This document shows positions 1-32,329 of a DNA stretch of 32,329 nucleotides, one piece after another; within the stretch, counting starts at the first letter, position 1, and the number at the start of each line of letters is the position of its first letter. Origin of the DNA: Bacteroidales bacterium (GTDB lineage Bacteria > Bacteroidota > Bacteroidia > Bacteroidales > UBA10428); the NCBI GenBank assembly GCA_016931575.1, contig JAFGEO010000065.1, positions 1 through 32,329 on the forward strand, written 5' to 3'. The notes below the pieces were generated by a model that did not search any database, was not told the DNA's origin, and was given only the letters and a program-made list of their open reading frames with translations. Both the position numbers and the translations under genes were made by a program.

Positions 1-56
1 GGGTCGGAATTTATGGCCTGACATGGTGAGGGCAGTTAGAGCAGCAGAAGTAAAAC

Positions 57-890
57 TTAGGAATCAGCATTTTGTTCCAGTTTTTCCTTATTTTTCTTAT
101 TGATACGCCTGGAGATCCCGATACTAATTTCATACAGCACCATAATGGGCAGGGCTACAAGGATCTGACTAAATACATCGGGAGGCGTAATAATGGCTGA
201 CAGGATCAGGATCACCACCACAGCATGTCTGCGATACTTTTTAAGGAATTCAGGGGTGATCAGGCCTACTCTGCTGAGAAAGAATACCACCACAGGGAGT
301 TCAAACAGGACACCTGAGGCGAGCGAGAGACTCGATACCAGGGAAACATAGGACATGAGCTGGATATTGTTTATTGCTATATCGCTAACCTGGTAGTGGA
401 TCAGAAAATTAATGGATAAGGGGGCGATCAGGAAATAGCCAAAAGCAACACCAAGAAAGAAAAGGAAGGAGATAACCAGGACGGCTCCCCGGGCGACTTT
501 CTGCTCGGTATTGTACATGGCAGGTTTAATAAAGCGCCAGATTTCATAAAAAATATATGGAAAGGCAGCAACTACCCCGGCGATCAGGGATATCTTAATA
601 TGCGCCAGGAACTGGCCGGTCATCTGGATATTCTGAAGTTCAAAGGGGGTCTGATTTATACAGATCTTATTGGTATTGAGGACCTCCCTGCCAAACCGGC
701 ATAAGCCGCTGTTGATCGGAAAATCGGGCTGACTTGGCCCCATGATGATTACATCGAATACAATTTCTTTAAATAGAAATGCGAGAGCTGAAAAGACCAC
801 GATTGCCAATGCTGACCGGATCAGGTGCCAGCGTAATTCTTCCAGGTGTTCCAGGAAGGTCATTTCATGATTGGGATCCTTTTTTACCAT
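57..890 (-). CDS. tatC: Sec-independent protein translocase subunit TatC
   Basis: TatC is the multi-spanning core of the twin-arginine translocase; it binds twin-arginine signal peptides at the cytoplasmic membrane and works with TatA/B. The 277-residue protein has the family's N-terminal FLEHLEELRWHL motif (residues 12-23), the PYIFYEIWRFIKPAMY stretch near 111-126, and about six hydrophobic segments, ending in a lysine-rich cytoplasmic tail. The loop after the first membrane segment is longer than in E. coli and carries two cysteines (64 and 77). I use the ATG at 890. A TTG at 899 is in frame, but the promoter at 908-940 would leave it almost no leader. No tatA/tatB lies nearby; the gene diverges from recQ. 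Family assignment is secure. Confidence 0.96.
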   Translation of the reverse strand: MVKKDPNHEMTFLEHLEELRWHLIRSALAIVVFSALAFLFKEIVFDVIIMGPSQPDFPINSGLCRFGREVLNTNKICINQTPFELQNIQMTGQFLAHIKISLIAGVVAAFPYIFYEIWRFIKPAMYNTEQKVARGAVLVISFLFFLGVAFGYFLIAPLSINFLIHYQVSDIAINNIQLMSYVSLVSSLSLASGVLFELPVVVFFLSRVGLITPEFLKKYRRHAVVVILILSAIITPPDVFSQILVALPIMVLYEISIGISRRINKKNKEKLEQNADS

Positions 891-907
891 CAACAGCAAT
901 TAAAACA

Positions 908-940
908 CAAACATAGTTAAGTGTAAGCATTAAATGCAAA
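908..940 (-). promoter_or_regulatory. Bacteroidota-type promoter of tatC
   Basis: On the minus strand TTTG (937-940) is followed after 21 nt by TATGTTTG (908-915), a full match to the Bacteroidota TTTG/TAnnTTTG pattern. The inferred transcript would start around 902, giving a leader of about 12 nt to the ATG at 890. It supports that start over the upstream TTG. Confidence 0.6.
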
Positions 941-1041
941 TCCCCGTTTAAAATACTAAGAATTACCTGCTTTTTTTGGGCCCAGGTATTCACAGTCAGA
1001 TTGAGAATCCCTGTCAACACTTATCAATACCAGCCCACTGT

Positions 1042-1059
1042 ATAATCACCTGTGATTAT
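1042..1059. promoter_or_regulatory. Perfect inverted repeat, possible operator
   Basis: Two 8-nt arms, ATAATCAC and GTGATTAT, are exact reverse complements separated by CT. The 18-nt dyad lies in the divergent tatC/recQ spacer and has the size of a dimeric regulator site. There is no T-tract, so it is not an intrinsic terminator. The regulator is unknown. Confidence 0.3.
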
Positions 1060-1255
1060 TAAATGACAAATATTGAGCTTATTTATATGTGCCAGTTTCA
1101 AAAAAACTTAGTATTTTTAATATGGAATGAAGTAATAAGGAGTGTTTAATTCATGCAAAAAACTTCAGAGATAACTTTTTATCAGAATTATCGTACTATG
1201 AGCGGGAATGCAGCTTCCGGCATTCACTTAATAGCACGTATTGATTATTAATGAG

Positions 1256-3448
1256 ATGAGTCTGGGTGCTGATATATCTCTTACCGAAGTACTTAAAAGG
1301 CATTTTGGTTTCACCAGTTTTAAAGGGAATCAGGAACTGATTATCAGGAATGTCCTGGCAGGGAATGATACCTTTGTGCTAATGCCTACCGGTGGAGGAA
1401 AATCCCTTTGTTACCAGTTGCCTTCGCTGATACTGGAGGGTACTGCTATAGTCATCTCGCCTCTGATAGCCCTGATGAAGAATCAGGTGGATGCCATGCG
1501 CAGTTTCAGTGAGGATGATGGCATTGCCCACTTTCTGAACTCCTCTCTGGTGAAGAGTCAGATCCACCAGGTGAAAACCGATGTAATCGATGGTAAGACC
1601 CGCCTTCTGTATGTGGCACCTGAATCCCTCACAAAAGAAGAGAATATTGCCTTTCTGAAACAAATAAAAGTATCTTTTTACGCTGTTGATGAAGCCCATT
1701 GTATTTCCGAATGGGGACACGATTTCAGGCCTGAGTACAGGCGGATACGTCCCATCATTAATAAAATAGGGAAAGCTCCGATCATTGCTTTGACAGCCAC
1801 GGCTACTCCCAAGGTTCAACACGACATTCAAAAGAACCTTGAGATGTTGGATGCAAGTGTTTTTAAGTCATCATTCAGGAGAGAGAATCTCTACTATGAG
1901 ATCAGGTCCAAAAAGAATGCAACGAAGGAGATAATAAGATACATTAAAAATAACAGCGGCAAGTCGGGAATTATCTATTGCCTTAGCCGCCGTAAAGTGG
2001 AAGAGATTGCAGAGACCCTGAAGGTCAACGGAATCAAAGCATTACCCTATCATGCAGGCATGGATGCCGGCACCCGGGCCACAAACCAGGATAAATTCCT
2101 TATGGAAGATGTGGATATTATTGTGGCCACCATCGCTTTCGGGATGGGTATTGATAAACCTGACGTCAGGTTTGTCATGCACTATGATATTCCCAAAAGC
2201 CTTGAAGGATACTACCAGGAGACAGGGCGTGCAGGGCGTGATGGCGGGGAGGGAAAATGTATTGCATACTATAGCTATAAAGATATTCAGAAACTGGAGA
2301 AATTCATGCAGGGAAAACCGGTTGCCGAACAGGAGATTGGCAGGCAGCTGCTTCTGGAGACTGTCTCCTATGCTGAATCTTCTGTTTGCAGGCCGAAACA
2401 GCTTTTGAATTATTTTGGGGAAGAAATGACCGGCCGTTGCGAAAACTGTGATAATTGTCTGCATCCGAAAAAGCAGTTTGAGGGCAAAGATGACATTGTC
2501 CTTGTTCTGAAAACCATCCAGGAGGTCAAGGAGAAATTTAAAGCAGATCATGTTGCCAGCGTACTTTCCGGCATCAAAACCCAACCGGTAAAAGCATACC
2601 AGCACCATCACCTGGAGATATTCGGGAAAGGTAAGGAACACGATGTAAAATACTGGAATGCCGTTGTCCGTCAGGCATTAATTGCCCGTTTTATTTCAAA
2701 AGAGATTGAAAATTACGGTTTGCTTAAACTGGAATCCAGGGGATTGGAATTTATGAAGAACCCATACTCCTTCATGTTGACCGAGGATAATGAATACCCT
2801 GAAACCGATGATGACGATATCATTGTTAATGCACAGGGGGCATCCGGGGCTGTTGATGAAGAATTATTTAACATTCTGAAAGACCTTCGGAAAAAGATCT
2901 CGAAACTGAAGCAGGTTCCTCCATTTGTCATCTTCCAGGATCCCTCGCTTGAAGACATGGCTATCCAGTACCCGACCAGTCTTGAGGATTTGCAGAATAT
3001 TTCGGGAGTTGGGGTGGGGAAAGCTAAAAGATATGGTAAGGAATTTGTCGATCTGATCAGGAAGTACGTGGATGAAAAAGAGATTGAACGTCCACAGGAT
3101 ATGATCGTTAAGTCTGTTGTCAATAAGTCGGGATTAAAAGTATATATCATTCAGAGTATCGATCGTAAACTGCCGCTTGACGACATTGCCAATGCCAAGG
3201 GGCTGGAGATGGGCCAGCTTCTTGATGAAATAGAAGCAATAGTAAATTCCGGAACAAAAATAAATATCGACTACTATATTAATCAAGTGATGGAAGAAGA
3301 CCACCAGCAGGAGATCTTTGATTACTTTCGCGAAGAAGCCGAGGATGAATCGGTGGAGGCTGCATTGGAAGAATTGGGAGAAGACGATTATAGTGAAGAG
3401 GACATTCGCCTGATCCGGATTAAATTTATGTCTGAAATGGGGAACTAA
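1256..3448 (+). CDS. recQ: ATP-dependent DNA helicase RecQ
   Basis: RecQ is a 3'-5' superfamily 2 helicase acting in recombination and replication-fork repair. The 730-residue product shows Walker A GGGKS (46-50), DEAH (145-148), TATAT (180-184) and the motif VI segment QETGRAGRDG (321-330). The zinc-binding cysteines are 378, 395, 398 and 401. A winged-helix region follows, then an HRDC domain (about 535-605) with a GVGVGKAKRYG stretch. The acidic C-terminal tail (610-730) resembles the helix-turn-helix extension seen in Bacteroidota RecQ proteins, which makes it longer than E. coli RecQ (about 610 aa). I chose the ATG at 1256; an in-frame TTG at 1241 would add five residues. The next gene follows after 48 nt and may be co-transcribed. 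Confidence 0.96.
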   Translation: MSLGADISLTEVLKRHFGFTSFKGNQELIIRNVLAGNDTFVLMPTGGGKSLCYQLPSLILEGTAIVISPLIALMKNQVDAMRSFSEDDGIAHFLNSSLVKSQIHQVKTDVIDGKTRLLYVAPESLTKEENIAFLKQIKVSFYAVDEAHCISEWGHDFRPEYRRIRPIINKIGKAPIIALTATATPKVQHDIQKNLEMLDASVFKSSFRRENLYYEIRSKKNATKEIIRYIKNNSGKSGIIYCLSRRKVEEIAETLKVNGIKALPYHAGMDAGTRATNQDKFLMEDVDIIVATIAFGMGIDKPDVRFVMHYDIPKSLEGYYQETGRAGRDGGEGKCIAYYSYKDIQKLEKFMQGKPVAEQEIGRQLLLETVSYAESSVCRPKQLLNYFGEEMTGRCENCDNCLHPKKQFEGKDDIVLVLKTIQEVKEKFKADHVASVLSGIKTQPVKAYQHHHLEIFGKGKEHDVKYWNAVVRQALIARFISKEIENYGLLKLESRGLEFMKNPYSFMLTEDNEYPETDDDDIIVNAQGASGAVDEELFNILKDLRKKISKLKQVPPFVIFQDPSLEDMAIQYPTSLEDLQNISGVGVGKAKRYGKEFVDLIRKYVDEKEIERPQDMIVKSVVNKSGLKVYIIQSIDRKLPLDDIANAKGLEMGQLLDEIEAIVNSGTKINIDYYINQVMEEDHQQEIFDYFREEAEDESVEAALEELGEDDYSEEDIRLIRIKFMSEMGN

Positions 3449-3496
3449 GCTCTAAATCTGGACAACGGACATTTTAAACATTTAACCTGAAAAGTC

Positions 3497-4516
3497 ATGA
3501 AAAAACGGATTATGTTGTCAGCAGTTGTTGGTTTTTCCTGGTCTGTGATCCTGGCACAACCAAGTCTGAGTTTTAATGCGCACCATTTGAAATCCGGTGA
3601 GGATAACAGCATGTCGTATTGCGAGTATGTTCAACCGGGGCAGGCAGGCGAAGCTATCGTCTGGGACTTCAGTGGGCTTAGCTTTGTAAAATCTTTCACA
3701 GGGCAGGTTAATGATGCTTCAGCGACAGATTTTGGGGTGGATTTCCCGGGGACAACTACCCATCTCCAGGAATTCGATTCGCATTTCTTTTTTAATGTGA
3801 GGGACAACAGAATTGAACAGTATGGATATACATCCGGTGATGGAAGGATTCAGACCCGGTACGATATACCCTTTGTGAAGATGAAATTTCCTTTTAGCTA
3901 TGGTGAAAATTTTTCCGGTAATTTTTCCGGTGCAAGCTATTATTTAGGAGAGGAGAGGGCCCGTGTCAGCGGGGACTATCTGATAGAGGCCGATGCCTGG
4001 GGTCAACTGATCTTACCCGGGAATGTAAGCTATGACAATACCCTCAGGATCAGGACAGAAAAAGCATATATCAGTGAATCCGGCAACCGCCAGGAAGAAG
4101 TTCGCATTACCACCTATCGCTGGTACAATGAGGCACACCGGTACCCCTTACTGGTACTAACTTCCTATACTGTATCAAACGGTGAAAAATCAGCCGTCAG
4201 CTACCAGGCAGCCTACAACAATAATGCCGTGAAAAACATTGCTCCCCTGGCGTTGGAGAGTATCCAGCTGTATCCGAACCCAACGTCTGATCACCTCGTT
4301 CTGGAATACGATGTTATTGCTGCGGGCACAGTTCATTTCAGCATCATTGATTATTCAGGCAGGATCCTAAGGCAGTTTAGCCAGGAAGTCAAATTTGCAG
4401 GAAGCCAGCAAAAATACCTCGATCAGCACATCAGAGGCTTAAAACCCTCAACCTACATCCTGCGCATACAGAACGGAGAAGCCTTGATTGAAAGGAATAT
4501 TACCATTCAACATTAG
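3497..4516 (+). CDS. Secreted protein with T9SS type A C-terminal sorting domain
   Basis: This 339-residue protein has an N-terminal signal peptide (MKKRIMLSAVVGF..., cleavage probably after VILA). Its C-terminal domain (about 258-339) begins with LYPNPTSDHLVLEY, contains IIDYSGRIL, and ends with a LKPSTYILRIQNG strand. That is the type A sorting domain that directs cargo through the type IX secretion system to the cell surface. The middle 230 residues are beta-rich and aromatic, with no recognisable enzyme motif, so the surface function is unknown. It lies 48 nt after recQ on the same strand and converges with the glycosyltransferase gene at 4543. Confidence 0.85.
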   Translation: MKKRIMLSAVVGFSWSVILAQPSLSFNAHHLKSGEDNSMSYCEYVQPGQAGEAIVWDFSGLSFVKSFTGQVNDASATDFGVDFPGTTTHLQEFDSHFFFNVRDNRIEQYGYTSGDGRIQTRYDIPFVKMKFPFSYGENFSGNFSGASYYLGEERARVSGDYLIEADAWGQLILPGNVSYDNTLRIRTEKAYISESGNRQEEVRITTYRWYNEAHRYPLLVLTSYTVSNGEKSAVSYQAAYNNNAVKNIAPLALESIQLYPNPTSDHLVLEYDVIAAGTVHFSIIDYSGRILRQFSQEVKFAGSQQKYLDQHIRGLKPSTYILRIQNGEALIERNITIQH

Positions 4517-4521
4517 TTCCG

Positions 4522-4542
4522 GCATTGCCTATAAGTCAATGC
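4522..4542. terminator. Short hairpin between two convergent genes
   Basis: GCATTG (4522-4527) pairs with CAATGC (4537-4542) across a 9-nt loop in the 26-nt gap between the convergent genes ending at 4516 and 4543. It may serve both strands, but the stem is short and neither side has a T-tract, so this is a weak call. Confidence 0.25.
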
Positions 4543-5694
4543 TCAGAGTTCTGACCGGCCTTTCCAGCGCGAGGGAAAGAGTTGGCTTGTCACTGCTGCC
4601 AGCGTAAGGTAAAAAGGGTATATCAGCTCAAATAGCGGCAACAGTATGGATTGTCTTTTTCTTCCGAAAAAGTTCAGCCCTGAAGTAAGCATGTACCCAT
4701 CTACCGTCAGTTTTCCTGAAATTAGTGCGATGAGCCAGGGCCAGTATCCGCTTTTAAAAAAAGAAAATCCAAGCAAAAGCACCAGCACTGCGTTGAAGAG
4801 CAGAACCAGAAGACTCAGGGCAATTGTATCCCGGTCTGTGTAGGAAGGGCTTTTGGATGCCCATCGGATACGTTGTTTCAGAAACTGCCCCATCGTTTCG
4901 GGTGATGTGGTTGATACCTTGGAGGTCTGGCCTTTAAGTACCTGTATCCGGGCATTAGGGACCTGCTTTACTGCATGGAGAAGAAAGACATCATCGCCGG
5001 AGCGCTCTTCGAGCTTAAGATTTTTGCGAATGTTCAGGTAGAGTGTTTTTGCAACACAAAGGTTGGCGCCGTTGCATAAGGTGGGGTGCTTTTTTGCTGC
5101 CGAACCGGCTCCTGTAATGATCAGGCTCAGAAATTCCAGCCGAAAGAATAGGCTTAACAGGCCGGACCGGACAGTCTGATCCACCAGGCCAATGATCAGG
5201 TCAGCTCCGGTTTGTTTCTGAAAAGCTGCAAAAGATGCTATCCAGTCCTTATGTACCCTGCAGTCGGCATCGGTTAACAGCAGGTAATCGAACCGGCTTC
5301 GCCGGGCCCCTTGAATCAGTGCCAATTTTTTCCCGGTTTCTCCCATAGGGAGACTCAGAACCTGCAGATTTTGCAGGGAGGTGTTCCTGACAGCAGACAA
5401 ACTGCTGACAGGATTTAATGAGTGGTCATCGATAATAAGCACCTCAAAGCGGTCAGGAGGGAAGGATTGCTCTTCCAGATCTTTTATTAGCCCGGGGAGG
5501 GTATGATCTTCATCCCGGGCAGCGATGAGGACGCTCATTCCGCAGGATGAGCTGCCCGGTTTCCCTGCAAACTCAGGAATTTTTCGCCATCCTGAGGTAA
5601 GCCATGCTATCACTCCAAAATAGCAGAGGCCAATCAGGGCTGAAAATAGCAGAAATATATCGATGTTCAGGCTGATTATCTGGAAGCAAGCCAT
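4543..5694 (-). CDS. Membrane-anchored family 2 glycosyltransferase
   Basis: This 383-residue GT2 enzyme probably transfers sugars from a nucleotide- or lipid-linked donor at the inner face of the membrane. An N-terminal membrane segment (about 5-33) precedes the GT-A fold. Visible are MSVLIAARDEDHTLPGLI, the donor-site acidic motifs IIDDHS and LLTDADC, the GDDVFLL segment, and QRIRW, which fits the QxxRW signature of processive GT2 enzymes. Two or three hydrophobic segments close the protein. The sugar and acceptor cannot be read. Its ATG lies inside the last codons of the upstream hybrid kinase gene (19-nt overlap), so the two are probably translationally coupled. That suggests, but does not prove, that the kinase and a surface-glycan step are co-expressed. 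Confidence 0.85.
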   Translation of the reverse strand: MACFQIISLNIDIFLLFSALIGLCYFGVIAWLTSGWRKIPEFAGKPGSSSCGMSVLIAARDEDHTLPGLIKDLEEQSFPPDRFEVLIIDDHSLNPVSSLSAVRNTSLQNLQVLSLPMGETGKKLALIQGARRSRFDYLLLTDADCRVHKDWIASFAAFQKQTGADLIIGLVDQTVRSGLLSLFFRLEFLSLIITGAGSAAKKHPTLCNGANLCVAKTLYLNIRKNLKLEERSGDDVFLLHAVKQVPNARIQVLKGQTSKVSTTSPETMGQFLKQRIRWASKSPSYTDRDTIALSLLVLLFNAVLVLLLGFSFFKSGYWPWLIALISGKLTVDGYMLTSGLNFFGRKRQSILLPLFELIYPFYLTLAAVTSQLFPSRWKGRSEL

Positions 5695-8600
5695 TGATCG
5701 ATTTTTAGAAAGAGTTCAGAAATATTTATAGGTTTGGTTACGAAGTCGTCGCAGCCGGCGTCAAAACAACGCTGTCTCTCTTCAGCGATGGCATTGGCAG
5801 TTTGGGCGATTATCGGAATATTTTTGAATTTATCCTTAATGATCCTTGTGGCTTCCATGCCATTCATTTCAGGCATCTGCACATCCATGAGGATTAAATC
5901 GATTTCAGGGTGTTCTTCACAGGTTTTGACAGCTTTCTGACCGTCTTCAGCATGCATGATTCTGGCATTGGTTTTTTTCAGGAAGCCTTCAAGCAATTTA
6001 AAACTAAAGGTATCATCTTCAGCAACCAGAAACAAACGACCTTCCCAGTTGTAATCCGTTTTTGGTTTTTTCTTTTCGATTTCTTCCAGCGGTTTCTTAT
6101 GGCCGGCGACATAGGGAATGTTAAAGTGGAATACCGATCCTTCATTTTCTGTTGAGGTAGCCCACATTTTACCGCCAAGTAATTCGACAAAGCCTTTGGA
6201 GATAGCCAGTCCTAATCCGGAGCCGCTGTATTTTCTTGATCTTGAGTAATCTGCCTGCACAAAGCGTTCAAAGATCAGCTCAAGTTTTTCAGGAGCGATA
6301 CCAATTCCGGTATCTTTAACATAAAACTGTATCAGCCCATCTTTTGGGGCATGGTATCCAAATTCTATATAGCCCTCCTTGGTAAATTTAAAAGCATTCC
6401 CGACCAGGTTCATAAGAATTTGTCGCAGGCGGTTTGGGTCGCATAAAATAAAGCTTTCCTGGTTTTCCAGGGCTTTTTTTACCCGGAGTTTTAATTTTTC
6501 CGGATCTTTTTTCAGCGTTTCAGAGAGAAATGAGGAATGGATCTGTGTCAGTAGGGCATTGAGGGAGAATTCCTGTTTCAGGATCTTGATCTCTCCGGCT
6601 TCAATCTTAGCGAAATCAATCACATCATCAATAAGGTTCATCAGCATTTTGCCATTATTATTGATGATCTCTACGTATTTTTTCCTGTTGCCTTCGCCCA
6701 GGTGATCGTCATTTAGCATCTCAGCAAATCCCAGGATACCATTCATTGGGGTACGGATCTCATGAGACATGTTGGCCAGGAAGGCTGTTTTTAGCTTATC
6801 CGATTCCTCTGCTTTCTCCTTGGCTTTGATAAGTTCATATTCCAGTTGACTTCGTTGCAGGGCTACCGAAACCTGGTGTACAAAAGTTTCGATGATATGC
6901 TTATACTTGATGATCGTATTGTTAAGGGTCAGGATCAGAATATTACCAAGCAGTTTATTGTCCCGTGACATCGAGATATAATAAATCTTACTGACGTTGA
7001 GGGACTTTTTAATTTTCTTAAGCTTACTCAGGATATGGCGGTTCAACCCGAGATCCTCAACTGATCCTTTGAATATTGATATATTTCCGGCATTTGAAAT
7101 GCTTTTTGTAAGATCGTTGATCTCATAAAGCTGTCCTATGAGTTCATCCTCATAAATGGCATTTAAAGCTTTCAGGATCTCGGGGTCAGAATCAATTGCT
7201 TCAATTTTAAAGGTGGTCTGTTGTTCCTCAAAACTGGATACAGCTACGATAGCATACTCAAGATATTCATAAAGCTTTTTACCAATATATTTATAGATGT
7301 CAGTCTTACCGGAAAGGCCCAGGAGCTCCAGTGCCGAGTTGCTCAGAAAAACCAGGTTGTCATGATAAACACGTTCTTTAAGTTCTGACATTTTCCGGTC
7401 TGAGATATCACGTGAATTAACAACGATACCCCGGATCGACGGATTATGGATGTGGTTGGAAAAGATAGATTCCACATAAATCCAGCGTTTGTTTTTATGA
7501 AGGCACCTGTATTCCCTTTTTAGTTGTTCTGTTGGATGCGACTTCAGCGTTTTCATGATGTCCCTGAAGATATAAATGTCGTCAGGGTGGATAATTTCCT
7601 CGAATGATTTTCCAATAATTTCATCAATCATGAAATCGGTTATCCGGTTCCGGAGTGCGCTTTCGAACATGATGGTCCCTGATTTATCCAGGATCGTGAT
7701 AGTATCGGAGGAATATTGAAGCAGGGCCCGGAAATGTTCTTCATTTCGGATGATCGTATCCTCCATCGCTTTACGGTCGGTTATATCGCGGGCGATACCC
7801 GTTATTCCAAGAAGTTTGTCCCCTTCTCCAAAGATGGGAGAGGCAAAGGTCTCAATCCAGCAGGGATTTCCTTTTATGTTCCATTCGTCTTCAAAGTATT
7901 TTCTTTTTCGGGCGACCCTGACAGCGGTATCATACTTTGAAAGAAGGTGAGTAATATTCTCGTCGAAGAGTTCATCATCGTGTTTTCCGATAATATCTCC
8001 TGAATGGAGGTCGAAGAAAGAGGCGAAAGGTTCGTTGATTGAGATGTACCTGCCTTCATTGTCCTTCAGCCAGGCCAGGTAAGGGATGTTATCCAGGATG
8101 GCTTTTTGCTGCACCCTTCCTCGTGAAACCGCATTTTCAAGTTCATATTGGCTGCTGAGGTTTGTTATAACAATGAGTTCCCTGTTTAGTTCTTTCTTTG
8201 AGGTTAGGATCCGGGTGACGCGCATCCAGACCAGTTTTTTAATTCCTTTGGGAGTTACGATGGAAAACTTCCTGCCGGTATCAGGGAGGCTATCATTTTT
8301 AAGGTCCCGTTTAAATGCGGCATATTTTTTTTGTTCTCCTGGATCCAGCAGGCTCAAAATGATATCTTTGTTTTGGTATGCCTGATCGGGTGTGATATCG
8401 AATAATTCCTTAAAAGCAGGATTCACGTAGATGATACGCTCCTGGTCAGAGAGGATAAGGGCATCCTTGGTATATTCGGCCAACTGACGAAAACGTGATT
8501 CACTTTCCCGGATGAATTCTTCAGCTTCTTTACGGAAACTAATGTCGTTAAGAAAAACTGAAACGCCGACAATTCTGTACGTGGTATCAAAAACAGGTTT

Positions 8601-9668
8601 CACATTATATTCAAAGAACCTGGTCCGCTCATGCTCCAGTATGTCGATTTCCCCCCTTGAACTTTCGCCTTTAAGTGCCTTCTGATATGCTTTTTTCCAC
8701 ATGGAAGAATAGCTTTTCGGGAATGCATCCAGGGCGTTAACACCTTCGCGGATGCTTTTCGCAAAGTGAGCCTCGGCAAATTTTGAGAATCCTGAGTTCA
8801 GTCTGACGATCTTAAAGTTCTTATCTATCAGCCAGATCAGCGACTCAGAGCTCTCAATCAGGTTATTCAGATTGGTTTGAGTGTCAATGATCGAGTTTTC
8901 GACAGAACTAAAATCAAAGAATTCATGACCTGAAATAAGGATGGAGGACTCGTTATTATCCCGGGAGGGGATGACGACCCTTCTGACAATAAAGTCCCTA
9001 ATAAACTCCGAGGAAGAAGCCAGGAGCATATGCTGAGGTCCTTTCTTTAGGACCATTTTCAAAAAGACTTCATCCGCATCAAATATTTCACCCAGGCTCT
9101 TCCTGTAAGCGGATTTAATTTTTTCTTTTGATACCAGGGAGGGGGTATTAACAGTTAGAAAGTTGAAAAAGGTTTTATTTCCGGTGATGATCTCACCCTG
9201 CAGATTGCGGATATAATAGAAATCATCAATTCTTTCAAAGAAGGAGCGCAATTGCATCCCGATGCCCTTCAGGCTTTCCTTTCCTACAGATACAGGAGGA
9301 ACAAGCGATATATAGCCAGCATAATACGCTGCTTGTTGGAGCGGAATTCTTTCTATACTGACGGAAACGGGATGATGGTCGCCCTTAATTGTTCTCAGGG
9401 TGGCTCTTCTAAGGTATGGGTAATTCAGCTTTTTTTTCTGTGAGGTGAACTCATCGATAAAGTCAACAGAAGTAAACAATTTGTCGATTCGTGATTGGTA
9501 ATGCCCGAAAACAACTTCCTCATTCTCGCTTCCGAGAATGGATAACATGGTCTTATTCATCCAGACCAGCTCACCTGAAGGAGAGAACAGGAAAACTCCC
9601 AGCGAAATTTCAGAAGTTACCTTCCTGTATAGCTCAAGAGAAGATTGTCTGTTATCGTGGGGATTCAT
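5676..9668 (-). CDS. Multi-PAS hybrid sensor histidine kinase with receiver domain
   Basis: A 1330-residue hybrid kinase with no obvious membrane segment, so probably cytosolic. In order there are about six PAS-type modules (roughly 10-125, 140-235, 270-380, 385-505, 520-635, 640-760), with DITDRK and DISDRK linkers typical of PAS-PAC units. A GAF-like region follows at about 770-930. The HisKA box SHEIRTP has its phosphorylatable His near 969. The ATPase domain shows the N box (NLVGNAFKF, about 1087), DTGIGI (about 1119) and GSGLGL (about 1149). The C-terminal receiver (1210-1330) has paired acidic residues (1218-1219), Asp 1262 in LMDVQMP, and the TKP lysine near 1312. There is no DNA-binding output, so a separate phosphotransfer partner is expected; none is in the window. 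Its 3' end overlaps the glycosyltransferase start. Confidence 0.93.
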   Translation of the reverse strand: MNPHDNRQSSLELYRKVTSEISLGVFLFSPSGELVWMNKTMLSILGSENEEVVFGHYQSRIDKLFTSVDFIDEFTSQKKKLNYPYLRRATLRTIKGDHHPVSVSIERIPLQQAAYYAGYISLVPPVSVGKESLKGIGMQLRSFFERIDDFYYIRNLQGEIITGNKTFFNFLTVNTPSLVSKEKIKSAYRKSLGEIFDADEVFLKMVLKKGPQHMLLASSSEFIRDFIVRRVVIPSRDNNESSILISGHEFFDFSSVENSIIDTQTNLNNLIESSESLIWLIDKNFKIVRLNSGFSKFAEAHFAKSIREGVNALDAFPKSYSSMWKKAYQKALKGESSRGEIDILEHERTRFFEYNVKPVFDTTYRIVGVSVFLNDISFRKEAEEFIRESESRFRQLAEYTKDALILSDQERIIYVNPAFKELFDITPDQAYQNKDIILSLLDPGEQKKYAAFKRDLKNDSLPDTGRKFSIVTPKGIKKLVWMRVTRILTSKKELNRELIVITNLSSQYELENAVSRGRVQQKAILDNIPYLAWLKDNEGRYISINEPFASFFDLHSGDIIGKHDDELFDENITHLLSKYDTAVRVARKRKYFEDEWNIKGNPCWIETFASPIFGEGDKLLGITGIARDITDRKAMEDTIIRNEEHFRALLQYSSDTITILDKSGTIMFESALRNRITDFMIDEIIGKSFEEIIHPDDIYIFRDIMKTLKSHPTEQLKREYRCLHKNKRWIYVESIFSNHIHNPSIRGIVVNSRDISDRKMSELKERVYHDNLVFLSNSALELLGLSGKTDIYKYIGKKLYEYLEYAIVAVSSFEEQQTTFKIEAIDSDPEILKALNAIYEDELIGQLYEINDLTKSISNAGNISIFKGSVEDLGLNRHILSKLKKIKKSLNVSKIYYISMSRDNKLLGNILILTLNNTIIKYKHIIETFVHQVSVALQRSQLEYELIKAKEKAEESDKLKTAFLANMSHEIRTPMNGILGFAEMLNDDHLGEGNRKKYVEIINNNGKMLMNLIDDVIDFAKIEAGEIKILKQEFSLNALLTQIHSSFLSETLKKDPEKLKLRVKKALENQESFILCDPNRLRQILMNLVGNAFKFTKEGYIEFGYHAPKDGLIQFYVKDTGIGIAPEKLELIFERFVQADYSRSRKYSGSGLGLAISKGFVELLGGKMWATSTENEGSVFHFNIPYVAGHKKPLEEIEKKKPKTDYNWEGRLFLVAEDDTFSFKLLEGFLKKTNARIMHAEDGQKAVKTCEEHPEIDLILMDVQMPEMNGMEATRIIKDKFKNIPIIAQTANAIAEERQRCFDAGCDDFVTKPINISELFLKIDQWLASR

Positions 9669-9864
9669 CAGGTTTATTGATTAGGATATGGGCAATTTAT
9701 TAAAATTTACCAAATTTTCAAGTTACAGGGCAGCTGCCAGTGAAGTCTGTCGTATCATAATTGAATTAAAACGACAGGGGTGGTAAAAATTGTATTCACC
9801 AGAAAAAATGATGTCTGCGATCCATGCATGACAGGGTGGGAAAACCTTACATATCAGGGAATAA

Positions 9865-10479
9865 TTAACTGTCTTGCCTGCGGTTTAATTCATCACGTAT
9901 CATGGATGCTTTTTCGTAATCTTCTTCTTTGATGGCTTTCTGAAGCATCTGATTAAGATCCTGATCGTCCATTTCTGCCATATCATTTTCAGAGAACTCC
10001 TCTTCAATTTCAATATCTTTCGAAGCAGATTCATCATCATCGTCATCATATTCCGAACTTTCCTGTTCAAAATCAAGGACGATACCGGCCCGATCAATAA
10101 TCTCCGACGTTGTATATATCGGACATTTGAAACGAAGGGCCAGAGCGATGGCATCCGAGGTTCTTGTATCAATTTCAACATTTTTGTTGCCATCGTAACA
10201 GGTGAGTTTGGAATGAAAAACCCCTTCCTCCAGTTTATGAATGGTTACTTCAAGAATATCAATTTCGAAAGTCCTTGAGAAGTTATAAAAAAGGTCATGC
10301 GTAAGGGGACGGGGAGGTTTAAGTCCCTCGAGCTGGATGGCAATAGCCTGTGCTTCAAAACCTCCAACTATTATTGGGATTCTTCTTTTCCCTCCTTCCT
10401 CAGCCAGTACCAGTGCATATGCGCCGGTTTGTGTCTGACTGTATGAGATGCCTAAAACGTTTAATCTAATCTTATTCAT
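9865..10479 (-). CDS. Bifunctional nuclease family protein (DUF151) with UVR motif
   Basis: The 204-residue protein starts with the BFN/DUF151 core (MNKIRLNVLGISYSQTQTG, then RRIPIIVGGFEAQAIA, and the conserved DARTSDAI-like DTRTSDAIALALR). A very acidic linker rich in Asp and Glu follows, then a C-terminal UvrB/UvrC-type motif (LQKAIKEEDYEKASMIRDEL). Some plant and archaeal relatives have been reported with RNase/DNase activity; the bacterial role is poorly defined. The longer frame to 10515 would begin at an ATG 12 codons upstream, but MNKIRLN is the family-typical start. The gene diverges from rplU. A TATATTTG element at 10557-10564 is its likely promoter. Confidence 0.85.
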   Translation of the reverse strand: MNKIRLNVLGISYSQTQTGAYALVLAEEGGKRRIPIIVGGFEAQAIAIQLEGLKPPRPLTHDLFYNFSRTFEIDILEVTIHKLEEGVFHSKLTCYDGNKNVEIDTRTSDAIALALRFKCPIYTTSEIIDRAGIVLDFEQESSEYDDDDDESASKDIEIEEEFSENDMAEMDDQDLNQMLQKAIKEEDYEKASMIRDELNRRQDS

Positions 10480-10556
10480 TACAAAGTATTTCCAATTGAA
10501 ATACGATAACACCAAAAGAATCCGGTTATGCTATGATTTTATTCGATAGCCTGATA

Positions 10557-10564
10557 CAAATATA
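10557..10564 (-). promoter_or_regulatory. Candidate -7 element for the BFN-family gene
   Basis: TATATTTG on the minus strand matches TAnnTTTG exactly. No TTTG is visible at the usual distance upstream. The leader to the ATG at 10479 would be about 70 nt. Confidence 0.35.
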
Positions 10565-10748
10565 ATGAAATCTCTCAGAGTGGACAGGTATTCTTAACGG
10601 AGATAAAAAATATGTTCCGGCCGGGATTTTTTTTGCGGATGGAGCTTAGGCAAAAGTTTCTGGGGATGAAAGAAATAGAATTGCAGTACCAGGATTTGGC
10701 ACTACTTTTTTACGATCTTAGAGCCTTCGTGCCATTTATTTATCACGA

Positions 10749-10782
10749 TTTGTTTGAAGTTCAATATTATTTTCTATTTTTG
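10749..10782 (+). promoter_or_regulatory. Bacteroidota-type promoter of rplU-rpmA
   Basis: TATTTTTG (10775-10782) matches TAnnTTTG exactly. Upstream TTTG copies lie at 10753-10756 (18-nt spacer) and 10749-10752 (22-nt spacer). A start near 10788 would give a leader of about 33 nt to the ATG at 10821. Confidence 0.6.
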
Positions 10783-10820
10783 CACTCCCAAGTTTCAGAA
10801 CGGTTTAAATAAATTAATTA

Positions 10821-11336
10821 ATGTACGCAATAGTTGATATAGCTGGGCAACAATTCAAAGTTGAGAAAGACCAGAAGATTTTTGTACATCGCCTGGATGG
10901 TGATGAAGGAAGCAAAGTCAGTTTCGACAAGGTATTATTGGTTGATAATGACGGGAAAGTCGATGTTGGTACTCCTGTCATAGCAGGTACCATTGTCACT
11001 GCCAGCATTGTTTCGCATCTGAAAGGTGATAAGGTAAAGGTATTCAAGAAAAAAAGAAGAAAAGGATACCAGGTTCTGAACGGCCATCGTCAGTCATTGA
11101 CTGAAATCCGCATTGAGAGTATCGGTGAGGGTACAGTAGCCAAAGCTGCTGCTAAGAAAGAGGCTGCTCCCAAGACTGAGGCTGCTCCCAAAGCAAAATC
11201 TGAGGTTGCTGAGAAAAAACCTGCTGCCAAAAAGCCAGCTGCTAAAAAGCCTGCAGCCAAGACGACCACAGCCACTAAGAAACCTGCAGCTAAAGCTGCT
11301 CCGAAAGCAAAGAAGGCAGACGATAAGTCAGAATAG
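10821..11336 (+). CDS. rplU: 50S ribosomal protein L21 with Ala/Lys-rich C-terminal tail
   Basis: Residues 1-103 are a standard L21 ([18 protein letters not shown] at the start; [20 protein letters not shown] with its basic rRNA-binding stretch). L21 binds 23S rRNA in the large subunit. The protein continues for about 68 more residues as a low-complexity tail of [12 protein letters not shown]-type repeats, resembling the tails of histone H1-like proteins, and ends in an acidic KKADDKSE. Total length is 171 aa against about 103 for the usual family member. The tail is in frame with no break, so it is a genuine extension. rpmA follows after 29 nt, the usual rplU-rpmA order. Confidence 0.97.
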
Positions 11337-11365
11337 TAGTTTATAGAACATTAAAATAGTAGAAA

Positions 11366-11626
11366 ATGGCACATAAAAAAGGAGCCGGTAGTTCACGAAA
11401 TGGCAGAGAGTCGGAAAGTAAACGTTTAGGAGTTAAGGTTTACGGAGGACAAACTGCTAAAGCCGGAAATATCATTGTACGGCAAAGAGGAACTCAGCAT
11501 TATCCTGGTGATAATGTCGGCATTGGTAAAGATCACACTTTATTTGCCCTTATCGATGGTAAAGTTGAGTTCAGGAAGAAGAGAGATAACAAATCTTATG
11601 TTTCTGTCTTTCCGATAGCAGAATAG
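11366..11626 (+). CDS. rpmA: 50S ribosomal protein L27
   Basis: This 86-residue protein has the full L27 pattern: [20 protein letters not shown] at the N-terminus, then [22 protein letters not shown] and [13 protein letters not shown]27 sits next to the peptidyl transferase centre, where its N-terminal tail reaches the P-site tRNA. The N-terminus starts directly with MAHKKG, so no Firmicutes-type cleavable leader is present. It is co-transcribed with rplU and is followed 25 nt later by a strong terminator. Confidence 0.98.
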
Positions 11627-11650
11627 CCGAAAACATTTTTAACTGTACTT

Positions 11651-11694
11651 ATCTCCTGTAGTTTTACTCTTCGTAAATTGCAGGAGATTTTTTG
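11651..11694 (+). terminator. Intrinsic terminator after rplU-rpmA
   Basis: ATCTCCTG (11651-11658) pairs perfectly with CAGGAGAT (11681-11688). The stem can extend inward through TTTAC/GTAAA with a mismatch, and a T-run follows (11688-11693). It separates rpmA from serS, whose ATG is only 21 nt further on. Confidence 0.8.
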
Positions 11695-11714
11695 TTTATT
11701 TACAAGAAAACCAT

Positions 11715-12989
11715 ATGCTGAATCTGAATTTAATCCGGGAAAAAAGCGATTATGTCATTGAACGCTTGAAAATTAAGAATTTTGATGCTTCGGAGCTGGT
11801 TGCCGGTATCCTTAAACTTGATGAAACAAGACGCAGGATACAGGGTGAGACGAACTCAAAAGAGGCTGAGATGAATGCCCTGTCCAAAAGCATAGGCATC
11901 CTGTTTAAGGAAGGAAAGCAGGATGAGGCGAACGAAGCCCGGGAAAAGACTTCCCGGATCAAAGATGATATCAAGGAACTGAACTTGAAGCTGGATGAGG
12001 TTTCAGCGAAGTTGCAGAATTCACTTGTGTTACTTCCTAATATACCTTGCGAACTGGTACCGGCAGGAACCTCAGAGAAAGATAACAAGCTAATCAGATC
12101 CGGAGGGAAAATTCCTGAGCTGGGAGCAGCTGCACAGCCACACTGGGAACTCGCTGAAAAATACCGCCTTATTGATTTTGAACTTGGCAATAAGATCACA
12201 GGCGCGGGTTTTCCTGTTTACCGGGGGAAAGGCGCAAAACTCCAGCGTGCACTGATCAACTTTTTCCTGGAAGAAAACCAGAAAGCCGGGTATGAAGAGA
12301 TTCTTCCTCCTCTTGTGGTTAACGAGGACTCCGGCTTTGGTACCGGGCAGTTACCTGATAAGGAAGGGATGATGTACCATGTTTCATCAGATAATCTTTA
12401 CCTCATTCCTACTGCCGAAGTTCCGGTGACGAACCTTTACAGGGATATAATCCTGGACGAGTCGGAATTTCCGATAATGAATACAGCCTATACCCCTTGT
12501 TTCCGAAGAGAGGCAGGATCGTACGGGAAAGATGTCCGGGGCCTGAACCGTTTGCACCAGTTTGATAAAGTTGAGATCGTTCAGATCCAGCATCCAGATA
12601 AGTCCTATGAGACCCTGGATGAAATGGTGAAGCATGTGGAGTCGCTCCTGATTAAACTGGAGCTTCCCTATCGCATTATTGCATTATGCGGGGGTGACAT
12701 CAGCTTTGCTTCAGCCCTGACCTACGATTTTGAAGTGTTTTCTGCGGCCCAGAAACGCTGGCTGGAGGTTAGCTCTGTATCCAATTTTGAGTCTTTCCAG
12801 GCAAACCGCATGAAATTGCGATATAAAAGCCAGGAAAACAAAGGGACCATACTGGCACATACACTTAATGGCAGTTCATTGGCCTTGCCAAGAATTGTTG
12901 CCGCTTTGCTGGAGAATAATCAGACAGGTGACGGGATTACAATTCCTGAGGCTATCAGGCAGTATACAGGATTTTCCAGGATCGATTAA
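11715..12989 (+). CDS. serS: Seryl-tRNA synthetase
   Basis: SerRS charges tRNA-Ser (and tRNA-Sec where present) with serine. The 424-residue length is normal. Residues 1-110 form the antiparallel coiled-coil arm that contacts the long variable arm of tRNA-Ser. The class II catalytic core shows YLIPTAEVPVTNLYR, motif 2 as TPCFRREAGSYGKDVRGLNR, and motif 3 as LNGSSLALPRIVAALLENNQ. The start MLNLNLIREK is the family-typical N-terminus. The gene sits right after the rpmA terminator, so it needs its own promoter, overlapping or just before that hairpin, or depends on readthrough; I see no clear TAnnTTTG. Its stop codon abuts the stop of the opposite-strand gene at 12990. Confidence 0.98.
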   Translation: MLNLNLIREKSDYVIERLKIKNFDASELVAGILKLDETRRRIQGETNSKEAEMNALSKSIGILFKEGKQDEANEAREKTSRIKDDIKELNLKLDEVSAKLQNSLVLLPNIPCELVPAGTSEKDNKLIRSGGKIPELGAAAQPHWELAEKYRLIDFELGNKITGAGFPVYRGKGAKLQRALINFFLEENQKAGYEEILPPLVVNEDSGFGTGQLPDKEGMMYHVSSDNLYLIPTAEVPVTNLYRDIILDESEFPIMNTAYTPCFRREAGSYGKDVRGLNRLHQFDKVEIVQIQHPDKSYETLDEMVKHVESLLIKLELPYRIIALCGGDISFASALTYDFEVFSAAQKRWLEVSSVSNFESFQANRMKLRYKSQENKGTILAHTLNGSSLALPRIVAALLENNQTGDGITIPEAIRQYTGFSRID

Positions 12990-13880
12990 TTACTCAACTT
13001 TCAGTTCCAGTAAGTTATCAATGGTTTTAACAGTTTCCTTATTATTCAGCATATCCACGGCAAAGTAGCTTAGGCTGGAATCCTCACTGAAGAGTAGCTT
13101 AGCGGGAATGGGTGTTGTGTACACTTTAACCGGGCCGTTGTTGATCGCATAATAAATGGCTTTTACACCTGAAGTTTCATCCTTGCTTGTCAGGGTAATG
13201 AGTGCATCAGCAGGTACAGACTGTCCAGACTGTTTTCCGGAAATACTGTAGGAGGTCGAAGGGGGAGTCCTATCCAGGTAAAAGCGTTCTTCCCTGACCA
13301 CTTCATTGTTTCCGACATGATCTGTTCCAAAGAAGCTGATCTTGTTTTCTCCATCTTTTGTTATGATAATGGGTTCCCGGTACAAGGAGTAGGAATTGCT
13401 GTTAAGTGCATAATGGATGGAGTCAACTCCCGACATTCTATCAGTACTTTTCAGGCTGATACTCAATGCGCCTCCATAGAAAGTTTTGCCATTCATTGTC
13501 CGGACGGCGTCATAGCTGTATTTTGAACTTGTCTTCGGGGGGTATCCGTCTGAATAAACCTCGAAAATAATATCCCTTTCAGGATAGACGATCTGTTTGG
13601 TGTTGGGATTAACTGCGGAGGGGGAGCGTATCGTATTGTATCCCTCCGTGTCCAGGTACATTGGATTTGTATAGGCTCTTGTTGATTCACTTCGAAGACG
13701 GATCTTTTCAGAGGATGGATCTGGAGAGGTAGAAATCCAGAGGAAGATTCCAAGGTCTTTATGGATATAAAGCTTTTCATCTTCAGATGCATAGACTTTC
13801 TTTCCGGAGGTGGAATCCTGGGCAGCGCTGGTGCCAAGTGCCACCATTAGAAGAAAAACAGGGAAGAAAAGTTTTCTCAT
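12990..13880 (-). CDS. Secreted protein with two OmpL47-like beta repeats
   Basis: This 296-residue protein has a clear signal peptide (MRKLFFPVFLLMVALGTSAAQ). The C-terminal half has two similar beta-sandwich repeats (about 135-205 and 215-285). Each carries a D..SGV..I.YA.N pattern (MSGVDSIHYALNSN; TSGVKAIYYAINNG) followed by the FxxDxxGN/FAVDMLNN strand that marks OmpL47/chitobiase-like extracellular repeats. Such modules are structural or adhesive; no catalytic residues are visible. The N-terminal 110 residues are not recognised. It is probably periplasmic or on the outer face. Its stop codon touches that of serS with no intervening base, so the two transcripts must overlap at their 3' ends. 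Confidence 0.75.
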   Translation of the reverse strand: MRKLFFPVFLLMVALGTSAAQDSTSGKKVYASEDEKLYIHKDLGIFLWISTSPDPSSEKIRLRSESTRAYTNPMYLDTEGYNTIRSPSAVNPNTKQIVYPERDIIFEVYSDGYPPKTSSKYSYDAVRTMNGKTFYGGALSISLKSTDRMSGVDSIHYALNSNSYSLYREPIIITKDGENKISFFGTDHVGNNEVVREERFYLDRTPPSTSYSISGKQSGQSVPADALITLTSKDETSGVKAIYYAINNGPVKVYTTPIPAKLLFSEDSSLSYFAVDMLNNKETVKTIDNLLELKVE

Positions 13881-14020
13881 TTGTAGCTTGTGCTTATTTC
13901 CTATGAAGGTAAAAAAAATTGGGATTTATTTGTCGCCTGAGGCATAAGAAAGATTATACCGGACAGGGTATTTAAAAAAATTGTATTTTTAAGATCGATT
14001 CACAATTAATACCTCCAACC

Positions 14021-14470
14021 ATGAAAGAATTCTTTACACTGCCTGTCATCTGGTTCCTTGCCGGATTGGTTTTATCGTTGCTTGAGATCATTATTCCCGG
14101 TCTGATCATCTTTTTTTTCGGTCTTGGAGCCTGGGTTGTAGCCCTTGCTGTGGTCATTTTTCCTGAGATAGGACTGACTGCCCAATTCGCTATTTTTGGA
14201 ATTTCAGCTGTATTGGGGCTGGTACTCTTGCGGCAGGGTTTACAGAACAGGTTTTTTAAGGAAAATCAGGGAGAAAAAGGTAGTCTTGAAGAAGAATTTA
14301 TCGGAAAGACTGGTCAGGCTGAAACAGATCTTAAGAAAGGTATTCCGGGAAAGATCAGCTTCAGAGGTACACAATGGACGGCGGTTTCCGACTGTGATAT
14401 CAGCAAAGGACAGATGGTGAAAGTCGTATCCAAGGATAGCATCACCCTGAAAGTCACGCATGAGAATTAA
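14021..14470 (+). CDS. NfeD-family membrane protein
   Basis: This 149-residue protein has three to four hydrophobic segments in the first 75 residues (including VLSLLEIIIPGLIIFFFGLGAW). A soluble beta-barrel, OB-fold-like domain follows at about 85-147 (IGKTGQAETDLKKG...GKISFRGTQWTAVSD), which is the short NfeD architecture without the ClpP-type protease domain. NfeD proteins are encoded next to stomatin/SPFH genes and are thought to work with them in membrane microdomains. That is the arrangement here: a stomatin gene follows after 20 nt. The start ATG at 14021 precedes the first membrane segment directly. Confidence 0.88.
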   Translation: MKEFFTLPVIWFLAGLVLSLLEIIIPGLIIFFFGLGAWVVALAVVIFPEIGLTAQFAIFGISAVLGLVLLRQGLQNRFFKENQGEKGSLEEEFIGKTGQAETDLKKGIPGKISFRGTQWTAVSDCDISKGQMVKVVSKDSITLKVTHEN

Positions 14471-14490
14471 AACACCTAAAAATTAATACT

Positions 14491-15411
14491 ATGAATCCAT
14501 CAACCATTATTACGATTGGGCTGGTACTTTTTGCCCTGATTATTTTTATTTCAACCATTAAAATTGTGCCCCAGCGATCAGCGTTTATCGTTGAACGTTT
14601 GGGAAAATATCGGTCGACACTTCAGGCAGGATTCAATGTCCTGATTCCCTTTTTTGACAGGGTGCGCTACAGGCACACTTTAAAGGAGCAGGCTATCGAT
14701 GTGGCCTCGCAGATCTGTATTACCAGGGACAATATAGCAGTTGAAGTTGACGGCATTCTCTATCTGCAGGTCATTGATCCTATGAAAGCCTCCTACGGGA
14801 TCGATAACTATCGTTTTGCCTCCATTCAGATCGCTCAAACCACCATGAGAAGTATTATCGGAAAGCTTGAGCTTGATAAGACTTTTGAAGAGCGGGATAC
14901 GATCAACACGGCAATCGTAGAAGCTGTTGACAAGGCGAGTGATCCCTGGGGTGTTAAGGTAGCCCGTTACGAAGTAAAGAATATCACCCCTCCCCAGAGT
15001 ATAAAAGATGCCATGGAAAAACAAATGCGGGCTGAGCGAGAGAAACGTGCCACGATTGCTGAATCAGAGGGTGCTAAACAATCCAAGATCAATGTTGCTG
15101 AAGGAGATAAGCAGGAACTGATTGCCCGCTCGGAAGGGGAGAAGCAGCGTCTGATCAATGTGGCTGATGGCCGGGCAGCAGAGATTGAACTGGTTGCCAG
15201 GGCAACGGCTAACGGGATTAAGCTTATTGCGGAAGCCATCAATACAAAAAACGGGCACGAAGCGGTTAATCTTCGTATCGCAGAACAATATCTTATCGAA
15301 TTCGGAAAACTGGCCAAGGTAAATAATACCATGATCATCCCATCGAACATGGCGGATATATCTTCCATTCTCGCCGCTGCAACTTCGGTGATCGGGGAAG
15401 CGAAAAAGTAA
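14491..15411 (+). CDS. SPFH/band 7 stomatin-like protein
   Basis: This 306-residue stomatin/slipin has an N-terminal membrane hairpin (about 4-26) and then the SPFH core (VPQRSAFIVERLGKYRSTLQ, AGFNVLIPFFDRV, DVASQICITRDNIAVEVDG). The coiled-coil segment (about 165-230) is rich in Ala and Glu with IAESEGAKQ/IARSEGEKQ repeats. The C-terminal oligomerisation stretch contains MIIPSNMADISSILAAA. Family members assemble large membrane-attached oligomers with NfeD partners and are linked to membrane quality control. It is the second gene of a two-gene unit with NfeD and ends 24 nt before a strong terminator. Confidence 0.93.
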   Translation: MNPSTIITIGLVLFALIIFISTIKIVPQRSAFIVERLGKYRSTLQAGFNVLIPFFDRVRYRHTLKEQAIDVASQICITRDNIAVEVDGILYLQVIDPMKASYGIDNYRFASIQIAQTTMRSIIGKLELDKTFEERDTINTAIVEAVDKASDPWGVKVARYEVKNITPPQSIKDAMEKQMRAEREKRATIAESEGAKQSKINVAEGDKQELIARSEGEKQRLINVADGRAAEIELVARATANGIKLIAEAINTKNGHEAVNLRIAEQYLIEFGKLAKVNNTMIIPSNMADISSILAAATSVIGEAKK

Positions 15412-15434
15412 GTGCTGAACAGGCAGCATTACGG

Positions 15435-15469
15435 AAACCGGGAAATGCTTTTCCCGGTTTTTCATTTTT
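15435..15469 (+). terminator. Intrinsic terminator after the NfeD-stomatin operon
   Basis: AAACCGGGAAA (15435-15445) and TTTCCCGGTTT (15450-15460) form a perfect 11-bp stem with a TGCT loop, followed by TTCATTTTT. It lies 24 nt after the stomatin stop. Confidence 0.88.
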
Positions 15470-15546
15470 GTAAGTTCTTAAAAGGTCCTTATGTGGATGG
15501 AGTAGATGAGGGATCAGTCCTTTTTCCCGGGGGTATGAAAAGTAAA

Positions 15547-15570
15547 TGGCTGAAGGTTGACCTTCAGCCA
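15547..15570 (-). terminator. Perfect hairpin downstream of the small minus-strand ORF
   Basis: TGGCTGAAGG (15547-15556) pairs with CCTTCAGCCA (15561-15570) across TTGA. It lies 36 nt past the stop of the 15606-15800 gene. Read on the minus strand it is followed by ATTTACTTTTC, a poor but present T-rich tail. It could instead be a second stop signal for the stomatin transcript. Confidence 0.5.
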
Positions 15571-15605
15571 AAAATGAGTGTATCGGAAACAGGGATAAAA
15601 ACCGT

Positions 15606-15800
15606 TTAGAATGCAAGCCCGGAACGTAATCTTAGTTCTGCAATTTTGCCTTCCAGCTCATTGATCTCCTCTCGCAGCAGGGAGGTATCTGCCCCTTCTT
15701 CCTCAAGAGCATTGATAAACTGAAGATTCAGTTTTATGAATTTCTGGTATTCATAAATTTTACTGATTAACTTCCCCGTACTCGTTTGCAACTTTTCCAT
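15606..15800 (-). CDS. Small predicted coiled-coil protein, unknown function
   Basis: This is a 64-residue frame starting MEKLQTSTGKLISKIYEYQK. It is almost entirely predictable as helix, with heptad-spaced Leu/Ile (LQFINALEEEG, LLREEINELEGKIAELRLR) and ends RSGLAF. The composition and the flanking hairpin at 15547-15570 make it a plausible real gene. I recognise no family. The second half resembles short zipper segments, so dimerisation is an inference. No clear promoter is visible upstream; the 200-nt gap to 16002 is AT-rich and otherwise empty. Confidence 0.5.
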   Translation of the reverse strand: MEKLQTSTGKLISKIYEYQKFIKLNLQFINALEEEGADTSLLREEINELEGKIAELRLRSGLAF

Positions 15801-16001
15801 AGTCCGTGTATTGATTGAAAAATGAACTCTTCACGGTTTGATTTTACGTTGAGAATAATTATTCGTTTGCACGTTTATCAAAGAATTCGGACTATTCGTC
15901 ATAAAAATGGGCCATTTGATATAGAGAACGGCAAATTGAGGTTGATTTTTTAACAAATCTGACAGCCTATTAACAAAAAGGGATAAACCTTACGGATTTA
16001 T

Positions 16002-17081
16002 TTATGGGGTGAACAAAGCATCCTCTTTTAAGGGGAGAAATGTGCGCAGAATCAATGTCATTTCAATTACGTCTTCTTGTATATCACAGAATAAACTCTG
16101 GTAGTGACCTTCTACAATCGTAGGTGGATCCGCATCACTGAATTGTATAAGCTTTAGTGTTCCCTCATCGGAGCGATAGCTGCCGGCATGCGGATTTTGG
16201 ATGCAGGGTGATTCGATGAGAAAAGCTCTGTCCTTCCTTTTTAGGTACAATCTGGCATGAAGAAGTGCAGCCTGATTATTCATCAGGGTGTCGGTCCCCT
16301 GAAGAATGAATACCTCCTGATCGGCCGGCAGTTTTCTATGAAAATCTGCTAGTGAGTCTGCGGCTTCAACTGTTGTTTTGAATGGGGCATAGAGCTGAAT
16401 GGTATAATCCAGCAGCTCGGGTCTGCCAGGGGCACCATGGCCGGGGATAATGATCTCCGCTCCAGGGAAGGCATTTTTCACTTTCAGGATTGTAGCAGAC
16501 CAATCGCTTAACGACGCATCGGCAATATTTCCAATCCATCCATTGAAGTTACGGACTTCATTTCCTCCGAAGAGGATTTTTTCATCCGGCAGGTAGACGA
16601 CGATACCATCCCGCGTATGAGCAGGACCAAAATACTCACAATGGATTAAGCTGTTTCCGACGGCAATTTCGAGGACCGGATCGAACCCGGTTTCCGGAAC
16701 AGGCAGGCCTTTTGCCTTTGCAATTTGCCGGGTTTGTTCATAAGCAAAGCTTGGTATATTATGTTTCATCACAACATCCAGGCCTTCCATGGCATCGGGG
16801 TGCCAGCGGTCAATAACCCAGGCAATGATTTCCTTATGCAGACTGTCGCGCACCCAGTGAATCAGAAGATCGGTAGCAGAATCTGAAGGGGGTGTTGAGA
16901 CGATCAGGGCCACGTCCTGATCACTGAATACAATTCCGTTTGAATTATCAAAAGTATGTAGGTAAGTTCTTTCACTGAGTGGAGTTATTTGCAGGTCAGG
17001 ACTTAGGTTGAAGGCATCTCTCTGAGCCGTCACCTGAAAAAGTGGCTGAAAGAGGAGCAGGATAATGAGCATCTTCTTCAT
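16002..17081 (-). CDS. Secreted B1-type metallo-beta-lactamase-fold protein with altered metal site
   Basis: This 359-residue protein has a signal peptide (MKKMLIILLLFQPLFQVTAQ). Residues 25-230 follow the subclass B1 pattern closely: VIDRWHPDAMEG (88-100), GPAHTRDGIVVYLPDEKILF (152-171), GNIADASLSDW and IIPGHGAPG (211-219). Three of the usual ligand positions are kept (His94, Asp96, His155), as is His215. Arg92 stands where B1 enzymes have the first His, and Asn174 stands where they have the Zn2 cysteine (FGGN instead of FGGC). About 127 C-terminal residues of unknown fold follow, which canonical B1 enzymes (about 230-250 aa) lack. Hydrolysis of beta-lactams cannot be assumed; another hydrolase or a non-catalytic role is possible. 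I chose the ATG at 17081; a TTG at 17090 is also in frame. Confidence 0.8.
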   Translation of the reverse strand: MKKMLIILLLFQPLFQVTAQRDAFNLSPDLQITPLSERTYLHTFDNSNGIVFSDQDVALIVSTPPSDSATDLLIHWVRDSLHKEIIAWVIDRWHPDAMEGLDVVMKHNIPSFAYEQTRQIAKAKGLPVPETGFDPVLEIAVGNSLIHCEYFGPAHTRDGIVVYLPDEKILFGGNEVRNFNGWIGNIADASLSDWSATILKVKNAFPGAEIIIPGHGAPGRPELLDYTIQLYAPFKTTVEAADSLADFHRKLPADQEVFILQGTDTLMNNQAALLHARLYLKRKDRAFLIESPCIQNPHAGSYRSDEGTLKLIQFSDADPPTIVEGHYQSLFCDIQEDVIEMTLILRTFLPLKEDALFTP

Positions 17082-17188
17082 CGGGAGCAATAAGATTTAG
17101 ACCAGGTAAAAATAGTACAGCTTCACTTTTTTTTTCATAAAAGGATTAAAACTTATACGCATCCCAATTCTTTCACCGCGCGATCTGC

Positions 17189-17196
17189 TATCTTCG
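17189..17196 (+). promoter_or_regulatory. Candidate -7 element before the radical SAM gene
   Basis: TATCTTCG differs from TAnnTTTG by one base and ends only 6 nt before the ATG at 17203. If used, the transcript would be almost leaderless. No good upstream TTG is visible. Confidence 0.3.
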
Positions 17197-17202
17197 CACC
17201 AG

Positions 17203-18090
17203 ATGTTTGGCATCCCGATAAAATATGATGAACCTGTATTCAGGCCCCCTGCCGAAGCCAATTCTGCCATAATTCAGGCTACCATTGGCTGTTCCTGGAA
17301 TCGTTGTGCATTTTGCGAAATGTATACCTCAAAGAACTTCAGGATCCGCAAGTTTGAGGATGTCAGAGAGAATATCAAAAAAATGGCGGTATTGAATGGA
17401 AGGATACGAAAAGTATTTCTGGCCGACGGAAATGCTTTTACCCTTTCTGCATCGCTGTTAATGCCGGTCCTCGGGGAATTGAACAAACATTTCACAGACT
17501 TACAGAGGATATCAGCCTATGCACTTCCAACGGATATCCTCAGGAAGTCGGCAACAGAACTTAGGGAGATACGCAAAGCCGGTCTGAGACTGCTTTATGT
17601 CGGAATAGAATCAGGGGATGATGAGGTTCTGAAGAAGGTCAGAAAGGGAGAAACATACACTTCTACGGCAGAGGGTATTTTAAAGGCCCATTCATCAGGG
17701 ATCGAGACTTCAGTGATGGTCCTCAATGGTCTGGGAGGAAAGGAATACAGCTACCAGCATGCAGTGCAATCTGCAAGGCTGATCAATCAGGTACAACCCA
17801 GGTTTCTATCGACACTGACTTTGAGTTTTCCATACGGCTTACCCCATTTTCAATCCAAATTTGATGGGGACTATCAGGCGATGACCCTGGGGGAGCTTGC
17901 TACCGAACTTAAAATCTTTATTGGCGGGCTTGATTTACAGGCTAGTATATTTCGCAGTGACCATGTGTCGAACCAATTGGTTCTAAAGGGACGGTTACCT
18001 GGGGATAAGCAACTGTTCATACGGCAGATCGATCAAGCTTTGGGAACAATAAATAAAGAGGATTTTCCTGAAACGCCCATGTTTTTGTAA
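17203..18090 (+). CDS. Radical SAM protein, COG1032-like
   Basis: This 295-residue radical SAM enzyme has the iron-sulfur motif CSWNRCAFC (Cys30, 35, 38; a CX4CX2C spacing rather than the classic CX3CX2C). It is followed by EMYTSKNFRIR, a pattern typical of COG1032-like radical SAM proteins. Downstream are the LADGNAF strand and VGIESGDDEVLKKVRKGET, which fit the SAM-binding half-barrel. There is no auxiliary cluster-binding cysteine set and no B12-binding domain, so it is near the minimal length. The reaction is unknown. It ends 97 nt before the propeller/chemotaxis sensor gene on the same strand; no terminator is visible between them, so co-transcription is possible. Confidence 0.85.
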   Translation: MFGIPIKYDEPVFRPPAEANSAIIQATIGCSWNRCAFCEMYTSKNFRIRKFEDVRENIKKMAVLNGRIRKVFLADGNAFTLSASLLMPVLGELNKHFTDLQRISAYALPTDILRKSATELREIRKAGLRLLYVGIESGDDEVLKKVRKGETYTSTAEGILKAHSSGIETSVMVLNGLGGKEYSYQHAVQSARLINQVQPRFLSTLTLSFPYGLPHFQSKFDGDYQAMTLGELATELKIFIGGLDLQASIFRSDHVSNQLVLKGRLPGDKQLFIRQIDQALGTINKEDFPETPMFL

Positions 18091-18187
18091 GCTGTCTTTT
18101 TTTTGGATTTGTGAGTAACATCATCGATAATGGTATTTGAAGTTTGAAGTGTACTTAGTAAATTAAATAATGTTTTATTACGATACT

Positions 18188-21100
18188 ATGAAGTACTTCT
18201 TTCCCCCTGTTTTTATCTTTTTTCTGTTATTCTCAGAAATTGTAGCTGCGGTCAGTTTTCAATTTGATCATATACGGGTTGAACAAGGACTGCCAGATAA
18301 CACCGTAAACTGTTTTATTCAGGATGGCGATGGGTTTATTTGGTTCGGCACCAATGACGGACTATGCCGTTATGACGGTTACTCGATACGGATTTTCAGA
18401 AATAAGGCCGGCGATTCAAAATCCTTAAGTAATAATGTGATTATTTCACTGGCATTGGATCACTCCGGGAACCTATATGTTGGAACGCGAAACGGAGGGT
18501 TGAACATATTGGACCTTCAAACCGAGAAATTTACCCGGTGTAAACCTGCAGAGGGTGATCAGGCATCGGAGAATACGATTCGCACCATCTTTATTGACAG
18601 TCGGGAGCGAGTGTGGATAGGGACGCTTGGAGGTGGCCTGTATGAGTTTCGTCCCGGAGATAATTCGTGTATTTCCTATCGACATATTCCAGGCCAGAAT
18701 AGTTTGAGCGATGATTATATATACTCAATCCTGGAAAAAGAACCCGGAAAATTGTGGATTGGAGCTGAGGGTGGAGGTATTGATCTGTTTGATTATGAGA
18801 ACAAGGTATTCTCCTACTATGAGTTCAAAGCAAATTATGAGCCGGGCAGACAGATATTCGGAAAGATCCTTTTTCAGGATAGTCAGGGAAATATCTGGAT
18901 AGGTACAGGAGGCTACGGGGCATATATTTTTCATCAGGGAACGGGGACCTTTAAGCATCTGGGATATGGGACAGGCAGGGAAGGTTTAAAAAGTAATATC
19001 GTGACTTCCTTTTACGAGGATGCCGATGGTACAATCTGGATCGGGACAGATGGAGGAGGCGTTACCATGTACGATCCGCATACTGCGAAGTTCAGTTATC
19101 TGATGCACGATGCTGAAAATGGACAAAGTCTTAGCAGCAATGCCATCTATTCTATCTACCAGGACCATAAGGAGAATTTATTCATTGGCACCTTTCGCGG
19201 GGGGATAAATATCTTCGATCCGTACAAATATAAATTTGAGCATTATACCCAAAAGCCATCCGGTAGAAACTGCCTTAGTTTTAAATCGGTCCTGGCAATT
19301 TGCGAAGACCGTGAAGGAGTAGTATGGATAGGAACTGACGGAGGCGGGCTGAACCGTTTTTCACCCGATACGCGATCCTTCCATCATTATATCCATGATC
19401 CCAAAGATCCTTCCAGCATCCCCGGAAATGTTATTAAGGCCATTCTGGAAGACAGCCGGGGGAATTTGTGGCTGGGCACCTATGCAGCTGGTTTGATTCG
19501 ATTTGACAGATCGAAAGGTACATTTACACAATATAGCCATGATCCTGAGAACTCTAATAGCATAGGGCATATGAATGTATGGGCTATTTATGAAGACAGC
19601 TATGCGAATCTATGGATTGGACTGATGGGAGGGGGGCTCGATCGTTTAAACAGGGAAACAAATACCTTTGAACATTACAGACACAGCAGTAATCCGGAGA
19701 GTCTGAGTAGCGATAATGTAAAAACTATCCTGCAGGATAACCGGGGAAATATCTGGATTGGGACGGAAGGAGGAGGACTCAACCTCTTTTATCCAGAAAA
19801 GGGCACCTTTAAATCATACCGAAAAGATTTAAATCAGGGAGGTAGCCTAAGCAATGATGATATCCGTGCACTTTACGAAGACACAAAGGGAAACCTATGG
19901 ATTGGAACCGCAGACGGACTTTGCAGGATGACTGGCAGTAAGGAAAAATTTACTTGTTACACTACCGAGCATGGTTTGCCAAATGCTGTAATTAACGGGA
20001 TACAAGAGGATGGTTCGGGCAACTTATGGATAAGTACAAACCAGGGCCTAAGCAGGTATACGCCCCAAAATAACACATTCAGAAACTATACAGTAAGTGA
20101 CGGACTGCAGGCGAACGATTTTAACTACACCGCATCCCTGGAGTCTGCAGCAGGGAAAATGTATTTTGGAGGCAGCAACGGATTCAATGTATTTGACCCG
20201 GAATCAATAAAAGACAATCCCTATACCCCTGAGGTTGTGCTCACCGGGCTTAGTGTTTTTGGTAAGCAGGTGAATCCTGGCGATAAGCTTAGTGATCGTA
20301 TTATCCTCAGGGAGTCCATCAATAAAGCAAAAGAAATTGAGCTTGGCTATAAAGAGAATGTATTCTCACTCAGTTTTGCAGGTTTACACTATAGCTCGCC
20401 TCTGCGTAACCGGTATCAGTATAAGCTGGAAGGATTTGATGAAGCCTGGATTACTTCAGATGCTTTACATCGTACTGCTACATACATGAATCTGGATCCC
20501 GGAACGTATACCTTCAGGGTAAGGGCTTCTAACAGCGATGGGAAATGGTCGACGGATGAAAAAAACCTGGTGATTACCATTTTGCCACCTTGGTGGAGAA
20601 CGGCATGGTTTATTTCGCTTTGTATCCTGGCTGCTCTGGCTGCGGGTGTGGGAATATATGTCTGGAGAAGCCGGGAGATTAAAAATCAGAGAAAGCACCT
20701 GCAGGATACTGTGCAGGAAAGAACCGGGGAACTGAATGAGGTGATCTCCCTGGTTCGTGAGCAGAGCAAAAAAATCTCTGCTTCAGGAGAATTGTTACGC
20801 AATCGGTCAGCAGCCTTAGCTGAGGGGATTAGCAGCCAGGCAGAAAGTGCAAAAAGAATTGAATATGAGGCCGAAGAGCTGACACAGCATACACGGCTCA
20901 ACCGGGAGAATGCATCCAAAACAGATAACATTACCGCGAATACCATTGGAGAGATTGAGAAGTTAAGGCAATCTGCCCTGAAGAATATTGAAGAGATCGA
21001 AGTTATTTCTGAAAAAACTAAAATGCTTGAAGAGATCTTTACCCAAACGAATATCCTGGCGATTAATGCATCCATTGAGGCAGCAAGAGCCGGAGAACAG

Positions 21101-21457
21101 GGGAAGGGATTTGCCATCGTGGCTCAAGAAGTCAGGAAGCTTGCCATCAATAGCCAGCAGGTCTCGAGTGAGATTATGGTATCAGCAGAGAAAGGAGTGA
21201 ATATCACCCGCCAATCGGGAGATTTTATGATCAGCTTTATCCCCCAGATTGAGAAAGTGACACAGCTTGTAAAAGAAATCGCAGATGCCAGCCATCATCA
21301 GAGTGCTTCCATTGAGAACATCAATGCATCCCTGAAGGAATTCTTCGGCAGCTCGCATGAGCACAATTCCATTTCGCATGAAATTGCTACCATTTCACAA
21401 CAACTGGATGAGCTGGCAAAGCTTTTAAAAGACAGGGTGATGGCTGTCAAACTATAG
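18188..21457 (+). CDS. Propeller/Y_Y_Y transmembrane sensor with chemotaxis signalling domain
   Basis: This 1089-residue protein begins with a signal peptide or anchor (MKYFFPPVFIFFLLFSEIVAA). About 13-14 periplasmic propeller repeats of the type D..GNIWIGT.GGGL..FD fit two seven-bladed propellers. A Y_Y_Y domain follows (about 720-790, with YQYKLEGFDEAWI and PGTYTFRVRASNSDG), then PPWWRTAWF and one membrane segment (about 800-825). This is the sensory half of hybrid two-component systems that detect glycan fragments. The cytoplasmic part is not HisKA/ATPase/receiver/AraC. It is a long coiled coil with the methyl-accepting signalling hairpin (TNILAINASIEAARAGEQGK, about residues 953-972; FAIVAQEVRKLA). 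No HAMP domain and no che gene are visible. The longer frame from 18170 starts six residues earlier; the ATG at 18188 gives the better signal sequence. Confidence 0.9.
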   Translation: MKYFFPPVFIFFLLFSEIVAAVSFQFDHIRVEQGLPDNTVNCFIQDGDGFIWFGTNDGLCRYDGYSIRIFRNKAGDSKSLSNNVIISLALDHSGNLYVGTRNGGLNILDLQTEKFTRCKPAEGDQASENTIRTIFIDSRERVWIGTLGGGLYEFRPGDNSCISYRHIPGQNSLSDDYIYSILEKEPGKLWIGAEGGGIDLFDYENKVFSYYEFKANYEPGRQIFGKILFQDSQGNIWIGTGGYGAYIFHQGTGTFKHLGYGTGREGLKSNIVTSFYEDADGTIWIGTDGGGVTMYDPHTAKFSYLMHDAENGQSLSSNAIYSIYQDHKENLFIGTFRGGINIFDPYKYKFEHYTQKPSGRNCLSFKSVLAICEDREGVVWIGTDGGGLNRFSPDTRSFHHYIHDPKDPSSIPGNVIKAILEDSRGNLWLGTYAAGLIRFDRSKGTFTQYSHDPENSNSIGHMNVWAIYEDSYANLWIGLMGGGLDRLNRETNTFEHYRHSSNPESLSSDNVKTILQDNRGNIWIGTEGGGLNLFYPEKGTFKSYRKDLNQGGSLSNDDIRALYEDTKGNLWIGTADGLCRMTGSKEKFTCYTTEHGLPNAVINGIQEDGSGNLWISTNQGLSRYTPQNNTFRNYTVSDGLQANDFNYTASLESAAGKMYFGGSNGFNVFDPESIKDNPYTPEVVLTGLSVFGKQVNPGDKLSDRIILRESINKAKEIELGYKENVFSLSFAGLHYSSPLRNRYQYKLEGFDEAWITSDALHRTATYMNLDPGTYTFRVRASNSDGKWSTDEKNLVITILPPWWRTAWFISLCILAALAAGVGIYVWRSREIKNQRKHLQDTVQERTGELNEVISLVREQSKKISASGELLRNRSAALAEGISSQAESAKRIEYEAEELTQHTRLNRENASKTDNITANTIGEIEKLRQSALKNIEEIEVISEKTKMLEEIFTQTNILAINASIEAARAGEQGKGFAIVAQEVRKLAINSQQVSSEIMVSAEKGVNITRQSGDFMISFIPQIEKVTQLVKEIADASHHQSASIENINASLKEFFGSSHEHNSISHEIATISQQLDELAKLLKDRVMAVKL

Positions 21458-21460
21458 AAT

Positions 21461-21658
21461 TTACAGAAAATGGGTTCCTAAAATCTTCTGGCCCATGTTA
21501 CGCGTAAAGGTGTAAGGGTATTTATTCGCATTGCTGAAGAAACATCGTTTTAACCCAGCGTTGAGGAGTATGCCTTCGACCAGACCAATCAGGCTATCCT
21601 TGATAGTAAGTACTGCCATATACGGGGCGGGAGGTTTTTTGTAATTTAATGCCTTGAA
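21461..21658 (-). pseudogene. Short coding-like frame, possible 3' remnant of a lost gene
   Basis: On the minus strand a 65-codon open frame ends with TAA at 21461-21463, 4 nt from the stop of the convergent sensor gene. A possible ATG at 21617-21619 gives a 52-residue peptide (MAVLTIKDSLIGLVEGILLN..., ending NMGQKILGTHFL). Codon choice looks like the neighbouring genes, and placement against a convergent stop is typical of real 3' ends. A stop (TAG at 21659-21661) closes it upstream. I do not recognise a family; it may be a truncated C-terminus or a small intact gene. Confidence 0.3.
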
Positions 21659-21714
21659 CTACATGGGGTTTAACTTCCCCTATAAATCACAAAAAAGAAT
21701 ATATTCTTCAATAA

Positions 21715-21927
21715 ATGGGATTAGACGAAATGAAAAACGATGAATGCATTATTACCCTATATTCAGATAATTTTGAACAAACCTGGCACAAGGAAAATTC
21801 AAAATGGATACAAACAACAAATGGTGTTCAAAGGGAAGCGACGAATGAACAATTATTATCCCATTTGCTTCCATTGTTAATAGAAAACTATCATGGCAAG
21901 TTTAAAATAAAAGTAAATAAAAAATAG
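21715..21927 (+). CDS. Small protein of unknown function
   Basis: This 70-residue frame starts MGLDEMKNDECIITLYSDNF and ends GKFKIKVNKK. It looks like a compact alpha/beta fold: a strand, then WHKENSKWIQTTNG, a helix (NEQLLSHLLPLLIEN) and a final basic strand. An alternative start is the Met at 21730. It is AT-rich and has no clear promoter. I recognise no family, and there is no membrane segment or export signal, so it would be cytosolic. It ends 19 nt before the convergent 5'-nucleotidase. Confidence 0.5.
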   Translation: MGLDEMKNDECIITLYSDNFEQTWHKENSKWIQTTNGVQREATNEQLLSHLLPLLIENYHGKFKIKVNKK

Positions 21928-21946
21928 CAGGACAATTTCATTAAAC

Positions 21947-23683
21947 TTACTCACCGGGAACAGACCGGTATTTTTCCGGGATCTCCGGGATCCCGTCTCC
22001 GTCCTTGTCTTCGAAGGAGGATGCATACCTCAGCATGGATCCCCATACTTTGCCTTCCTGGATCCCCAGCTGTTCAGGATCCATATCGATGAGTGTCATG
22101 TTGAAGTCTTCCACCCTCTCACCGGATGCCAGTTTGGGTTTTACGTTGACCAGTCCGAAGCTTTTCTTCTTCAAAACAGTCAGGAAAGCCATCATGTAGG
22201 AATCTGCAGTAACTGAATAAAGCTTTTCATTTTTCCCGGAGTAATCCAGGGTTTGCCAGGAAGCATTCTTGTCCATGATCCGGATCTCTGCTATTTTATT
22301 GAATATTCCACCCTTGTCTTTGTACTGGATTTGTATACCGCCTGCAAAACAAAAATAGCCCGGATCCTTAGCTGCAACAACATGAAGGAGTTCCAGAACG
22401 ACCTTAAGTTCATGTGCAGTGAAATAGAGTTTCGACAGGGAATATCCGGGAAGCTGATCATTTCCTTCACCCAGGGAGGCTACCTGGAAAATTTCCGTCA
22501 GACTTTGTTTGCCGGGTTTAATGCCGCAGCGGATCATTCCCTGGGCAATCATGGCAATGTCCGTACCCTGCTGATCGAACTCATTGACTGCATAATACAT
22601 GGCATCTGCGATGAAATTTCCTATACTCGTTTGTTCAGGGATGTCTTCATTATGGATTAGCGGGAACTCTGACTCAAAGTACACCTTATCATAGTTCAGG
22701 CCGGCACTTTCTTTCAGGTGCTTTTTGAGCTTTGAAAACTGAATACCGATCAGGGAATCGATAACAGGATCCGGACTTATCTGCTGATCGATGGGTATTA
22801 ACTCATAGCTAAGTTTTTCCGGGGCTCCTTTCTCAAGTGTCAGCTTGCCAAGAAACTTTCCCTGGGTCAGGGCCTGAACGATGGGTGTTCCATTCACGAT
22901 GATCGGTTCATCAAGTTTTGTATGCGTATGGGCGCTTATAATTGCGTCGATGCCATCTACTTTTTGCGCCAGTTCCAGGTCTTCACTCTTTTTCCAGTTT
23001 CCATTATCATCTTTGAATACACCACTATGTGAGAGGCAAATGATGAAATCGGCATGCTCCTGCTTCTGTAAAATATTCACGATTTTCCGGGCAGTCCTGA
23101 TCCTGTCAAGAAGCGGGTAGTCCGTTAATTTTGGGGAGTATTCATAGGCATTATCACCCAGCAGTCCGAATATTCCTACCCTGAGTCCGTCAAGCTCCAG
23201 GATTTCATAGGTTTTAATGATGGAATCGGCATACAGTTCTGTCAGATCATCCTGAACAGAAATATTTGATAAAACCAGCTGAGGGATTCCCAGCTGAGAT
23301 ACATTCCTTAAGTATTTACCGAGAGTTTCCACTCCAAAGTCGAACTCATGATTTCCAATGCTGACGGCATCGTACCCCATTTGCTTCATAAGCTTGAGCT
23401 GAAATCCTGTTTCTGGCTCCAATATCTGGAAGAGGGATCCCATGGTGAAATCACCCGCATCAACAACAATTACAGGATTATCAGCGAGGGTCTTTTCTTT
23501 TTTTATTTGTGTGGCAATGCGGGAAAATCCTCCGGAACCTTCTTCACCCTCCTGATAGCCTTCTCCCAGCAGGGAGGCATGCAGGTCGTTAGTATGCAGA
23601 ATGCTTAGTTTTTTCTGGGCTGAAAGATCAGGTCTGAGTAAGATCAGCATAAGGAAAACAAGGAGTAGAGCAGCGTGTTTCAT
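21947..23683 (-). CDS. Secreted UshA-type 5'-nucleotidase / UDP-sugar hydrolase family
   Basis: The 578-residue protein has a signal peptide (MKHAALLLVFLMLILLRPDLSAQ). Its N-terminal metallophosphatase domain shows all the usual blocks: ILHTNDLHASL, VVDAGDFTMG, IGNHEFDFG, LSHSG and SAHTHTKL, which supply the two-metal ligands. The C-terminal substrate-binding domain (about 325-545) includes DIAMIAQGMIRCGI and YFCFAGGIQIQY. Family members release phosphate from nucleotides or hydrolyse UDP-sugars outside the cytoplasm; the exact substrate is not readable. The tail ends in a DKDGDGIPEIPEKYR motif that looks like a calcium-binding loop. A TATATTTG promoter lies 24-31 nt upstream. Confidence 0.92.
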   Translation of the reverse strand: MKHAALLLVFLMLILLRPDLSAQKKLSILHTNDLHASLLGEGYQEGEEGSGGFSRIATQIKKEKTLADNPVIVVDAGDFTMGSLFQILEPETGFQLKLMKQMGYDAVSIGNHEFDFGVETLGKYLRNVSQLGIPQLVLSNISVQDDLTELYADSIIKTYEILELDGLRVGIFGLLGDNAYEYSPKLTDYPLLDRIRTARKIVNILQKQEHADFIICLSHSGVFKDDNGNWKKSEDLELAQKVDGIDAIISAHTHTKLDEPIIVNGTPIVQALTQGKFLGKLTLEKGAPEKLSYELIPIDQQISPDPVIDSLIGIQFSKLKKHLKESAGLNYDKVYFESEFPLIHNEDIPEQTSIGNFIADAMYYAVNEFDQQGTDIAMIAQGMIRCGIKPGKQSLTEIFQVASLGEGNDQLPGYSLSKLYFTAHELKVVLELLHVVAAKDPGYFCFAGGIQIQYKDKGGIFNKIAEIRIMDKNASWQTLDYSGKNEKLYSVTADSYMMAFLTVLKKKSFGLVNVKPKLASGERVEDFNMTLIDMDPEQLGIQEGKVWGSMLRYASSFEDKDGDGIPEIPEKYRSVPGE

Positions 23684-23706
23684 GTGATTGGTGTATTGAC
23701 AGACTT

Positions 23707-23714
23707 CAAATATA
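23707..23714 (-). promoter_or_regulatory. Candidate -7 element of the 5'-nucleotidase gene
   Basis: TATATTTG on the minus strand is an exact TAnnTTTG match, with an inferred leader of about 18 nt. The upstream element is weak (CCTG where TTTG is expected). Confidence 0.45.
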
Positions 23715-23798
23715 GCTTAAAAACAGCTTTTCAGGACTTTTGATGGGGGAAGAAATTTTAAATGTCGCAGGAGGTCAGGTAATCAGCGTGTTGGGTGC

Positions 23799-23993
23799 AT
23801 GGTACCGGTTTTTATAAGCAAACTTCCTCGTAGCAATGCAGGCCCCCAGCCTCTTGGCTGTACTTCTTACCGGGAAGTACATAGCTATTCGCTTTTCCAA
23901 GGTTTATCAAGGTATCACCTGGCCGGACGATACCAGATCGACAATAATCTGCCTGAGCACATGGAGTACAGCTATAAAACATCAATTAACTAA
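23799..23993 (+). pseudogene. Degenerate IS66-family transposase (TnpC) fragment
   Basis: The 64-codon frame contains LFQGLSRYHLAGRYQIDNNL followed by PEHM (residues 32-55, nt 23892-23963). This matches the C-terminal block of IS66 TnpC, where a WxxLxRYxxDGRxxIDNNLxEN pattern holds the last catalytic acidic region. The usual continuation (IRPxALGRKNxLFAG) is missing: the frame runs into unrelated residues and stops. The preceding residues include PLG, also usual before this block, but with abnormal spacing. No tnpA/tnpB, terminal repeats or target duplication are visible, so this is only a scrap of an old insertion. Confidence 0.5.
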
Positions 23994-24099
23994 AATTGGT
24001 TGAAATTATACCTAACTCAGGAACTTAAAAATCGTATAAATGAACATCATATCATAAGCAATATAGAGCTATGAGATATTTTATTTAGTAATAAGCATT

Positions 24100-24687
24100 A
24101 TGAAAACAAGATTACTCTTTTCTGTCGGAATTTTACTCCTGATGATGGTATCCTCGATATCGTGTGAAAAGTATGAAATGAAGACGGACAGGTATTCATT
24201 TTGGAAAGGTGATATCGAGAATTATTATTACATCCTTGACATGAATGATCAAAAGTTTCATTTGGTAAAAGGGAAACCCTTTATGATTTTGGAATACGAT
24301 CCCATTAGTGGGGTGCCACTTCGTTGCGAATTCGGATTAAGTGAAGCTAAGAATGAATATTTGAGTGGAGTTGAGGGAGCTATCCCAGAACCATTTCTAA
24401 GTGCAAGCACTCTTGAATATTCACAAAAGTTAAATCTGAGCGGTTCTGTCAGTCTATTATGCAATTGGACTACAGTAACTACTCATGAGGAATTAAGTGA
24501 TGGAGGTTTTGAATTTTCCATTGATAAAGGTGCCGACATGTGGGGGCACGAAATACTTCATTTCACTTTTACTTTTGATGATATGACTGGTGAAATTACT
24601 AACGAAGAAGTTACATGGGGTGGAAGAGTATCCGATGTAAAAGCATTCAAACTTATCAGAAAATTTAATAGCAGTACACTTAGATAA
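24100..24687 (+). CDS. Putative lipoprotein of unknown function
   Basis: This 195-residue protein has an N-terminal export signal (MKTRLLFSVGILLLMMVSS) ending at a cysteine in SSISCEK, so it is probably a lipoprotein; the residue at -3 is Ser, which is not classical. The mature part is rich in aromatic and acidic residues and probably beta (YYYILDMNDQKFHLVKGK; WGHEILHFTFTFDDMTGEIT). I recognise no family. The gene is visibly more AT-rich than the housekeeping genes to the left. It sits between the IS66 scrap and the GH2 gene, suggesting recent acquisition. Confidence 0.7.
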   Translation: MKTRLLFSVGILLLMMVSSISCEKYEMKTDRYSFWKGDIENYYYILDMNDQKFHLVKGKPFMILEYDPISGVPLRCEFGLSEAKNEYLSGVEGAIPEPFLSASTLEYSQKLNLSGSVSLLCNWTTVTTHEELSDGGFEFSIDKGADMWGHEILHFTFTFDDMTGEITNEEVTWGGRVSDVKAFKLIRKFNSSTLR

Positions 24688-24720
24688 AGAACTGGTAAAT
24701 TCAAGGGTGATTGGTTTTAA

Positions 24721-24825
24721 AATGAATTGCTGGAATTAAGAGATGAAGCTAATGAGGATTTTGTTTCAACAAACGATTTCTCAAATATTCGAAAATGCAG
24801 CCAGAATAATAGTAAGTACTGGTGA
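24721..24825 (+). pseudogene. Short coding-like fragment between the lipoprotein and GH2 genes
   Basis: An open stretch of 34 codons between stops reads NELLELRDEANEDFVSTN..., ending SQNNSKYW, with no start codon. The composition is protein-like, but the stretch is short and could be chance. If real it is a gene scrap. Confidence 0.2.
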
Positions 24826-24856
24826 TCGAGTAGCATAATCGAAAACATTGAAAAGC

Positions 24857-26641
24857 ATGATAAAAATTACGAATTGGGCAGTTATTTTTTTTACTGCATT
24901 GATCTTTCTGGATTCTTCAATTGCCCAAACCGCAATGATTAATGTTGAATCCAGAAATTTGAAGAGCCTTAACGGAAATTGGAATGCACTAATTGACCCA
25001 ACAGGAATTGGCGAATGGAGACAGGTTTGGCTGGAAAAAACACCCGAAAAGAAGACGGATTTCTTTGAATATTCATTTGAGGGAGCATCAGAATTGAAGG
25101 TTCCTGGTGATTTCAATTCTCAAAAGTGCGAATTGACTTTTTTTGAAGGAACGGTCTGGTATAAAACGCAATTTGACCATGCTTTAGGAAATGGGAAAAG
25201 ATTATTTCTTCATTTTGGAGGTGTTAATTACATAGCAGATGTGTATTTAAATGGCAGGAAAATTGGAACACATGAAGGAGGATTTACTCCTTTTCAATTT
25301 GAAATTACGGATAAAATAATAACCGGGATTAACACCATCGTTGTCAAAGTAGATAACCACCGTCTGGGGAACGGTTTACCAGGTTATGGTTATGATTGGC
25401 TAAACTATGGAGGAATAACCCGTGATGTTAATCTAATTGAAACTAACAAAACTTATATTTCAGATTATTTTGTACAACTGAAAAATGGAAGTCTGGAAAC
25501 AATACTTGGATGGATACAGTTAGACGGCATTCAATCTGAACAAAATATTAAAGTAAAAATACCTGAACTTAATATTTCATTTCAAACAAGATCCGATAAG
25601 AATGGATATGCAAATATTGAACTGACTGCTAATCTCGAACTCTGGTCACCTCAGATACCAAAGCTCTATAAGATTATCATTGAAAGTGAAACGGATACCA
25701 TTGATGATAATATTGGATTCAGGTGTGTAGAAGTTGATGGGAACAAAATATTACTGAATAAGGAGCCTATCTTCCTGAAGGGCGCTAATATTCATGAAGA
25801 AAATCCATATTCAGGAACAAGAGCCAATTCTTTGGAGGATGTCAGGATCCTTTTAAATGCAGCGAAAGAAATGGGATGCAACCTTGTTCGATTAGCTCAC
25901 TACCCCCATAATGAATATATGGTAAGAGAGGCGGAAAAGATGGGTTTAATGGTATGGGAGGAATTACCGATCTATCAGCATATTGAATTTTCCGATAGCC
26001 TGGTGCCCAAAAAGATGGACATCATGCTTAAAGAAATGGTTCATAGAGATAAAAACAGATGTGGAGTGGTTATCTGGAGCCTGTCTAATGAAACATATTC
26101 TTTTACCCCAATGCGTGATTTGGAATTAATTAAGTTGACCAATAACTGCAGAGCGCTTGATTCGACAAGATTAATTACTCATGTGATCAATAACCAGGGT
26201 TATAAAAAAAACACCTTTAATGTTTGGGATACTTTATATAAATATTCCGATTTGATAGCACTCAATGAATATATTGGTTGGTATATTCCCTGGCAAGGTA
26301 ATCCGTCAGAAACAAAATGGGACATTGTTTATCCGGGAAAGCCAGTTTTTATTTCAGAATTTGGCGGAGAAGCTCTATTTGGCAGCAAAACCGGGCCGAC
26401 AGATGAAGCTGCAAATTGGACCGAAGTATATCAGGAAGATATTTACATAAAGCAGGTTGAAATGTTCGGTAATGTCCCTAATTTGATTGGTGTTTGTCCT
26501 TGGTTGTTATTCGATTACAAATCATTAGGCAGAATGCATCCAACTTATCAAAACGGATATAACAGAAAAGGTTTATTATCGGAAAAGGGGGAAAAGAAAA
26601 AGGCCTGGTATATCATGAAAGAATATTATAAGAATAAATAA
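24857..26641 (+). CDS. Secreted glycoside hydrolase family 2 enzyme
   Basis: A 594-residue GH2 enzyme (the beta-glucuronidase/beta-galactosidase family), exported by its signal peptide (MIKITNWAVIFFTALIFLDSSIAQ). The sugar-binding jelly-roll lies at about 60-185 (WYKTQF, VYLNGRKIGTHEGGFTPF, then the DWLNYGGITRDV block). An immunoglobulin-like sandwich follows, then a TIM barrel containing LVRLAHYPHNEYM. The acid/base is Glu412 in WSLSNET and the nucleophile is Glu501 in ISEFGGE. The NYGGITR block and short length are closer to beta-glucuronidase-type GH2 than to LacZ, but the substrate is uncertain. I use the ATG at 24857; an in-frame TTG at 24848 adds three residues. It is AT-rich like the preceding gene and lies next to the 3' side of the tRNA-Pro. 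Confidence 0.92.
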   Translation: MIKITNWAVIFFTALIFLDSSIAQTAMINVESRNLKSLNGNWNALIDPTGIGEWRQVWLEKTPEKKTDFFEYSFEGASELKVPGDFNSQKCELTFFEGTVWYKTQFDHALGNGKRLFLHFGGVNYIADVYLNGRKIGTHEGGFTPFQFEITDKIITGINTIVVKVDNHRLGNGLPGYGYDWLNYGGITRDVNLIETNKTYISDYFVQLKNGSLETILGWIQLDGIQSEQNIKVKIPELNISFQTRSDKNGYANIELTANLELWSPQIPKLYKIIIESETDTIDDNIGFRCVEVDGNKILLNKEPIFLKGANIHEENPYSGTRANSLEDVRILLNAAKEMGCNLVRLAHYPHNEYMVREAEKMGLMVWEELPIYQHIEFSDSLVPKKMDIMLKEMVHRDKNRCGVVIWSLSNETYSFTPMRDLELIKLTNNCRALDSTRLITHVINNQGYKKNTFNVWDTLYKYSDLIALNEYIGWYIPWQGNPSETKWDIVYPGKPVFISEFGGEALFGSKTGPTDEAANWTEVYQEDIYIKQVEMFGNVPNLIGVCPWLLFDYKSLGRMHPTYQNGYNRKGLLSEKGEKKKAWYIMKEYYKNK

Positions 26642-26828
26642 AGCCGAACCCCCGATCATTAAGCATCGTTTTCATTTTCCGAATATTTTGTCTGGAGCGG
26701 CATAGTGTTGAACTGAAAAGGCTTCAAAAGAAGCGAATCACTTTTCCTGGTTCATCATATTCCCCTGGAAAATAGAATGGAGACAGGGAAAATTTTGTAC
26801 GACCTTACAAAAAGGTATTAAAGACGAA

Positions 26829-26867
26829 GCCCGCCGTCGCTCTTCGTTGAATCGAGCAATGGCGGGC
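26829..26867 (-). terminator. Hairpin downstream of tRNA-Pro
   Basis: GCCCGCC (26829-26835) pairs with GGCGGGC (26861-26867). An inner GCTC/GAGC stem (26839-26842 with 26854-26857) lies inside the loop. It begins 5 nt past the tRNA 3' end on the minus strand and is followed by TTCGTCTTT, a weak T-tract. It is a probable terminator or 3'-processing structure. Confidence 0.45.
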
Positions 26868-26871
26868 GAAG

Positions 26872-26946
26872 TCGGGATGGCGAGATTCGAACTCGCGACT
26901 TCCACGTCCCGAACGTGGCGCGCTAACCGGGCTGCGCTACATCCCG
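26872..26946 (-). tRNA. tRNA-Pro (anticodon CGG)
   Basis: The minus strand folds as a complete cloverleaf. The acceptor is CGGGATG/CATCCCG with discriminator A at 26872. The D stem is GCGC/GCGC. The anticodon stem is CCACG/CGTGG around the loop TTCGGGA, which gives anticodon CGG (proline codon CCG) with G37. The T arm is GCGAG-TTCGAAT-CTCGC. The C1-G72 pair with A73 and the G37 fit bacterial tRNA-Pro. CCA is not encoded. Length is 75 nt. Confidence 0.95.
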
Positions 26947-26950
26947 TTTC

Positions 26951-26978
26951 ACACACCGAAGTTTTAACGAAGGTGTGT
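26951..26978 (-). repeat. Hairpin 4 nt upstream of tRNA-Pro
   Basis: ACACACC (26951-26957) and GGTGTGT (26972-26978) are perfect complements across a 14-nt loop. In a precursor transcript it would fold directly before the tRNA 5' end. Confidence 0.45.
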
Positions 26979-26981
26979 TTC

Positions 26982-27009
26982 GTACGCCGGAGCCTTGGCG
27001 AAGGCGTAC
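26982..27009. repeat. REP-like palindrome
   Basis: GTACGCC (26982-26988) and GGCGTAC (27003-27009) flank GGAGCCTTGGCGAA. The GC-rich CCTTGGCGAAGGCG look resembles short dispersed palindromes found between genes in many Bacteroidota genomes; that likeness is from memory and not tested. Confidence 0.4.
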
Positions 27010-27056
27010 CCTGCATGCCACCATTAAAGCGATAGCATAAACACTTTCTGAAGGTA

Positions 27057-27134
27057 TTCCGGAATCATATTTCCCGGTCGGGATCCTTTCAAAAAGCCTG
27101 ACAAAAATAAATATTCTTTCCGGAATACATATTT
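27057..27134. repeat. Pair of TTCCGGAAT-containing direct repeats
   Basis: TTCCGGAATCATATTT at 27057-27072 recurs at 27118-27134 with one inserted base (TTCCGGAATACATATTT). Each contains the palindrome TTCCGGAA. They lie between the tRNA and the GH3 promoter and could be paired regulator sites. Confidence 0.3.
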
Positions 27135-27268
27135 TTTCCATAGCATTTTCATCGATAGCGATCTAATAACTCAGTGTGAGGTGCCAATTTATAAAGATTG
27201 AGTCCTTCTGTGCCTGCTACGGAGAAGAATCCGCAAAACTCCAACCGTACTTGTTCAGCGATCAGTTA

Positions 27269-27298
27269 TTGGACATTTCATCACATTTCCTAACTTTA
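27269..27298 (+). promoter_or_regulatory. Candidate promoter of the GH3 gene
   Basis: TTG (27269-27271) is followed after 19 nt by TAACTTTA (27291-27298), one base off TAnnTTTG. The inferred leader to the ATG at 27323 is about 19 nt. Confidence 0.45.
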
Positions 27299-27322
27299 AG
27301 GAAGAAACTAAAACTTTAGAGC

Positions 27323-29953
27323 ATGAAACTACGGGGAATAATTACACAGCGATTTCTTCTACTGGCAGCATTGACCTTGCTGATAACCTGCAAGCAGGCA
27401 GAACCCTACCTTGATCCCAACCTGCCCATCAGCCAGCGGGTTGACGATCTGCTGTCAAGGTTGACGCTTGAGGAAAAGATTTCCCAGCTTACGGAAGAAT
27501 CTGCAGCAATTCCCAGGTTGAACATTCCGGAATATAACTGGTGGAGTGAAGGACTTCACGGAGTAGCCCGTGCAGGGACCGCAACGGTATTTCCTCAGGC
27601 CATCGGCATGGCTGCAACATTCGATGATGCGCTATTATTTGATGCAGCTGATGTTATTTCCGATGAATTCAGGGCTAAATACAACCAATTTCAGGCGAAG
27701 GGAGAGCGTGACCGGTACAAGGGGCTTTCTGTCTGGTCGCCGAACATTAATATTTTCAGGGATCCCCGATGGGGGCGTGGACAGGAAACCTATGGAGAAG
27801 ATCCCTACCTGACATCCCGCATGGGAGTCGCCTTTGTAAAAGGTCTCCAGGGCAGTCACCCAAAATACCTGAAAACCCTTGCCACCCCAAAGCATTATGT
27901 TGTGCACAGCGGTCCCGAACCCAGCCGGCATGAATTTAATGCGGAGGTCAGTCAGCGGGATTTCATGGATACCTATCTGCCTGCATTTGAAGCCTGCATC
28001 GTGGAAGGGAAGGCACAATCCATTATGGGGGCCTACAACCGTTTCCGGGGGGAATCCTGCTGCGGAAGTTCCTACCTGCTGACCGACATTCTTCGTAAAA
28101 AGTGGGGATTTACCGGGTATGTGGTTTCCGATTGCGGAGCAATTTTTGATATTTACGGGAATCATCATCTTGCATCTTCCGAAGCAGAGGCGGCAGCGAT
28201 TGGAATTAAATCAGGTTGTGATCTGAGTTGTGGCAACGCCTATTCAAAACTTGGTGAAGCCATTGATTCGGGCTATTGCACTGAGGAGGATCTCGATGTT
28301 GCGCTTAAACGGTTGTTCACCGCACGGATGAAACTGGGAATGTTCGATCCGAAGGAAGAAGTACCTTTCAATAAGATTCCCTATGAGGTGAATGACTGCC
28401 AGGTTCATAAAGAACTGGCCCTTAAGGCTGCACAAGAATCCATGGTGCTGCTTAAGAATGCGGATCATACCCTCCCCTTATCAAAAAACCTGAAATCCAT
28501 TGCAGTGATTGGTCCAAATGCCGATAATGCTGAGGTGATGTACGGAAATTACAATGGTTTTCCTTCAAACCCGGTAACACCGCTACAGGGAATAAAAAAT
28601 GCCCTGGGAGAAGGTGCTGAAGTGTTATATTCCAAAGGCTGCAGCTACCATGAGGATTTCATTGAGAAAGAGGTGATCCCATCAACCTATTTAAGCATAG
28701 ATGGTAAAGAAGGATTGAAAGTTGAATATTTTAACAATACGGACCTGGAGGGAGAACCTGTACTTGTCAGGACAGAGCCGGAAGTAAACTTTTCCATTTT
28801 TGACGAAGCTCCGCTTGATGAATTATCCAGGGACGATTATTCGATACGATGGAGTGGTAAACTAACTATTAAGGAGGCAGGAACTTATGATCTTTACCTA
28901 TCCGGAGATGACGGATTTCGTTTTTGGCTGGATGGAGAATTATTGCTGGATGAGTGGGAAAGCGGATGGAAAACCAAGAAGCTAAAGTTTGACTTTAAAG
29001 AAGCGGGCAGTCACGATCTGAAGATCGAGTACTATCAGCACCAGTGGGGTGCAAGTATGTTCCTGGAATGGGGAGTCTCCACAGGAGATATGGAGGCTGA
29101 AGCGCTGGACATCGCCAGGAAGTCGGATGTTGTTGTGTTCGTGGGTGGATTGTCGCCACGTCTCGAAGGTGAGGAAATGGAGGTGGACCTCTCAGGGTTC
29201 AATGGAGGGGACAGAACCGATATTACGCTGCCCAAAAGTCAGCTGAACATGCTAAAGAAATTACATGATCTCAAGAAGCCAGTTATTCTCGTTCTGATGA
29301 ATGGCAGTGCCCTGGCAGTGAACTGGGCGGATGAAAACCTTCCAGCCATCCTGGAAGCCTGGTACCCCGGACAGTCGGGAGGAACGGCCATTGCTGATGT
29401 GCTTTTTGGTGATTACAATCCTGGCGGGCGATTGCCAATTACCTTCTATAAGTCGGTGGATCAGCTTCCGCCATTTGAAGAGTATGCGATGAAAGGACGT
29501 ACCTACCGGTATTTTGAGGGTGAGCCTTTGTATGAGTTCGGATATGGACTGAGTTATACGCAGTTCACATACAGCAATCTTCAGATCCCGGATAATCTCG
29601 AAGCGGGAAAGGAGTTAAAGCTTGAGGTAGAAGTGGAGAATTCCGGAGACCGCGATGGCGATGAGGTAGTGCAGGTCTACATCCGCCACAAGGATGCGAC
29701 GGTTCCTGTGCCCCTGCATGCCCTGAAAGGGTTTAAGCGCATTCACCTGGCAGCGGGAGCAAAGACAAAAGTAAGCTTTACCATTCCGGTGAAGGAGCTG
29801 ACCGTGATCAGCGATAAGGATGAATGGGTTATCCGTCCCGGCGCACTTGAAGTGTTTGTAGGAGGACAACAGCCTGGGAACGGTGAGCGGAATGTTATAT
29901 CAAAGACTGTTAATAAAACCGGTGATGAAGTAGTTGTTAATAGCCTGGATTAG
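27323..29953 (+). CDS. Lipoprotein glycoside hydrolase family 3 with PA14 insert
   Basis: This 876-residue enzyme is probably a beta-xylosidase or beta-glucosidase acting on oligosaccharides in the periplasm or at the outer membrane. The lipobox is LITC (Cys23). The GH3 barrel begins near 37 (RVDDLLSRLTLEEKI) and has YNWWSEGLHGVA (71-82), the substrate-pocket PKHYVVHSG, and the nucleophile Asp270 in GYVVSDCGA. The second domain (about 370-735) is interrupted at about 455-595 by a PA14 module (GLKVEYFNNTDLEG, YLSGDDGFRFWLDGELLLDE), which can shape chain-length selectivity. A fibronectin-III-like domain (about 770-870) closes the protein. The WWSEGLHG motif favours the xylosidase-type clade; the substrate remains inferred. 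It has its own promoter just upstream. Confidence 0.93.
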   Translation: MKLRGIITQRFLLLAALTLLITCKQAEPYLDPNLPISQRVDDLLSRLTLEEKISQLTEESAAIPRLNIPEYNWWSEGLHGVARAGTATVFPQAIGMAATFDDALLFDAADVISDEFRAKYNQFQAKGERDRYKGLSVWSPNINIFRDPRWGRGQETYGEDPYLTSRMGVAFVKGLQGSHPKYLKTLATPKHYVVHSGPEPSRHEFNAEVSQRDFMDTYLPAFEACIVEGKAQSIMGAYNRFRGESCCGSSYLLTDILRKKWGFTGYVVSDCGAIFDIYGNHHLASSEAEAAAIGIKSGCDLSCGNAYSKLGEAIDSGYCTEEDLDVALKRLFTARMKLGMFDPKEEVPFNKIPYEVNDCQVHKELALKAAQESMVLLKNADHTLPLSKNLKSIAVIGPNADNAEVMYGNYNGFPSNPVTPLQGIKNALGEGAEVLYSKGCSYHEDFIEKEVIPSTYLSIDGKEGLKVEYFNNTDLEGEPVLVRTEPEVNFSIFDEAPLDELSRDDYSIRWSGKLTIKEAGTYDLYLSGDDGFRFWLDGELLLDEWESGWKTKKLKFDFKEAGSHDLKIEYYQHQWGASMFLEWGVSTGDMEAEALDIARKSDVVVFVGGLSPRLEGEEMEVDLSGFNGGDRTDITLPKSQLNMLKKLHDLKKPVILVLMNGSALAVNWADENLPAILEAWYPGQSGGTAIADVLFGDYNPGGRLPITFYKSVDQLPPFEEYAMKGRTYRYFEGEPLYEFGYGLSYTQFTYSNLQIPDNLEAGKELKLEVEVENSGDRDGDEVVQVYIRHKDATVPVPLHALKGFKRIHLAAGAKTKVSFTIPVKELTVISDKDEWVIRPGALEVFVGGQQPGNGERNVISKTVNKTGDEVVVNSLD

Positions 29954-30341
29954 TGTATAGTCAGGACGATAAAGATGTAAGTAATAGATATGCTAATAGG
30001 TATATTAATAGACATGATTGAAACCTAAAGTATTATTACCCACAAGGGGAAGAATAACCTGTTGACGAGCCTAGCCGGAATGAAGGAAGAGACTTTCCGG
30101 GGATCCATTGAGGCATCGAAAGTCTGGTTAGTGAAGAAGATCTGATTGAAGGTTTTGGGGCGATGTTTATTTCAATAGACCAAATTTTAAGTGAAGGTTT
30201 ATAAGAATATACTGTGTATCACAGCTATCATGTTTTTTTTGTAACTTGAACCCTGTCTTCAACCCATTCATCTGTTCAACCGGTTTTGCCTCTCACACCG
30301 GGTATTTGAAAACCTTTAATTCAGCCAATTTACTATTCAAG
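29954..30341. other. Intergenic region with possible decayed coding sequence
   Basis: The 388-nt gap shows two overlapping frames that read as protein-like pieces (30029-30145 and 30112-30204). The right end before the lipoprotein at 30342 contains a T-run near 30233-30240 but no clear terminator stem or TAnnTTTG promoter. Confidence 0.45.
30029..30204 (+). pseudogene. Possible frameshifted gene remnant
   Basis: One frame (30029-30145) reads ...LLTSLAGMKEETFRGSIEAS... to a TGA. A second frame (30112-30204) reads GIESLVSEEDLIEGFGAMFI... to a TAA. The two overlap by about 30 nt, and the composition of both is coding-like, as expected if an indel split one C-terminus. No family is recognised and no start is visible, so this is a weak call. 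Confidence 0.2.
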
Positions 30342-31406
30342 ATGAAAAAACATGTAATTTCTTATGTGATCCTGGTTCTTCTGACTTGGGTTTTTTCATG
30401 TGAAAAACCACAGGATCTGATTTCTGGGGAGAAAGAAAGCATTAGCTATTATTTTACTCTGAATGAAAATGCTCCTGCAGGCACCGTTCTGGGTACCGTC
30501 GAAGTGCCAATTGCCATGGATGGTCAGCCAGGTTATTACGCTATTACGGAAGGGGATCCTGACGGAGCCTTTAAAATTGATCCATCAAACGGAGAAATTA
30601 GTGTGCTGGACAGTACACAAATCGATTATGAAATTCACCCTGAATTTAACCTGCTGATAGAATTTCTTACCTCCGCAAAATGTTCACAACCGAATATGGT
30701 AAGGGTATTGGTAGAAATTCTTGACAGCAATGAAATTTCTAAAGAGAAATTAGTTGCTTCCTACCCATTGGATGGAAACGCGGAGGATATCAGCGGTAAT
30801 CTTCTGCATGGAGAGGCAATCGGGACATTTCCCTACTATAACCGGTATGCTGAAGAGGATAAAGCACTCTGGTTTAACGGAACATCAGATTACATTGTTT
30901 TCCCCAATGAATTTGACCTCCGGAAAAAAACCATATGCTTTTGGTTTAAAGCGGAGGATGTTCCGGAATGGAATGCAGATGATCCTGCCAATTCAGTTGG
31001 GGTCCTTTATTGCAGCGACCATTCGCGACTCAGGTTCGGTCCGACTAAAGTATTCGTAACCAAGGTAGCCGGGGAACCCAAAATTTGCTTTTATAACGGT
31101 GGACAATCTGCAGACCTTGATTATAGTTACAGCATTTCCGAAGGTCAATGGTATTTTGCGGCACTCACGGTATTTCGCAGAGGAATAACCTACTATCTCA
31201 ATGCCGAAGAAATCGGATCAGGAGATTTTCCTCCGCGCCAGCGACCCACTGAATACACGGAGCCTGAATATTCTACCGCGGGCGTTGCCAGCAGCTTTGA
31301 TAAGGGTTACTTTAAAGGCAGAATAGATGACCTGAAAGTTTATTCTGATATTTTATCACCTCAGGAAATTATCAATATCTACAAAGAAAAGGAGGAGACA
31401 GAATGA
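30342..31406 (+). CDS. Lipoprotein with cadherin-like and LamG-like domains
   Basis: This 354-residue lipoprotein has signal MKKHVISYVILVLLTWVFSC, with Cys20 as the lipid site. Residues 34-130 form a cadherin-like domain (FTLNENAPAGTVLGTV, AFKIDPSNGEISVLD, with the calcium-binding NENAP and D..NGEI features). Residues 137-354 form a concanavalin/LamG jelly-roll (ASYPLDGNAEDISGN, ALWFNGTSDYIVFP, and a closing FKGRIDDLKVYSDILSPQEI). Such proteins bind carbohydrate or matrix polymers at the cell surface; no catalytic residues are seen. A TTG at 30246 opens the same frame, but the ATG at 30342 gives a proper lipoprotein signal. The transglycosylase-like gene follows after 28 nt and is probably co-transcribed. 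Confidence 0.88.
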   Translation: MKKHVISYVILVLLTWVFSCEKPQDLISGEKESISYYFTLNENAPAGTVLGTVEVPIAMDGQPGYYAITEGDPDGAFKIDPSNGEISVLDSTQIDYEIHPEFNLLIEFLTSAKCSQPNMVRVLVEILDSNEISKEKLVASYPLDGNAEDISGNLLHGEAIGTFPYYNRYAEEDKALWFNGTSDYIVFPNEFDLRKKTICFWFKAEDVPEWNADDPANSVGVLYCSDHSRLRFGPTKVFVTKVAGEPKICFYNGGQSADLDYSYSISEGQWYFAALTVFRRGITYYLNAEEIGSGDFPPRQRPTEYTEPEYSTAGVASSFDKGYFKGRIDDLKVYSDILSPQEIINIYKEKEETE

Positions 31407-31434
31407 TTTTTACACAAGATTTTTGCGTCTGAGA

Positions 31435-32079
31435 ATGAAAACCACCGGACTCTATTTTTGCCTGGCAACAGCTGGCTGTCTCATGATCACAATATCCCTG
31501 ACTGCCAGGGGTAAAACAGAGAAAATGGTAGCTGAGGCATTAGCCTCGGAACAATGCACCCTTGATATTGCTGGCATTAGTCAGGAAAGGATCGCCATGC
31601 TTCTGAGTGTAGAGGATCCAAACTTCTATCAGCATAAGGGAGTGGATTTCAAAACGCCGGGGGCAGGATACACAACAATAAGCCAGGGACTGGTGAAACT
31701 TTTCTATTTTAAAAAATTTAAACCGGGCATTGCCAAGATCCGGCAGACATTTATTGCCCGTTACAGGTTTGATTCCCGTGTCAGCAAACATGACCAGCTT
31801 TGGCTGTTTTTTAATTATGCTTACCTGGGGAACGACGATAGTGGAGCTGAAATCCGTGGTTTCGATGAAGCTTCAGGGTACTATTTTAAGACTGATTTTT
31901 TCAGCCTTACCAGGGACGAGTACCTGGCCCTGGTTGCCATGCTCATTAATCCGAATCAATTCCGGCCTGATAAGTTTCCTGAAAAGAATGCAGAGCGGGT
32001 AAGCAGGATCAGGGAGTTGCTTGCCGGAAATTGTGTGCCGACAGACTTTCGGGATTGCTGCTTTGAGAACTGTAAATAA
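31435..32079 (+). CDS. Divergent GT51-like peptidoglycan glycosyltransferase
   Basis: This 214-residue protein has an N-terminal hydrophobic segment (about 5-23) and a transglycosylase-like domain. Motif 1 is VEDPNFYQHKGVDF, with Glu60 at the catalytic position. Motif 2 is GYTTISQG (78-85) against the usual GxSTxTQQ. The motif 4 region reads FFNYAYLGNDDSGAEIRGFD, ending LINPNQFRP. Motif 3, normally RKxxE, reads IRQTFIA (102-108) and lacks the second conserved Glu, with a small deletion. Normal members polymerise lipid II glycan strands; this one may be inactive or altered. There is no transpeptidase domain. A TTG at 31423 would add four residues; I use the ATG at 31435. Confidence 0.75.
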   Translation: MKTTGLYFCLATAGCLMITISLTARGKTEKMVAEALASEQCTLDIAGISQERIAMLLSVEDPNFYQHKGVDFKTPGAGYTTISQGLVKLFYFKKFKPGIAKIRQTFIARYRFDSRVSKHDQLWLFFNYAYLGNDDSGAEIRGFDEASGYYFKTDFFSLTRDEYLALVAMLINPNQFRPDKFPEKNAERVSRIRELLAGNCVPTDFRDCCFENCK

Positions 32080-32136
32080 GCTAATGTAAGGATGCACAGA
32101 TTTCCGATTTACCCCTATTCATTAACATTCTGCTTA

Positions 32137-32165
32137 TTGGATACCACAGGCATGAATTATTTTTG
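32137..32165 (+). promoter_or_regulatory. Bacteroidota-type promoter for the last gene
   Basis: TTG (32137-32139) is followed after 18 nt by TATTTTTG (32158-32165), an exact TAnnTTTG match. The inferred leader to the ATG at 32210 is about 38 nt. Confidence 0.55.
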
Positions 32166-32209
32166 TATCCTCCAGTGTAAAAAGATACTAAAAACAAACT
32201 ATTATAATT

Positions 32210-32329
32210 ATGAATCGGATCCTTGTTTTACTGTCACTAGTCTTAATCCTGTCTGGCTGTAGGAAACAAAATGCAGAGCATATTACTAAATCGCCCGATG
32301 GACAAATTGAAGTGAAATTTATACTTGAA
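32210..32329 (+). CDS. Partial lipoprotein gene, possibly a GH97 glycosidase
   Basis: The window ends 40 codons into this gene. The N-terminus is a clear lipoprotein signal (MNRILVLLSLVLILSGC, lipobox LSGC, Cys17), followed by RKQNAEH and then SPDGQIEVKFILE. The SPDGxIxVxF strand right after the signal is the usual start of GH97 alpha-glucosidase/alpha-galactosidase lipoproteins of Bacteroidota. Other beta-sandwich hydrolases also open this way, so the family is a guess. It has its own promoter. Confidence 0.6.
   Translation, partial: MNRILVLLSLVLILSGCRKQNAEHITKSPDGQIEVKFILE

Follow-up and report, generated by a model that had tools for sequence, protein, structure and literature searches.

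Hybrid two-component system (HTCS) proteins are a main route by which Bacteroidota sense polysaccharide fragments and switch on the genes to eat them. The window analysed here, the whole stretch of 32,329 nucleotides of contig JAFGEO010000065.1 (assembly GCA_016931575.1, a Bacteroidales bacterium), carries a gene in which the sensor head of such a protein appears joined to the signalling hairpin of a chemoreceptor. Is this fusion a genuine gene, how far is it conserved, and may it connect glycan sensing with a chemotaxis system?

The gene encodes 1089 amino acids in a single uninterrupted frame (see table). The frame is open to 21457 from either 18170 or 18188, and the latter start is preferred since it agrees with the signal peptide and with the start of the orthologue described below. 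Pfam assigns Reg_prop (E 1.7e-72), Y_Y_Y (E 1.2e-19) and MCPsignal (E 1.6e-27; 96.9 bits against a curated cut-off of 34.6), all three above their curated cut-offs within the one frame. Hydropathy exceeds 1.6 at two sites only, the N-terminus and residues ~803-827, indicating a signal peptide and one span. The motif PPWWRTAWF occupies residues 800-808 and the hairpin-tip sequence INASIEAARAGEQGKG residues 959-974. The initial annotation, made from the letters alone, had described a periplasmic half with propeller repeats, Y_Y_Y domain, PPWWRTAWF and one membrane span, followed by a chemoreceptor-type coil with this very tip; Pfam and hydropathy bear out both halves, the former counting 13 Reg_prop stretches. 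HAMP, HisKA, HATPase_c, receiver and AraC domains, which the same annotation had reported missing, are indeed not among the 11 Pfam families listed up to E 1. Because HisKA, HATPase_c, receiver and AraC are absent at this threshold, the protein is not filed as an HTCS. We regard it, with a probability of about 0.7, as a chemoreceptor that carries the head of the Bacteroidota hybrid two-component glycan sensors.

Table. Features of the fusion gene, in positions of the window
Feature	Position	Strand	Basis
Whole fusion gene, propeller head and chemoreceptor hairpin	18188..21457	+	frame, Pfam, full-length orthologue
Signal peptide, residues 1-22 (approximate)	18188..18253	+	hydropathy, sequence
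Periplasmic propeller, 13 Reg_prop, residues about 24-700	18257..20287	+	Pfam, 4a2l sequence and fold match
Y_Y_Y domain, residues 735-799	20390..20584	+	Pfam
Single membrane span, residues about 805-827	20600..20668	+	hydropathy
Putative connector helix at HAMP position (boundary approximate)	20669..20767	+	alignment with two G688 kinase-type paralogues
MCPsignal hairpin, residues 902-1074	20891..21409	+	Pfam, structural comparison
Hairpin tip, kinase-control region, residues 944-985	21017..21142	+	identity to 76 non-fused receptors

Both halves have well-known relatives. Against PDB sequences the outer half matches the HTCS periplasmic domain 4a2l (E 5.7e-139) and the inner half Tsr 6s1k (E 2.3e-21). 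The predicted model of the outer half aligns with 4a2l, the periplasmic domain of BT4663, at a TM-score of 0.92 by target length and 0.64 by query length, and the nearest fold of the modelled head is that of this heparin/heparan-sulphate sensor. The full-length model has low confidence in its hairpin half. Modelled alone as a monomer, the hairpin is all helix (mean pLDDT 91.6, pTM 0.52), with the helix running unbroken through the tip, a feature that counts against the preferred reading. A PDB search with this hairpin model returned chemoreceptor entries for all of the best 15 matches, one of them a YfmS-CheW model, and then unrelated coiled coils. The Bacteroides HTCS proteins BT4663 (4a2l/4a2m), BT3049 (3v9f) and BT4673 (3ott) share the Reg_prop propellers and Y_Y_Y domain with the window protein, which differs from them in its output half, a chemoreceptor hairpin in place of HisKA, ATPase, receiver and AraC domains. 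With E. coli Tsr (1qu7, 8c5v) and Thermotoga maritima 2ch7 it has the MCPsignal hairpin and tip in common, but it carries a head of ~780 residues and neither HAMP nor a consensus methylation site. Its hairpin is 14 residues shorter than that of Tsr across the aligned stretch (203 versus 217), a length that we take to fit one of the shorter heptad classes, such as 34H. HAMP is common but not universal in chemoreceptors; that some contain none is stated in a passage of PMC6628036.

A join of two genes by misassembly or chance was the obvious concern, the assembly being fragmented (168 contigs, contamination estimate 4.35). A genome of another genus of the same family, G688, encodes a 1095-aa orthologue with 56% identity over residues 4-1088 that is colinear across the identical junction, and seven further proteins have the same architecture. 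This full-length orthologue in a separate genome excludes misassembly, which had been named as one way in which the fusion might fall, and we give an artefact a negligible probability; the direct reading of the fusion from the DNA stands, as one frame with a conserved junction.

Among 23 genomes searched within the family, two besides that of the window gave near-full-length matches: G688, and G693 of the same genus as the window, which matches over residues 9-1056 at 32% identity. A junction-spanning profile built from the window protein and the G688 orthologue gave spanning matches in at least six of 393 genomes of the order, at no fewer than eight loci; among the matches listed these are the window, G738, G693, G788, G535 and three loci in G786. 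Four to five candidates were scored per genome in the order and phylum screens (two in one other screen), so 6/393 is a lower bound. In the phylum, where 395 genomes were screened, the window's own match is the single one among those listed that spans the junction. A second profile, made from all nine proteins, recovered the same eight loci above 500 bits, which match by construction, and no ninth locus among the matches listed for the order; the next match, at 217 bits, is non-spanning. The three domains score above their cut-offs in all eight homologues, namely the G688 orthologue plus seven proteins from five other genomes. The G738 copy ends early at a TAG in its C-terminal arm. An earlier hairpin query of 295 genomes of the order, with up to eight candidates scored in each, had yielded 17 long frames, none with a propeller, and missed the G535 fusion even though G535 was included; the junction profile, which listed it, overturned the view that no other fusion exists. 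The architecture is thus rare, recurrent and conserved, and at these frequencies (at least 6/393 in the order, at least 1/395 in the phylum) it is not the common and already characterised arrangement that the initial annotation had named as a ground for refutation. The combination of Reg_prop, Y_Y_Y and MCPsignal was not found in the main text of the open-licence papers searched; domain databases may list the architecture. The words 'propeller' and 'Reg_prop' are absent from the main text of two surveys of receptor sensor domains (PMC11237719, PMC8547431). Both halves being already known, it is their combination that appears new, as far as the literature searched is concerned.

The nine fusions fall into two subtypes. 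Subtype A (window, G688, G738) is grouped by the propeller (SH-aLRT 98) as well as by the hairpin (99). Subtype B, the other six, forms one hairpin set (96, or 100 in a second tree that excluded four long rows), and its propellers are scattered. These were quick trees without bootstrap, with long-branch warnings on the hairpin trees; similarity to the window protein decided which propeller rows were included (68, or 63 once copies were removed), and the hairpins came from 123 matching frames, 120 of them with a usable tip and 85 distinct. A single clade of all nine propellers was rejected (p-AU 0.00014; the group was named after the tree had been seen, and one row, G786a, is long), which speaks against one origin for these heads. 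A single clade of the nine hairpins was not rejected (p 0.894, the constrained tree being the better one). Since the propeller clade is rejected whereas the hairpin clade is not, both tests being post hoc, it is probable that heads and hairpins came together more than once, either in separate fusions or through heads being exchanged, two routes that look alike as long as the hairpins may form one clade. At the tip, the six subtype-B sequences (L191-L196) have GK/R followed by S/T beside the turn; GK/R followed by G is seen in subtype A and in 12 resident receptors of the window genome.

As to where the halves were joined, two kinase-type paralogues of G688 have, behind the membrane span, a helix similar to that of the window protein, after which the aligned sequences diverge. 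This resemblance suggests that the join falls after a connector helix which would stand in for HAMP. The nearest non-fused propellers in the tree belong to Reg_prop/Y_Y_Y paralogues in G688, G692, G693 and the window genome itself (seven rows out of ten in one starred set). Read by eye rather than by Pfam, two of them have a histidine kinase as their inner half and five have GAF plus a long coil; none has a hairpin match. Several Reg_prop/Y_Y_Y proteins (L118, L115, L116, L099, L096, L093 and L109-L112) have an inner half with a coil of the EELRQNLEEMQATQEE type, and those read by eye also contain a GAF-like part.

A search of the window genome for che genes, suggested in the initial annotation, recovered CheA, CheW, CheR and CheB as well as CheD and a CheC-like protein. 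The genome holds 13 MCPsignal frames including the fusion, and five CheW-family frames, two of which are CheA. CheW-family matches, frames of CheA length among them, are present in all seven fusion-bearing genomes. In G788 the genes cheY, cheA and cheW are followed 435 bp downstream on the same strand by the fusion gene, and in G688 an ordinary chemoreceptor gene lies 269 bp downstream of the orthologue, again on the same strand. The 42-residue tip of the window protein shares a mean identity of 65.7% with 76 non-fused receptors (the 85 distinct hairpins minus the nine fusions), compared with 23.9% and 34.9% for the arms; conservation of the tip above that of the arms is the pattern that would be expected if the contacts of the tip were kept. 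The arms align gap-free with 10 of the 12 resident receptors (one of the ten is truncated) and with indels in the other two. Che genes, neighbourhoods, tip conservation and arm register lend indirect support to the coupling to CheA/CheW that the initial annotation had put forward, and that we likewise infer.

Other signalling genes were seen along the way. The window genome contains a chemoreceptor match with an in-frame TAG (L005, G000:C99:15209-15709), and the window itself encodes a 1330-aa multi-PAS hybrid histidine kinase with a receiver at 5676-9668 on the minus strand. In two che clusters a coiled-coil protein precedes cheY (L120:4801-6534, L191:14165-15967). These two proteins, for which no Pfam match was found up to E 1e-5, end in ELELF and NLELF, which resemble the pentapeptides that close many local receptors.

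The term 'methyl-accepting', used in the initial annotation, finds no support in the subtype of the window protein; the term chemotaxis-type holds. Scored with the methylation consensus, none of the three subtype A proteins has a full site, and five of the six subtype B proteins have one; a full consensus occurs in 71 of the 76 non-fused receptors and in 9 of the 12 resident ones. Of the 73 non-fused receptors whose stop is visible, 42 have a tail of the CheR-docking type, an acidic-aromatic pentapeptide at the C-terminus; none of the nine fusions, eight intact and one cut short, has one. The missing consensus in subtype A and the missing docking tail make normal adaptation doubtful, and by its sequence the window receptor probably does not adapt through its own methylation. 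This lowers the claim to 'methyl-accepting', not that to 'receptor'. The head also sets a limit on array fit. In a rough volume estimate, a dimer of heads occupies 21.9 nm2 at a height of 9.5 nm, and a receptor lattice with its 12-nm spacing offers 20.8 nm2 per dimer, so that the protein could be a minority member only, among small receptors.

The description of the protein as a glycan sensor agrees with the homology of its head and with neighbouring genes, and by family the head would be one; a glycan as the actual ligand is our reading of these similarities. Two of the G786 fusion genes have sulfatases, a sialate-type esterase and a GLAA-B-type protein encoded 2-8 kb downstream, the G788 gene adjoins a sulfatase-family gene, and other carbohydrate genes lie near the third G786 fusion and the G693 fusion (frames hand-picked throughout). 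In the window, GH2 and GH3 genes are located 3.4-8.5 kb downstream (24848-26641 and 27323-29953, plus strand), separated from the fusion by a gene on the opposite strand. Counted without a background rate, this neighbourhood weakly supports a glycan ligand. The GH2 and GH3 genes are followed by a laminin-G/cadherin protein (30246-31406). Neither Che-family nor SusC/SusD-type Pfam matches were found among the 19 neighbouring window frames scanned, and the missing Che-family match counts against the preferred reading.

Starting from the observed fusion and its conservation, the conserved tip, the Che genes and the neighbourhood in two relatives, we infer ligand, array membership, sign and output of the receptor as follows. 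A dimer would bind a periplasmic oligosaccharide with its propeller heads. The change would travel by way of the Y_Y_Y domains and the one membrane span and, without HAMP, into the short connector helix, which would pass it to the four-helix signalling bundle. In a mixed array with ordinary receptors the conserved tip may then alter CheA activity via CheW, and CheY-type regulators would carry the output. In its widest form this explanation holds that, on more than one occasion, Bacteroidales without flagella have taken glycan sensors of the HTCS type out of gene control and connected them to CheA/CheW, steering gliding or other surface behaviour, with one subtype lacking both methylation-based adaptation and HAMP. 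We put this forward as a tentative proposal.

The nature of the output is where a different explanation competes. The hairpin may contact CheW/CheA as a non-adapting input while the Che output is not movement but gene expression, pili or development, a pattern known from alternative chemosensory systems. The CheA step is common to this explanation and the mechanism above, and the difference lies in the output, so the odds of the two overlap; this too is a possibility that we entertain with reserve. No flagellin match was found in any of the seven fusion-bearing genomes, the methylation consensus is missing in the subtype of the window, and a STAS-domain gene and a receiver-like gene (by eye) precede one of the genome's own CheA genes. 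A secretion/pilus ATPase scores above the cut-off in three of the seven genomes. GldL is matched in all seven, above the cut-off in six; as it serves type 9 secretion as well as gliding, its presence is no proof of motility, and gliding is possible. CheR, CheB and CheD, together with the methylation consensus in the resident receptors, indicate an ordinary adapting array, which speaks against this alternative. By its title, PMC12239597 (2025) reports that T9SS rotation takes its direction from a conveyor-belt-associated protein; a passage of the paper sets the outer-membrane ring in contrast to CheY-P acting on the flagellar C-ring.

Alternatively, the protein may be a degenerate or decoy receptor that binds glycan in or near arrays and barely controls the kinase. 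Absence of the methylation consensus and of the docking tail would fit this, as would the early end of the G738 copy. We consider it unlikely, because length and junction are kept across two genera at 56% identity, the tip even at 76.2%, and because subtype B retains a methylation site in most of its members.

A chemoreceptor with the head of a glycan sensor remains our preferred reading. A conserved HTCS-type head on a chemotaxis hairpin would, if this is true, connect polysaccharide sensing with behaviour. The protein is a clean test case for how a chemoreceptor bundle can be driven by a double-propeller head that has a single membrane span and lacks HAMP, and it offers a handle on the roles of Che systems in bacteria without flagella.
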